Positions 1-52,557 of a stretch of 52,557 nucleotides of DNA are shown in pieces. The translations under genes and the position numbers were made by a program. The notes below the pieces were generated by a model, which was not told where the DNA came from, did no database searches, and saw only the letters and a program-made list of their open reading frames with translations. The first letter of the stretch is position 1. Each line of letters opens with the position of its first letter. Source of the DNA: an uncultured Bacteroidales bacterium (GTDB lineage: Bacteria > Bacteroidota > Bacteroidia > Bacteroidales > Paludibacteraceae); assembly GCA_902774075.1 (NCBI GenBank), contig CACYGT010000018.1, positions 1-52,557 on the forward strand, read 5' to 3'.

Positions 1-73
1 CGAGAAGTGGCGCAGTTGGTAGCGCACTACGTTCGGGACGTAGGGGTCGCGTGTTCGAGTCACGTCTTCTCGA
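1..73 (+). tRNA. tRNA-Pro(CGG)
   Basis: Full cloverleaf read by eye. The acceptor stem is CGAGAAG (1-7) with CTTCTCG (66-72), and A73 is the discriminator. The D stem is GCGC/GCGC (10-25). The anticodon stem CTACG/CGTAG (27-43) holds the loop TTCGGGA, so the anticodon is CGG and the codon CCG. The T arm (49-65) has loop TTCGAGT, with a G49-T65 wobble at its base. CCA is not encoded. The 3' end from base 65 is part of the 16-bp core duplicated at 5475-5490, so this gene is the integration target of the element that follows. The gene begins at the first base of the window, so its promoter is not visible. Confidence 0.95.
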
Positions 74-1661
74 CAAAAGGCGATTCAGATGGACAATCTG
101 AGTCGCTTTTTGATTTCTCATCCTCGCAACTATCTGATATTTCGCGTATTAGCGTTAGCACCTTATTAGCCTCAGGTGTTCGATAATTGCCTAAAAGGCG
201 GCTATATCTTACACCATTGGGAAAGGCTAAATTTTGCAGTTTTTGTCTCTCCTTGAAGCTTGCTTTTTGCCACAAATCGCCTAATTTACAGCACATTAGC
301 ATCATTTCATCAATAGATGGGAAAGTGTTCGATAATTGATTTTCAAGTTCGTCTCTTTGATTCCCTAATTCATATATCTCTACCTGTAAACGCTCTTTGG
401 CTATATCATAAGCAGACTTGGGTATCTCGCCAATTGCATAGCGATATTCTACATCTTGTAATTTGTTATGCTTCTCGGTTATTCGACTATATATCGTCTT
501 TAACGTTTGTTTATTATCGCCAAGATAGTTGGCAATCTCATCTTTAAGCATCGTCTTAACGATTGGTAACAATTCCTCGCGCACCTTATAATCGGTTAAC
601 AAGTCAAGATATGAGGCGTGCATTTCATTTGCATTGCAGTTACATTTGCAACCGTGTGTATTGCACTTGTAATAGTAGTGCGTGTGCTTTTTACGTTCGC
701 GTGTATAACCTGTTAATGCACCGCCGCAACAATCGCAGTAGATGTGTCGTTTCAAAGGGAACGGCGTTGTTTCCTCTTTCTGCACATAACCAGCATGAGA
801 CAAACCATTGGCAAGATTGAATGTAGTTTCATCTATCAATGCCTCATAATTACCTCTTACGCGATGATTTTCAGTATCTATCATTTCATGCTCTATCCAT
901 CCGGTATAGAAAACATTACGTAATATTCGACTTAGATTTTTCTCATCAATAGGTTTGTCATTACTTAGCCGTACACCAAGATTATTGAGTTTATGCACTA
1001 TGTCTATCACGCGTTCACCTTGCGCGCGCCAAACCCATGCATTTCGAAGCATCTCACCAGTTTCGTTGATTACTATAACATGGTGCTTAACATTACCTCG
1101 TTCTTCCCTTCTGACGCGCGTGTAACCTAATGGCACATGAAAACACCACTCTCCTCTATTTAACATGCGCACAATTCCTTCAGCGCATATTGCTTTGCGA
1201 TAATTGACATCTACCTTTCCTTGAATATCCCTTATTGAGTCTGCGTAATAACCACCTACATCATTACGATTGTAATTGGCTTCCGAGGTATATATAACAT
1301 ATATACCTTCCTCTTGCAATTCATCTTTTAGATTGATGGTTTTGCCGCCTGTTCGCCCAAATCGCTTGGAATCAAAACAAAGGATTATGTTGACTTGCTT
1401 GTCCTTTCGGGCATCTGCTATCATTGCGTCAAATAGTTTTCTCTCGCGTTTTGTGCCTGATTCGGCATCTTGTCCGTACCACTTTTTGATTGTGATTCCA
1501 TGCTGCGATGCAAAAGCCTTAATATCCTCTTCTTGAGAGGCGAGTGATGAGCCACGTGTTTTTTGTCCTTCGGAACTAACACGGGTCCAAGCATACGCCA
1601 CTTTGTTCGGTAAATCCTCAAATGATTTGCCTTGGTTTAATTTGATTTTACTTTTCTTCAT
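60..1661 (-). CDS. Large serine recombinase (integrase of the element)
   Basis: The 533-residue protein is the probable integrase. The N-terminal resolvase-type catalytic domain (about 20-155) has the nucleophile motif TRVSSEGQ, with Ser29 the likely catalytic residue, and DSKRFGR near residue 97 matches the conserved Arg segment. The recombinase domain (about 160-290) contains PLGYTR. A Cys-rich zinc ribbon spans about 309-345 (CDCCGG, then KCNTHGCKCNC), and a coiled coil follows at about 385-440. This order is that of large serine recombinases. The last codons lie in the att core: the frame runs PFVEK through the core and ends with one Thr and a stop inside tRNA-Pro. Across a circularised element the same frame would continue for 27 more residues (5392-5474), giving 559 residues. 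The start overlaps a small upstream ORF by 14 bp. Confidence 0.93.
   Translation of the reverse strand: MKKSKIKLNQGKSFEDLPNKVAYAWTRVSSEGQKTRGSSLASQEEDIKAFASQHGITIKKWYGQDAESGTKRERKLFDAMIADARKDKQVNIILCFDSKRFGRTGGKTINLKDELQEEGIYVIYTSEANYNRNDVGGYYADSIRDIQGKVDVNYRKAICAEGIVRMLNRGEWCFHVPLGYTRVRREERGNVKHHVIVINETGEMLRNAWVWRAQGERVIDIVHKLNNLGVRLSNDKPIDEKNLSRILRNVFYTGWIEHEMIDTENHRVRGNYEALIDETTFNLANGLSHAGYVQKEETTPFPLKRHIYCDCCGGALTGYTRERKKHTHYYYKCNTHGCKCNCNANEMHASYLDLLTDYKVREELLPIVKTMLKDEIANYLGDNKQTLKTIYSRITEKHNKLQDVEYRYAIGEIPKSAYDIAKERLQVEIYELGNQRDELENQLSNTFPSIDEMMLMCCKLGDLWQKASFKERQKLQNLAFPNGVRYSRLLGNYRTPEANKVLTLIREISDSCEDEKSKSDSDCPSESPFVEKT
65..80. repeat. attL core, 16-bp direct repeat at tRNA-Pro 3' end
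   Basis: TCTTCTCGACAAAAGG is identical to 5475-5490. It covers the last 9 bases of tRNA-Pro plus 7 bases downstream. Identity stops sharply on both sides (g/c before it, c/g after it). It is the left boundary of the integrated element. On the minus strand it is also coding, for the residues PFVEK near the end of the large recombinase. Confidence 0.9.
80..111 (+). terminator. Element-supplied terminator for tRNA-Pro
   Basis: An 11-bp stem is formed by GCGATTCAGAT (80-90) and ATCTGAGTCGC (96-106), with one G-T wobble and a 5-nt loop, followed by TTTTT. It lies just inside the element and replaces the original tRNA terminator, which was moved to 5491-5513 by the insertion. The same bases encode recombinase residues on the other strand. 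Confidence 0.75.
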
Positions 1662-1785
1662 TTGATAAACTCTTTATTGTTAATAATACTAAATTGTATA
1701 AAGACTGAATGATTTCGTTTCTATCTTCTTGACTTTCTATTCCTAATTCTAATAAATCCTTTTCATACTTGTTTGTATTTAGCAT
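1648..1785 (-). CDS. 45-residue small ORF upstream of the recombinase
   Basis: An intact ORF begins MLNTNKYEKDLLELGIESQE and ends SNEEK. Its stop lies 14 bp inside the recombinase gene, in another frame, which is the usual arrangement for translational coupling. The peptide is acidic and predicted helical. It is too short for a domain call and I do not recognise it. Candidate roles are a recombination directionality factor or a leader peptide, but nothing in the sequence decides between them. It is the only ORF between the recombinase and the promoter-like site at 1953. Confidence 0.5.
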   Translation of the reverse strand: MLNTNKYEKDLLELGIESQEDRNEIIQSLYNLVLLTIKSLSNEEK

Positions 1786-1974
1786 GTCGGTATTCGTATT
1801 TCCCTATCGGGCCGCTTATTAGGTTTTTAGGCTCATCGGTACACCCTTATGTGCTTTCGATTTCTTTTACTGCCGCCGTGGAAACCACCAACCAAGCAAT
1901 GATATTTGCATGTTACATCTAACTCATCTTTATCTTTGTTTTTAATTCATTGCAAATATACAATTTTTTTTCAA
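1786..1974 (-). promoter_or_regulatory. Promoter and long leader of the recombinase operon
   Basis: On the minus strand a -7 box TATATTTG lies at 1960-1953, with an A/T-rich upstream segment but no clean -33 box. The transcript would have about 165 nt before the small ORF. That leader is GC-richer than its surroundings and can form small hairpins, including GTGG-TTT-CCAC (near 1876-1886) and CCC-GATA-GGG (near 1804-1813). No known riboswitch class is recognised. Confidence 0.4.
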
Positions 1975-1986
1975 ATAATTAGAAAC

Positions 1987-2610
1987 TCATAACATTTCAC
2001 GCAATTTTCTTAGCGTGTTAACACTCGTTCCCGTTATGGATTGTATGTTACGAAGCGAGATACCCTTGCGTAATAGCGCCATCTCTTTACTATATTGTGC
2101 TCGCATATCTGCTTCACTCTTTCTATACCCTTCTTTTCGTCCCACCTTTCCGCCATTAGCACGATATACTTTGTAACCACTTGCCATACGGCTACGTATC
2201 AGACTACGCTCCATACTATTAAACTGCCCAATAATGCCAAGTACCAATTGCGCAATAGGATTTACTGATCCATCAGCCATCAAAGTCTCTAATCCATTTT
2301 GTAGGATATAGACACTCACTTTCATCTGAGTTAATTGCTCTATCACTTGAAGGAAATCAATAGCACGGCGGCTAATTCGGCTGCACTCATATACAAGTAC
2401 CTTATCTATGTGATTAGTAGCGGCGAAGTCTAACAAGTCTGTAAGGGCTTGACGCTCTGCAATGGTTTTAGCACCGCTGATTTTCTCACTAAACTCTCGC
2501 ACAACCTCATAGTTCATACGTTCTGCATAGTCTCGCAACTCGGTTAGTTGACGTTGATAGTCTTGTCCTTGTGTGCTCACCCGAGCATAGATACAAATTC
2601 TAGTCTTCAT
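1987..2610 (-). CDS. Small serine recombinase (resolvase/invertase family)
   Basis: The 207-residue protein has a resolvase catalytic domain with the motif YARVSTQGQ; Ser12 is the nucleophile and Arg10 precedes it. YECSRISRR near residue 80 and the long E helix (IGQFNSMERSLIRSRMASG) match the family. A short C-terminal helix-turn-helix (about 165-207) follows. The length is normal for resolvases and DNA invertases. In the element it could resolve dimers of a circular form or invert a segment, but I found no obvious pair of inverted 26-bp sites. It is transcribed divergently from the XRE regulator, from a recognisable promoter at 2693-2724. Confidence 0.9.
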   Translation of the reverse strand: MKTRICIYARVSTQGQDYQRQLTELRDYAERMNYEVVREFSEKISGAKTIAERQALTDLLDFAATNHIDKVLVYECSRISRRAIDFLQVIEQLTQMKVSVYILQNGLETLMADGSVNPIAQLVLGIIGQFNSMERSLIRSRMASGYKVYRANGGKVGRKEGYRKSEADMRAQYSKEMALLRKGISLRNIQSITGTSVNTLRKLREML

Positions 2611-2692
2611 ACTTACTTATTGATCAATTAAATTTTATCATATTGCAATTATTGTTAAATATCATTACGATATATTCTAACTTATTTTGAAG

Positions 2693-2724
2693 CTAAGGTA
2701 CAGCTTTTTTTCGAAATATACAAA
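2693..2724 (-). promoter_or_regulatory. Promoter of the small recombinase
   Basis: Minus-strand TTTG (2724-2721), a 20-base gap, then TACCTTAG (2700-2693), preceded by an A-tract and GCTG. The -7 box differs from the consensus TAnnTTTG at one base (T to A). It leaves an 80-nt leader. Confidence 0.55.
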
Positions 2725-2772
2725 TTTTTAATCAAAAAAATTGCAATATTTTGCATTTTTTTATCATTTTTA

Positions 2773-2804
2773 TTTGATTATTTGATAATTTTTTATTACC
2801 TTTG
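2773..2804 (+). promoter_or_regulatory. Promoter of the XRE regulator
   Basis: TTTG (2773-2776), a 20-base gap, then TACCTTTG (2797-2804), a full match to the Bacteroidota consensus. Its position rules out the upstream in-frame ATG at 2782 as the start of the regulator. Confidence 0.75.
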
Positions 2805-2820
2805 CAAAAAAATTTCGATT

Positions 2821-3177
2821 ATGATTAAGAAAAGAAATGCAACCAAAAGAATAGAAGCCTCAGAACTTTTGGAATACAATGTAAAAAGGCATGTATCCTA
2901 TCGGAATACTCATGGCTATCGCTCTTTGGCGGAACTAGCTAAAGCTATCGGCATTTCTGCGCCGACGCTGACTCATGCACTCAAAGGAAACCCCAGCCTC
3001 AGCACAATTCAAAAGATTGCAGATGCGTTAAATGCACCAGTCTCGCAATTATTCAAACAAAAAGTAAAAGTAGAGGGCTATGCCATTATCAGAGGCAATG
3101 ATAGAGTTTTGTTTTCTAGTGTAGAAGAACTAGAAGGCATCATTGCGGAAGCAAAGAAAACAAATATCGTATGGTAA
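2821..3177 (+). CDS. XRE-family helix-turn-helix regulator
   Basis: The 118-residue protein has a Cro/C1-type helix-turn-helix at about residues 33-77 (SLAELAKAIGISAPTLTHAL is the two-helix core). A short C-terminal segment, VEGYAIIRGNDRVLFSSVEE, resembles tails common in Bacteroidota XRE proteins. The ATG at 2821 is chosen because the longer frame from 2782 would start inside the promoter. The 5' leader is then only about 10 nt. The gene is divergent from the small recombinase with 210 bp between them, the usual place for a repressor that controls both promoters. It is probably the regulator of the element, by inference from position. Confidence 0.85.
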   Translation: MIKKRNATKRIEASELLEYNVKRHVSYRNTHGYRSLAELAKAIGISAPTLTHALKGNPSLSTIQKIADALNAPVSQLFKQKVKVEGYAIIRGNDRVLFSSVEELEGIIAEAKKTNIVW

Positions 3178-3180
3178 AAC

Positions 3181-3206
3181 AGATAGGAGGCATGTGCCCC
3201 CTATCT
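3181..3206 (+). terminator. Hairpin after the XRE gene
   Basis: AGATAGG (3181-3187) pairs with CCTATCT (3200-3206), extended by GGC/GCC around the loop ATGT with one A-C mismatch. It sits 3 bp after the stop codon. There is no strong T-run, so termination may be inefficient. Confidence 0.5.
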
Positions 3207-3269
3207 ATTTAGATGTATTCAATTTTCTCTAAACTTCGAATGCTACTATTTTTCTCTCCAGACTACTAG

Positions 3270-3740
3270 TTATCGTATGCCGTTTAGTTTTTCAAAATCA
3301 GCAATAGAATTATTTTTCGTGGTTCGAACAAAATTTAAATATGTTATGTCTATTCTTGGATAATTTTCATCTTTAAATGTTACATTATTTGCATCTTCCC
3401 ACATAACATAAAGATTTGCCACCCTTGAATCATATATGGTTAAAAAGTTTTCTTGATAATCATAATCATATCTACGAATATACTGTAGTTCCCAATATGG
3501 AATCGTATCATGAGTGATCCATTGATTACTTACAGAATCAAATCTGTTTACTTTATCATTATAACTGTACATTTTCATAAGATTATCGCTTATTTCACAA
3601 TAATCTGCTAAATGGCTGGGACTACTTTTTGTTTCTAACCAACAGCCTTTCAACGCTCCAATAGTGCCATTTCTCTCACAAGAAGACAATATTATGATTG
3701 TACATAAAAAAGCACAAATCACACAAATTCTGTTTATCAT
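3270..3740 (-). CDS. Hypothetical lipoprotein of the element
   Basis: The 156-residue protein has a short N-terminal signal with the lipobox LSSC, lipidated Cys21. The mature part is rich in Tyr, Asp and Asn, begins with NGTIGALKGCWLE and is probably beta-rich. The opening, in which a conserved Trp follows GxxxGxW-like spacing, is reminiscent of lipocalin-like lipoproteins, but I cannot make a firm family call. It is expressed from its own strong promoter at 3811-3842. In a small mobile element a surface lipoprotein could act in entry exclusion or host fitness; this is speculation. Confidence 0.7.
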   Translation of the reverse strand: MINRICVICAFLCTIIILSSCERNGTIGALKGCWLETKSSPSHLADYCEISDNLMKMYSYNDKVNRFDSVSNQWITHDTIPYWELQYIRRYDYDYQENFLTIYDSRVANLYVMWEDANNVTFKDENYPRIDITYLNFVRTTKNNSIADFEKLNGIR

Positions 3741-3810
3741 ATAATTTTGCCCTTATATTATATGTTAATGAGTTTATCCCTCATTAGCAAACGTTTTTGA
3801 TAATCCTCTG

Positions 3811-3842
3811 CAAAGGTACAGCTTTTTTCTGACATGTGCAAA
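3811..3842 (-). promoter_or_regulatory. Promoter of the element lipoprotein
   Basis: Minus-strand TTTG (3842-3839), a 20-base gap ending in AAAAAAGCTG, then TACCTTTG (3818-3811). It is a full consensus match and the 12 bases before the -7 box are almost the same as in the small-recombinase promoter. Confidence 0.75.
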
Positions 3843-3932
3843 TTTTTATATGTGCCAAATAATTTTTTTGATTGTTTTGACACATTTTGTACATATCATA
3901 AAGCCTCAGCAGAAGATTAAAAGGTATCATAA

Positions 3933-4862
3933 TTACATTGATACAATCATCCCCATGATTTTGTCCCGCATATTGCTTCCATTAATTGTTGAAGCCTTCT
4001 CATTTAGAGCCTTTCGATATGGGGCTAATATTTTTGACATGTTGTTACCCCGTAAGTAGAGACTCCTCATTTTAGCTTCTACTTCCTCTATGTCGTAATG
4101 ACAATCTTCTAATACCAACTTAATCATATAATCCTTTATGCCCGTTGTTGATATTGAATTATTATTTGCTAATACCTTGTCCATAAAATATGATATAGGA
4201 TGTGCAGAACTCTGTAAAACTGACAAGAGATGTGTATCTGCAATATCTAGCGACTCCCGTATTTGCGCTTGGCTATCAAGAGATAATTCAAACCTACACT
4301 TCCCTTTGAAATCTTTTCCATCTATGCCGTACATGTTCCTAAATGTGCGGTTCTCTGCTCTGTTTATTTCTGCTTCTTTGTCGTAAATCGTTAGTTTCTT
4401 CATGGCTGTCTTACTCGTAACGTTTTTACTAATGGTAAAGTTTCCGTTTCTATGTTGACGTGGAATGTATAACCTATAACTAGAAATGTTGTTTCGTATA
4501 AATGAGCACATCCCTTTTATATCTTCACACTCTACGTCGGTAGTGACATCACATGAACATACTACGCTATCATTGATAAGATTGTCTATGTCTAACGTGC
4601 AGATGCCTAAAGCGTTGATATTCTCGAAGCATTGTCGGATAGTGTCTAATGATATGAGTTGAGGATATTGCTTTCCTAATACTTTTCCGGTAAATTCGAT
4701 GAACACCTCCGGCATGGTATAGTTGATTTTGATTGTTAGTAAGTAGGGCACTTTCTGTTTGTACATCAAGTTGCCCTTTTTGTCTTTCTCAAACTCGTTA
4801 AGGTTGATATTAGTTACATATTCTATCTTGCTTGAAATCTTTAGTTTGTCAAATGTTATCAC
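3933..4862 (-). CDS. Replication-initiator-like protein
   Basis: The 309-residue protein resembles the loose group of phage/plasmid replication proteins related to filamentous-phage gene II/X and rolling-circle Rep proteins. Supporting signs are the beta-rich first half (TIKINYTMPEVFIEFTGKVL), the segment KKLTIYDKEAEI near residue 155, where a Tyr-Asp-Lys triad is typical, and CRFELSLDSQAQIRESL near residue 189. I cannot identify a canonical HUH motif by eye, so the assignment rests on pattern and context. The start is GTG; there is no in-frame ATG until residue 33. It follows the small basic protein gene by 67 bp on the same strand, downstream of a palindrome-rich non-coding segment. It would allow the excised circle to replicate. 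Confidence 0.5.
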   Translation of the reverse strand: MITFDKLKISSKIEYVTNINLNEFEKDKKGNLMYKQKVPYLLTIKINYTMPEVFIEFTGKVLGKQYPQLISLDTIRQCFENINALGICTLDIDNLINDSVVCSCDVTTDVECEDIKGMCSFIRNNISSYRLYIPRQHRNGNFTISKNVTSKTAMKKLTIYDKEAEINRAENRTFRNMYGIDGKDFKGKCRFELSLDSQAQIRESLDIADTHLLSVLQSSAHPISYFMDKVLANNNSISTTGIKDYMIKLVLEDCHYDIEEVEAKMRSLYLRGNNMSKILAPYRKALNEKASTINGSNMRDKIMGMIVSM

Positions 4863-4929
4863 TCTATTACATAGTTTATTACCTCGTTATCATTACCTAA
4901 AATCATGCAACCCTTACCTTAATAAGTGG

Positions 4930-5130
4930 TTAGTTTGCACCTATTAAATTGTCCATAGTAATACCCGATTTCGGGCGGTGTGGGACAGTTTTCCAATAGT
5001 CTTCAAGAGATTTTTTTATCCTTTGTTTGTGGAGTTCGCTCTTGTGCTTACCTTGAGTGCTGCGGCTGATACGCTCGCGTGTGACGTCATCTAATTCGCG
5101 CCATTGTCTTTTGTGTTGTTTGTTTTCCAT
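4930..5130 (-). CDS. Small basic NUMOD3-like protein
   Basis: The 66-residue, highly charged protein contains the pattern RERISRSTQGKHKSELHKQR followed by IKKSLEDYW. Pairs of short helices joined by a Gly-Lys-His turn like this resemble NUMOD3-type DNA-binding modules known from homing-endonuclease tails. No nuclease domain is present. It is probably transcribed with the replication-like gene downstream, and could bind the non-coding segment at 5131-5391. A weak promoter (CTTG, a 19-base gap, TATATTTA at 5175-5168) lies upstream, and a TAGGC/GCCTA hairpin (5141-5158) sits just before the start. Confidence 0.6.
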   Translation of the reverse strand: MENKQHKRQWRELDDVTRERISRSTQGKHKSELHKQRIKKSLEDYWKTVPHRPKSGITMDNLIGAN

Positions 5131-5391
5131 AATTTATATTTAGGCGTTTTAATGCCTACTCCTTATATAAATATAGTAAGAGTAACAAAAATGACAAGTA
5201 TAGTAGAGATTTTTATAGGTAAAAGTTAGAAAAAAATATTGTATTCACTAAGTGTATAAGTTATTATACATACTATTTTTTTCAAAATGTCCAAGGGGAA
5301 ACGCACACGCATTCCTTGAAAATACAGGGAGGAATGGCTGAGGCTATCTACAAATAATAGCCTCAACCTCATATATATACAGGGACGATTT
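5131..5391. other. Non-coding palindrome-rich end of the element, candidate origin
   Basis: There is no credible ORF. The segment contains three inverted repeats: TAGGC/GCCTA (5141-5158), TGTATAA-GTTA-TTATACA (5253-5270, 7-bp stem), and TGAGGCTAT with ATAGCCTCA (5339-5365, 9-bp stem, 9-nt loop). The middle part is very AT-rich. Its position upstream of the replication-like operon fits a replication origin or transfer origin, but no known nick site is recognised. Confidence 0.4.
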
Positions 5392-5474
5392 TTATTTAAA
5401 TATTGTCGGAAACTCTTCTATAAACGCTTCTATTCGCCGCGCATCACGAAAGAAATCGTTCGATAATTCGATAC
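5392..5474 (-). other. Displaced 3' end of the recombinase gene
   Basis: Reading the minus strand out of the right-hand core in the recombinase frame gives PFVEK and then 27 more residues starting SIELSNDFFRDARRIEAF and ending PTIFK with a stop at 5392. In the circular element this stretch would be joined directly to the recombinase frame at the core. In the integrated state it is cut off from the recombinase start by the whole element. Confidence 0.8.
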
Positions 5475-5490
5475 TCTTCTCGACAAAAGG
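5475..5490. repeat. attR core, 16-bp direct repeat
   Basis: Second copy of TCTTCTCGACAAAAGG, the right boundary of the element. Only the last 9 bases of tRNA-Pro are present here; there is no second tRNA gene. Confidence 0.9.
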
Positions 5491-5513
5491 GCAGTCAAAC
5501 GACTGCTCTTTTT
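5491..5513 (+). terminator. Original tRNA-Pro terminator, displaced
   Basis: GCAGTC (5491-5496), loop AAAC, GACTGC (5501-5506), followed by a T-rich run. It lies directly after the right core, exactly where the tRNA-Pro terminator would be in the empty site. Confidence 0.75.
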
Positions 5514-5588
5514 GTTTCGACGGCTGCGGGGTGCTGTTCATAACTCTCCGGCATAGGAAGGACTGCCTTTTTTTTATCTTTTCGGGTG

Positions 5589-5620
5589 CAAAGGTACAAA
5601 TAAATTTGCACATATGCAAT
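5589..5620 (-). promoter_or_regulatory. Host promoter reading into the right end of the element
   Basis: Minus-strand ATTG (5620-5617), a 20-base gap, TACCTTTG (5596-5589). It is the mirror partner of the thioredoxin-like gene promoter and shares the palindromic TTGCATATGTGCAA region. No long host gene lies downstream. In the integrated state it would transcribe the terminator region, attR and the displaced recombinase tail. Confidence 0.6.
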
Positions 5621-5636
5621 TTTTTTACTAATTTTG
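5605..5636 (+). promoter_or_regulatory. Promoter of the thioredoxin-antiporter operon
   Basis: TTTG (5605-5608), a 20-base gap, TAATTTTG (5629-5636). It places transcription start near 5643, so the start codon must lie downstream of that point. Confidence 0.75.
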
Positions 5637-5660
5637 CAGCCGATTTTATTTTGGAATAGT

Positions 5661-6086
5661 GTGCGCAAGACAATACTCTTGATATTTTTCTGCCTTTCGA
5701 CCGTCTTTTCTGTGACGGCCGAGGACGTCATTTATATGACTACGGAGCAGTTCATCGATCGTATCTTTGACTACAAGCACGAGAAAGAATGGGTGTACAA
5801 AGGTGACAAACCCTGCGTGATTGATTTCTATACGACTTGGTGCGGACCCTGCAAACGTCTGGCGCCGATCATGGAAGAACTCAGTCAGACCTATTGCGAT
5901 CAGGTGCAGTTTTACAAGGCAGATACGGAGCGTGAGCGGGAGTTGGCCTATGTGTTCGGCATCAACTCGATACCTCAGGTGCTGTATATCCCGGTGGAAG
6001 GCAAGCCGATGATGCTCAAGGGACTCTATCCCAAAGAGGAGATCGTGAAGATCATCGAAGATTTTTTATTGAAGACGGAAGATTAA
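5661..6086 (+). CDS. Periplasmic thioredoxin-like protein
   Basis: The 141-residue protein has an N-terminal signal peptide (RKTILLIFFCLSTVFSVTA) and a single thioredoxin fold with the active site WCGPC (Cys61 and Cys64). The cis-Pro segment is SIPQVLYI. It probably reduces or isomerises disulfides on exported proteins. The longer frame that begins at 5634 overlaps the promoter -7 box, so the GTG at 5661, which directly precedes a good signal peptide, is the better start. It is followed after 6 bp by the antiporter gene. It is the first intact host gene after the element. Confidence 0.85.
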   Translation: MRKTILLIFFCLSTVFSVTAEDVIYMTTEQFIDRIFDYKHEKEWVYKGDKPCVIDFYTTWCGPCKRLAPIMEELSQTYCDQVQFYKADTERERELAYVFGINSIPQVLYIPVEGKPMMLKGLYPKEEIVKIIEDFLLKTED

Positions 6087-6092
6087 GATTGT

Positions 6093-7706
6093 ATGCAAGT
6101 AGAACTCGTATTGTTGATATTATCGCTGCTTTTCTTCATCAGTATATTCGCAGATAAGATCGGATATCGCTTTGGTGTCCCGGCGCTGTTGTTGTTTCTG
6201 ATCGTAGGTATGCTCTTCGGTCCGCACGGCATCGGCGCTATCTTCGGCGACGCAGAAGGTATCATGATTAAGACCAGTACAGCCCAAGCGCTGAGTACGA
6301 TAGCGATGTGTATCATCCTTTTCTCGGGTGGTATGGATACGAAGCTGAATGAGATCAAGTCGGTGTTGGCGCCGGGTATTACGTTAGCGACCTTAGGTGT
6401 ATTGCTCACTTGTGCCATCACGGGTATCTTGATTTATTTTATCTTCGGATGGATTCAGGCTGTGACGACGCTCTCTATCTGGGTAGCGTTGCTGATGGCG
6501 GCGACGATGTCGAGTACGGATAGCGCGAGTGTGTTCTCTATTCTGCGCACCCACAGTATGGGCTTGAAGCATGACTTACGTCCGCTTCTGGAGTTGGAGT
6601 CCGGAGCGAACGACCCGATGGCGTATGTGTTAACAACTACGCTGATCGGTGTGGTGCTCAAATTACATACGATTGTAGGGCTGGTGGAGGAAGTGGAGTT
6701 GTTACCGATCGTGCAGACGGTAGTGGTCCAACTAGTGATGGGTACAGTGATCGGTTTGGCATTTGGTTTGGGTCTGGTAGCGCTGATGCGTCGCGTGAAG
6801 TTAGGCAACGAAGCCCTCTATCCGGTGATGGTCTTGACGGCCTGTATCTTCATCTTCGGTATTACTTATTACTTACAAGGCAATACGTATCTGGCAGTCT
6901 ATGTCGGTGGTCTGGTGATCGGAAACAACAAGTTCACCCGCAAGCGTCAGACTAAGTCGTTCTTCAACGGTCTGACGTGGCTCAGTCAGTTGATGATGTT
7001 CTTGATGTTAGGTCTGATGGTTGTTCCCAAAGACCTAATCAACTACCACGTCTGGTTGCCGTGTCTGATCATCAGTTTTGTGATGATCTTCATCTCCCGT
7101 CCGTTAGCAGTATGGTTGTGTATGGCACCTTTCCGTCGGTATCGTCAGCGGGATAAGATCATGCTCAGTTGGGTGGGTCTCAAGGGAGCCGTGCCGATTA
7201 TCTTTGCCGTGATGTGCAAAGCGAGCGGTGTGCCTCATGCCGACTTGCTGTTCAATGTGGTCTTCCTGTGCACCCTCGTCTCGCTGCTGGTACAAGGCAC
7301 TACGATGACTTTTGTAGCCCAAAAACTGAAGTTAGACACCCAGCCGGAGGAGCAACGTACATTGGAGCATTTTGATATGGACCTGCCGGATGAGATTCAG
7401 TCTTCGGCCCGCGAAGTGGAGGTCACAGAGAAACTGCTGGAGACAGGAAATACCTTGCGTGAGATATCCATTCCGCCTCGTACGCTAATCATCATGGTGC
7501 GCAGGGGAGAGGACTTCTTTGTTCCCACCGGTGCGAGTGAGTTGGAGGTAGGCGATCAGCTGCTTGTCATCCGTGACAAGGATGCAGAGGCTTCGTTCAA
7601 GCAGATGACGAACGAGGCGGAAGAAGAGGCACAATGGCGGGCAGAGATGCGGGCGAAAGCCAAGAGACGCTGGCTTCGCGCTACGCAGTGGATGCGAAAG
7701 AAATAA
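6093..7706 (+). CDS. nhaP2: Potassium/proton antiporter, NhaP2/CvrA type
   Basis: The 537-residue inner-membrane protein of the CPA1 family has about 12 membrane segments between residues 5 and 385. The conserved acidic motif LESGANDPMAYV lies in the transport core. A cytosolic RCK-C (TrkA-C) domain spans about 425-495 (LREISIPPRTLIIMVRRGED and VGDQLLVIRD), and a basic tail follows. This layout is that of NhaP2/YcgO K+/H+ antiporters, which export K+ and affect volume and pH homeostasis. It is co-directional with the thioredoxin-like gene. The substrate is inferred from family, not from residues. Confidence 0.88.
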   Translation: MQVELVLLILSLLFFISIFADKIGYRFGVPALLLFLIVGMLFGPHGIGAIFGDAEGIMIKTSTAQALSTIAMCIILFSGGMDTKLNEIKSVLAPGITLATLGVLLTCAITGILIYFIFGWIQAVTTLSIWVALLMAATMSSTDSASVFSILRTHSMGLKHDLRPLLELESGANDPMAYVLTTTLIGVVLKLHTIVGLVEEVELLPIVQTVVVQLVMGTVIGLAFGLGLVALMRRVKLGNEALYPVMVLTACIFIFGITYYLQGNTYLAVYVGGLVIGNNKFTRKRQTKSFFNGLTWLSQLMMFLMLGLMVVPKDLINYHVWLPCLIISFVMIFISRPLAVWLCMAPFRRYRQRDKIMLSWVGLKGAVPIIFAVMCKASGVPHADLLFNVVFLCTLVSLLVQGTTMTFVAQKLKLDTQPEEQRTLEHFDMDLPDEIQSSAREVEVTEKLLETGNTLREISIPPRTLIIMVRRGEDFFVPTGASELEVGDQLLVIRDKDAEASFKQMTNEAEEEAQWRAEMRAKAKRRWLRATQWMRKK

Positions 7707-7720
7707 TTTTGATAGAAGAT

Positions 7721-9259
7721 ATGGCAAAAACAATTGTCTTTTTGACCGGTGCTACGGGCACCATGGGATTTGCAGGTATGAACGAGATACTGCGTTATCC
7801 CGACCAGTATGAGTTACGAATCTTAGCTCGTCCGAGCCAAAAGAATAAAGAGTTACTTGCTCCTTTCATGGCTAATCACCCATCGCTCCATGTCATATGG
7901 GGTGACTTGACGAAGTATGAAGATGTGCTGAAGGGAGTGACAGGATCGGATATCGTGCTGCACGTAGGCGGTATGGTATCGCCGCAGGCGGACTATCGTC
8001 CGAAAGCCACCTTACGCACCAATATCACAGCGGCAGAGAATATCACGAAAGCGGTGTTGGCACAGCCGGAAGATAAGCAACCGAAAGTAGTCTATATCGG
8101 TTCGGTTGCCCAGATGGGAGACCGTCGTGAGCCGCTCCATTGGGGCCGTGCAGGAGACCCGATCTGTGTGTCGGCGTACGATCATTACGGTCTGACCAAA
8201 GCGCAGGCAGAGCGTATCATTACCGACTCGGGTATCAAGACCTGGGTGAGTCTTCGTCAGTCGGGTATTCTTTACCCTGCGATCCTGAAGAACTACGACC
8301 CGATCATGTTCCATGTGCCTATCCGCGGCGTGCTGGAGTGGGCTACGGTAGAGGATAGCGGCCGTCTGTTGGAGCGCGTATGCCGTCCGGATGTACCGAA
8401 GGAGTTCTGGCGTAACTACTATAATATCGGTTCGGGAAAGGAGTACCGCCTGAGTAACTACGAGTTCGAGTGCTTGCTGCTCGATGCGATCGGTTGTCCG
8501 AAACCCGAGCAGATCTTCAATGCCAACTGGTTCACGACTCGTAATTTCCACGGAATGTGGTATATCGACGGCGATAAGTTAGAGGACTTCCTGCATTTCC
8601 GTGCAAACGTGCCGGTGAAGGAGTATTTTGCGCAGATGGCGAAGGCGGAGTCACTGCCGGGAGGAATCAAGTTCGCTGCCAAGACGCATATCGCCAAGTT
8701 GTTCCCGCATTGCGTGAAGGCCGCTATGTGGTTTATGGCCAACAGCAAGGAGCACGGTACACAGTGGTGGGTGAAAAAGTTGAAAGATGAAAGTTTAAAG
8801 TTGAAAGTTTCCAAACGCGTAGCTGCGTATTACGGTTCGTTGGAGGCGTATAAGGCGATACCCGACTGGAAGCACTTCGATGTCAGTCACAACAGCGAGA
8901 CGCCGGTGTTGTTAGACCATGGCTATGACGAGAGCAAGGATGTGGATACGCTGACGGATAAGGAGTTACAGAAGGCGGCAGAGTTCCGCGGCGGTAAGTA
9001 TCTGGGTAATGACACCTGGCAGGACGCGAACGGAAATACGTTCAAAGCCGGTCGTCGTCTGATCCTGTTAGGCGGCCACTGGTCACCGTTCGATATGCCG
9101 TATCCGTATGCAAGCGAGCCGAAAGAGAAACAAGTGCCGTGGCATTGGGACCGCGTAGCGAAGCAGAATCCGTTCTTTGCACAACTCTGGGCACCGCTTC
9201 ACGACAAAGAGGAAGACAATGTCTATGGTCCGGAGGTATTTGAAGGTTGGGAGCGGTGA
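7721..9259 (+). CDS. NAD-dependent epimerase/dehydratase family protein, long form
   Basis: The 512-residue protein starts with a Rossmann motif GATGTMG (about residues 9-15) and has the short-chain dehydrogenase pair YGLTK (Tyr and Lys of YxxxK) near residue 160, with an upstream Ser-rich VYIGSVAQMG strand. The sugar-nucleotide-epimerase-like part is about 330 residues. A C-terminal extension of about 170 residues (GRRLILLGGHWSPFDMPYPY) is not part of the usual domain and I do not recognise it. A heptamer repeat at 8779-8813 is translated as KLKDESLKLKVSK at the junction. The in-frame ATG at 7634 is inside the antiporter gene, so the start at 7721 is chosen. Substrate is unknown. Confidence 0.8.
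   Translation: MAKTIVFLTGATGTMGFAGMNEILRYPDQYELRILARPSQKNKELLAPFMANHPSLHVIWGDLTKYEDVLKGVTGSDIVLHVGGMVSPQADYRPKATLRTNITAAENITKAVLAQPEDKQPKVVYIGSVAQMGDRREPLHWGRAGDPICVSAYDHYGLTKAQAERIITDSGIKTWVSLRQSGILYPAILKNYDPIMFHVPIRGVLEWATVEDSGRLLERVCRPDVPKEFWRNYYNIGSGKEYRLSNYEFECLLLDAIGCPKPEQIFNANWFTTRNFHGMWYIDGDKLEDFLHFRANVPVKEYFAQMAKAESLPGGIKFAAKTHIAKLFPHCVKAAMWFMANSKEHGTQWWVKKLKDESLKLKVSKRVAAYYGSLEAYKAIPDWKHFDVSHNSETPVLLDHGYDESKDVDTLTDKELQKAAEFRGGKYLGNDTWQDANGNTFKAGRRLILLGGHWSPFDMPYPYASEPKEKQVPWHWDRVAKQNPFFAQLWAPLHDKEEDNVYGPEVFEGWER
8779..8813 (+). repeat. 7-bp tandem repeat inside the epimerase gene
   Basis: Five consecutive heptamers: GTTGAAA, GATGAAA, GTTTAAA, GTTGAAA and GTTTCCA. The 35-bp array stays open in the reading frame and encodes a Lys/Leu-rich linker. 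It shares unit sequence with the array at 33830-33871. Confidence 0.8.
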
Positions 9260-9295
9260 GCCACCGCAGGCGAGCATCATAATGAGAGCGTAAAC

Positions 9296-10534
9296 ATGTA
9301 CTTTGATGAATTAGCATTATCAGACGAGGTCTTGGATGCATTGTGGGACATGCATTTCGATGAGTGTACCCCGGTGCAGGAGAAGGCGATACCGGTGATC
9401 TTAGAGGGGCGCGATGTGATTGCATGCGCGCAGACAGGTACCGGTAAGACAGCGGCATATATCTTGCCGTTGTTGACTAATCTGGCCTTTGACGATCACG
9501 ATCCCGACAAACTGAATGCGATCATCATGGCGCCTACACGCGAATTGGCGCAACAGATAGACCAGCAGATGGAAGGTTTTGGTTTCTATGTGCCTTTCTC
9601 GTCTGTGGCTATCTACGGCGGTAAGGATAACGGCGCATGGGGTACACAAGTGACGGGCCTGCAGCGCGGGGCGGATATCGTTATTGCGACCCCCGGTCGG
9701 TTGCTGAGTCAGATGAATATCTATGATGTCGATTTCTCGGGCATAAAGTACTTCATTTTAGACGAAGCAGACCGCATGCTGGATATGGGTTTCTACGACG
9801 ATATCATGACCATCGTGCGTAAGTTACCCAAAGACCGTCAGACGATCCTCTTCTCCGCTACGATGCCGCCGAAGATCCGGCAGTTGGCCAAGGCGATTAT
9901 GCGCAATCCGCAGGAGGTGCAGATAGCCGTTTCCCGTCCGCCGGAGACCATCAAGCAGATGCATGCGTTCATCAACGAGGTGGACAAACCTGCGAAAGTG
10001 GTGGAGTTGTTACAGGGCAGGAACCTGAAGAAAGTGATCATCTTCGCCGGTAAGAAACAGCGTGTGAAGGACCTTACGCGCACGCTACGCGCATTAACTA
10101 TTGACGCGCGCGCGATGCATAGCGATCTGGAGCAACACGAACGGGATCAGGCGATGTTGGATTTTCGTAACGGCAAGATTGATGTGTTGGTAGCCACCGA
10201 TGTGGTGTCCCGCGGCATCGATGTGACGGATGTGCCGCTGGTCATCAACTACGATGTACCGCATGCGCCGGAAGACTACGTGCACCGTATCGGACGTACG
10301 GCCCGGGCAGAGAACAGCGGCGAAGCGATGACGTTGGTGTCACCGGATGATGTGCATTACTGGAAGCGTATAGAGCGGTTCTTGAATCCTACAAGTGGCG
10401 AATCCTCCACTCGTTCGGATAAAGGTTGTTCTGGCGGTTCCCGACGTTCTTGGCGAAACCGAGGGGGACATCCTCATAAGTCAAAAGGAGGAGGCCGAGG
10501 GGCACATCGGTCAAGCTCAAAGCCTCAGTCCTGA
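9296..10534 (+). CDS. DEAD-box RNA helicase, RhlE-like
   Basis: The 412-residue ATP-dependent RNA helicase shows all core motifs in order: an F-x17-Q region (CTPVQEKAIP), AQTGTGKT (Walker A), PTRELAQQ, TPGRLL, DEAD, SAT, ATDVVSRGIDV and HRIGRTAR. The core ends near residue 362. The remaining 48 residues form a Gly/Arg/Ser-rich basic tail typical in composition for RhlE-type RNA binding. This tail is encoded entirely by DNA that overlaps, on the opposite strand, the conserved C-terminus of rsmF. Likely roles are RNA or ribosome remodelling. It is the last gene of the plus-strand group. Confidence 0.9.
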   Translation: MYFDELALSDEVLDALWDMHFDECTPVQEKAIPVILEGRDVIACAQTGTGKTAAYILPLLTNLAFDDHDPDKLNAIIMAPTRELAQQIDQQMEGFGFYVPFSSVAIYGGKDNGAWGTQVTGLQRGADIVIATPGRLLSQMNIYDVDFSGIKYFILDEADRMLDMGFYDDIMTIVRKLPKDRQTILFSATMPPKIRQLAKAIMRNPQEVQIAVSRPPETIKQMHAFINEVDKPAKVVELLQGRNLKKVIIFAGKKQRVKDLTRTLRALTIDARAMHSDLEQHERDQAMLDFRNGKIDVLVATDVVSRGIDVTDVPLVINYDVPHAPEDYVHRIGRTARAENSGEAMTLVSPDDVHYWKRIERFLNPTSGESSTRSDKGCSGGSRRSWRNRGGHPHKSKGGGRGAHRSSSKPQS

Positions 10535-11732
10535 GATACGACAAAGCTTGTTCGCGCGTCAGCGCTACGATAGGGAAGGCCTCTTTGCGGAGGTCTTTCG
10601 TCATAGATAGGCAGTGTTGCGGCGCGATGCCCTTTCCGCGTTCCTCGCCCAGACCAAAGCCCGTAGAGATACAGGTCAGTTGGGTTGAGAGGAAATCGAT
10701 CAGTTCTTTGTATTTGAGCGGATAGGCGGTTGCAAAGCGGTCGGAGTAACGGATAGCCCACTCGTCCGGGTGTTGGAGCCAACTGCGCATGACAGGCAGG
10801 TATTCCGGGTGCGGCATAGGATTCGTTTTCTTCGGCTCTTTGAGTTTGACGGTCTGAACGGGTTCGTTATTGTTTTTGCGTAAAGCGCAGAGATAGAACC
10901 CTTCGCCTTTGGTCTTGTGCGGATAGAAATGATAGCCGGCGTTGCTCTCCACGATACCCCAGGAAGGATCGTAATCGATCGGCAAGACATCCGCGCCCAG
11001 GCTCTCTGCGATCCATTCGACGTTCTTCTCATTCTCTTCGGTGTTGAAGGTGCAGGTCGAGTAGATAAGAATACCGCCGGGTTTGAGGGCATCCCAGACG
11101 TCCATGAGTATCTTACGCTGCCTCTCGGCACACATGCGGACGTTCTGCAGACTCCATTCGCTGCGTGCCTGCTCGTCCTTGCGGAACATACCTTCACCCG
11201 AACAGGGTGCATCGATTACCAGGCAGTCAAACAGGTGTTGGCACTTCTCGCCGAACTCTTCGGGCTTGTTATGCGTCACCACCGTGTTGCCGTTTCCCCA
11301 TTTCTGTATGTTCTCGCTCAGGACAAAGACGCGCTGGCGGACTACTTCGTTGCTAAGCAAGAGTCCGTCCCGACCGAGATACTCGCTGATGAGTGTGGAT
11401 TTGCCACCCGGTGCGGCACAGAGATCGAGCACTACGGACGAGGTGTCTACGTACTGCTCCAGGGCCTGCTGAATAAACATCGACGATGCCTCCTGCACAT
11501 AGTAACAGCCTGCATGGAAGAGCGGGTCGAGTGTGAACTGGGGTCGCTCACTCAGATAATAGCCGTCGATATGCCAAGGCACCTCGTCGGTGTCGCAATC
11601 GAAGGTCAGCACGTCCAGTTTGGTGTTGAGGCGGATGGAGGTCACAGGCTCCGTTTCCAGTGCCCGTAACAGCAGTTCCGCTTCGTTGCCTAACTGCTGA
11701 CGCATACTCTCTATGAAATCTACCGGTAACAT
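10389..11732 (-). CDS. rsmF: 16S rRNA m5C methyltransferase, RsmF family
   Basis: The 447-residue SAM-dependent RNA (cytosine-5) methyltransferase of the NOL1/NOP2/sun family has the SAM-binding motif VLDLCAAPGGKST (about 100-112), motif IV DAPCSGEGMFRKDE with one catalytic Cys and the motif VI Cys in YSTCTFNTEENE. The C-terminal domain ends with GFAKNVGNRQNNLYPNEW, the conserved RsmF ending, so the gene is complete. It converges on the helicase gene with a 146-bp overlap. The HSDR_N-like gene lies 4 bp upstream on the same strand. Confidence 0.92.
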   Translation of the reverse strand: MLPVDFIESMRQQLGNEAELLLRALETEPVTSIRLNTKLDVLTFDCDTDEVPWHIDGYYLSERPQFTLDPLFHAGCYYVQEASSMFIQQALEQYVDTSSVVLDLCAAPGGKSTLISEYLGRDGLLLSNEVVRQRVFVLSENIQKWGNGNTVVTHNKPEEFGEKCQHLFDCLVIDAPCSGEGMFRKDEQARSEWSLQNVRMCAERQRKILMDVWDALKPGGILIYSTCTFNTEENEKNVEWIAESLGADVLPIDYDPSWGIVESNAGYHFYPHKTKGEGFYLCALRKNNNEPVQTVKLKEPKKTNPMPHPEYLPVMRSWLQHPDEWAIRYSDRFATAYPLKYKELIDFLSTQLTCISTGFGLGEERGKGIAPQHCLSMTKDLRKEAFPIVALTREQALSYLRTEALSLTDVPLGLLLLTYEDVPLGFAKNVGNRQNNLYPNEWRIRHL

Positions 11733-11736
11733 CGTA

Positions 11737-12156
11737 TTATTGTTTTAGTTCCGAAAAGGAGGGGATTGCGGTTATATAGTTGAGCTCTTCTCCTTTCTGT
11801 TGTACAAAAATGGTCTGTGGTCCGTTGTGCAAAAGCAGGTACGGCACCTGTAACTTGCGGTTGTATGTGATTGCCTGGTCCAAAGTCTTTTGCGTGAGAG
11901 CCACAGTCTCTGCTTTGCACTCGATGAGCACCAGCGGGTTCATCTGGCGGTCATAGACGACGGCATCGCATCGTTTGGCGGCTTCGCCTACTCGGATGGC
12001 GGTCTCAACGGCAATGAGCGAGGCAGGGTAGTTCAGTTGTTCCACCAAGCGGTGCAGTAACTGTTGGCGCACCCATTCTTCGGGCGTCAAGCGCACCCAT
12101 CGGTGACGCCATTCGCAGAAGATCTGCTCTTTGCCATTGTGAACGCGCGATCTCAT
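11737..12156 (-). CDS. HSDR_N-like nuclease-domain protein
   Basis: The 139-residue protein resembles the stand-alone HSDR_N domain proteins that Bacteroidota carry without restriction-modification partners. The PD-(D/E)xK core is readable as CDAVVYD, then LVLIECKAE: Asp64, Glu79 and Lys81 are the candidate metal-binding residues. No helicase or methylase genes are nearby, so a classic type I restriction role is not supported. It starts 4 bp inside the glnS end (ATGA-type overlap), so it is co-translated with glnS and followed by rsmF. Function is unknown beyond the fold. Confidence 0.8.
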   Translation of the reverse strand: MRSRVHNGKEQIFCEWRHRWVRLTPEEWVRQQLLHRLVEQLNYPASLIAVETAIRVGEAAKRCDAVVYDRQMNPLVLIECKAETVALTQKTLDQAITYNRKLQVPYLLLHNGPQTIFVQQKGEELNYITAIPSFSELKQ

Positions 12157-13874
12157 TTAAGATAGTTATCCTTGAGCGAGCAGGTACGGTTGAGTACCAG
12201 TTTGTCGGTCGTCGTGTCAGGATCCACTACGAAATAACCCTGCTTGAGCAACTGGTAGTGGTTCTCTTGCTCTACGCCGTTGACGATGACGGGCGCATGC
12301 AGCTCGCTGCGAAGTGAACCTTCTACTTTGGCAGTCACTACCTTGAGACTGTCCGGGTTCAAGAGGTCGCGGAAGTCACCTTCCTCGGCGCTCGGGTTCT
12401 CTACGGCAAACAGGCGGTCGTACAGGCGCACTTCAGCATCGAGACACGAGTTGCACTCCACCCAGTTGATGGTCGCTTTGGTCTTGCGATTACCTCCTTC
12501 GGTGCCTGACTTGCTGTCGGGATCGTAGGTGGCATAGACGGTGGTGATACGGCCGTTCTCGTCTTTCTCGCAGCCTGTCGCTTGAATGATATAACTGCTC
12601 TTGAGACGTACCTCGCGACCACCGGGGCTGAGGCGGAAGAACTTGTTATCTGCCTCCTCAAGGAAATCACCGCGCTCGATCCATAACTCACGACCAAACT
12701 TGATCTCACGCGTGCCGAGTTCTTCGTGTCCGTCGATATTCTCTGCTACGAGTGTCTCGCCTTCGCCTTCATAGTTGGTGATGACGAGTTTGACAGGATC
12801 GAAGATAGCGCAAACACGCGGTGCGGTCTCTTTGAGGTCCTCGCGGATGACGTGCTCCAGAAGGCCCTGGTCGATCATACCTTCCACTTTGGTGTAACCG
12901 ATGCGGTCCATGAAATCGCGGATGGCGTGCGGGGTGTAACCGCGTCGGCGCAGACCGCAGACAGTCGGCATACGCGGGTCGTCCCAGCCGGCTACGAGAC
13001 CTTCTTTGACGAGTTGCAGCATCTTACGTTTGGACATCACGGTGTAGGTGATGTTAAGGCGGTTGAACTCGCGCTGTTTCGGACGATAGTCCGGGCCGTA
13101 AGGCGACAAGCCGGCGAAGTTAGGACCTGTTATCTGGTCAATGAAATAGTCGTACAGTGGGCGGTGTACCTCGAACTCCAGCGTACAGATCGAGTGGGTC
13201 ACTCCCTCGAAATAGTCGGACTGTCCGTGTGCGAAATCGTACATCGGATAGACGTTCCATTTACGGCCCGTACGGTGGTGCGGGTGGGAGGTGATGATAC
13301 GGTACATGATCGGATCGCGGAAGTGCATGTTCGGATTCGCCATGTCGATCTTGGCGCGGAGAACCATCTTTCCTTCCTCGATCTCACCGCGTTGCATGGC
13401 CTCAAAGAGACGCAGGTTCTCTTCGATCGGACGGTCACGGAAAGGTGAAGCTACACCGGGTTCGGTAGGCGTACCTTTCTGCTCGGCAATCTGCTCAGCC
13501 GTCTGCTCATCGACATAAGCCTTGCCCTCTTTGATGAAACGGATAGCGAGATTGTAGAGCTGCTGGAAGTAGTCTGAGGCATAGTAAATCTGTCCCCATT
13601 TGAAACCCAACCACGCGATATCACGCTCGATCGAATCCACGTACTCGGTGTCTTCTTTGGCGGGGTTGGTGTCGTCAAAACGCAGGTTACAAACACCGTT
13701 GTAACGCTCTGCGATACCGAAATCAAGGCAGATAGCCTTGACGTGACCGATATGCAGGTAGCCGTTCGGCTCCGGCGGGAAACGCGTCTGAATACGACCG
13801 TTGTTCACTCCCTCTGCCAGGTCTTTCTCTACAATCTGCTCAATAAAATTGAGACTCCTTTCTTCTGTTTCCAT
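12153..13874 (-). CDS. glnS: Glutaminyl-tRNA synthetase
   Basis: The 573-residue class I synthetase charges tRNA-Gln. The ATP-binding HIGH motif occurs in PPEPNGYLHIGHVKA (near residue 32) and the KMSKS equivalent is VMSKRKM. The C-terminal half contains the two anticodon-binding beta-barrels. Length is typical (about 555-580). The 5' flank holds an 11-bp tandem repeat array instead of an evident consensus promoter. It heads a three-gene overlapping group with the HSDR_N-like gene and rsmF. Confidence 0.96.
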   Translation of the reverse strand: METEERSLNFIEQIVEKDLAEGVNNGRIQTRFPPEPNGYLHIGHVKAICLDFGIAERYNGVCNLRFDDTNPAKEDTEYVDSIERDIAWLGFKWGQIYYASDYFQQLYNLAIRFIKEGKAYVDEQTAEQIAEQKGTPTEPGVASPFRDRPIEENLRLFEAMQRGEIEEGKMVLRAKIDMANPNMHFRDPIMYRIITSHPHHRTGRKWNVYPMYDFAHGQSDYFEGVTHSICTLEFEVHRPLYDYFIDQITGPNFAGLSPYGPDYRPKQREFNRLNITYTVMSKRKMLQLVKEGLVAGWDDPRMPTVCGLRRRGYTPHAIRDFMDRIGYTKVEGMIDQGLLEHVIREDLKETAPRVCAIFDPVKLVITNYEGEGETLVAENIDGHEELGTREIKFGRELWIERGDFLEEADNKFFRLSPGGREVRLKSSYIIQATGCEKDENGRITTVYATYDPDSKSGTEGGNRKTKATINWVECNSCLDAEVRLYDRLFAVENPSAEEGDFRDLLNPDSLKVVTAKVEGSLRSELHAPVIVNGVEQENHYQLLKQGYFVVDPDTTTDKLVLNRTCSLKDNYLK

Positions 13875-13900
13875 TATCTATTTTGTTTAATATATTATCG

Positions 13901-13944
13901 AATCACACATTAATCACGCAATAATCACACAATAATCACCCAAT
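13901..13944. repeat. 11-bp tandem repeat array upstream of glnS
   Basis: Four consecutive 11-mers: AATCACACATT, AATCACGCAAT, AATCACACAAT and AATCACCCAAT. The right flank ACTCCGTTGCCGGCC matches, as its reverse complement, the left flank of the array at 47906-47949. The array fills most of the 97 bp between lpxA and glnS. Confidence 0.85.
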
Positions 13945-13971
13945 ACGACTCCGTTGCCGGCCTGTATTTTC

Positions 13972-14688
13972 CTAGGCCCGCAGTATTCCTCTGGCTGACG
14001 AACGTACAAAGTCCACGATGAGGTCTCGTTCGTGAGTCTTTGCAATCGTTCCTTCAATCTGCTCCAAGGCTTGCGAGGTGTTCAAACCGCCCTGATAAAT
14101 GAGGCGATAGACCTCTTGGATCGTGTGTATCTGTTCGGGCGTAAAACCGCGGCGGTTGAGGCCTACGGAGTTGATGCCGCAGAACGCAATCGGTTCGCGT
14201 GCGGCGATGATATACGGCGGGATATCTTTGTTCACTTTCGAGCCGCCTTGAATCATGACATGTCCACCGATATGTGTGAACTGGTGTACGAGCGTACCGC
14301 CGCCGATGATGGCATAGTCGTCCACTTCCACTTCGCCTGCCAACTGCGTACAGTTAGACATGATGATGTTATCGTGCAGGATACAGTCGTGCGCCACGTG
14401 GCAGTACGCCATGATGAGGTTGTTGTTACCCACAACGGTCTTGCCTTTGCTGGCGGTACCACGATGGATCGTGACGAACTCGCGAAGCACGCAGTTATCA
14501 CCGATGATGGTCCAAGTCTCCTCGCCTTTGAACTTCAGATCCTGCGGTATAGCGCCGATGACAGCGGAGGGGAAGATATGGCAGTTGTCACCGATGATGA
14601 CATTGTCATCGATATACGCAAAGGCATCGATCGTGACGTTCTTACCGATCTGCGCTTTGGGACTTACATAAGCTAACGGACTGATCAT
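13972..14688 (-). CDS. lpxA: UDP-GlcNAc acyltransferase
   Basis: The 238-residue cytoplasmic left-handed beta-helix acyltransferase catalyses the first step of lipid A synthesis. Hexapeptide repeats run through residues 1-165 (for example IGKNVTIDAFAYIDDNVIIG). The catalytic region contains NLIMAYCHVAHDC with the active-site His in the usual place, and HVMIQGGSKVNKDIPPYIIA follows. The C-terminal helical domain is a little shorter than the usual 255-265 residue total, but the ending DFVRSSARGILRA is a normal family end. It directly abuts lpxC. Confidence 0.95.
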   Translation of the reverse strand: MISPLAYVSPKAQIGKNVTIDAFAYIDDNVIIGDNCHIFPSAVIGAIPQDLKFKGEETWTIIGDNCVLREFVTIHRGTASKGKTVVGNNNLIMAYCHVAHDCILHDNIIMSNCTQLAGEVEVDDYAIIGGGTLVHQFTHIGGHVMIQGGSKVNKDIPPYIIAAREPIAFCGINSVGLNRRGFTPEQIHTIQEVYRLIYQGGLNTSQALEQIEGTIAKTHERDLIVDFVRSSARGILRA

Positions 14689-15591
14689 TTATTCGGATAG
14701 TATTTGGTTTCTTAATCGGCGGACACACTGCGTGTTAAACGTATGTCCGGGTTTGTAGGCAATGATACGGCCTTGGAGTCGGAGACCGAGTAACGAGAGG
14801 TCGCCGATGACGTCCAACAGTTTGTGCCGTGCAGGTTCGTTGGGGTAGTTGAGCGGTGAGAGGTAACCGAGTTTCTTGGCGTCCAAGTGCGGTTGACCCA
14901 ACTTGTCGCAGAAATAATCCATTCCGCTTTGGGACAACTCGGTCTCATAGATGACGAGTGCGTTCTTGAGGTCCCCGCCTTTGATAAGGCCTACACGCAG
15001 CAGGGGTTCTATCTCGCGCACGAAGCAGAACGTACGTGCTGAGGCCATGTCAGAAGCGTAGTCCTTGAGGTCTTTGAGCACGGCGTGTTGCTCGCGCAGT
15101 AACTTAGAGTCGAACGCGATCGTGACATTGACTTCATAGTGGTCGCAAGGCTCGATACGCATGGTGTGTCCGTGCTCGGAGATATACTCGATCGGCTCTT
15201 TGATCACATAGACTTGTTGCTCGGCGTCTTGTTCTTCTACCCCTACACGTCGGATCTCGTCCACGAACATACGTGCACTGCCGTCAAGAATAGGCATCTC
15301 GGGCGCATCCAGATCGATGATACAGTTGTCCACACCCAAGGCGTACAAAGCACTAAGCGCGTGCTCTACTGTCGCCACTTTCCATTTTCCGCGCTCGAGT
15401 ACGGTGCCTCGCTCGGTCGCCGAGACGTAGTCCGCAAGGGCTTGATGACACGGCTGTCCGGGCAGGTCCACGCGACGCAGACGAATACCGGTGTTCGCCG
15501 GGGCGGGGTGGAAGGTTGCCGTCACATGCAGACCTGTATGCAAGCCTACAGAACTGAGGGTAAAACTGTCTTTTAATGTATGCTGTTTCAT
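14689..15591 (-). CDS. lpxC: UDP-3-O-acyl-GlcNAc deacetylase, not fused to FabZ
   Basis: The 300-residue zinc deacetylase performs the committed step of lipid A synthesis. Zinc ligands are visible in [11 protein letters not shown] (first His) and [11 protein letters not shown] (second His and Asp). The opening [16 protein letters not shown] is characteristic. In many Bacteroidales LpxC is fused to the dehydratase FabZ in a protein of about 460 residues; here the protein ends after the LpxC domain at LRNQILSE and lpxA follows immediately, so fabZ must be elsewhere. The start overlaps lpxD by 4 bp. Confidence 0.95.
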
Positions 15592-16598
15592 TGCTTTCCT
15601 GATTGTTTGAATCGTACTACGGCGCGGCGCCAGATACTTGCATCGATAGCAGGCGAACCCATGTACTGACCGGGTTTCCGGATGTTTCCTGCTATACCGC
15701 TCTGCGCACCGAAGATACAGTTATCGGCAATCTCGATATGTCCCGCAACACCCACTTGTCCGGTTAAGATACAATGCTTGCCGATCTTCGAACTGCCAGC
15801 AATACCCACTTGTGCGCAGAGGAAGGTCGATTCGCCCACTTCGACATTATGACCTATCTGCACGAGGTTGTCTATCTTTACATTGCGTCGAATGATAGTC
15901 GAACCCATCATAGCGCGGTCGATGGTGGTGTTAGCACCTATCTCCACATCATCTTCGATGAGCACGTTTCCTATCTGCGGGATCTTTTGGTTAACGCCCT
16001 GTGCGTCGGGTTCGAAGCCAAAGCCGTCACTGCCGATGACAACCCCTGCGTGCAGGATACAATCGGCGCCTACGCGGCAATGTGCATAGACCTTGACGCC
16101 GGCGTAGAGAATGGTGTTATCGCCAATGACGACGTTGTCGCCGATGAACACATGCGGATATATCTGCACACCCTTGCCTAAGCGCACGTTCTTTCCGATA
16201 TACGCGAATGCCCCTACGTAAGCGTTTTCGGGCACAGACACACCCTCGCTGATGAACGAAGGCTGCTCGATACCTTGTTTGGCGGGATTCATGGCTTTGG
16301 AGACCAGTTGGAGTAACTGCGCCATCGCTCCGCGGGCGTTATCTACAAGGATAACTGCGCCGCCGGCTTTGCCTTCGCCTTCAGGAAAGCTGATCTTGCC
16401 CTCCACCACACTACGTGTGATGAGTATCACGCCCGCTTTGGTCTTCTCCAGGAACGGCAGGTATTTCTCGTCGGTGATGAAGGAGAGATGACGGGCTTCG
16501 GCGCTCTCTATGGGCGCTACGTCACTCACCTTTGCGTTGGCGTTACCGTACAAGGCGCCGCCTAAGAGGGCTGCTATTTGTTGTGCACTAAATTCCAT
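15588..16598 (-). CDS. lpxD: UDP-3-O-acylglucosamine N-acyltransferase
   Basis: The 336-residue third enzyme of the lipid A pathway adds the second acyl chain. The N-terminal uridine-binding domain (1-100, [18 protein letters not shown]) is followed by a left-handed beta-helix of hexapeptide repeats. The catalytic His lies in [12 protein letters not shown] and the conserved [10 protein letters not shown] precedes it. A short C-terminal helix ends the protein. The gene overlaps the HD hydrolase by 11 bp and lpxC by 4 bp, so the group HD-lpxD-lpxC-lpxA is one operon. Confidence 0.95.
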
Positions 16599-17820
16599 TC
16601 TCGCGCATTTTAAATAAATATAACTTCTTCGGTTTTCGCGTCAAGGCCTCGAGGTCCAGGATCTCACTCGCTTCGGCGATATCGCGTACGGTGTCGTCGG
16701 AGTATAAAATGTCGATGGAATCGGCCTTTTCGGAGTAAGTATTGCTGGTCGATACATGCTCGCACCAGCAGTATGCGGCGTCTTGTTCGCTGATACCCAA
16801 AGCCTGAGCGTACTGCTCGTTGAGCGCCGCTTTTTGTGTGTCTGTCAGAGGCGCGTCTATCAGTTCGCCGCGGAAGAGTTGACGGTTGATGAAGCTGCGG
16901 CTGAGGGCACTGAGCACCTTGTCTTCGCTGCTGATCCACGCTTTGATAGCGGACAGCACATCGTTGTCGTCGAGAAGTGCGTACTGGTCGAGCGCTTCGC
17001 TCGTCGGACTAAACATGTCGAACGTCACCGGCTGGTAGAGGAAGTAACGCAAGGCCGGCGAACAGAAGAGTTCCGTGCCTTTGCGTGCCAGTTCTTTGGC
17101 GCGGGACAGGATCTTGATGAGGTGCTGCTCGGCTGCCACAGAAGTCTTGTGCAGATAGACCTGCCAGTACATCAGACGGCGGGCTACCAGGAATTTCTCC
17201 ACGGAGTAGATGCCTTTCACTTGTACCACTAATCGGTCATTGCGCACATCTAACATCTTCAGCAGACGCTCGCTGGCTACACGGCCTTCCTGCACGCCGG
17301 TGAAGAACGAATCGCGGCAGAGATAGTCCATTCGGTCCACATCTAACTGACTCGATATCAGTTGGTGCAGGAAATGCTTGGGGTACTCGTTCTTGAAGAT
17401 GGCAATCGCCATGTCGAGTTGGCCGTGCAGGTCTTGGTTGATACGCTGCATCATTAGCAGCGAGATGTCCTCGTGCGTCACACCATCTACGAGCGTGTGC
17501 TCAAGCACGTGCGAGAAAGGACCGTGACCGATATCGTGCAGCAGGATGGCAATCATCGCCGCCGTTGCTTCTTCGTCTGTAATCTTGACTCCTTTGAGGC
17601 GGAGCGACTGTATGGCTTCGTGCATCAAATGCATCGCGCCGAGCGAGTGTCCGAAGCGGCTGTGCATCGCGCCCGGATAGACGAGATAGGACAGTCCCAA
17701 CTGCCGAATTCGGTTCAAACGCTGCACGTAAGGATGTTGCAGCACATCATATATGAGGTCGTTCGGAATAGATAAAAATCCGAAAACAGGGTCGTTAATT
17801 ATTTTCCGCTTATTAGCCAT
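16588..17820 (-). CDS. HD-domain phosphohydrolase (dGTPase-like)
   Basis: The 410-residue protein has an HD metal site: H in [16 protein letters not shown] in [14 protein letters not shown], and a later Asp in [13 protein letters not shown]. The family hydrolyses nucleotide or other phosphates; the exact substrate is unknown. A longer frame begins at 17847, but that start lies upstream of the -7 box TATTTTTG, so [15 protein letters not shown] from 17820 is chosen. In Bacteroidota this gene commonly heads the lpxD-lpxC-lpxA group, as it does here. Confidence 0.9.
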
Positions 17821-17836
17821 AGTATAAAATTTCGTG

Positions 17837-17868
17837 CAAAAATACAAAAAAAATTACACATATGCAAA
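17837..17868 (-). promoter_or_regulatory. Promoter of the HD-lpx operon
   Basis: Minus-strand TTTG (17868-17865), a 20-base gap, TATTTTTG (17844-17837). It lies back to back with the tRNA-Leu promoter. Confidence 0.75.
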
Positions 17869-17873
17869 TTTTT

Positions 17874-17905
17874 CTTGCATATATCAAAAAAAAGCAGTAC
17901 TTTTG
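17874..17905 (+). promoter_or_regulatory. Promoter of tRNA-Leu
   Basis: CTTG (17874-17877), a 20-base gap with an A-tract and GCAG, TACTTTTG (17898-17905). The mature tRNA begins 13 bases after the -7 box. Confidence 0.75.
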
Positions 17906-17918
17906 CACCCGATTTCGC

Positions 17919-18004
17919 GCCGCGATGTTGGAATTGGTAGACAAGAAAGACTTAAAATCTTTTGCCCAGTGATGGGCGTGCCGGTTCGACCCCGGCTCGC
18001 GGTA
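17919..18004 (+). tRNA. tRNA-Leu(TAA)
   Basis: An 86-base class II tRNA. The acceptor stem is GCCGCGA (17919-17925) with TCGCGGT (17997-18003) and A18004 is the discriminator. The anticodon loop contains TAA. There is a long variable arm (GCCCAGTGATGGGC region) and the T loop GTTCGACCC. CCA is not encoded. The long variable arm and the A discriminator fit tRNA-Leu. Confidence 0.95.
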
Positions 18005-18007
18005 CAG

Positions 18008-18042
18008 AGATAGCCGACCATTTGGCCGGCTATCTTCTTTTA
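18008..18042 (+). terminator. Terminator after tRNA-Leu
   Basis: AGATAGCCG (18008-18016) pairs with CGGCTATCT (18027-18035), followed by TCTTTTAT. It is immediately downstream of the tRNA and just before the converging barrel gene. Confidence 0.85.
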
Positions 18043-18053
18043 TGTTTTTTTCT

Positions 18054-19838
18054 TTAGAAACGGTACGTCGCTCCGACTAAGAAATTGATACCTTGGCTGC
18101 GGTAGCCATAGAAGATCTCGTTCTTGCGGTGGAGCCAGTTGTTGATTTGCAGGAAGAGCGTCAGATTCGGCTTGGGCTCAGGACGTATGGTCTGTCCTTT
18201 GACCTTCAGCTTTTCTGCTTTTGCCTGTCCTACCCACATGTTGTACGCCAGACCGAGGTCAAGGTCTATCGTCGGCTTGAGTGTATGTTCTCGGTCGGTT
18301 GCCAGCGCAAGTCGGCTGCCCTTGAAGTGATTATCCGAATAGAGCGACCAGTGTTCGTCGATCTTACCGTCTATACGGAGGGCCAGATCCCAGTTCGGGC
18401 GGTCATAGACCGTGGTGTCGCCGCTCCAGAAATAATAATCGCCGTGCAGGTTGATACGCACGATATCGCGGTAGTGGTAGTTGATCTGTCCACCCACTTT
18501 CCCGCGCCTGTAGTTGGTGTGGCGGTGAATGAACTCACCCAGCGGACGCTTAGCACCCAGCGGCGCCAAGGTCGAAAGGGTATCTGCCGTCGCGATCAAA
18601 TAATCCTCGTCCATCATGTACGCATATCCTCCGTGGATCTCGATCAGCAGGTCGCGGTAGGGGCGGATATGGAAACCGGCCTCAGCGTCCACCGGTGTAT
18701 ACGGTGTACAAGGATGGATAATACCCGCATGGATAAAACTATAGCGATTCTCTTCCATGTAACTCTGCAGCGAACCCAGGCCCAGATTACCCGTGACGTC
18801 CGCATAGACAGTGAGCCAGTTCTTGGCGATCTGCGCCTCCATATTGATATGCGGCGAGGGGGCAAAAGAGAGGTTCTCGATGCCGGACAGATGGTGATGT
18901 CCCTTGCCGATATTGAGGTCGATATTCACACCCACATGCAGGTTGATACGATTGCCCTCATACGCATAATACGGCTCAAAGCGGATATTATGTCGGTTGC
19001 TGTACAGCGAGTCAGGGATAGCCGTCGCGAGCGGACCTTGCAGTTGCAGAATGTTATTCTGCACATAGAGGTTCGCACCCACATGATGCGCGTCACTGTG
19101 CCAATCGAACGCGCCGTGTGTACGTACCTGATGCTCGTTGACGAAACCGACCTTGGAGAAGATCTGGTATCCCGTCTGCACAAGGTACTGCACATCTTGT
19201 TTGGGGTTCGAACGCACACCGATAAAGGCCTCAGCCGTCCAAAGAGCGGTCTTGTCTGTGTCGGTAACAGGCTGGCGGTTGGCATACGACTCGGCATTTC
19301 GCGCCCACATATCGTGCGCCTTGCTATAATCGTACCAGTGGCCGTATTTATAGTAATAAATATTTCCGCCGTTGAGTCCGAAATAGAGGTCGCAGGTACG
19401 GAAGGTGTGGGTGAAATTGAGCCCTACTTTGGTCTTACTGAGTGTCGCCAAACCCCATTCGGCCTTGTGATGGGCATAGACGTCAAGAATAGAATTCTTG
19501 GTGTCGTCCAGATGATACCCGAAGTCAAACAAGGTGTTCGGGTGACCCAACGCCCCGCGCACATAGCCATTGTATCTGCGTCCCTCGCCAAAACGAGTAG
19601 GCTGTGACAGGAGCGGATTGAACGTAGGCAGCGGTGTCACATCGGCCGTATATTCGGAGTACTCCACGGGCGAAAGGTCGATAGAAGTCTCTACCACCTC
19701 CGGTTTCGTAGCTATCTTGCCGGCCGATTGTATCGTGGGCTGAAACTCGCGCTCTACGGTCACCGAGCGGTTGAGTTCGTCCTCCGCACAAACTATCGTG
19801 CTGACGAGCAGCGCAACTATCAAACTATTCCTCCTCAT
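18054..19838 (-). CDS. Outer-membrane beta-barrel protein
   Basis: The 594-residue protein has a signal peptide (RRNSLIVALLVSTIVCA). A short N-terminal linker, LNRSVTVEREFQPTIQSAGK, of a type often seen before Bacteroidota barrels, is followed by about 450 residues of alternating aromatic strands that end in the outer-membrane signature GATYRF. There is no plug domain, so it is not a complete TonB-dependent receptor. Its start overlaps the TPR protein gene by 14 bp, so the two are probably a functional pair. A degenerate heptamer array encodes EKLKVKGQT near residue 545. Confidence 0.75.
   Translation of the reverse strand: MRRNSLIVALLVSTIVCAEDELNRSVTVEREFQPTIQSAGKIATKPEVVETSIDLSPVEYSEYTADVTPLPTFNPLLSQPTRFGEGRRYNGYVRGALGHPNTLFDFGYHLDDTKNSILDVYAHHKAEWGLATLSKTKVGLNFTHTFRTCDLYFGLNGGNIYYYKYGHWYDYSKAHDMWARNAESYANRQPVTDTDKTALWTAEAFIGVRSNPKQDVQYLVQTGYQIFSKVGFVNEHQVRTHGAFDWHSDAHHVGANLYVQNNILQLQGPLATAIPDSLYSNRHNIRFEPYYAYEGNRINLHVGVNIDLNIGKGHHHLSGIENLSFAPSPHINMEAQIAKNWLTVYADVTGNLGLGSLQSYMEENRYSFIHAGIIHPCTPYTPVDAEAGFHIRPYRDLLIEIHGGYAYMMDEDYLIATADTLSTLAPLGAKRPLGEFIHRHTNYRRGKVGGQINYHYRDIVRINLHGDYYFWSGDTTVYDRPNWDLALRIDGKIDEHWSLYSDNHFKGSRLALATDREHTLKPTIDLDLGLAYNMWVGQAKAEKLKVKGQTIRPEPKPNLTLFLQINNWLHRKNEIFYGYRSQGINFLVGATYRF
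18197..18224 (-). repeat. Degenerate 7-bp repeat in the barrel gene
   Basis: Four heptamers on the plus strand, CTTTGAC, CTTCAGC, TTTTCTG and CTTTTGC, form a weak array in phase with the clearer ones. The coding product is a Lys-rich loop. Confidence 0.4.
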
Positions 19839-22773
19839 AGTTGTCCTCCTTTGTTACGGGTTTTTCTAATGTGTCCAGTTGGGCCAGGCGCGCCTTGATA
19901 AGAGCCTGTATATCATCGCCCTTGATCAAGTAGTTCTGCTGCAACACGAGCAGGTACTGTCTTGCCTGGAACAGTTCACCGCGGTCGCGGTTGATATCGC
20001 TCAAGAGCACCAATGCCCGCGCGAGCCAGTATTGCTGCTGGGTGTTGCTTTGGGTGAACTCACCCACCTGTACCTCGGCAGCGTCTAAGTCCTTGAGCTC
20101 ATAGAAGCTCTGCGCAAGCAAAAACATAGCCTCAGCGCCTTGTGCCGTACGTACCTCTGTGGCTAAAGCCTTGAGATCCGGCTGCGCCTGTTTCCATTGA
20201 TTGAGTGCGATATACGCTCTCGCACGTCCGTAGAGCGCCTCCTTGCGGGTGTCGTCCTTGACGGGCTTGTCGCTCAGGATCTGAGTGGCGATATCGATAG
20301 CCGCCTGATGACGTCCGAGCGCTTGCGAGCAACGTAAGATACCCAGACGGGCGGTCGTCGTATGTTCGCGTGTCGAAGCCAAGGCGTGCATGCGATAGAA
20401 ACCTTCCAGCGCACAAGCATAGTCGGCCTTGTCATAACATATCTCCGCTACGCGGATAGCGGCCTCTTCCTGATAGGGGTTGGCACTCATCTCCGCCAGC
20501 ACGGCATACTGCGCCAAAGCCTCTGAGGTCTGGCCCAGACGGTAATATGAGTCCGCCAGATAGTACCGCGCGGAAGTGCAGTAACGACCGCCGGCACAGA
20601 ACTGCGTCAGGTAGTTACTGAACGAAACGGTTGCTTTCTGATAGGCCGCCTGCATATACTGCATCTCGGCTGCCGCGTAGAGCAGCGAATCCTCCTGCGT
20701 GCTGACGTTCATATTCATCTTCGCAAGTTGCTTGGTGTACTCCAGATACTCGTTCACATTACCGCTGGCGACGTACATAGCCTGCAGCGCGTCCAAAGCC
20801 GTGTAAGCCTCTTCGGTAGCCGGGTATTTCTCGATCGTCTGGCGATAGGCGGCAATCGCATTGTCCGTCTGACGTAAGTTACGGTAGAGCATAGCGCGCT
20901 CCAACGATGCCTTGCGGGCAAGGGTAGAGTGCGGATATGTGCTCAACAACTGCTCGTACGTGATGATAGCACCGCGCTCGTCGTCTTGTTGCAATTGCGC
21001 ACGGGCAATCTCATACAAACCGTCGTCGGCATAGTCGGACTTCGGATAACGGCGAACTAACTCACGCAAGACCTTCGCTTTCTCGCCGTACTTATGCTGT
21101 AAGCCCAAGGCATAGCCGCGTTGGAAGAGCGCATAATCGGCACCCGAAGCCTCCAGGTTGCTCACCTGTGAATAATAGGTGATCGCCTGCGGGAACTGAC
21201 GGGCATTGAAATAGCAATCACCGATACGGTTGAGCGCGTCGGCGTAGGTAGCCTCTGTCGATTGTGCGTTGTCGATATAGGCCGAGAAAGCCGTGCGAGC
21301 CTTGTCGTATTGGTTTTGCGAGAAATAGCAGTAACCCTCTAAGTATCTTGCTATTACCGCATTCTTCGACTTGCGCGAATCGGGGCGGTCAAAGAAGTTC
21401 TTCAGGTCTTTCTCGCACTCAGCATAATTACGCAGACGATACTGAGCTTCTGCACGCAGGTAATAGGCCTCCGTAGTGAACAGGGAAGACTCGTCCGAAT
21501 GGTTGATCACTTCCGTCAACCACTCCACCGACTGGTTCATCTTACCTTGCAGGAACAGATCGGCGCCTAACTGATAGCGCAGATACTGTTTCGTCTCGAT
21601 CATCTGAGGCGTCGGGTTGGCAATCGAATCCAAGGTCTGGATTGCCGCCGCGTAGTTCTTGCTCTGCATCAAGGCATCGCTCAACAGACGGTATATCTGT
21701 CCTTCGTATTTCGAGTCGGGGAACTGACGCAAGAACTCATTGAACGCCCGAACGGACTCACCTAATGCGCTGGAACTCTGATAGGTACAGAGTGCGTAGT
21801 TATACGAGGCCTCTTCTGTGATATCCGGGGTGATCTTATAGTTGGATGCAGCTTGGTAAGATAACTTCGCTTGTTCCGGCTGCGCCAACTGCACATAGGC
21901 ATTACCCATCGTCATACACGTAGCTTCCGAGAGGCTGTCCGCCTGCAGCTTCACTTTCTTCAAGTAATGTACTGCCTCGTCGTATTGGCCTAATTTATAC
22001 GAAGCCGAGCCTAACATATACAGGTCGCTACGAACCGGTTCTTCACCGTTCGCCAGGGCTTCCAACTCGTAGTTCTGTAAGTACTCGATAGCCAATTTAT
22101 AATCTTTCTTGTCGTACGCTATCTCACCCAAGATACGGTGTAACTCGCTCTTGTTTGGGCAATCAGGCTGGGCGCGTAACAGGCTGTCTGCACGCACGAC
22201 CACTTCGTCGTATTTGCCTTGTGCATACTGGATCTGTATCAGGTAGAAAGGTACGGTCTTGGCATACTCGGACGAGTGCTCCAACTTCAGCAAAGCCGGC
22301 AAGGCATCGTCATAACGCTGCAGTTTGTACATACAATAGGCATAGTAGTACGTGCTGCGTGTGGTATAACGGTTGGTCTCTTTGCTCAACTTATTGAAAT
22401 AGATAGCCGCACGTTGATACTCCTGCAGCATCAAATATGCGTATCCGCGATAGTACGAATAGTCCGCTTGATGGGCGCGGCCCAGCGCACGGAAATCGAC
22501 TTTCTCCAAGAACTTCACACCCTGCTTGTAATGCCCTTTCTCTACCTGCAGCACGCCTTGCATGAAGTTCACCTCATCGGCGAAGGTCGTGTAAGGAAAA
22601 GCCTGCAGGTATTCCTTCAGGTCTTTCTGCAAGAGCTTGTCCCGGCCGTCAAAACGCGCAGCCAGCTCGTTATAACGAGCTTCCATCTCCGGCGTTTGGG
22701 CAGAAAGGGGAGTTACTAGGACACCTAGAAAACCTAGGAGTCCTAGGATGCCTAGTTGAATTCTTTTTCTCAT
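19825..22773 (-). CDS. Large TPR protein, exported
   Basis: The 982-residue protein has a signal peptide (1-25, ending PLSAQ) and then tetratricopeptide repeats over nearly its whole length. Repeats such as YSYYRGYAYLMLQEYQRAAI and ALNRIGDCYFNARQFPQAIT are spaced about 34-40 residues apart; more than 20 are plausible. It is probably a periplasmic or outer-membrane-associated scaffold. It lies between potD (4-bp overlap) and the outer-membrane barrel (14-bp overlap). The hydrophobic core of the signal peptide is built from a 9-bp DNA repeat. No enzymatic motif is seen. Confidence 0.85.
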   Translation of the reverse strand: MRKRIQLGILGLLGFLGVLVTPLSAQTPEMEARYNELAARFDGRDKLLQKDLKEYLQAFPYTTFADEVNFMQGVLQVEKGHYKQGVKFLEKVDFRALGRAHQADYSYYRGYAYLMLQEYQRAAIYFNKLSKETNRYTTRSTYYYAYCMYKLQRYDDALPALLKLEHSSEYAKTVPFYLIQIQYAQGKYDEVVVRADSLLRAQPDCPNKSELHRILGEIAYDKKDYKLAIEYLQNYELEALANGEEPVRSDLYMLGSASYKLGQYDEAVHYLKKVKLQADSLSEATCMTMGNAYVQLAQPEQAKLSYQAASNYKITPDITEEASYNYALCTYQSSSALGESVRAFNEFLRQFPDSKYEGQIYRLLSDALMQSKNYAAAIQTLDSIANPTPQMIETKQYLRYQLGADLFLQGKMNQSVEWLTEVINHSDESSLFTTEAYYLRAEAQYRLRNYAECEKDLKNFFDRPDSRKSKNAVIARYLEGYCYFSQNQYDKARTAFSAYIDNAQSTEATYADALNRIGDCYFNARQFPQAITYYSQVSNLEASGADYALFQRGYALGLQHKYGEKAKVLRELVRRYPKSDYADDGLYEIARAQLQQDDERGAIITYEQLLSTYPHSTLARKASLERAMLYRNLRQTDNAIAAYRQTIEKYPATEEAYTALDALQAMYVASGNVNEYLEYTKQLAKMNMNVSTQEDSLLYAAAEMQYMQAAYQKATVSFSNYLTQFCAGGRYCTSARYYLADSYYRLGQTSEALAQYAVLAEMSANPYQEEAAIRVAEICYDKADYACALEGFYRMHALASTREHTTTARLGILRCSQALGRHQAAIDIATQILSDKPVKDDTRKEALYGRARAYIALNQWKQAQPDLKALATEVRTAQGAEAMFLLAQSFYELKDLDAAEVQVGEFTQSNTQQQYWLARALVLLSDINRDRGELFQARQYLLVLQQNYLIKGDDIQALIKARLAQLDTLEKPVTKEDNYEEE
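22713..22757 (-). repeat. 9-bp repeat coding for a signal-peptide core
   Basis: Read on the minus strand, units CTAGGCATC, CTAGGACTC, CTAGGTTTT and CTAGGTGTC follow each other and give LGILGLLGFLGV. The unit keeps the reading frame and is hydrophobic. Confidence 0.6.
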
Positions 22774-24014
22774 CTAGCCAATTTGATTTCGTTCCACATC
22801 TCGAGCAGCATCTCCTGGCTCTCGCCGGCGTCGTGCATCAGCGCACAACGGTCGATGATACTCTTGTCGGCATAGTAAACCGGGTTGAGGTGCAGTGCGT
22901 GCGGGTCTAATAACTCGCCGTCCACCTCGATCGGCTCTTCGCCAAAGAAATACGAAGCGTCAACCGTCTCCGGCCACTCTTCCTCGTCGTTCTGCTCGGC
23001 CAGGATCTCCGATGCGGCGTTCACACCTCCGGCACATGATACATAGCCGATCTCGTCCATGTTCTTCAGCGCATTCTCGGCCTTACACATGTAGTCGATG
23101 AAGTACGTAGCTGCCTTGACATTCTTTGCATATTTCGGGATTACCCAGCCGTCAAACCATACGTTCGAGCCCTCTTGCGGCACGATATAATCGAGCATCA
23201 CACCCATCTCGGCTGCCTCTTCGATCGCAAACTGCGCGTCACCGGACCAGCTCAGGTTCAACCATGCTTTGCCTTTGGTCATCTCCTCCTTACCGAAGTC
23301 TACCTCCCAGCCGCAGATCTGCTTCTTGGCCTGCAGCAGGATCTCCTTCACTGCCGCTACACGCTCTTTGGTGATGTTACGCACCAACTCGTCGCGGTTA
23401 ACTGTGCCGGCTGCGATCTCATTACGATATGCGTAGAGCACAAGTACCGAATACACGTCGCGGAACGCATCTTTCATCAGGATACGGTTCTCGAACTTCG
23501 GATTCAAAACAGCCCCCCAGCTCTCCAGGTCCTCGCGGTTCACAAACTGCGGGTTGTAGATGAAGCCCGTCGTGCCCCACATGTAACCTACCGTGTAGTC
23601 GCTTACCGTCACGTCGGGACGCGGGGACATCTGCTGGAACTTCGCCGTCACAAACGGAGAGATATTGTCGAAATAATAGATCGAGTCGGCAATCAAGTCC
23701 TTCTGAATCGGAATCAGCAGGTCTTTCTTGAGCATGCGCTCGATGATATACTCCGACGGACAGAACACATCATAGTCCTCGTGACCCACCTCGATCTTCG
23801 TCAACGCGGTCTCGTTGATGTCGAAGGTCTCATAAACCAGTTGCACTTTCTCGCCCGTCTGGTCGAAATACCACTGCTCAAAACCGGCCTTGACGTCCTC
23901 GTTGATGTAGTCCGCCCAGTTGAGCACTTTGAGTTGATGTGCGCGGTCAACACCGCCGCAAGAACACATGAAGATGGCTACGAAAGCCAACAGGATGCTA
24001 GAAATCTTTTTCAT
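22770..24014 (-). CDS. potD: Spermidine/putrescine-binding lipoprotein
   Basis: The 414-residue periplasmic substrate-binding protein belongs to the polyamine ABC transporter family. The signal region ends in FMCSCGG, so it is probably a lipoprotein anchored to a membrane. The mature start LKVLNWADYINEDV is a hallmark of PotD/PotF, and further conserved segments are YDVFCPSEYIIERM and GYMWGTTGFIYNP. It is somewhat longer than the E. coli protein (348). It overlaps potC by 4 bp upstream and the TPR gene by 4 bp downstream. Confidence 0.92.
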   Translation of the reverse strand: MKKISSILLAFVAIFMCSCGGVDRAHQLKVLNWADYINEDVKAGFEQWYFDQTGEKVQLVYETFDINETALTKIEVGHEDYDVFCPSEYIIERMLKKDLLIPIQKDLIADSIYYFDNISPFVTAKFQQMSPRPDVTVSDYTVGYMWGTTGFIYNPQFVNREDLESWGAVLNPKFENRILMKDAFRDVYSVLVLYAYRNEIAAGTVNRDELVRNITKERVAAVKEILLQAKKQICGWEVDFGKEEMTKGKAWLNLSWSGDAQFAIEEAAEMGVMLDYIVPQEGSNVWFDGWVIPKYAKNVKAATYFIDYMCKAENALKNMDEIGYVSCAGGVNAASEILAEQNDEEEWPETVDASYFFGEEPIEVDGELLDPHALHLNPVYYADKSIIDRCALMHDAGESQEMLLEMWNEIKLAR

Positions 24015-25384
24015 TTTTCTTCTTGTTTATTTTTACGTATATTAATAACTATCAAAGCAATAAGCATCACCAGTAAGATGAGCGTGAACAGCGGTCTCAA
24101 CTCCGGTGTCAGACCGCCCTTGCGTGCGTCCGAATAGATAAATGTACTCAGCGTCTCCAGACCGCCGCTTCCTTTCGTGAAGAAGGTCACACCGAAGTCA
24201 TCGACCGATAGTGTCAGCGCCAAGATAAAACCACTCAGCATGCCCGGCCATAGTTCCGGCAACATCACCATTCTAAGCGCCTGGGCCGGCGTAGCACCTA
24301 AGTCCAGAGCCGCCTCGTAGGTATTGGGGTTCATGCGACTCAGACGAGGCAACACACTCAGCACTACATACGGCGTACAGAACACCACATGCGCGATGCA
24401 CACCGTTGCCAGACCCTGACTCACGCCCAACGCCACAAACAGAAGGAACAGAGATATACCCGTGATGATATCCGGGTTAATCATCGGCACCGAGTTCAAT
24501 AGACTCACCGTCTTACGTGCCCTCGCACGCATGTTATATATACCGATCGCCGCGAGTGTACCCAGTATCGTCGAGCACACCGCCGCGATAAGGGCAATAA
24601 TAAGTGTGTACATGATCGCGCTGTTCAGACCCGCATCGGCCTTACCCGTGAACAAGTTCACGTACAGGTCCATCGAGAAACCCGTCCAGTTGCCCAAAAT
24701 CTTACTCTTTGTAAACGAGAACACGGCAATCAACGCGATCGGCGCGTACAGTACCAACAGCAGCAACCAGAGGTATAACTGAGATACATAGTGCCGGCGG
24801 TTTCCCATGCGTTTGCGGCGTAACATCTCCTGCTCAACGGCCGGCAGGTCTTTCTCCTTCCGGCGCTGGAACAGAATATATCCGCCATAGAAGGCAGCTC
24901 CCAACAAGGCGAGCCCGGCGAACAGCCACCATATCCATCCTCGACTTTTGGAAGACACCGAAGTATTCGCTACCAAATAGTCCTCAAAAGCCCGATAGGC
25001 GTTCTGACGCAACACCGCCTGCTTGCGGTTCTTCACTGCTTTGTTGTTCCGCCAAACGGTCCACGTCACTTCTCCTTCGTCCCTATAGCTGTAGATGCTG
25101 TCAAACTTACCTTCTGTCTCCACCGCCTTATCCGCGAAGATAAAATCAAAGGAGTCGATCCCGCTAACCGCTAACCGCTCACCCGTAACCTGTAACCCGT
25201 AACCCGTAACCTTTATATTCACCTTCTCCGCCGCATAACTCTCCGGAAACTCCTTGAGCAACTTGTTCTCTCCCGTCGTCCCGACCTTCAAATCATACGT
25301 CAGATTTGATTGCGCAAAAACCATCGTGCTGAATAGCAACAACGTCGCGATAACCTTTAACCTTTCACCTTTCACCTTTATCAT
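24011..25384 (-). CDS. potC: Polyamine permease PotC with extra N-terminal exported domain
   Basis: The 457-residue protein has two parts. From about residue 200 it is a normal PotC-type permease with six membrane segments and the EAA-like loop EAALDLGATPAQALRMVMLP that contacts PotA. Before it are about 195 extra residues: a signal-like segment (VIATLLLFSTMVFAQ), a domain of about 120 residues, a membrane segment ([20 protein letters not shown], 150-169) and a charged cytosolic linker (QRRKEKDLPAVEQEMLRRKR). The start overlaps potB by 4 bp (ATGA), so the long form is the translated one. Two heptamer arrays lie in the extra part, one just after the start codon. I do not recognise the extra domain; it may sense ligand or dock PotD. 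Confidence 0.85.
   Translation of the reverse strand: MIKVKGERLKVIATLLLFSTMVFAQSNLTYDLKVGTTGENKLLKEFPESYAAEKVNIKVTGYGLQVTGERLAVSGIDSFDFIFADKAVETEGKFDSIYSYRDEGEVTWTVWRNNKAVKNRKQAVLRQNAYRAFEDYLVANTSVSSKSRGWIWWLFAGLALLGAAFYGGYILFQRRKEKDLPAVEQEMLRRKRMGNRRHYVSQLYLWLLLLVLYAPIALIAVFSFTKSKILGNWTGFSMDLYVNLFTGKADAGLNSAIMYTLIIALIAAVCSTILGTLAAIGIYNMRARARKTVSLLNSVPMINPDIITGISLFLLFVALGVSQGLATVCIAHVVFCTPYVVLSVLPRLSRMNPNTYEAALDLGATPAQALRMVMLPELWPGMLSGFILALTLSVDDFGVTFFTKGSGGLETLSTFIYSDARKGGLTPELRPLFTLILLVMLIALIVINIRKNKQEEK
25163..25211 (-). repeat. 7-bp tandem repeat inside potC
   Basis: Seven consecutive units, on the plus strand GCTAACC twice, GCTCACC, CGTAACC, TGTAACC, then CGTAACC twice. On the coding strand they read GYGLQVTGERLAVSG. 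The array lies in the extra N-terminal domain. Confidence 0.9.
25352..25379 (-). repeat. 7-bp tandem repeat at the potC start
   Basis: Four units, on the plus strand AACCTTT twice and CACCTTT twice, beginning 2 bp after the start codon. They encode KVKGERLKV. Confidence 0.85.
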
Positions 25385-26175
25385 ACCAGCCCTCCTTTCT
25401 CTTCGCCATCTGCGTCGTGGTCCCCGAAGAAGGACGTCAGACCGATAATAATCAGCAGGACTAGCGACAGTACCGCGCCGTAGTTGAGCAGATCGGTCGT
25501 CGTGATATAGTCCTGAATCAGACTACCGAACAGCTTGATATTGTTATGCGTCAATAGCTCTGCTATTGCAAACGTCGAAACGGTCGGCATAAACACCATC
25601 ACAATACCGCTATACACACCCGGCATACTCAGCGGCACGATCACCTTCCAGAAACACGTCCACCGGTTAGCACCCAAGTCCTGCGCTGCCTCCACCAGGC
25701 TGTTATCCATCTTCTGGAGCGTATTGTAAATCGGGTAAATCATGAACGGCAAATAGTCGTAACACAGACCGAAAAGCAACGCCCCTTCGCCCAGCGGCAG
25801 ACCGCACATGTTAAACAACTCTACCGTCGCGACCGTTCGCAACAAAAAGTTAATCCACATCGGCAGAATGAACAGCATCGCCATCACTTTCGGCGTCTTG
25901 AAGTCCTCTTGCGCCATGATATACGCCGCCGGATACCCGATCAGCAAACAGATCGCCGTATTAAATACCGCTATCATCACGGAGTACAGGAACGTCTGGA
26001 TTGCTTCGCTATGATGGAAGAACTTCACAAAATTGCGGATCGTGAAATGCCCCTCGATATCCGTGAACGCATACACGCCCACCAAGATCAGCGGCAATAC
26101 CACAAACAGGCCGAGAAACAAATACGGCCAAGCCCACGTCCGACGCGAAGAAAATATCTGTAAAATCTTACTCAT
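25381..26175 (-). CDS. potB: Polyamine ABC permease PotB
   Basis: The 264-residue inner-membrane permease has six predicted membrane segments and the EAA-like loop [20 protein letters not shown], which couples to PotA. Length is near that of other PotB proteins (about 275). The gene overlaps potA by 8 bp and potC by 4 bp. Confidence 0.92.
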
Positions 26176-27646
26176 TTTCCCACTTGTCTAACTTGATCTT
26201 GTTCTTCGGAATAACGATGCCGACTCTATCGCCGTCGTCCCACACGTCGTTCGTGTTCACATACAGGTCGTGACCCTCGTCCGTACGGATCGTCAGATGG
26301 TAGTGATTGCCTTTATACAAGATGAAATGCACCTCGCCCGACAACGTTCCCTCTTCTTCGTAGTCCTGCAGGTCGATATCGCGGAACTTAACACGTACAC
26401 GCACTTTGTCTCCGGGTGCGAAGGACTCCAGCTGCTTCTCGTCTACTTCCCATTCGGCATCCAAGAACCACACCTTGCCGTTCTTCAGCACCTCGCCCTC
26501 GAAATAGTTCCAGATATAGTGCTCTTTCTTCATGATCTGGATATCTTCCGGCCGAACCAACATACCTACTTCCGTTTCCGGTAGGTACTCATGGTAGTCC
26601 TGAATCAGGAACTCATAGCCGTCGGGCGTCAGCACACGCATCTCGTAGTGCACGCCCTTGAAGATACAACTCTGCACCTCCCCGTACCATTTGGTGAACT
26701 TGCCCTTCGGCACGCGATCCTCCGGATCCACGTCTTCGAAATTTTCCGTTTTCAGTTTTCCGTTTTCAGTTTGTTTGGGCACCGCCCAAATATAGATGTC
26801 TTCCGGCCTAATCACCACATCCACAGGGTTGTTCTCGCCGAAGCCCGTATCAATACAATCGAACTCCTGACCGCAGAACTCCACGCGTTTGTCGCGTATC
26901 ATCGTGCCGCTCAGGATATTGCTCTCGCCGATAAAATCTGCCACAAAGCAGTTCTGCGGCTCATTATAGATATCTGTCGGAGTACCTATCTGTTGAATCT
27001 TACCCTCGCTCATCACCACCACACGGTCACTCAGCGTCAGCGCCTCTTCCTGGTCGTGCGTCACGTAGATAAACGTGATACCGAGTTTCTCATGAAGCTC
27101 TTTCAACTCGATCTGCATGTCGTGCCGCATCTTCAGATCCAGCGCACTCAGCGGCTCGTCCAACAGTAGCACTTCCGGCTTATTCACGATAGCACGCGCA
27201 ATAGCTACACGCTGTTGCTGACCGCCCGAGAGTGTATCTACCTCGCGCTCCTCGTAACCCGTAAGGTTCGCCATCTTCAGCGCCTGACGCACTTTCTTCT
27301 TGATCGTCTCCGGCGCTTCTTTCTTCAGCTTCAACCCAAAAGCCACATTGTTAAACACGTTCAAGTGCGGAAAAAGCGCGTATTTCTGAAACACCGTGTT
27401 CACAGGACGCTGATACGGAGGAGTCTTCGTCACATCCTCGCCCTTAAGCAAGATCTCGCCTGAACTGGCAACTTGAAAACCGGCTATACAACGCAACAAC
27501 GTCGTCTTACCGCAGCCCGAAGGGCCTAAGATTGTCACGAACTCGCCTTTCTTCACCTGAAGGCTCACGTCGTTCAATGCAAACTTACCATCCTCGAACT
27601 GTTTCGAGACATGATTCACTTCAATAATAAACTCAGATTTTGACAT
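26168..27646 (-). CDS. potA: Polyamine ABC transporter ATPase PotA, extended C-terminus
   Basis: The 492-residue protein has a complete ABC domain in residues 5-240: Walker [10 protein letters not shown] (41-49), signature LSGGQQQR (139-146), Walker B LLLDEP (160-165) and the switch His in YVTHDQ (His197). The regulatory C-terminal part is about 120 residues longer than in typical PotA (about 370) and appears to contain additional OB-like beta domains ([14 protein letters not shown] repeats the earlier IRPEDIYIW). A heptamer array at 26742-26769 encodes residues around 292-302 between them. It is the first gene of the pot-TPR-barrel operon. Confidence 0.92.
26742..26769 (-). repeat. 7-bp tandem repeat inside potA
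   Basis: Units on the plus strand are TTTTCCG, TTTTCAG, TTTTCCG and TTTTCAG. They encode [10 protein letters not shown] in the linker between C-terminal domains. Confidence 0.85.
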
Positions 27647-27782
27647 TTCTTCAAATAGGTGTCCTTTCGGACCTTTAGATTGGATTTCGGTACTCCCAAA
27701 TAATCATAAAAAATTCTTTTAATTATACTATATATTCTCACGCACAAACACGCGTACGGGCATATACCCGCAAAATACGCCG

Positions 27783-27814
27783 CAAAATTACAACTTTTTT
27801 TTCATATAGGCAAA
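27783..27814 (-). promoter_or_regulatory. Promoter of the pot operon
   Basis: Minus-strand TTTG (27814-27811), a 20-base gap, TAATTTTG (27790-27783). Confidence 0.7.
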
Positions 27815-27850
27815 TATTCTATCTTTTTTTCTGCATTTTTATCCCTTTTT

Positions 27851-27882
27851 CTTGCACATATCAAAATTTTTTTGTAACTTTG
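27851..27882 (+). promoter_or_regulatory. Promoter of the lipoprotein trio
   Basis: CTTG (27851-27854), a 20-base gap, TAACTTTG (27875-27882), with an 84-nt leader before the first gene. Confidence 0.7.
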
Positions 27883-27966
27883 CACCGCAAAATCATAAAC
27901 TTTGCTTCTGGAGAATGCCGAAAAGCCATAAGTGAGTAGGCAAAACACTTAAATACCATAAAACAA

Positions 27967-28515
27967 ATGAAAAAGTTAAATCTCTTACCCATTTTGTCCT
28001 TGTTGGCTTTCGTGCTTGCAAGCTGTTCTACTTATGAGTATTCGGCACGTCAAGTCAATGTCAACCGTCAATCCATTGACATGAACGAAAAGATGGTCGG
28101 TGTTATTGCTAACTATTCAAAGCAAGTAACGGCAACTTCATCCTTCCAACTAACCAAAAAAGATGCAATTGCAGAAGCGGAGTTCTTATGCTTACAAAAC
28201 TACAAAATCGATGTCATTGTGGACCCGATTGTAAAAATTGAGTATAGACGTTTTAGAATAAGAAGACGTTTCAAAGCAACTATCATCGGTTTCGCCGGCA
28301 CTTATGAGGAACTTCCAAATCGTCTTGAGGAATCAAAGAAATATACCCTTGAAGAAATAGAAAAATACAAACTTTTGTATGACCCATCTTTCCCGCAATA
28401 TTACTATCGTAATACCAACGGCGGGGATACTTACTATTTCAACCCCGAAAAGAAGGAAAACAAAAAGATAGATTGGTCTACTCTTTTCGCTATACCTAAA
28501 AAATCAAAAAAGTAA
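27967..28515 (+). CDS. Lipoprotein, paralog A
   Basis: The 182-residue protein has a lipoprotein signal (LLAFVLASC, then STYEYSARQ). The mature part has the pattern KKDAIAEAEFLC followed by IDVIVDPIVKIEYRRFRIRRRFKATIIGFAG, shared with the next gene. This strand-rich core with a conserved VDP segment looks like the lipoprotein fold of small Bacteroidota surface proteins, but I cannot name a family. The C-terminus is basic and Asn/Lys-rich. It is the first of three co-directional genes that end at a terminator at 29937. Confidence 0.75.
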   Translation: MKKLNLLPILSLLAFVLASCSTYEYSARQVNVNRQSIDMNEKMVGVIANYSKQVTATSSFQLTKKDAIAEAEFLCLQNYKIDVIVDPIVKIEYRRFRIRRRFKATIIGFAGTYEELPNRLEESKKYTLEEIEKYKLLYDPSFPQYYYRNTNGGDTYYFNPEKKENKKIDWSTLFAIPKKSKK

Positions 28516-28546
28516 TTCGAGTGTCCAATTTTAAATGTTTGCAATT

Positions 28547-29122
28547 ATGAAAAAACTAGCTATTATAGGATTCGGACTTGTAGCGCTGCTATTTAGCAGT
28601 TGTTCTACTTATCATTATACGACTCGTCAGACGGATATCCTGCGTCAGGATTTTAAGACGATGCCTACCGTTGTTGATGTGAAAGCTGATTATGCCAAAC
28701 GCGTAGAAGTCGTATCCAATTGGCATCATACGAAAGCGGACGCTATGAACGAATGCCGATACCTCGCTATTATGAGCAAAAAAATCGATGTTGTTGTTGA
28801 TCCTGTCTTCAAGATTCAATGTCGCCCTTGGAAAATACGCCGCAGATACCAGGCTACCCTCACCGGTTATGCCGGCTATTACGAGAATCAACGTACTGTC
28901 TATGAGGACATGGAGCAATTGAAAAAATTCACCCGTGAAGATATAGAGAAATACCTTATTTTCTACAACCCCGCGGTGCTTCAATATATGACGAATAATA
29001 GCGACGTGATAAATATCTACCACGAAAGCGGACAACAAGTAAAACCCGCAAAACCTGCTCAAGAAGAACCCGCTTCGCCTGCTCCAAAACGCGATGACAA
29101 AAACAAAAACAAGCGCAAATAA
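28547..29122 (+). CDS. Lipoprotein, paralog B
   Basis: The 191-residue protein is a clear paralog of the preceding one: signal ending LLFSSCSTYHYTTRQ, then KIDVVVDPVFKIQCRPWKIR and RRYQATLTGYAGYYE at matching places, and the same FTREDIEKY motif later. The C-terminal 30 residues are Pro/Lys-rich. The in-frame ATG at 28535 gives four extra residues (MFAI) before the signal; the second ATG makes the better signal peptide. A 31-bp gap separates it from paralog A, which suggests local duplication. Confidence 0.75.
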   Translation: MKKLAIIGFGLVALLFSSCSTYHYTTRQTDILRQDFKTMPTVVDVKADYAKRVEVVSNWHHTKADAMNECRYLAIMSKKIDVVVDPVFKIQCRPWKIRRRYQATLTGYAGYYENQRTVYEDMEQLKKFTREDIEKYLIFYNPAVLQYMTNNSDVINIYHESGQQVKPAKPAQEEPASPAPKRDDKNKNKRK

Positions 29123-29133
29123 TCATTTCTGTT

Positions 29134-29919
29134 ATGAAAAAAATTTTATTTTTTACGGTTGCTTTTTTGTTGGGTGTCAATAGTATGGCTCAATCCAACA
29201 AAATTGCAATTTTGGACATCGTAGACCGCGATAATCAGATAGAATATAATACGAAACTGATGTTACGTAGCTATATCTTCGAGGCGGTTGCAAAATCACC
29301 AGGGTGTGAGGCTTATGAATTTTCGGGTCTGGACGAAATAATTGATGAATACGAATTCCTCCGTACCGGAAATCTTAAAGTGGACGAAATTCGTAAAATA
29401 GGCCAAGCTGCTGGCGTTCAGCAGATTCTCGTTATTGAGGCAAGTCAGCTGAAAGCTAGTCAATTGTTTGTTACGGCCAAACTAATCAATGCATCTACCG
29501 CCCAAATGGAAATGACTACCAACATGACTACTAAACCACAAAGGAAAGTCATGCAAAGCGATGTGAGTTTCTTTACGGATCAACTTTTATCGAGTTTCAT
29601 AATTAAGAATAATCTTCAGACCGAAAATGTGCAGTTGGTTCGAAACTCCAAGGAAGTAAGAAAAAAATTCAACAAAAAGAAGTACTCCTACGGAAACAAA
29701 GACATGTCGGAAGAGGAAATGTTAATCTTTGTTCATGAGCGCGATCCGAAAATATATAAAAAATTAAAGAAAGCGAAAGCGTTACAAATTTCTGGATGGG
29801 TTTTTGGTGGCGCGAGTGCTATGTGGGCGATTCCTTTGTATGTCCCCTTGTTGACCGAGGGATACAAGCAATTCGACAAAGCAATTGACGAATTCAACAG
29901 AACTTATTCTGGCGAGTAA
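29134..29919 (+). CDS. CsgG/LpoB-like secreted protein
   Basis: The 261-residue protein has a signal peptide (MKKILFFTVAFLLGVNSMAQ). The segment KIAILDIVDRDNQIEYN and later VDEIRKIGQAAGVQQILVIE followed by FVTAKLINASTAQM matches the pattern of CsgG, LpoB and related alpha/beta proteins that associate with the outer membrane. A second hydrophobic stretch lies near residue 225 (ISGWVFGGASAMWAIPLYVP), so it may be membrane-bound. It is 11 bp from paralog B, so the three gene products may form one envelope complex; this is inference. Confidence 0.65.
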   Translation: MKKILFFTVAFLLGVNSMAQSNKIAILDIVDRDNQIEYNTKLMLRSYIFEAVAKSPGCEAYEFSGLDEIIDEYEFLRTGNLKVDEIRKIGQAAGVQQILVIEASQLKASQLFVTAKLINASTAQMEMTTNMTTKPQRKVMQSDVSFFTDQLLSSFIIKNNLQTENVQLVRNSKEVRKKFNKKKYSYGNKDMSEEEMLIFVHERDPKIYKKLKKAKALQISGWVFGGASAMWAIPLYVPLLTEGYKQFDKAIDEFNRTYSGE

Positions 29920-29936
29920 AGTAACGTTTTCTGTAT

Positions 29937-29982
29937 AAAAATGACATTTCCAAGCCTAAAAATTTGGGAATGTCATTTTATT
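29937..29982. terminator. Terminator after the lipoprotein trio
   Basis: ATGACATT (29941-29948) pairs with AATGTCAT (29969-29976), flanked by A's on the left and TTTTATTT on the right, so it can work in both directions. Confidence 0.75.
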
Positions 29983-29984
29983 TG

Positions 29985-30083
29985 TTCTACCTTTACGACC
30001 TTCTTACTACCTTTTTACTGACTTTTTACAGACTCGGACCGACAGTCAACCGACAGTGAACCGACGGTCAACCGACAGTCAAC
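29985..30083. repeat. 11-bp tandem repeat array, nine units
   Basis: Nine consecutive 11-mers without interruption: TTCTACCTTTA, CGACCTTCTTA, CTACCTTTTTA, CTGACTTTTTA, CAGACTCGGAC, then CGACAGTCAAC, CGACAGTGAAC, CGACGGTCAAC and CGACAGTCAAC. The units grade from one sequence type into another while keeping length and a Cxx(A/C) register. Confidence 0.9.
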
Positions 30084-30139
30084 TGTAACAAAAAGCCTTT
30101 TTCAAGCCAAAAATACCCCACTTTTTTCACAACATTTAC

Positions 30140-30166
30140 TATATTATATACTATGTATATAATATA
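30140..30166. promoter_or_regulatory. Perfect AT palindrome upstream of mgtC
   Basis: TATATTATATAC (30140-30151), loop TAT, GTATATAATATA (30155-30166), a 12-bp perfect inverted repeat. It lies 22 bp upstream of the mgtC-type -33 box, a likely operator position. Confidence 0.5.
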
Positions 30167-30187
30167 CTATTTGTTAGTCATTTTTTA

Positions 30188-30219
30188 TTTGCATATATGC
30201 AAAAATTGTAGTACCTTTG
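30188..30219 (+). promoter_or_regulatory. Promoter of the MgtC-family gene
   Basis: TTTG (30188-30191), a 20-base gap, TACCTTTG (30212-30219). The -33 box is part of the palindrome TTTGCATATATGCAAA. Confidence 0.75.
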
Positions 30220-30241
30220 CACCGCAAAACAATTAAACCCT

Positions 30242-30664
30242 ATGTTACAACATTTTCAGACAGATTGGTTATTAGTCATCACCAAAATCATATTGGCGAC
30301 CTCGCTGGGTTACCTGATCGGCATGGAGCGGGAGTTGCACGGAAAAGTGGTCGGCACACGTACAATATCGCTTATAGCGATAGGTAGTGCCCTTTACGTC
30401 CTCATGTCGCCATCTATCTTCGGCGGCGACAACAGCCGTATCATCGCCCAAGTGGTCTCTGGTATCGGCTTCTTAGGCGCAGGTATCATCTTTAAGGACG
30501 GCGATACCGTCAAAGGTCTCACCACCGCTGCTACCGTTTGGTGCGCCGCGGCGATCGGCTGTCTTTGCGGAGCGGGTATGTTTGCCGAGGCCATCCTCGG
30601 AACGGTCGCTATCATGACGGTAAACATCTTCTTCAAGCATCTTCACCCCGAAAAAGACAAATAA
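30242..30664 (+). CDS. MgtC/SapB-family membrane protein
   Basis: The 140-residue protein has four membrane segments. The conserved opening is TSLGYLIGMERELHGKVVGTRT and the motif SGIGFLGAGIIFKDG follows. It corresponds to the MgtC/SapB transmembrane domain without the C-terminal cytosolic domain of Salmonella MgtC. The family is linked to magnesium-limited growth and ATP-synthase inhibition; which role applies here is unknown. It is transcribed alone from the promoter at 30188 and the next gene has its own promoter. Confidence 0.9.
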   Translation: MLQHFQTDWLLVITKIILATSLGYLIGMERELHGKVVGTRTISLIAIGSALYVLMSPSIFGGDNSRIIAQVVSGIGFLGAGIIFKDGDTVKGLTTAATVWCAAAIGCLCGAGMFAEAILGTVAIMTVNIFFKHLHPEKDK

Positions 30665-30686
30665 GTTGCACACTTTTCACAAAAAT

Positions 30687-30718
30687 CTTGCACATGTCAA
30701 AAAAAAGCAGTAACTTTG
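30687..30718 (+). promoter_or_regulatory. Promoter of the CorC-smpB-gpmI group
   Basis: CTTG (30687-30690), a 20-base gap ending AAAAAAAAGCAG, TAACTTTG (30711-30718). Confidence 0.75.
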
Positions 30719-30734
30719 CAGCCAAATTGATTGT

Positions 30735-31853
30735 ATGGGACTATTATTACTGTTTTTGTTCGGCGCGATGGGGATCAGTTTTCTGTGCTCCGTACTGGAG
30801 TCCGTCCTGATGTCCACGTCGCTTAGTTATATTAATCTGCGTGAAGAAGAGGGCTACGCGCCCGCGAAATTAATGAGCAGTTACAAGGAGGACACAGGGC
30901 GTCCTCTGGCTGCTATTTTATCTCTGAACACCATCGCCAACACCATCGGCGCTGCCGGCGTCGGTATGCAGGTCACTGCCGTCTTCGGCAGCAAATGGTT
31001 CGGACTCATGTCGGCCATCACCACGCTGCTGATCCTTGTCTTCTCGGAGATAATCCCGAAGGTCATCGGTACGACCTATTGGCGTGAGTTGATGGGCTTT
31101 ACGGCACGCACCATCCGCATCCTCATCTTCGTGCTCTATCCTTTCGTACTCTTGGTCGAACTGATCACCAAGATGTTCCCGGACAACGAAGACGAACCCT
31201 CCGTTTCACGCGAAGAAGTGCTCTCCATGGTGAACGTAGGCGAGGAAGAAGGCGTCGTGGACGAGGACGAGAACAAGATATTCTCCAACCTCATGCGGCT
31301 CGATTCGATCCATGCCTACGATGTCATGACCCCGCGTGTAGTGGCCAAGACCGCGCCGGAGAATATGACCCTTCGAGCCTATTATGACAACGACGAATAC
31401 GACCATTTCTCCCGTATCCCCCTTTACAAACCCGAGGCGCCCGAGTATATCACCGGCTACGTCTTGCGTAACGATGCACTCGAGGAACTGACCGAAGACC
31501 ATTTCCGAAAGACACTCGGCGGTATCAAACGGCCACTTCCGGCCTTCGACCAAGACCTTACACTCGGCGTCATCTTTGACTCCATGCTCAAACAAAAGAG
31601 CCAGATCGCACAGGTCATCGACGAGTACGGCATGTTTGTTGGCATCCTCACACTCGAGGATATCATCGAGACCATCTTCGGCCTGGAGATTATCGACGAA
31701 TCCGATACCGTCATCGATATGCAGCAGTACGCCCGCGAGCGCTGGGAACAGAGACAGAAGAAATACCGTAAAGTGGAAGGAGTAAAGGCTGAAGAAGTGA
31801 AAGATGAAACTGAAGAGCGACATACGGATTCTCAACAAGAAGGCGAAGTTTGA
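30735..31853 (+). CDS. CNNM/CorC-type transporter (DUF21 and CBS domains)
   Basis: The 372-residue protein has a DUF21/CNNM membrane domain with about four hydrophobic segments in residues 1-150 and the family motif [14 protein letters not shown] pair of CBS domains follows (about 195-325; [20 protein letters not shown] and [20 protein letters not shown]). Proteins of this design take part in Mg2+ or Na+ transport, or in Co2+ resistance, when they lack the CorC C-terminal domain. The last 30 residues are very charged and come from a heptamer repeat array that also contains the smpB start. The gene overlaps smpB by 50 bp. Confidence 0.9.
31773..31814 (+). repeat. 7-bp tandem repeat spanning the CorC end and smpB start
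   Basis: Six units GTGGAAG, GAGTAAA, GGCTGAA, GAAGTGA, AAGATGA and AACTGAA. The smpB ATG (31804-31806) is inside the fifth unit. It encodes the charged tail of the CorC-type protein in one frame and the first SmpB codons in another. Confidence 0.75.
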
Positions 31854-32268
31854 GTATATCATTCTTGACCGCTACACCGCAGGTATTCAGCTGTTTGGTA
31901 CAGAGATAAAGTCCATTCGTGAAGGCAAGGCCTCGCTCGTGGATTCTTACTGCGCCGTAGAACACGGCGAGATGTACGTCAAACAGATGCATATCGCTGA
32001 GTACCGTTTTGGCTCCTACGCCAACCACGAGGCCAAGCGCGACCGCAAACTGCTCCTGCAGCGCCGCGAGATACGCAAACTCGAGAAGGCCACCAAAGAT
32101 ACCGGCAAAACCATCATCCCGCTCGTTCTCTTCATCAACGAGCGAGGCCTCGCCAAAATGGAGATAGCCCTCTGCCAAGGTAAGCACACCTATGACAAAC
32201 GGCAATCCCTCCGCGAAGCAGATGATAAACGAGAAATGGCGCAACTCGCTAAAATGAAAAAATGGTAA
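31804..32268 (+). CDS. smpB: SsrA-binding protein SmpB
   Basis: The 154-residue protein binds tmRNA and rescues stalled ribosomes by trans-translation. Family features are the opening [34 protein letters not shown], and the long basic C-terminal helix [18 protein letters not shown] that enters the ribosomal mRNA path. The ATG is the first in frame that keeps the normal N-terminus and lies 50 bp before the upstream stop, so translation is probably coupled. Confidence 0.96.
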
Positions 32269-32289
32269 ATAACTAAATGAAAAAATGAT

Positions 32290-33825
32290 ATGAGTAAAGC
32301 TTTATTAATGATTTTAGACGGCTGGGGCATTGGTAACAAGTCCAAAGCCGATGTAATCAGCGTCACTCCCACACCGAATTGGGATGCTCTGTTGGCTAAA
32401 TACCCCCATTCGCAGTTACAGGCTAGTGGCGAAAACGTAGGTCTGCCCGACGGACAGATGGGTAACTCCGAGGTGGGTCACCTCAATATCGGTGCCGGCC
32501 GCGTCGTCTATCAGGACCTCGTAAAGATCAACCGCTCTATCCGCGACAACTCGATCATGGAGAACCCCGAGATCGTAGCGGCATACAAAGCTGCACAGGC
32601 TGCAGGTAAGAAGCTGCATATCATGGGTCTCTGCTCCAACGGCGGTGTGCACTCCAGCCTCGATCACCTCTTCAAACTCGTGGAGATCGCCAAGGAATAC
32701 GGCGTAGCCAATCGCACCTTCGTGCATTGCTTCATGGACGGCCGTGATACCGACCCGCGTAGCGGTAAAGGCTTCATCGAGGAACTCCAAGGCGTGTGCG
32801 ACAAGACCGGCGCACATATCGCATCTATCATCGGTCGTTTCTACGCCATGGACCGTGACAAACGTTGGGAGCGTATCAAAATCGCTTACGACCAACTCGT
32901 CAACGGCGAAGGCCGCAAAGAGACCGACATGGTTGCTGCTGTCCAAGGCTGTTATGATCGCCACACCGAGGAGCACAAAGATACGGACGAGTTCATGGAG
33001 CCTCTCGTAAACGCTAACTGCGACGGACGTATCGCCAATGGCGATGTAGTCATCTTCTTCAACTACCGCAACGACCGCGCCAAAGAGATCACCATCGTCC
33101 TCACACAGCAGGATATGCCGGAACAAGGCATGCACACCATCCCAGGTCTGCACTACTGCTGCATGACTCCGTACGACTCGTCCTTCCGAGGCCTCCATAT
33201 CCTCTTCCCGAAAGAGAATGTAGAAAACACCCTTGGCGAAGTAGTCAGCAACCTCGGTCTCAAGCAGTTACGTATTGCAGAGACGGAGAAGTTCGCACAC
33301 GTGACCTTCTTCTTCAACGGCGGTCGTGAAGCCGAGTACCCGGGCGAAGAGCGCATCCTGATCCCTTCACCCAAGGTGCCTACTTACGATATGAAACCGG
33401 AGATGTCGGCGCCCGAAGTGACCGAAGCCCTGGTAGCAGCTATCAAAACGCAGAAATTCGATTATATCACCCTCAACTTCGCCAACGGCGACATGGTCGG
33501 CCACACCGGCGTGTATGAGGCCATCGAGAAAGCGGTCAAGACCATTGACGAGTGCTCGCACAAAGTGATCGAAGCAGCCCTCGAGAACGGCTACGAGATC
33601 ATCGTCATCGCCGATCACGGTAACTGCGACAACGCTATCAACCCCGATGGAACACCCAACACCGCCCACTCCCTCAACCCCGTTCCTTTCGTGTATATCT
33701 CTAAGGAACACGCGAACGCGCGCGTAGAGGATGGTATCCTCGCCGATGTGGCTCCTTCGCTCTGTCATATCATGGGGATCCAACAACCCAAAGAAATGAC
33801 AGGACGAAATTTAATTAAAGATTAA
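32290..33825 (+). CDS. gpmI: 2,3-bisphosphoglycerate-independent phosphoglycerate mutase
   Basis: The 511-residue glycolytic enzyme interconverts 3- and 2-phosphoglycerate using two Mn2+ ions. The start [12 protein letters not shown] holds the first metal Asp. The active-site Ser is in [16 protein letters not shown]. Further metal ligands are in [14 protein letters not shown] and [12 protein letters not shown]. The length is typical. It lies 21 bp after smpB and ends at the heptamer array and bidirectional terminator at 33830-33908. Confidence 0.97.
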
Positions 33826-33829
33826 ATTC

Positions 33830-33871
33830 GTTGAAAGTGGAAGGTTTAAAGTTTAGAGAAAATGAAAATGC
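33830..33871. repeat. 7-bp tandem repeat downstream of gpmI
   Basis: GTTGAAA, GTGGAAG, GTTTAAA, GTTTAGA, GAAAATG and AAAATGC in a row, 5 bp after the gpmI stop. Same unit type as 8779-8813. Confidence 0.8.
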
Positions 33872-33878
33872 AAAAAGA

Positions 33879-33908
33879 AAGCGGCGCAAATGCGTCGCTT
33901 CTTTTTTT
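33879..33908. terminator. Bidirectional terminator between gpmI and the Cys-rich lipoprotein
   Basis: AAGCGGCGCA (33879-33888) pairs with TGCGTCGCTT (33891-33900), with one wobble, followed by TTTTTTT (33902-33908). The opposite strand also ends in a T-rich run, so it serves both converging genes. Confidence 0.85.
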
Positions 33909-33925
33909 GAGCAAACAAGCTGTGA

Positions 33926-34093
33926 TTACTCAGCTACTACTTCAGCAGCCTCAACTACCTCAGCCTCTGCCTCAACTACCTCTACGGTGTCAACAGCAGC
34001 AGCCTCTTCCTGGCAGCACTTTTTCTCGCAACACTTGTTGCCGCAGCTCATTGCAGCGAATGCAACAGCTACGATAAGAAGCATTTTCTTCAT
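33926..34093 (-). CDS. 55-residue Cys-rich mini-lipoprotein
   Basis: A short gene reading MKKMLLIVAVAFAAMSCGNK, then two CC pairs (NKCCEKKCCQEE), then an acidic Val/Glu/Ala tail. The lipobox AMSC marks Cys17 as lipidated. The mature protein would be about 39 residues with two CysCys pairs near the membrane and a polyanionic tail. A full promoter (34162-34193) lies 68 bp upstream and a terminator after it, which supports a real gene. The CC pairs suggest metal binding. I do not know a named family. Confidence 0.8.
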   Translation of the reverse strand: MKKMLLIVAVAFAAMSCGNKCCEKKCCQEEAAAVDTVEVVEAEAEVVEAAEVVAE

Positions 34094-34161
34094 AACTACT
34101 AATTTTTAATTTTTAAAGCTTTAAAATGGTTAATTTCTTCGTCTTTTTACGAAAAACGTTG

Positions 34162-34193
34162 CAAAAGTACTGCTTTTTTTGCATATGTGCAAA
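34162..34193 (-). promoter_or_regulatory. Promoter of the Cys-rich mini-lipoprotein
   Basis: Minus-strand TTTG (34193-34190), a 20-base gap, TACTTTTG (34169-34162). It overlaps the opposite promoter through a shared palindrome. Confidence 0.75.
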
Positions 34194-34209
34194 TATTTTT
34201 GTAATTTTG
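34178..34209 (+). promoter_or_regulatory. Promoter of the PASTA-rluD-porX group
   Basis: TTTG (34178-34181), a 20-base gap, TAATTTTG (34202-34209). Both -33 boxes lie in TTTGCATATGTGCAAA (34178-34193). Confidence 0.75.
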
Positions 34210-34238
34210 CGCACTAAAAATTGCAAATAAGTGAAAAT

Positions 34239-35051
34239 ATGAGCCTTTTTGACAAAAATGACCTCAAGTTTGTAGGGTGGAATATTATTTTCGCGGTCAT
34301 CATTGCCGCCGCGATTCTCATCGGTCTCTTGGTATGGCTTCGAGGCTATACCCAACATGGTGTGGAAGTGAATGTAGTGGACGTGCGTGGACTTGTTTTG
34401 GCCGAAGCTGAGCCTTTATTGGCTGCGCAGGGACTGAAAATGCAAGTTATTGACTCAACTTATTCGGATAAAGTACCGTTTGGCACGATTGTTGAACAAG
34501 ATCCTAAGCCGGATAGTCACGCCAAGAACGGTCGTCTGGTCTATGTAACCATCAACGCTACGACCAAACGCCAGATAACGATGCCTAATCTGCAGGATAT
34601 GAGTTACCGTCAGGCCGAAACAACCCTCCGCGGCTTAGGACTGCGCGTCGATACCGTCTATGACTACGAGCCCTCCGCCTTCCGCGACCTCGTGCTGGAC
34701 GTCAAAGCCAACGGCAATAGTGTCAAGCCCGGCGAGAAGATACCGGTAGGCACCAAAGTCCGCTTAGTCGTAGGATACGGTCGCGGAACGGAACAAGTCG
34801 AAGTGCCTTCCGTCATTGGCCTGACCCTTCAAGACGCACGTAGTCTGCTGCTTAGCCATCGTCTGACGGTAGGAGCGGTGAACTACGATGAACCCGCAGA
34901 AGAAGGAGTGACGCAGTATATCTACCACCAGACACCCGGCGCCGGTGACTATCTGCTCGAAGGCGAGACTGTGGCATTGAAACTCTCGGCAGACCTCAGC
35001 AAGACCGTAAGCGGTAACAACAACGAGAAAGACGAAGACGAATGGTTCTAA
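34239..35051 (+). CDS. PASTA-domain membrane protein
   Basis: The 270-residue protein has one membrane segment near the N-terminus (VGWNIIFAVIIAAAILIGLL), a short cytosolic start and then three PASTA repeats. Their openings are VDVRGLVLAEAEPLLAAQG, MPNLQDMSYRQAETTLRGLG and VPSVIGLTLQDARSLLLSHR. PASTA domains bind peptidoglycan or beta-lactams in Ser/Thr kinases and penicillin-binding proteins. Here no kinase is attached. Bacteroidota commonly have this gene before an RluD-type synthase. The frame extends upstream to a TTG at 34221, but the ATG at 34239 gives the better start. Confidence 0.88.
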   Translation: MSLFDKNDLKFVGWNIIFAVIIAAAILIGLLVWLRGYTQHGVEVNVVDVRGLVLAEAEPLLAAQGLKMQVIDSTYSDKVPFGTIVEQDPKPDSHAKNGRLVYVTINATTKRQITMPNLQDMSYRQAETTLRGLGLRVDTVYDYEPSAFRDLVLDVKANGNSVKPGEKIPVGTKVRLVVGYGRGTEQVEVPSVIGLTLQDARSLLLSHRLTVGAVNYDEPAEEGVTQYIYHQTPGAGDYLLEGETVALKLSADLSKTVSGNNNEKDEDEWF

Positions 35052-36088
35052 ATGACCAATTACAAATAACAAATGTCGTCGAAGACGACCTCCTCTGGGA
35101 GCGTTGGCGCTGCGAGGTGGACAAAGGTCAAGGCAAAGAGCGCATTGACAAGTACCTCGCAGAGCATATGACCAACACCAGCCGAAACCGTATCCAGACA
35201 GCTGCGGACGCCGGTAATGTCTGGGTCAACGGCACTCCGGTTGCTTCCAATTACCGCGTCAAACCCGGTGATATAATCCAGGTGTTGCTCGATCATGAAC
35301 CCCATGACTTCACCATCACGCCGGAGAATATTCCGCTCAACATCGTCTATGAGGACGATGACCTTATGGTCATCAACAAACCCGCCGGACTGGTCGTACA
35401 TCCCGGGCACGGTAACTACGAGCACACCTTATTAAACGCACTTGCGTATTATTTCGGCGAGAAACTCGATATCAACGATCCCTCCATCGGCCTCGTCCAT
35501 CGTATCGACAAAGATACCTCCGGTCTGCTGCTCATCGCCAAGACCCCCGAAGCCAAGACCCATCTGGCCAAGCAGTTCTTTGACCACACGACCGAACGCG
35601 CCTACAATGCCCTCGTCTGGGGAACCTTCAAAGAAGACAGCGGAACAGTCGAAGGGGCACTTGCCCGCGACAACAGAGACCGCACGATCTATCGTGTGTG
35701 GGATTTGGAGGAGTGTCCGCAAGCCAAAGAGGCCGTCACACATTGGCGCGTACTCGAACGCTTCCCTTATGTGACCCTCGTGGAGTGCCGACTTGAGACA
35801 GGCCGTACCCACCAGATCCGGGTGCACATGAAACATATCGGTCACCCGCTTTTTTGCGATGAGAAGTATGGTGGCTGCGAAATCCTAAAGGGTCTTCGCA
35901 CGCAGAAATACAAGCAGTATATCGAGAATTGTTTTGCACTTTGTCCGCGACAAGTACTGCACGCTAAGACGCTCGGTTTTACACATCCGCGGACCGGAGA
36001 ACGCATGTTCTTTGATAGCGAGTGGCCTCAGGACATGACAAGTTTAATTGAAAAATGGAGACACTATGAGCCAAATACTTTGGGTTGA
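35042..36088 (+). CDS. Pseudouridine synthase, RluD family
   Basis: The 348-residue protein has an N-terminal S4 RNA-binding domain (ERIDKYLAEHMTNTSRNRIQ, about 32-90) and a catalytic domain with the RluA/RluD motif HRIDKDTSGLLLIAKT containing the essential Asp. The ending fits the family. It isomerises uridines in 23S rRNA, probably at the RluD sites, but the exact position cannot be read from sequence. The start overlaps the PASTA gene by 10 bp, and a heptamer array immediately follows the start codon. Confidence 0.9.
   Translation: MVLNDQLQITNVVEDDLLWERWRCEVDKGQGKERIDKYLAEHMTNTSRNRIQTAADAGNVWVNGTPVASNYRVKPGDIIQVLLDHEPHDFTITPENIPLNIVYEDDDLMVINKPAGLVVHPGHGNYEHTLLNALAYYFGEKLDINDPSIGLVHRIDKDTSGLLLIAKTPEAKTHLAKQFFDHTTERAYNALVWGTFKEDSGTVEGALARDNRDRTIYRVWDLEECPQAKEAVTHWRVLERFPYVTLVECRLETGRTHQIRVHMKHIGHPLFCDEKYGGCEILKGLRTQKYKQYIENCFALCPRQVLHAKTLGFTHPRTGERMFFDSEWPQDMTSLIEKWRHYEPNTLG
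35052..35079 (+). repeat. 7-bp tandem repeat at the start of the pseudouridine synthase gene
   Basis: ATGACCA, ATTACAA, ATAACAA and ATGTCGT follow directly after the stop codon of the PASTA gene. They encode part of LNDQLQITNVV. Confidence 0.65.
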
Positions 36089-37631
36089 CGACGAAATAGA
36101 TTTATTACAACCGTATATCATTTACCTAAAAGGTAAAGGTTACGAAGTAACTACCGCTTCGAACGGCGAAGATGCCCTCGATGCCTTTGATGAAACGGTG
36201 CCGGATATCGTCTTTTTGGACGAAAACATGCCCGGAATGTCCGGTCTGGAAACCCTCCAAGAGATCAAACGTATCCACCCCGAAGTGCCGGTCGTCATGA
36301 TCACCAAATCCGAGGAGGAGCATATCATGGAGCAAGCGATAGGAGAGAAGATAGCGGACTATCTCATCAAACCCGTCAACCCCAGCCAGATCTTGCTTTG
36401 TCTCAAGAAACATATCCACCAGCAGGCGATCGTCACAGAACAAGTACAACAGAACTACCGCCAGGAGTGGAGCGATATCGCCTATCTCATCGACACCGCC
36501 TCTACCATCGAAGAATGGCAGGCTATCGAGCGCACGCTCAGCAAATGGGATCTTGAACTCGAGAACTCCGCTATGCGTTCCCTTCTCGACGATCAGCGCA
36601 CACAGGCCAACACCGCTTTTGCCAAATGGATAGCCAAGAACTATGAGTCTTGGTTCGCCAACCCTCAAACAGGGACGCAGTCTCAAACATCCAAACCGTC
36701 AAACCTCATCATGTCCCACGACGTGATGAAGCATTCGGTCTTCCCGCTGCTTGACAAAGATCAAAAGGTGCTCTTGTGCGTCATAGACAACTTCCGCTAC
36801 GATCAATGGAAGACGATACAACCGCTCCTCAGCGAGTTCTACTCTGTGCAGTCGGAACAGCAATATACGTCCATCTTACCGACCGCTACGCAGTACGCCC
36901 GTAATGCCATCTTCTCCGGCCTCCTGCCGCTTCAAATCCAAGAGATGTACCCGCAATATTGGGTAGAAGAAGGCGATGAGGAGAGTAAGAACCAATACGA
37001 GCGCGAACTGGTTCAGACACTCCTCGACCGCTATCGTCACCGCGAGAGTTTTAACTATTGGAAAGTGAACGAGAGCTCTTTCTGCGAGCGTGTTATTGCC
37101 CAACTCAAAGGTTCCAAAACCCCGCTCAATATCGTTGTATTTAACTTCATCGACATGCTCTCGCACTCCCGTACGGAGAGTAAGATGATCCGTGAGTTAG
37201 CCAATGACGAAGCGGCTTATAGAAGCCTCACACTCAGTTGGTTCAGACATTCGCCGACCTACGAACTCCTGCGTCGCGCAGCCGAGTTAGGCTATACACT
37301 TGTGCTCACTACCGACCATGGCACGACACGCGTCAAGAACGCCGTGCAGATCATTGCGGACAAGAACACCAACACCAATATCCGCTACAAAGTAGGCAAG
37401 GCGCTCAACTGCTCTTCAAAGAACGTCTTCACCATCGAGCAACCCAAGCGTGTCGGCTTGCCCTGCCCCAACGTGAGCAGCTCCTATGCTTTCTGCACAG
37501 GATCGGACTTCTTCGCGTACCCTAACCAATTCAATTATTACGCGCAGTACTACCGTAACACCTTCCAACACGGCGGTATCTCGCTCGAAGAGATGATAAT
37601 ACCTCTTGTGACACTTGTACCTAAGAAATGA
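36066..37631 (+). CDS. porX: PorX-type response regulator with PglZ domain
   Basis: The 521-residue protein has a receiver domain in residues 1-120 (LWVDDEIDLL acidic pocket, phosphorylated Asp in IVFLDENMPGMSG, Lys in DYLIKPVNP), a linker, and a PglZ-type alkaline-phosphatase-fold domain that contains LLCVIDNFRYDQWK, FIDMLSHSRTES and VLTTDHGTT as metal-site segments. This fusion is PorX, the regulator partner of PorY in control of the type IX secretion system. The frame starts at 36048, but the ATG at 36066 gives the standard opening. It overlaps the preceding gene by 23 bp. PorY is not in the window. Confidence 0.93.
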   Translation: MSQILWVDDEIDLLQPYIIYLKGKGYEVTTASNGEDALDAFDETVPDIVFLDENMPGMSGLETLQEIKRIHPEVPVVMITKSEEEHIMEQAIGEKIADYLIKPVNPSQILLCLKKHIHQQAIVTEQVQQNYRQEWSDIAYLIDTASTIEEWQAIERTLSKWDLELENSAMRSLLDDQRTQANTAFAKWIAKNYESWFANPQTGTQSQTSKPSNLIMSHDVMKHSVFPLLDKDQKVLLCVIDNFRYDQWKTIQPLLSEFYSVQSEQQYTSILPTATQYARNAIFSGLLPLQIQEMYPQYWVEEGDEESKNQYERELVQTLLDRYRHRESFNYWKVNESSFCERVIAQLKGSKTPLNIVVFNFIDMLSHSRTESKMIRELANDEAAYRSLTLSWFRHSPTYELLRRAAELGYTLVLTTDHGTTRVKNAVQIIADKNTNTNIRYKVGKALNCSSKNVFTIEQPKRVGLPCPNVSSSYAFCTGSDFFAYPNQFNYYAQYYRNTFQHGGISLEEMIIPLVTLVPKK

Positions 37632-38431
37632 AACTCTGCGTCCTCATAGCAATCACTATCCTCACCTGGAATACAGGCCGAATGGATTTTAAGCACAAGA
37701 CCGAGAACAACGAAGTGCTCCAATACCTGCTTTCTCAGGATGCCGATGTAGTGTGTCTGCAGGAGGTCGATGTCTATAAGGACCCCAAATACCTCACCCT
37801 CTCGGACGTCAAAACGGCTTTAGGTGCCAAGTATCCGTACTCGTATATCGATTTCTCCATCTACGACAAGCGCCATCAGTTTGGTACGATGGTTTGGTCC
37901 AAATACCCGCTCATCAACAAGCAGAGTATCCATTACGAGGCGCACGGCAACCTCTCTAACCGCTGTGACATGGTCGTCGGTACAGACACTTTCCGTCTGA
38001 TAAACAACCACTTGGAGTCTTATCGTTTCACCCACGATGATGTTGCGAATGCGGATAGCCTGCGTACTTACGAGGGTCTTCTCTCTACCTTCAAACGTCT
38101 CAAGCACAAATGGCAGAAAGCCTTGCCTGTTCGTAATGCCCAGGCCCGTGTGGTACGAAAGGAGATAGACGAGAGTCCGTATCCGGTCATAGTGGTAGGC
38201 GATTTCAATTCCGTCGCGCTCAGTTATACCTACTGGCATATCAGTAGCGGCCTTTATGACGCTTGGAGGCATGTGCACCCCTGGTCTTGGGGTGCTACGT
38301 GCGAGAAGCGCGGTTTCGGAGTGCGTATCGATTATATTCTCTGCTCCGAGCCGCTCGTACCTATCCGCTGCAAAGTACAAAAAACTACCGGCTCAGATCA
38401 CTGGCCGGTAGTAGGTACTTTGGCTTGGTAA
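37628..38431 (+). CDS. Endonuclease/exonuclease/phosphatase family protein
   Basis: The 267-residue protein has the DNase I-like fold. Active-site segments are visible: LTWNTGR, VVCLQEVD (metal Glu), INNHLES, VVGDFNSVA (Asp and Asn) and TGSDHWPVVG (catalytic His). The family includes nucleases and phosphoesterases. Many Bacteroidota relatives have an N-terminal membrane part; here only a short hydrophobic start (KLCVLIAITILTW) is present and it runs into the catalytic domain. It overlaps porX by 4 bp. Substrate unknown. Confidence 0.88.
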   Translation: MKLCVLIAITILTWNTGRMDFKHKTENNEVLQYLLSQDADVVCLQEVDVYKDPKYLTLSDVKTALGAKYPYSYIDFSIYDKRHQFGTMVWSKYPLINKQSIHYEAHGNLSNRCDMVVGTDTFRLINNHLESYRFTHDDVANADSLRTYEGLLSTFKRLKHKWQKALPVRNAQARVVRKEIDESPYPVIVVGDFNSVALSYTYWHISSGLYDAWRHVHPWSWGATCEKRGFGVRIDYILCSEPLVPIRCKVQKTTGSDHWPVVGTLAW

Positions 38432-38432
38432 C

Positions 38433-39200
38433 TCACACGCGTTTCTGATAATGATAATTATCGAACTTGTCGCCTTTTGTACTGTCAAGGCGCGGGTGTT
38501 TGTTGAACTTACCCTTCACTTTATCCCAAAAAGAACCCGTAAACGGCTCGCGCCAGTTGATCCATCTCCAGTATAGAATCAGCAACCAACCGAACAACAT
38601 ACCGCCTAAGTGGGCAAAATGCGCTACGTTATCCGCCGAGAAGCCTGCCACAGAGCCAAGACCGGCAAACAACTCAATGAGCGCGTATATAATAACGAAT
38701 ATGCGCGCACGTATAGGAATCGGGATAAACAGAATAAACATCGGCACGTCCGGATACAACCAGCCGAAAGCAAACAGGATACCAAACACGGCACCCGAAG
38801 CGCCGATCGTGTTCAGCATTGTGGCATAATAAGCCAAGGATGTGGCGCTGTACGTACCTGCCATCTGCGCCAACATCGCACCCCAAACCAGTTCCTGTAT
38901 CAAGGCTGCCCCTAATCCGCAGATCAGATAGTAAATGGCAAAACGACGCGCACCCCATTCGTTCTCAATCATCGGCGCAAACATCAGCACGGCAAACATA
39001 TTAAAAAAGATATGGCTGAAGTTCGCGTGAAGGAACATATACGTCAGCGGTTGCCACCAGTGAAAGGACGAGGCAGAGACGTAATGAAGGCCGCAAAGGG
39101 TATTCAAATCAATGCCGTATCGCTGCAGAATAGCTGTCAGCAGAAAAATAATCACGTTCGCTAACAAAATGTAGCGCGTTACTGTCGGTAAATTTCTCAT
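38433..39200 (-). CDS. Rhomboid-family intramembrane serine protease
   Basis: The 255-residue protein has six or seven membrane segments. The catalytic Ser is in NTIGASGAVFGILFAFG (GASG motif) and the catalytic His in VAHFAHLGGMLFGW. It cleaves membrane proteins within the bilayer. The frame extends upstream to 39374, but the promoter -7 box at 39209-39216 lies inside that extension, so the ATG at 39200 is chosen. The gene then starts only 8 bases after the -7 box. It ends 1 bp after the convergent endonuclease-family gene. Confidence 0.92.
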   Translation of the reverse strand: MRNLPTVTRYILLANVIIFLLTAILQRYGIDLNTLCGLHYVSASSFHWWQPLTYMFLHANFSHIFFNMFAVLMFAPMIENEWGARRFAIYYLICGLGAALIQELVWGAMLAQMAGTYSATSLAYYATMLNTIGASGAVFGILFAFGWLYPDVPMFILFIPIPIRARIFVIIYALIELFAGLGSVAGFSADNVAHFAHLGGMLFGWLLILYWRWINWREPFTGSFWDKVKGKFNKHPRLDSTKGDKFDNYHYQKRV

Positions 39201-39208
39201 ATTCGGTG

Positions 39209-39216
39209 CAAAAGTA
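39209..39216 (-). promoter_or_regulatory. -7 box of the rhomboid gene
   Basis: Minus-strand TACTTTTG with GTAG upstream; no good -33 box at the 20-base distance (a CAAA lies at 24). The start codon is 8 bases downstream, so the transcript is nearly leaderless. Confidence 0.55.
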
Positions 39217-39309
39217 CTACTTTTTCCTGATATAAACCCACAAAAAGTGCGCCAAATTGTGAAAAAATGCAGTTTTTTTGCCAAAATGGCATTTTTTTTT
39301 ACAAAAAAC

Positions 39310-39340
39310 TTTGCAGTATACAAAAAAAGTTGTAAATTTG
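39310..39340 (+). promoter_or_regulatory. Promoter of HU
   Basis: TTTG (39310-39313), a 19-base gap, TAAATTTG (39333-39340). Confidence 0.7.
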
Positions 39341-39347
39341 CAAGCGA

Positions 39348-39380
39348 TTTCCTTTGGGAAGTCCGAAAAATCAAAGGAAA
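39348..39380 (+). promoter_or_regulatory. Hairpin in the HU mRNA leader
   Basis: TTTCCTTTG (39348-39356) pairs perfectly with CAAAGGAAA (39372-39380), with a 15-nt loop. It is near the 5' end of an 80-nt leader and could stabilise the abundant HU mRNA. Confidence 0.5.
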
Positions 39381-39423
39381 GCACCCTATTAATTAACATT
39401 ATTAATATTAAAAACTCCAAATT

Positions 39424-39687
39424 ATGAACAAATCAGCACTTATTGAAGCAGCTGCAGCTAAGGCTCAAGTTTCCAAGGCAGAGGCAGCTCGTATCCTGGA
39501 TGCAGCTCTCGAGGCAGTTGCAGAGGCAGTTAAGAAAGGTGAGGGCGTACAGATCATCGGTTTCGCTAGCATCGCTGTTAAGCAGCAGGCTGCTCGCAAA
39601 GCTAAAAACCCGCGTACTGGCGAGGTTCTCAACATTCCTGCAAAGAAAGTTGTTCGTATCAAACCGGGTGCTAAATTGGCTCTCTAA
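39424..39687 (+). CDS. HU-family DNA-binding protein
   Basis: The 87-residue nucleoid protein of the HU/IHF family is typical in length. The opening NKSALIEAAAAKAQVSKAEA and the beta-arm segment RKAKNPRTGEVLNIPAKK, with the conserved Pro that kinks DNA, are clear. It is strongly Ala- and Lys-rich. It has its own promoter, a structured leader and a strong terminator, so it forms a monocistronic unit. It probably bends and packs chromosomal DNA. Confidence 0.96.
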   Translation: MNKSALIEAAAAKAQVSKAEAARILDAALEAVAEAVKKGEGVQIIGFASIAVKQQAARKAKNPRTGEVLNIPAKKVVRIKPGAKLAL

Positions 39688-39708
39688 TTTAGCTATTATG
39701 ATTCACAA

Positions 39709-39754
39709 ACGAGTTGTTCCATTTGGCGAACAACTCGTTTTGTGTCTGTTTTTT
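39709..39754 (+). terminator. Terminator after HU
   Basis: ACGAGTTGTTC (39709-39719) pairs with GAACAACTCGT (39728-39738), an 11-bp stem, with T-rich DNA and TTTTTT up to 39754. It lies between HU and adk. Confidence 0.8.
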
Positions 39755-39767
39755 AAAGGTATTTAAG

Positions 39768-40349
39768 ATGTACAATATTATTCTTTTTGGCGCACCGGGT
39801 AGCGGTAAAGGGACGCAGTCCCAGATGATTGTTGAGAAATACGGACTCAAGCACCTCTCCACCGGAGATGTGTTACGCGCGGAGATAGCTACGGGAAGTG
39901 AGTTGGGTAAGCAGATCGACGCCCTGATCTCTGAAGGAAACCTCGTGCCGGACGATATGATCTTCGGTGTGATCGAGAAATATATCGCGCAACTCCCCAA
40001 ACATTGCAAGGGTACAATCTTCGACGGTTATCCCCGTACACTCCCGCAAGCTGTGGCGCTGACAGGCCTGCTTAAGAAATATAACATGAAAGCGACGATG
40101 ATCGATCTCATGGTGGACGAGCAGCTCCTTATCCAGCGTCTTATTGAGCGCGGAAAAGTGAGTGGTCGTGCCGATGATAACCTCAATACCATTCGTCATC
40201 GTATCGCTGTTTATCACGACCAAACCGAACCTATCGCGCACTATTACCTGCGTCAAGGCAATTATTTTGCCGTAAACGGCAACTACTCGATGGAAGATGT
40301 GTTTATGCAGATCTGTCGTATCGTCGAGCGTGAATCGAAGAAATCGTAA
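39768..40349 (+). CDS. adk: Adenylate kinase
   Basis: The 193-residue cytosolic enzyme converts ATP + AMP to 2 ADP. The P-loop is [10 protein letters not shown] (residues 7-16), followed by [12 protein letters not shown] (AMP-binding) and [12 protein letters not shown]. The lid is of the short form, without a zinc-binding Cys cluster. The upstream in-frame start at 39714 would lie inside the HU terminator, so the ATG at 39768 is chosen. It precedes obg by 16 bp. Confidence 0.96.
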
Positions 40350-40365
40350 AATCGTCAATTATACT

Positions 40366-41529
40366 ATGGCTGCTAATTTTATCGACTACGTGAAGATCTA
40401 CTGCCGCTCGGGAAAGGGCGGAGCAGGGTGCATGCACCTTCATCGCGCGAAGTATCTGCCCAAAGGCGGACCGGACGGCGGTGACGGTGGTAAAGGCGGG
40501 TCGATCATCTTACGCGGCAACCGCAACCTCTGGACCTTGCTGCACCTCAAATACCAGAAGCATATCATGGCCACCGATGGCGGCAAAGGCGGACAGAGCC
40601 GCTCGTTCGGCAAAGACGGTGAGGACAAGATCATCGAAGTGCCCTGCGGAACGGTCGTCTATGACGGCGAGACGGGGGAGTTCATCTGCGAGGTCAAAGA
40701 GCATAATGAGCAGGTCGTACTGCTCAAAGGCGGTCGCGGAGGCTTAGGTAACTGGCATTTCCGTACGGCTACCAACCAGGCCCCGCGTTATGCCCAGCCC
40801 GGTGAACCCGCACAAGAACGTACGGTCATTATGCAACTCAAAGTGCTGGCAGATGTCGGCCTCGTCGGCTTCCCGAATGCCGGCAAATCGACACTCCTCA
40901 GTGTCGTTTCGGCCGCTAAACCCGAGATCGCCGATTATCCTTTCACGACCCTTACCCCGCAGTTGGGCATCGTCTCCTACCGCGACGGACGCTCTTTCTG
41001 TATGGCGGATATACCGGGTATCATCGAAGGTGCCAGCGAAGGCAAAGGTCTCGGACTCCGTTTCCTCCGGCATATCGAGCGCAACGCCGTGCTTCTCTTC
41101 ATGGTACCCGCTACCAGCGAAGATATCGTCAAGGAGTACAACATCCTGCTCAACGAACTGGAGAAATACAACCCCGAACTCCTCACCAAAGCCCGTATCC
41201 TCGCTATCACAAAGATAGATGCCCTTGACGAGAAAGAACTCAAGAAAATGAAGGCCTCCAAGAAGTTGCAGAAATTGGAACTTCCTGTGCTCTTCATCTC
41301 TTCTGTCGCCGGACTCGGCATCGATGAACTCAAAGACGCTCTCTGGACTAAACTGAACAAAGAGCAGAACCAAGTCATCGAGATCTCGCACGCACCGATA
41401 GACGTCACCGTCATCGAACGAGAAGAACCCGAGGCGCGCGAGGAAGAGGAAGAAGGCACGATCTACCTCAACGAGGTAGAGGAAGAGTGGGACCTCGACA
41501 AATACAAAGGTATCGGCTGGGATAACTGA
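40366..41529 (+). CDS. obgE: GTPase Obg/CgtA
   Basis: The 387-residue ribosome-associated GTPase has the Gly-rich Obg fold first (1-158; [20 protein letters not shown]). The G domain follows: G1 [10 protein letters not shown]3 [10 protein letters not shown]4 ITKIDA, with the NKxD Asn replaced by Thr in this reading (TKID), as in many Obg proteins. A short acidic C-terminal tail follows. It acts in 50S maturation and the stringent response. The stop codon lies in the first unit of a heptamer array that also contains the next start. Confidence 0.95.
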
Positions 41530-41553
41530 ATACTGAATACGGATGGCTGAATT
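41526..41553 (+). repeat. 7-bp tandem repeat joining the obg stop and ClC start
   Basis: CTGAATA twice, CGGATGG, CTGAATT. The obg stop TGA (41527-41529) is in unit 1 and the ClC start ATG (41543-41545) is in unit 3. Confidence 0.7.
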
Positions 41554-43351
41554 CTACGACAGAATGATCGAGTGGCGGGAACGCCACATGAGTGAGAAGA
41601 ACCTCGTTCTCCTTCTCTCCTTCTTCGTAGGTGCTTTCTCCGCAGCCGCGGCGGCCCTCCTCAAGACCTTTATTCATCTTATCCAACGACTCGTTGAGGA
41701 ACAACTCATCGGTGACGGCAACACCTGGTGGTATCTCATCACACCGGTCATCGGTATCTCCCTCGCGGCGCTTTTCGTCAAGTACATCGTGCGGGATGAT
41801 ATCTCCCACGGTATCACCAAGATCCTCTACGCTATCTCCCAGCGTAAGTCGATCATCAAAGCGCATAACATGTGGTCGTCGGTAGTCGGCTCTGGACTTA
41901 CCATCGGTTTCGGTGGATCGGTCGGAGCCGAGGCACCTATCGTCCTCACCGGCGCAGCGATCGGTTCGAACCTCGCCAAGGCTTTCCGTCTTGACCAGAA
42001 GACGATGATGCTCATGATAGGCTGCGGCGCAGCGGGCGCTATCGGCGGTATCTTCAAAGCCCCTATCGCCGGTCTCGTCTTTACCCTCGAGGTGCTGATG
42101 ATGGACCTTACCATGACTTCCGTCGCGCCTCTACTCATCTCTTCGGTCACAGCCACTGCCCTCTCCTATATCCTCACCGGCGCTGAGCCTATGTTCCCGC
42201 TCGACGTCGCCGAGCCTTTCCTCGTGCAACGTATCCCCTGGTACCTCATCCTCGGTGCTATATGCGGTTTCGTCAGCTTGTACTTCACCCGCGGAATGAA
42301 CTTCCTTGAGCAGAAAATGAAACATGCGATTCGCAGCACGGGTGCGAAGATACTCGTCGGGGGTGTGACGCTGAGTATTCTCATCTTCCTCTTCCCGCCA
42401 CTTTACGGAGAAGGATACGATGTCATTCGTCAACTCATCAATGGTGACAGCCTGAGCGCCTTAGCCAATAGTCCGCTGGAGAAATACCTGGTACCGACCG
42501 ATTTCTATGCGCGTTTGTCCACGACCAACACCCAACTGATCATCCTTGCCTATTTCATAGGCATCATCTTCCTCAAGATCGTGGCATCTGTAGCTACCAA
42601 CGGCGGAGGCGGTGTCGGTGGTATCTTTGCTCCCTCACTCTTCATGGGTTCTCTCGTCGGCTTTGTTACCGCACGTATCATGAACCTCTGCGGACTCATC
42701 GTTCCGGAGACTAACTTCGCCCTCGTCGGTATGGCCGGTCTCATGTCCGGTGTCATGCATGCGCCTCTAACCGGTATCTTCCTCATCGCCGAACTGACCG
42801 GCGGATACCACCTTTTCATGCCGCTTATGATCGTCAGCGTCATTTCCTACCTGACTATTATGTTCTTCGAGCCGCACTCCCTCTACGCAATGCGTCTCGC
42901 GCAAAAAGGCGAACTGCTCACCCATAACAAAGACCGTAACGTCCTCACACTCTTGAAGATGGAGAACGTCCTCGAGACGGATTTCATTACCGTCTTCCCC
43001 GAGATGACACTCGGCGAACTCGTCAAAGTCATCAGTCAGAGTCATCGAAACATGTTCCCCGTCATAGATCACGAAGGACATCTCAAAGGACTCCTCCTGC
43101 TCGACGAGGTACGTAATATCATGTTCCAACCGCGCCTCTACAAACGCTTCACGGTCGGACAACTCATGACTTCGCCTTATGCGATCCTCCAGTTCGATAT
43201 GCCGATGGAGAAAGTAATGGAGAAATTTGAAGACACCGGTGCTTGGAACTTACCGGTAGTAGATGCCGAACGACGTTACCTTGGCTTTGTCTCCAAATCC
43301 AAGATCTTCAATTCATACAGACATGTCCTCGTGCATTTCAGCGAGGAGTGA
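41543..43351 (+). CDS. ClC-family chloride channel/transporter with CBS domains
   Basis: The 602-residue inner-membrane protein has a ClC core in about residues 20-430. Selectivity motifs are GSVGAEAP (with the external gating Glu) and GGIFAPSLFMG. Two CBS domains form the C-terminus (about 450-600, ITVFPEMTLGELVKVISQSH and FTVGQLMTSPYAILQFDMPM). It moves Cl- and may exchange it for H+; the gating Glu favours an antiporter, but the proton Glu cannot be decided by eye. Its 3' end overlaps xseB on the other strand by 39 bp. Confidence 0.92.
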   Translation: MAEFYDRMIEWRERHMSEKNLVLLLSFFVGAFSAAAAALLKTFIHLIQRLVEEQLIGDGNTWWYLITPVIGISLAALFVKYIVRDDISHGITKILYAISQRKSIIKAHNMWSSVVGSGLTIGFGGSVGAEAPIVLTGAAIGSNLAKAFRLDQKTMMLMIGCGAAGAIGGIFKAPIAGLVFTLEVLMMDLTMTSVAPLLISSVTATALSYILTGAEPMFPLDVAEPFLVQRIPWYLILGAICGFVSLYFTRGMNFLEQKMKHAIRSTGAKILVGGVTLSILIFLFPPLYGEGYDVIRQLINGDSLSALANSPLEKYLVPTDFYARLSTTNTQLIILAYFIGIIFLKIVASVATNGGGGVGGIFAPSLFMGSLVGFVTARIMNLCGLIVPETNFALVGMAGLMSGVMHAPLTGIFLIAELTGGYHLFMPLMIVSVISYLTIMFFEPHSLYAMRLAQKGELLTHNKDRNVLTLLKMENVLETDFITVFPEMTLGELVKVISQSHRNMFPVIDHEGHLKGLLLLDEVRNIMFQPRLYKRFTVGQLMTSPYAILQFDMPMEKVMEKFEDTGAWNLPVVDAERRYLGFVSKSKIFNSYRHVLVHFSEE

Positions 43352-43480
43352 TTTACATTGCTTGAGTAACTCGGTAGCCTCTGCCGCCAAGCGCTTATAC
43401 TCGTCCATACTCAGCGCCTCGGCTGCCTCTAATTGTGCGATGATCTCCTCAGCACGTTTGATTTTATCGTCGTAACTCAT
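43313..43480 (-). CDS. xseB: Exodeoxyribonuclease VII small subunit
   Basis: A 55-residue coding region that starts MSYDDKIKRAEEIIAQLEAA and continues with ALSMDEYKRLAAEATELLKQ. The pattern of two amphipathic helices, with a short EALSMDE-type loop, is the XseB signature. XseB joins XseA to form an exonuclease for single-stranded DNA. The start overlaps the sugar transferase stop by 4 bp (ATGA), so it is translated with that gene. xseA is not in the window. The 3' 39 bp are antisense to the ClC gene. Confidence 0.88.
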   Translation of the reverse strand: MSYDDKIKRAEEIIAQLEAAEALSMDEYKRLAAEATELLKQCKSLLAEMHEDMSV

Positions 43481-44745
43481 TTTCCTTTACCTTTTAAGAT
43501 GACGCCTGCTGTGAAGAACAAGATCTTCATATCCAACAGCAGCGACATGTTTTCCACATACACGATATCGGCGTTCAGACGCTCGATCATCTTCTCCATC
43601 GTATCGGTATAACCCACGCGGATCGGTCCCCAACTCGTCAAGCCCGGACGAACCTTGTACAGCAGGCAGTAATACGGAGCCTCCGCCATAATCTGCTCAA
43701 TGAAATACGGTCTCTCCGGTCGCGGTCCGACAATAGACATATCGCCCTTCAGAATATTCCACAACTGCGGTAACTCGTCCAAGCGGTACTTACGCAGCCA
43801 GTGTCCCACCTTCGTGATACGAGGGTCATTATCCAGAGTCAGCTGAGGCTGTCCTTCCTCCGCATTATTCCGCATCGTGCGGAACTTATAAATCCGAAAA
43901 GGCAAGCCGTACAAGCCTATTCGCTCCTGACTATAGAAGACCGGTCCCTTCGACGAACACTTCACTTGCAGCGCAATAAGTCCGAACAGCGGCGAGAGTA
44001 CCACAAGGCCCAGAGCCGAACTGACGATATCGAATGCACGCTTGATACACAACTCCGCATCGGTCATATGGAACTCCGTGATACGAATCAATGACGGCCG
44101 GTCTATTTGACCGATACGCGCCGCACCCGTCAACATATCATACACACGCGGTACCATACTGATCTCGCACGAGAGCGGATACAAGCGCGCAATAAGTTCG
44201 TACAACTGCCGATCCGTATAACCCTTCGGCAAGTCAATAATTACCTCGTCTTGTTCGCCCGCGCGAAGCCCCTCCGCCTCTGCCATCGAATGTACGGTGA
44301 CCGAACGCAAGATACCCCTCCGCCTCGACAGCAACGTAATAGTCAGACGAGGAATATAACTGAGCACAAACTGCAGACTAAACAGCACGCCCAGAGAGCC
44401 CCAATACCGGTGATAATCCACTACCACATCATCTATGATGATGATAAAGAAGAAAAGCAGCGAGATAATCATCGCCGAGATGAGCGTTCTTAGGAACTCC
44501 CGCCATAACGGTTTCTGGAAAGGCCTTAGATAGTATCCCGACAGATAATAAACGAGCAGACAGACAAGCGGATAAATCAACAGCGGAGGCCAGAAACTAA
44601 AAGCCGGAATAAGCACATCGCTTACCGCCTCTACACGCCCGTCATAAACGATCCAGCGGAAACCCAAAAAACACAGCCACACCAACTCGCTACTCAGCAA
44701 GTCAGCCAATACATACCACAGTTGTTGTTTGCGTCTTAATGTCAT
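43477..44745 (-). CDS. Polyprenyl-phosphate sugar-1-phosphate transferase
   Basis: The 422-residue membrane protein initiates exopolysaccharide or O-antigen synthesis by moving a sugar phosphate to undecaprenyl phosphate. About four membrane segments and a large loop form residues 1-220; the catalytic sugar-transferase domain follows (KRAFDIVSSALGLVVLSP, IGLYGLPFRIYKFRTMR, RKYRLDELPQLWNILKGDMS and GPRPERP). The layout matches the WcaJ/CpsE class. It lies in a group with the Sua5-type gene (4-bp overlap) and xseB, not in a polysaccharide cluster. The sugar cannot be deduced. Confidence 0.92.
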   Translation of the reverse strand: MTLRRKQQLWYVLADLLSSELVWLCFLGFRWIVYDGRVEAVSDVLIPAFSFWPPLLIYPLVCLLVYYLSGYYLRPFQKPLWREFLRTLISAMIISLLFFFIIIIDDVVVDYHRYWGSLGVLFSLQFVLSYIPRLTITLLSRRRGILRSVTVHSMAEAEGLRAGEQDEVIIDLPKGYTDRQLYELIARLYPLSCEISMVPRVYDMLTGAARIGQIDRPSLIRITEFHMTDAELCIKRAFDIVSSALGLVVLSPLFGLIALQVKCSSKGPVFYSQERIGLYGLPFRIYKFRTMRNNAEEGQPQLTLDNDPRITKVGHWLRKYRLDELPQLWNILKGDMSIVGPRPERPYFIEQIMAEAPYYCLLYKVRPGLTSWGPIRVGYTDTMEKMIERLNADIVYVENMSLLLDMKILFFTAGVILKGKGK

Positions 44746-45356
44746 GGGCGAATTATCTTAAAAGTGCCATCGGCATTCAGTTTGATGATCGTACTCGGCT
44801 CGTGCGGACACTCATCTTCCCGCCTAAACCGGCAGACATAATCTGCCCCCTCCAAAATCTCTTTCTCGATCTCCTTATAAAAATGCGCGGTCGGGTGTCC
44901 GCTGATATTCGCGCTCGTCGATACGATCGGGTGCTTCAACTGCGCACACAAAGCCTTGGTGAACGGCTCGTTGGTGATGCGAATACCGATACTTCCGTCT
45001 TCTGCAAGCAAATTCGGCGCTATATTCCGCGCTCCCGGATAAATAAGCGTGAGAGGCTTCACCCCTTCATCCGTTAATCCATTCACCCCCTCATCCGTTG
45101 CCTCCAGCAACGTCCACGCCGCCTCCGGCACTTCCGAGATATAGTAGTTCAGTTTCGCCTCGCTGTCCAGCAGCACTAACATCGACTTGCTGTCCTCCCG
45201 CTGCTTCAAACGATAGATCTTCTGAACCGCCTCCGCATTCGTCGCGTCGCACCCTATACCCCACACCGTATCCGTAGGATAAACGATAATCCCACCGCTG
45301 CGTAACACCCGCAACGCCTCCGCCAAATCCTCCTTATCGTAGCGCCCGAAATCCAT
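44742..45356 (-). CDS. Sua5/YciO/YrdC-type threonylcarbamoyl-AMP synthase
   Basis: The 204-residue protein has the YrdC fold. The motif GGIIVYPTDTVWGIGCDATN is the ATP/Thr site, followed by KQREDSKSM. It makes threonylcarbamoyl-AMP for t6A in tRNA. The C-terminal Sua5 domain is absent, as in short TsaC forms. The start at 45356 is chosen because the frame's longer version includes the promoter -7 box; the ATG is 8 bases after that box. An octamer array (45057-45096) encodes an insertion DEGVNGLTDEGVK. Confidence 0.9.
   Translation of the reverse strand: MDFGRYDKEDLAEALRVLRSGGIIVYPTDTVWGIGCDATNAEAVQKIYRLKQREDSKSMLVLLDSEAKLNYYISEVPEAAWTLLEATDEGVNGLTDEGVKPLTLIYPGARNIAPNLLAEDGSIGIRITNEPFTKALCAQLKHPIVSTSANISGHPTAHFYKEIEKEILEGADYVCRFRREDECPHEPSTIIKLNADGTFKIIRP
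45057..45096 (-). repeat. 8-bp tandem repeat inside the Sua5-type gene
   Basis: Five units on the plus strand: CTTCACCC, CTTCATCC, GTTAATCC, ATTCACCC and CCTCATCC. They encode a small insertion of about 13 residues in a loop. Confidence 0.65.
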
Positions 45357-45364
45357 ATCGGCTG

Positions 45365-45396
45365 CAAAATTACAAAAAATACTCCGATTTGGCAAA
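45365..45396 (-). promoter_or_regulatory. Promoter of the Sua5-sugar transferase-xseB operon
   Basis: Minus-strand TTTG (45396-45393), a 20-base gap, TAATTTTG (45372-45365). The ATG begins 8 bases downstream. Confidence 0.75.
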
Positions 45397-45442
45397 CAAA
45401 ATTGACAATTTTAAGAAAAATTCTTAAAAAAACGCTGCACAA

Positions 45443-45474
45443 TTTGCACAATTGCAAAAAATGTAGTAATTTTG
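45443..45474 (+). promoter_or_regulatory. Promoter of pckA
   Basis: TTTG (45443-45446), a 20-base gap, TAATTTTG (45467-45474), with a 48-nt leader. Confidence 0.75.
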
Positions 45475-45522
45475 TAGCCGGTTTAATAACGCACAATGTA
45501 AAATTCAAAAATATTTTATACA

Positions 45523-47127
45523 ATGAAAGAGTTAGATCTTACTAAGTATGGCATCACAGGCGCAACTGTGATCGCACACAACCCCTCCTACGAGTATCTG
45601 TTCGCAGAGGAGACCAAACCCGAGTTGACCGGTTATGCTAAGGGTCAGAACACCGAGCTTAACGCCGTAAACGTAATGACCGGTATCTATACCGGACGTT
45701 CGCCTAAGGACAAATACATTGTCATGGACGAGAACTCGAAGGACACCGTTTGGTGGACCACCGAGGGTTACAAGAACGACAACCACCCGATGTCCGAGGA
45801 AGTTTGGGCCAAGGTAAAAGCAATGGCTATCAAAGAGCTCTGCAACAAGAACCTGTACGTAGTGGACGCTTTCTGCGGTGCAAACAAAGACACCCGCATG
45901 GCCGTTCGTTTCATCGTGGAGGTAGCTTGGCAGGCACACTTCGTTAAGAACATGTTCATCCAGCCGAGCGAAGAGGAATTGGCTAATTTCGAGCCGGACT
46001 TCGTTATCTACAACGCTTCGTTGGCAAAAGTAGAGAACTTCAAAGAGCTCGGTCTGAACAGCGAGACCTGTGTGGCATTCAACACCACCAGCCGCGAGCA
46101 GGTTATCCTCAACACCTGGTACGGCGGTGAGATGAAGAAAGGTATGTTCTCCATGATGAACTACTACCTGCCGCTGAAGGGTATCGCTTCGATGCACTGC
46201 TCCGCGAACACCGATATGGAAGGCAAGAACACCGCTATCTTCTTCGGTCTCTCCGGTACCGGTAAGACCACTCTGTCCACCGACCCGAAACGTCTCCTCA
46301 TTGGTGACGACGAGCACGGCTGGGACGATCAGGGTGTGTTCAACTTCGAGGGCGGTTGCTATGCAAAGGTTATCAACCTCGACAAAGAGTCTGAGCCGGA
46401 CATCTACGCAGCTATCCGTCGTAACGCCCTCCTCGAGAACGTTACCGTTGACGAGAACGGCAAGATCGATTTCGCAGACAAGAGCGTAACCGAGAACACC
46501 CGCGTTAGCTACCCGATCAACCACATCGAGAAGATCGTTCGCCCGATCTCCGCAGGTCCTGCTGCTAAGAACGTTATCTTCCTCTCTGCTGACGCCTTCG
46601 GCGTACTGCCTCCTGTTTCCATCCTGACTCCGGAGCAGACTAAGTACTACTTCCTCTCCGGCTTCACGGCTAAACTCGCAGGTACCGAGCGCGGTATCAC
46701 CGAGCCGACTCCGACCTTCTCCGCTTGCTTCGGACAGGCCTTCTTGGAGTTGCATCCGACCAAATACGCTGAGGAACTCGTTAAACGTATGGAGAAATCC
46801 GGTGCGAAGGCTTACCTCGTGAACACCGGTTGGAACGGTACCGGAAAGCGTATCTCGATCCGCGACACCCGTGGTATCATCGACGCTATCCTCGGTGGTG
46901 ACATCCTCACTGCTCCGACGAAGAAGATTCCGTTCTTCAACTTCGAGGTTCCGACCGCTCTGCCGGGTGTAGATCCTGCTATCCTCGATCCGCGTGACAC
47001 CTACGCAGACGCTGCTCAGTGGGAGGAGAAAGCAAAAGACCTCGCTGCTCGCTTCATCAAGAACTTCGACAAATATACGTCGAACGAAGCAGGTAAGGCA
47101 CTCGTGGCTGCTGGTCCGCAACTCTAA
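45523..47127 (+). CDS. pckA: Phosphoenolpyruvate carboxykinase (ATP)
   Basis: The 534-residue enzyme interconverts oxaloacetate + ATP and PEP + CO2 + ADP. In gut-type Bacteroidota it often runs in the CO2-fixing direction for succinate fermentation; this is family knowledge. Signatures: [23 protein letters not shown] (kinase-1a P-loop), [20 protein letters not shown] (metal-binding) and RISIRDTR. The codon use is strongly biased, as expected for a highly expressed gene. It is monocistronic with a strong terminator at 47162-47198. Confidence 0.97.
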
Positions 47128-47128
47128 T

Positions 47129-47156
47129 CACTAAACGCTAAACGCTAAACACTAAA
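47129..47156. repeat. 7-bp tandem repeat downstream of pckA
   Basis: CACTAAA, CGCTAAA, CGCTAAA and CACTAAA, starting 1 bp after the pckA stop codon and leading into the terminator. Confidence 0.85.
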
Positions 47157-47161
47157 CGAAA

Positions 47162-47198
47162 AAATCAGGCGTCCTTTCGGGTGCCTGATTTTCTTTTA
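47162..47198. terminator. Terminator between pckA and the membrane protein gene
   Basis: AAAATCAGGC (47162-47171) pairs with GCCTGATTTT (47184-47193), with inner GTCC/GGGT pairing around TTTC, followed by CTTTTAT. The A-run on the left makes it usable from both sides. Confidence 0.85.
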
Positions 47199-47723
47199 TT
47201 CCTCATCTGCCTGGTCGATCCGGTCTTGGATCACGTTGTGCCGTACCAGAACCATCATCTCCAGCACTACCGCCGGCAGAACAACCATCAGCGTCGGATA
47301 TAAGGTCGCGTAATAAGCGTCGGAGATACGTATCGCGTAATAGATAAGGAGCGCGTAGTATGCGCCCGAGATACCGGCTGTCAAGATCGCGATCCCCGCA
47401 CGCCAGCGATAACTGAAGAAACACAACAGACACAAGATACTTCCCCACAACATCGCTTTGCGGCAATAATACAAGCCCTTCACCGACATCGTCCCTTCTA
47501 CGTACGCCGCACGCGTCTCCAGCGACGTCTGCGTCACCGTAAACGTCTCTTCGTCCATCGAAAAACTGCGCACGTAGATGATACCTTTGTCGTCTTGAAA
47601 CTTCAACACCGGCCCCAGGGACATACACATCGCCGCCACAATAGCCACGACCATATACACCCACCGCCGTATCATCGCATACAACGCCCGTTTTTCCTTC
47701 TCTTTTACTTTCTCTTCCATCAT
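47196..47723 (-). CDS. Four-helix membrane protein, possibly DUF4293-like
   Basis: The 175-residue protein has four hydrophobic segments: WVYMVVAIVAAMCMSLGPVL, MLWGSILCLLCFFSYRW, GIAILTAGISGAYYALLIYY and YPTLMVVLPAVVLEMMVLV. A soluble loop lies between the first two. The layout resembles the DUF4293 proteins of Bacteroidota, but I cannot verify this. The start is one of two adjacent ATGs (47723 or 47720); the frame reaches back to 47774 but includes the promoter. The ATG is 8 bases after the -7 box. Confidence 0.75.
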   Translation of the reverse strand: MMEEKVKEKEKRALYAMIRRWVYMVVAIVAAMCMSLGPVLKFQDDKGIIYVRSFSMDEETFTVTQTSLETRAAYVEGTMSVKGLYYCRKAMLWGSILCLLCFFSYRWRAGIAILTAGISGAYYALLIYYAIRISDAYYATLYPTLMVVLPAVVLEMMVLVRHNVIQDRIDQADEE

Positions 47724-47731
47724 TTCGCTTG

Positions 47732-47763
47732 CAAAAGTACACTTTTTTTGCCATATATGCAAA
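47732..47763 (-). promoter_or_regulatory. Promoter of the four-helix membrane protein
   Basis: Minus-strand TTTG (47763-47760), a 20-base gap, TACTTTTG (47739-47732). Confidence 0.75.
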
Positions 47764-47803
47764 TTTTTGTGCATGTTTTTTTCTTATAAAAATCCCTTTT
47801 TTA

Positions 47804-47835
47804 TTTGCATATCTCGAAAAAAAGCACTACTTTTG
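47804..47835 (+). promoter_or_regulatory. Orphan promoter 340 bp before secDF
   Basis: TTTG (47804-47807), a 20-base gap, TACTTTTG (47828-47835). It is a full consensus match. The nearest CDS downstream is secDF, which has its own promoter. Confidence 0.65.
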
Positions 47836-47905
47836 CACACGTAATTGGTTTCCAGCCATAAAAAGCCTCGAATGCTAGTAATTTCAAGGCCTGCAACGGA
47901 GTATT

Positions 47906-47949
47906 ATTGGGTGATTATTGGGTGATTATTGTGTGATTAGTGCGTGATT
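47906..47949. repeat. 11-bp tandem repeat array upstream of secDF
   Basis: ATTGGGTGATT twice, ATTGTGTGATT, AGTGCGTGATT. With its left flank GGCCTGCAACGGAGT it matches, in reverse complement, the array and flank upstream of glnS. Confidence 0.85.
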
Positions 47950-48024
47950 TGGTCATTTTTAAGCACTCTGACGCCCTGTATTTTCCAAATTTTTCTCATA
48001 AAAGCGACAAAAAATCAAAAAATA

Positions 48025-48056
48025 TTTGCACAATTCAAAAAAAAGCAGTACCTTTG
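48025..48056 (+). promoter_or_regulatory. Promoter of secDF
   Basis: TTTG (48025-48028), a 20-base gap ending AAAAAAAAGCAG, TACCTTTG (48049-48056). The leader is about 85 nt. Confidence 0.75.
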
Positions 48057-48146
48057 CACGCTTTTTATGCTGCGTGCGTGGGTATATGCGTCGCGTACAC
48101 ATAAAAATAATACTGCATATAAATAAAAATTAAATACAAACAAATT

Positions 48147-51100
48147 ATGCAAAACAAAGGACTTGTTAGAATTTTGGCTGTGTGCCTTGCACTTGTGTGC
48201 GCTTTCTATCTGTCGTTCTCCCTGGTGACGAACCACTACGACAAGAAAGCCAAAGAATACGCAGCCGGTGATGCAGTTAAAGAGTATCAGTATCTGGACT
48301 CTATCGCTGCCAAGAAAGTGTGGTTTGGTTACACCCTCAAGGAGTGCCGCGAGAAAGAGATTAACCTCGGTCTGGACTTGAAGGGCGGTATGAACGTAAC
48401 GATGGAAGTGTCTGTTCCGGACATCCTCGACGCGCTCAGCGGTCACAACGAGACCCCGAACTACAAAGAGGCTTTGGCCCTCGCTAAGCAAAAACAAAAA
48501 GCCAGCGGTGCGGACTTCGTTACCCTCTTCATTGAGTCGTACAAGGAGATCGACCCGAACGGACAACTGGCTTCTATCTTCTCGACTTTCGAGTTGAAAG
48601 ACAAAGTAACACTCACCTCCACCAACGCTGAGGTAGAGAAAGTCATCCGCGAGGAGGTTGACGGCGCTATCCAGAACTCCTTCAACGTGCTCCGTACGCG
48701 TATCGACCGTTTCGGTGTTGTTCAGCCGAACATCCAGAAACTCTCTCAACCGGGCCGTATCCTCATCGAGCTCCCGGGTATCAAAGAGCCCGAGCGTGTT
48801 CGTAAACTCCTCCAGGGTTCTGCTAACCTTGAGTTCTGGGAAACCTATGAGGCTTCTGAACTCCTCCCGATGTTGGCACAGATCAACCGCGAGTTCGCCG
48901 CTACCCAGGTAGAGGAAGAGGCTTCGAAAGCAGAGGCTAAGGCTGAGGCTCCGAAGGCTGAGGGCGATGAGCTCGCTCAACTCCTCGGTGACAGCACTAA
49001 CGCTGAGGCTGATCAGGCTGCTCAGATCGCTGAGTACAAGAAGAACAACCCGCTCTTCGCTATCCTCAACCCCTCTGTTAACCAGGCTGGTCAGGCTTAT
49101 CGCGGACCGGTCGTAGGTACTGTTCATTATGTAGATACCGCTAAGGTAAACGCTATGCTCAACTCGCAGATCGCTAAGGCCGTTCTGCCGCGTGATGCAC
49201 GTTTCTACTGGACCGTTAAAGCGATCGACGAGGCTAATGCTTACTATCAGCTCGTTGCCCTCAAGGCACAGCGTGATGGCCGCGCTTCCCTCGAAGGTGA
49301 CGTCATCACCGACGCTCGCGCAGACTTCTCGCAGATCAGCGCTTACGCCAACGTTTCGATGTCTATGAACGCGGAAGGTGCTAAGACCTGGCAGCGTCTG
49401 ACCAAAGACAATATCGGCAAGTCGGTTGCTATCGTACTCGACGGATACGTTTATTCGTTCCCGACCGTACAAAGCGAGATCGCTGGCGGTAACAGCCAGA
49501 TCACCGGTAACTTCACCGTAGAAGAGGCAAAAGACTTAGCGAACACCCTTAAGTCCGGTAAGATGCCGGCTCCTGCTCGTATCATCGAGGAGAGTGTGGT
49601 TGGTCCCTCTCTGGGTCGTGAAGCTATCCGCTCGGGTCTCTGGTCCTTCGCGCTCGGCTTCGTGCTCATCCTCATCTACATGATCTTCTACTATGGTTGG
49701 ATCCCGGGTCTCATCGCCGATGCTGCACTCGTCTGCAACGTCTTCCTGCTCGTGGGTATCCTCGCTTCGTTCAGCGCTGTGCTGACCTTGCCGGGTATCG
49801 CTGGTATCGTCCTCACCATGGGTATGGCGGTCGATGCGAACGTGCTGATCTACGAGCGTATCCGTGAGGAACTCAAGGCCGGCAAGGGTATGCGTAAGGC
49901 TATCGAGGACGGTTTCAAGGGGGCCATCAGCGCCATCGTGGATGCCAACGTAACGTCCTTCCTCACCGGTGCTATCCTCGCTATCTTCGGTACAGGTCCG
50001 ATCAAGGGCTTCGCTGTTACCTACATGATCGGTATCATCTCCTCGTTCCTGACGGCTGTGTTCATCACCCGTCTCTTGCTCGAGGACTATGCTAAACGTG
50101 AGAACGCGAAGGAGCTCAGCTTCACCACGCGTCTGATGAAGAACTTCCTCCAGGATATCCATTTCGATTTCGTAGCTGCACGTAAAGTTGCTTATTGCAT
50201 CTCCGGCGCACTCGTGATCTTTGCTATCCTTGGTCTGGAGCCGCACTTGTTCGGTAAACTGAACCTCGGTATCGACTTCTCCGGTGGACGTAACTACGTC
50301 GTTCGTTTTGACAATAACATCAACACCCAAGATGTTCGTGAGAGCCTTGACAAAGTCTTCCAGGCTGAGTTGAAGGACGGCGAGACCTTCGGTCTGAACG
50401 TCATCACTTTCGGTAATGACGCGAACCAGGTTCGTATCTCGACCAACTTCCGTATCCACGAAGACAACGCGGAGGCGGACGAGGCTATCGAAGCACTCCT
50501 CTTCGAAGGCTGCAAGCCGTTCCTAGGCGAGAACATCACCTTCGATGACTTCCGTTCGACCGATTCCAACGCCGAGGTAGGTATCATGTCCAGCCAGAAG
50601 GTAGGTCCTGCCATCGCTGACGATATTAAGACCAGCGCTGTTTGGGCTATTCTTGCTGCATTGGTTGTGATCTTCCTCTACATCCTCTTGCGTTTCCGCA
50701 ACTTCGCTTACTCCGTAGGTGCTTTGACGGCATTGGCACACGATACCGTGATCATCCTCGGTCTGTATGCCATCCTGTGGAAGATCATGCCTTTCTCCAT
50801 GGAGATCGACCAGGCCTTCATCGCGGCTATCCTGACCGTTATCGGTTACTCGATCAACGATACCGTGGTCATCTTCGACCGTGTACGTGAGTACAACGGC
50901 CTCTATCCGAAGCGCGATAAGAACGTCAACATCAACGACGCTTTGAACAACACGCTCAGCCGTACGTTCTCGACGTCTATGTCCACCTTCGTGGTATTGT
51001 TGGCTATCTTCATCTTCGGTGGTGAGACGATCCAAGGCTTCGTATTCGCACTCCTCATGGGTGTGATCGTAGGTACTTATTCGTCCCTCTTCATCGCTTC

Positions 51101-51164
51101 GCCGATCGCTTATGACATCCAGATGGCACAGGCTCGTCGCGCAGCGAAGAAAAACGCGAAGTAA
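48147..51164 (+). CDS. secDF: Protein translocase subunit SecDF (fused)
   Basis: The 1005-residue inner-membrane protein uses the proton gradient to help complete Sec export. The SecD half (1-650) has a membrane start, the motif LGLDLKGGMNVTMEV and the six-helix region with GMAVDANVLIYERIREE. The SecF half follows (about 680-1005), with LNLGIDFSGGRNYVV and SINDTVVIFDRVRE. Between, in the SecD periplasmic part, lies a low-complexity Ala/Glu/Lys stretch (SKAEAKAEAPKAEGDE) that is not in the E. coli proteins. Fused SecDF is usual in Bacteroidota. Confidence 0.97.
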   Translation: MQNKGLVRILAVCLALVCAFYLSFSLVTNHYDKKAKEYAAGDAVKEYQYLDSIAAKKVWFGYTLKECREKEINLGLDLKGGMNVTMEVSVPDILDALSGHNETPNYKEALALAKQKQKASGADFVTLFIESYKEIDPNGQLASIFSTFELKDKVTLTSTNAEVEKVIREEVDGAIQNSFNVLRTRIDRFGVVQPNIQKLSQPGRILIELPGIKEPERVRKLLQGSANLEFWETYEASELLPMLAQINREFAATQVEEEASKAEAKAEAPKAEGDELAQLLGDSTNAEADQAAQIAEYKKNNPLFAILNPSVNQAGQAYRGPVVGTVHYVDTAKVNAMLNSQIAKAVLPRDARFYWTVKAIDEANAYYQLVALKAQRDGRASLEGDVITDARADFSQISAYANVSMSMNAEGAKTWQRLTKDNIGKSVAIVLDGYVYSFPTVQSEIAGGNSQITGNFTVEEAKDLANTLKSGKMPAPARIIEESVVGPSLGREAIRSGLWSFALGFVLILIYMIFYYGWIPGLIADAALVCNVFLLVGILASFSAVLTLPGIAGIVLTMGMAVDANVLIYERIREELKAGKGMRKAIEDGFKGAISAIVDANVTSFLTGAILAIFGTGPIKGFAVTYMIGIISSFLTAVFITRLLLEDYAKRENAKELSFTTRLMKNFLQDIHFDFVAARKVAYCISGALVIFAILGLEPHLFGKLNLGIDFSGGRNYVVRFDNNINTQDVRESLDKVFQAELKDGETFGLNVITFGNDANQVRISTNFRIHEDNAEADEAIEALLFEGCKPFLGENITFDDFRSTDSNAEVGIMSSQKVGPAIADDIKTSAVWAILAALVVIFLYILLRFRNFAYSVGALTALAHDTVIILGLYAILWKIMPFSMEIDQAFIAAILTVIGYSINDTVVIFDRVREYNGLYPKRDKNVNINDALNNTLSRTFSTSMSTFVVLLAIFIFGGETIQGFVFALLMGVIVGTYSSLFIASPIAYDIQMAQARRAAKKNAK

Positions 51165-51183
51165 TTAGGAAAGGCAAGGTAGC

Positions 51184-52425
51184 ATGACTAAGAGAAAGCT
51201 GGGACCGGTTTGCAGTTTCTGCGGACGTGAGATGCCGCATATGTTCTCGGGCATGGATAATGCCCTCATATGCTCGGAGTGTGTCAAGGAGGGGTATCGA
51301 CTCGTCTTGGCCAACCCCCGCAAGATGGCAAACGATGAACTCAACTTGGACACGCTGCCTACGCCCCAAGAAATCAAGGACTTCCTCGACCAGTATGTCA
51401 TTGGTCAGGACGAAGCCAAACGCTTCCTTTCTGTAGCCGTTTATAACCACTATAAGCGTGTGCTGCAGGAAGTGTCCAACGATGACGTGGAGATTGAGAA
51501 GAGTAATATCCTGCTCGTAGGTTCTACAGGTACGGGTAAGACTCTTCTCGCTCGCACGGTCGCCAAACTGCTTAAAGTGCCGTTTGCCATCACCGACGCA
51601 ACATCCTTAACAGAAGCCGGCTACGTGGGAGAAGATGTCGAATCGCTCCTCGTTCGTCTGCTTCAGGATGCTGATTATGATGTGAGCAAAGCCCAGCGCG
51701 GTATCGTCTTCATCGACGAGATAGACAAGATCGCCCGTAAGAGCGAGAACATGTCTATCACCCGCGACGTGAGTGGAGAAGGTGTTCAGCAAGGCTTATT
51801 GAAGATGCTCGAGGGATCGATCGTGAATGTGCCGCCTCAGGGAGGACGCAAACACCCGGATCAGGAGTTGATTCATGTCGATACGAAGAACATCCTCTTC
51901 ATCTGCGGAGGTGCTTTCGATGGCATCGAGCGCAAGATAGCACAACGAATGAACACCCAAGTCATTGGTTTTGAGGCACAGCGCGAAGCAGAGAAAGTGG
52001 ATAAGAACAACTTACTACAGTATATCGCGCCGCAAGACTTAAAGTCCTTTGGCTTAATCCCCGAGATTATCGGCCGTCTGCCGGTATTAACCTACCTGCG
52101 CCCCTTAAGCCGTGAGGCCCTGCGCTCGATCCTGACCGATCCCAAGAACGCCCTTACCAAGCAGTACCGGAAACTCATGGCAATGGACAATGTACAGCTC
52201 TCCTTCGAGGAAGAGGCGCTTGATTATATCGTTGATAAAGCCCTGGAGTACAATCTCGGTGCACGTGGTCTCCGCGGACTGATGGAAACGGTCATGACCG
52301 ATCTGATGTTCGAATTACCTACCCACAAACAACTGGGTACACAGCAATCTTTCACGGTTACCAAAGCCTATGCACAAGAGAAACTGGGCAAGGCTGATTT
52401 GGTACGGCTTAAGAACGCGGTATAA
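51184..52425 (+). CDS. clpX: ClpXP protease ATPase subunit ClpX
   Basis: The 413-residue AAA+ unfoldase feeds substrates to ClpP, including SsrA-tagged proteins made with SmpB. The N-terminal zinc-binding domain has CSFCGRE and CSECV. Walker A is GSTGTGKT, Walker B VFIDEIDK, and the pore loop is in EAGYVGED. The IGF-type loop for ClpP contact is likely at QVIGFEAQ. It follows secDF by 19 bp with no separate promoter seen. clpP is not in the window. The insertion sequence begins 36 bp after its stop. Confidence 0.96.
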
Positions 52426-52469
52426 TAGTGAAGCAGACATAATAAAAAACGCGACTCTTTTGTAATGAA

Positions 52470-52506
52470 CCCCAAAAGTTGAACAAAAAAAAACTTTTGG
52501 GGTTTT
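52470..52506 (+). terminator. Hairpin in the IS end, likely terminator for clpX
   Basis: CCCCAAAAGTT (52470-52480) pairs perfectly with AACTTTTGGGG (52492-52502), followed by TTTT. It would stop transcription from clpX before the transposase gene and protects the element from read-through. Confidence 0.7.
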
Positions 52507-52509
52507 ATT

Positions 52510-52557
52510 ATGAAACATTCGTATGAAGAACGGTTACAAGCCGTAAAAAAATGTTTA
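52510..52557 (+). CDS. Transposase OrfA, first 16 residues only
   Basis: The reading frame from ATG at 52510 runs to the end of the window: MKHSYEERLQAVKKCL. The start is just after the hairpin and resembles the N-terminus of IS3/IS150-type helix-turn-helix proteins. Too short for a firm call. Confidence 0.5.
   Translation, partial: MKHSYEERLQAVKKCL

Follow-up and report, generated by a model that had tools for sequence, protein, structure and literature searches.

The 5.4-kb integrative element in the analyzed stretch of DNA (52,557 bp, hereafter the window) has its attachment site, attP, embedded in the final codons of the gene for its own large serine recombinase (LSR), and its insertion into a tRNA gene thereby severs a conserved tail from the enzyme. 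Briefly, the gene of the circular form is expected to encode, in order, catalytic and DNA-binding domains, a flexible linker, the crossover GT, the tail-side attP half-site, and a short, conserved, and probably helical terminal tail. Recombination at the tRNA 3′ end would leave the tail at the opposite end of the element, and the resident gene would gain a few antisense-tRNA residues. The tailed enzyme is presumably the integrating form; the resident enzyme, being tailless, would therefore be changed, most likely unable to re-integrate and either inactive or inclined toward excision, until excision or tandem insertion restores the tail. We assign a probability of approximately 0.7 to this account as a whole. 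The geometry, the reading frame, the 5-bp shift of the motif, the replacement terminator, and selection acting on the tail at the protein level are evident from sequence comparison. Alteration of the enzyme by integration is well supported, and a role of the tail as a functional switch is our inference.

Core Repeat, Reading Frame, and Organization of the Element

The core TCTTCTCGACAAAAGG (16 bp, + strand) occurs exactly twice in the window, against a chance expectation of 3.7e-5 copies on both strands. The LSR frame ends one residue past the attL core, and the far-end core, read in the same phase, continues as PFVEK followed by SIELSNDFFRDARRIEAFIEEFPTIFK and a stop codon at 5392–5394, such that the joined frame of the presumed circle comprises 532 + 27 = 559 residues. 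The original prediction had placed the core, as an exact repeat, within the 3′ end of the LSR gene and had deduced a 533-residue integrated form and a 559-residue circular form with a stop at 5392; these particulars were reproduced, as was its central claim that the C-terminus encoded by the integrated form differs from that of the free form, attP lying inside the LSR gene and the frame reading through the core. The interpretation in that prediction is thereby supported in part; its proposal that the circular form could be integration-proficient, with activity or stability changed upon integration, is a conjecture. The assembly holds one tRNA-Pro site (exact pattern) and one tail (profile, E up to 1). 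Since the first base of the contig is the first base of the tRNA, the chromosome past the tRNA at attL lies outside the view. The element has the form of a tRNA-targeting genomic island, with an intact tRNA at one end and the 16-bp core and a displaced hairpin at the other (Table 1).

The domain order of the LSR is that of serine integrases, a Resolvase-type catalytic domain (PF00239, 6.9e-17) followed by a Recombinase domain (PF07508, 2.1e-10), both above the Pfam cut-off. A zinc ribbon (PF13408; 20.4 bits, below the cut-off of 25.3 bits) and an inserted coiled coil were also recognized, with long helices at 368–416 and 422–446 in the AF2 model of a relative, L117. The 309-aa protein common to relatives was modeled with a pLDDT of 84.7 and has a fold without a PDB match (best E 0.013); a role in replication or transfer would be only a guess. 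Separately, the repeat GTTCGATAATT (family D3) has three copies, two of which lie within the LSR body in codons for NYRT and LSNT, and these were taken as coincidence.

Table 1. Features of the 5.4-kb element, in window coordinates.
Feature	Position	Strand	Basis or remark
Target tRNA-Pro(cgg), intact at attL	1..74	+	ARAGORN
attB half-site motif GTTCGA, T-loop	53..58	+	Sequence; LSR-strand TCGAAC 16 nt past crossover G; relatives' spacing alike
LSR, integrated form, 533 aa, PFVEKT*	60..1661	-	ORF, Pfam; L117 fold matches serine integrases
attL core, 16 bp	65..80	.	Inferred crossover GT (LSR strand) at 74-73 = tRNA 3′ end
Intrinsic-terminator-like hairpin and T-run, within LSR linker codons	75..111	+	Fold z -6.0; replaces tRNA's own terminator
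Small serine recombinase, 207 aa	1987..2610	-	Pfam Resolvase; matches in 18/28 loci, 30-93% identity
HTH regulator, 118 aa	2821..3177	+	Domain search; matches in 13/28 loci
Hypothetical protein, 156 aa	3270..3740	-	No Pfam match above cut-off; no PHROG or NCBIfam match; 0/28 loci
309-aa protein common to relatives	3933..4862	-	Matches in 13/28 loci; no family found
Conserved small protein, 66 aa	4930..5130	-	Matches in 10/28 loci
Displaced recombinase tail, 27 codons and stop	5392..5475	-	In LSR frame via core
attP half-site motif GTTCGA	5458..5463	+	LSR-strand TCGAAC 21 nt past crossover G, 5 bp farther than attB
attR core, 16 bp	5475..5490	.	Exact repeat
Hairpin and T-run displaced to attR, taken as native tRNA-Pro terminator	5485..5513	+	Fold z -2.5

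Conservation of the Arrangement in Related Elements

The LSR frame continues through the core into a tail in all 25 elements with both ends located, which favors the original prediction in its reliance on a frame that is conserved and uninterrupted in relatives. Twenty-six elements were tried; the 25 include L198, and L202 was left out as having a tail and no tRNA-type attL. The in-frame condition was itself used to find five of them (L060, L062, L028, L029, and L173; L173 is in the set by the att rule alone), and the att pairs of L178, L182, L183, and L188, being on separate stretches, were matched by position and core only. With frames scored relative to the core, not in linear coordinates, attL and attR agreed in 24/24 elements plus L198, the core being crossed in one phase by 16 and in another by eight. 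Targets of the relatives are tRNA-Pro, -Leu, -Ala, -Ser, -Met, and -Arg and tmRNA. Within the genus, 20 LSRs reaching a tRNA or tmRNA were examined and a tail was found for 14; L054, L055, L056, L057, and L059 run off contig ends, and L061, with no tail within 12.8 kb, is a true miss. Outside the genus, a tail with its attL was found in 11/40 LSR stretches, including four of seven that were extended by up to 40–60 kb upstream, the other three being still without a tail over that distance. One LSR (L205) has an internal stop. A weak tail-profile match in a 571-aa ORF (L157) was dropped, there being no LSR match at E 1e-5. Judged from these comparisons, the arrangement recurs among related elements throughout the bacterial class.

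One locus (L117/L190), an apparent tandem array, contains a natural contiguous LSR and tail, and downstream of these another LSR lies at tRNA-Met. The AF2 model of the L117 form comprises an ordered LSR, a disordered linker, and a weak terminal helix of low confidence (about 50) that offers no docking surface to judge; its fold matches serine integrases with a best Foldseek E of 2.4e-16 at a whole-chain TM of 0.2–0.4. With the window LSR as query, neither a free circle nor a close relative was found among viral contigs; three LSR queries against phages and plasmids returned distant matches only, all below 60% identity, and six of the phage records, unannotated faecal scaffolds, had no tail match at 11 bits or above. 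An empty attB was sought via the flanking thioredoxin gene, which has matches in 150 of the 178 genus genomes; as a tRNA lay within 700 bp in only one of 29 non-window loci, and this was a tRNA-Ala, an empty site is unsupported there.

Attachment-Site Spacing and the Replacement Terminator

In the elements compared, the distance between the crossover and a TCGAAC-type motif is 21 nt toward the tail and 16 nt toward the tRNA. When the attR G was placed 21 nt before the motif and the site was compared with attL, whose motif is at 16 nt, the first four bases from the crossover G were the same in attL and attR of 24/24 elements; CGAAC/T is present in attR of 23/24 (L188 is a variant), and in some tRNA-Leu(gag) elements the crossover identity is as short as four bases. 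In serine integrases, according to passages in PMC3783163, the zinc-ribbon motif of attP is 5 bp more distant from the crossover than that of attB; the same 5-bp shift is found here, and by analogy the TCGAAC-type motif may be the zinc-ribbon motif.

At 45 of 46 attL sites chosen where a tRNA or tmRNA abuts an LSR, some such loci being outside the set, the codons of the LSR linker also provide the invaded tRNA with a terminator. Displaced hairpins adjoin 27/29 attR-type tails; in this set the attR of L060 is a few bases off, L198 is misplaced, L154 is without a hairpin, and the hairpin at the L190 junction, one of 28, belongs to the LSR itself.

Comparison With Known Systems

The integrase of Myxococcus phage Mx8 is a tyrosine recombinase whose gene, like that of the window, has its C-terminus replaced on integration, whereas the enzymes considered here are serine recombinases, of another class and chemistry, and belong to small and larger elements. 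Passages in PMC6070905 report that integration gives int a new 3′ end and modifies its specificity, as a "molecular switch," and uphold the parallel drawn in the original prediction, namely attP inside int; the assignment of Mx8 Int to the tyrosine recombinases is implied in part of PMC4383910. The latter also names SSV-type viral integrases, whose gene extends across attP, as the window gene does, although the SSV enzymes are tyrosine recombinases of archaeal viruses. The window LSR thus shares C-terminus replacement with the Mx8 and SSV types and has serine instead of tyrosine recombinase domains; it would work like these integrases without being a member of them. In mycobacteriophage BPs, attP lies inside a coding gene and the prophage protein is therefore shorter (as described in part of PMC4557955). 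By contrast with the window, where attP lies in the recombinase gene, the BPs gene is a repressor that loses a tail with an ssrA-like degradation tag; the window arrangement is accordingly not that of integration-dependent immunity, in which attP is in the repressor gene. The phage serine integrases of Listeria LI/A118, Bxb1, and phiC31 resemble the window LSR in domain order, fold, and the 5-bp motif shift, and differ from it in that the window LSR targets a tRNA/tmRNA 3′ end and has attP in its own gene. In open-licence literature, no serine precedent for attP inside the enzyme's own integrase gene was found, and the precedents found were tyrosine enzymes (Mx8 and SSV).

Selection on the Tail and Alternative Explanations

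Past the att motif, purifying selection on the tail codons acts in the LSR frame and in neither of the others: pooled pN/pS over seven pairs is 0.25 in that frame and 1.07 and 1.19 in the others. Differences by codon position are 32/16/55 of 126 (six separate pairs; p 2e-7), and identity falls to 0.17–0.40 right past the stop of the shorter tail in 27/28 pairs. Between clades, the tails are only loosely alike. When the whole clade of a tail was left out, the true tail took first place in 11/21 cases, the true tRNA-Leu(gag) tails did so in 0/6, and the window's tail came second (6.3 vs. 10.6 bits).

Constraint on the tail is about equal to that on the LSR body (pN/pS 0.26, five pairs), as would also be expected if the tail were needed for activity and integration simply killed the resident LSR and stabilized the insertion, there being no regulated switch and excision requiring that an incoming or tandem copy supply the full-length enzyme. 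Serial tails and remnants at tRNA sites, and LSR fragments with the C-terminal part only that adjoin tRNAs, are consistent with such inactivation. However, among the matches listed, most full-length resident LSRs are stop-free, a state that an inactivated gene should soon lose but that recent insertion could explain, and passages in PMC6070905 report that the altered Mx8 integrase is not inactivated; we regard one-shot inactivation as unlikely, at roughly one chance in four by our estimate expressed loosely. Less probable still is a tail that marks the LSR for degradation and whose loss on integration stabilizes the enzyme, as in mycobacteriophage integration-dependent immunity. The phage BPs repressor, whose viral form has 33 additional residues, follows the same logic (PMC4557955 and PMC5559632, each in part), but the tails end in many ways and, by eye, have no common C-terminus; what they have in common is an internal pattern, S/Y-N/R-x-F-x-x-D/S-L. 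It is very improbable that the tail frame stays open only through conservation of attP DNA, with no selected peptide: the first nine codons past the crossover, through the TCGAAC motif, do double as attP DNA, but past the motif the constraint is confined to the LSR frame, in elements with either of two phases at the core, and on this three-frame control DNA-only conservation was rejected. An assembly artefact or chance repeat has a negligible probability, for although the contig start coincides exactly with the tRNA, other genomes are alike, including the single-contig G665 and G802, hairpins are displaced beside nearly all attR-type tails, and both chance and artefact were rejected on the evidence of the relatives.

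Perspective

A broader reading, which we offer tentatively and as a combination somewhat less probable than its negation, is that the window LSR represents a group of serine integrases, class-wide at least, that recognize the universal tRNA T-loop and whose C-terminus is rewritten at each integration, the tail being a tethered regulatory peptide licensing attP × attB synapsis. Because the catalyzed reaction would remove the tail, direction would be covalently written into the gene, and tandem insertion or excision would write the tail back; the opposite strand of the LSR 3′ end would encode a terminator by which proper transcription of the invaded tRNA is restored. In the circle, approximately 130 bp would thus hold a protein linker, a tRNA terminator, and attP together with a selected peptide. 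With a family that uses the conserved T-loop, attB could be predicted by one simple rule in many tRNA genes, and such use runs counter to a statement from 2014 that no serine integrase was known to specify tRNA genes. One-way integration by serine integrases is a central question in phage biology and genome engineering; as the sequence of the enzyme would be tied to the state of the DNA, form, direction, and stability may be compared via two natural proteins that differ solely in the tail.

The element and the two ends of its recombinase gene

The window is contig 18 of a draft genome of 1.8 Mb (95 contigs, 85.75% complete), and the 5.4-kb element at its start is bounded by two copies of the 16-bp core TCTTCTCGACAAAAGG, for which 3.7e-5 copies are expected by chance. 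In the integrated state, the large serine recombinase (LSR) ends in SESPFVEKT and a stop codon, giving 533 residues; the second core copy, at the far end (attR), is in the same phase and reads PFVEK followed by SIELSNDFFRDARRIEAFIEEFPTIFK and a stop. Judged from these frames, a circular form would join both parts into one protein of 559 residues, of which the residues encoded past the core are referred to here as the tail. The original prediction of the core positions, the two protein lengths, and the tail is correct according to a repeat search and the reading frame at both cores. No circle or junction read was seen among viral contigs and phage and plasmid LSR matches, and no empty site among the genus loci located by flanking gene. 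The first base of the window contig is also the first base of the tRNA, and three contigs of relatives (G271:C78, G236:C5, and G258:C47) start inside or near the 3′ part of the LSR gene; such starts might be an effect of mixed integrated and free forms.

Features of the element in the window
Feature	Position	Strand	Remarks
tRNA-Pro(cgg)	1-74		Base 1 of the tRNA is base 1 of the window
Core, tRNA side (attL)	65-80		
Large serine recombinase gene	60-1661	minus	Pfam Resolvase 6.9e-17, Recombinase 2.1e-10; zinc ribbon below cut-off
Small serine recombinase, 207 aa	1987-2610	minus	Matches in 18/28 loci scanned
309-aa protein	3933-4862	minus	Matches in 13/28 loci
Core, far side (attR)	5475-5490		

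The small serine recombinase may resolve multimers or arrays; two of its matches lie outside the genus, at 68% identity, and the weakest, at 30%, may be unrelated resolvases. The 309-aa protein belongs to no family in Pfam, PHROG, or NCBIfam, and its confident AF2 model (pLDDT 84.7) matches no fold in the PDB (best E 0.013); it may be a previously undescribed protein of replication or transfer.

Relatives and their targets

Within the genus, 31 of 178 genomes have an LSR match; at E 1e-30, so do 28 of 295 genomes sampled across the order and 38 of 296 sampled across the phylum, each figure including the window's own genome; the genomes are mostly drafts, and element counts ignore kinship. In the 20 genus elements examined, the LSR gene is convergent into the 3′ end of a tRNA or tmRNA, the targets being tRNA-Pro(cgg), tRNA-Pro(tgg), tRNA-Leu(gag), tRNA-Leu(taa), and tmRNA. 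The other end was located in 14 of them. The six without it include the single tRNA-Pro(tgg) element; in five the contig ends too soon, and L061 alone counts as a genuine miss. Outside the genus, many of the scanned LSR genes, not all, also end at tRNAs (Ala, Ser, Arg, Met, Leu, Pro, Lys, Glu, and Asn). From these, 40 tRNA-ending stretches were taken and seven extended upstream, and a tail with its attL was found in 11 of the 40, all belonging to the window's order or class; many of the remaining stretches may belong to larger elements and stop short of the far end. The members of other classes among the 40 (L189 and L196) showed no tail, and tails are known from one class only.

Reading frame and selection on the tail

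LSR and tail are in the same phase across the crossover in 24/24 elements with both ends located (16 in phase 0, 8 in phase 1), a count that includes five elements found under an in-frame condition, which are not independent support, and four (L178, L182, L183, and L188) whose paired ends come from separate stretches; it becomes 24/25 with L202, which was left out because no attL was found. The phases are also equal in L198, analysed separately. The most telling pair is the window and L024/L053, in which the same tRNA-Pro core GTCGAGAAG is crossed by LSRs in different phases (VEK vs. SR) and each tail keeps to the phase of its own LSR. From the crossover codon, tails outside the genus have 21 to 47 residues, and genus tails fall inside this range.

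In seven pooled pairs, with codons overlapping the attP motif excluded, the tail in the LSR frame has pS 0.71 and pN 0.18, a ratio of 0.25; the same DNA in the other two frames gives 1.07 and 1.19, and the LSR body 0.26 (five of those pairs). Tail differences are distributed over codon positions as 171/111/302 of 570 in 28 pairs and as 32/16/55 of 126 in six separate pairs (chi-square p 2e-7). In the 60 nt that follow the stop of the shorter tail, all but one of the 28 pairs have a DNA identity of 0.17-0.40; L149/L154 reaches 0.92. Furthermore, a 31-position tail profile picked up six tails (L149, L154, L167, L069, L153, and L155) in genus genomes outside its training set. Because constraint is confined to the LSR frame, differences are biased by codon position, identity is lost past the stop, and the profile finds matches, the tail is, on the evidence of sequence comparison, protein-coding and under selection within clades. 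Between clades the likeness is loose: in a clade-withheld test the true tail ranked first in 11 of 21 cases and, for tRNA-Leu(gag), in 0 of 6, with the window's own tail second. One common ancestor for all tails is likely.

Tandem arrays and a natural joined form

Contig 19 of G854, a relative's genome, carries two LSR genes approximately 27 kb apart, the second ending in tRNA-Met; the first (L117/L190) lacks a tRNA at its end and runs on in frame through SVALTGQFSNHFINDLKILG, a tail, to a stop. The contig is read as two elements in series, and L117/L190 is a natural joined LSR and tail, with a tail that could come from either element. AF2 modelled the L117 protein with a mean pLDDT of 86.5, which drops below 50 for residues 525-546 and is about 50 for a terminal helix (547-554); the predicted tail is a small helix at the end of a flexible segment. 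The structural neighbours of the enzyme in Foldseek are serine integrases (9y66, 9dxd, Bxb1 9iu2, phiC31 9rah, and LI 4kis).

In G665, two or more tails lie in series upstream of LSRs at one tRNA-Ala and two tRNA-Ser sites. Several related tails of the VEQSGQ-SNQLLSDLLIL type lie serially upstream of one tRNA-Ala LSR (L214-L216; contig 1, 4.502-4.549 Mb), and it seems that this series reflects repeated accretion at a single site. C-terminal-only LSR fragments still adjoin tRNA-Pro (L023 8936-9190, L067 1182-1322, and L066 13119-13469) and tRNA-Leu (L069 1031-1234, with a tail also present ~1.8 kb away); they may be leftovers of former elements, or minimal elements that use an LSR from elsewhere. 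In L057 (G249 contig 51), two different LSR genes are adjacent, within about 100 bp, near tRNA-Pro, and the tRNA-adjacent one is frame-broken.

Attachment sites and probable terminators

On the LSR strand, both sides carry a G followed at a distance by TCGAAC, the T-loop complement, or by a sequence close to it; the intervening stretch is 16 nt on the tRNA side and 21 nt on the tail side. The tail-side G was placed by counting back 21 nt from the motif, and the four bases from it match those at the tRNA end in 24/24 elements. Work on the Listeria integrase showed that the position of the zinc-ribbon motif differs by 5 bp between attB and attP, being closer to the crossover in attB (PMC3783163). 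By analogy TCGAAC would be the zinc-ribbon motif, and the agreement of the two spacings with this 5-bp shift favours a crossover at the 3′ end of the tRNA. That one enzyme family suits so many tRNAs may be explained by the T-loop lying at a nearly constant distance from that end. The motif codons give the early tail residues LSN, SRT, or YRT, by phase.

A strong terminator-like hairpin directly downstream of the tRNA, within the LSR linker codons, has z below -2 in 45 of 46 hand-picked attL sites (median -5.15; exception L118). A T-run of four or more bases occurs in every one of the 46, and its complement supplies the frequent lysine codons in the linker alignment. The linker shows less synonymous divergence than the body (0.40 vs. 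0.75), which is what overlapping functions would predict. A second hairpin lies beside the tail in 28 of 30 sites, one of the 28 being the LSR's own at the L190 junction, and is read as the tRNA's native terminator displaced by integration.

Precedents and proposed mechanism

Phage Mx8 is a direct precedent for attP inside the integrase gene (PMC6070905), SSV is named beside it (PMC4383910), and mycobacteriophage BPs uses the same trick with a different gene, the repressor (PMC4557955). No serine-integrase case appeared in the titles or opening abstracts of the openly licensed PMC papers that the searches listed; measured against these, an integrase gene spanning attP is known, and a serine recombinase doing so would be new.

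The junction sequences show that every integration replaces a selected tail by a few antisense-tRNA residues. Because selection keeps the tail though the integrated copy cannot use it as C-terminus, the tail would act in the circle, and integration itself is the simplest candidate for its role. The direction of LI integrase is tied to coiled-coil contacts (PMC3783163), and a plausible guess is that the tethered helix modulates such contacts. The resident, tail-less enzyme should be changed: inactive, excision-biased, or more stable. The altered Mx8 integrase, reported as still active with changed specificity (PMC6070905), speaks for change and not plain inactivation. Among these outcomes, we favour a resident enzyme that would have lost its integration activity.
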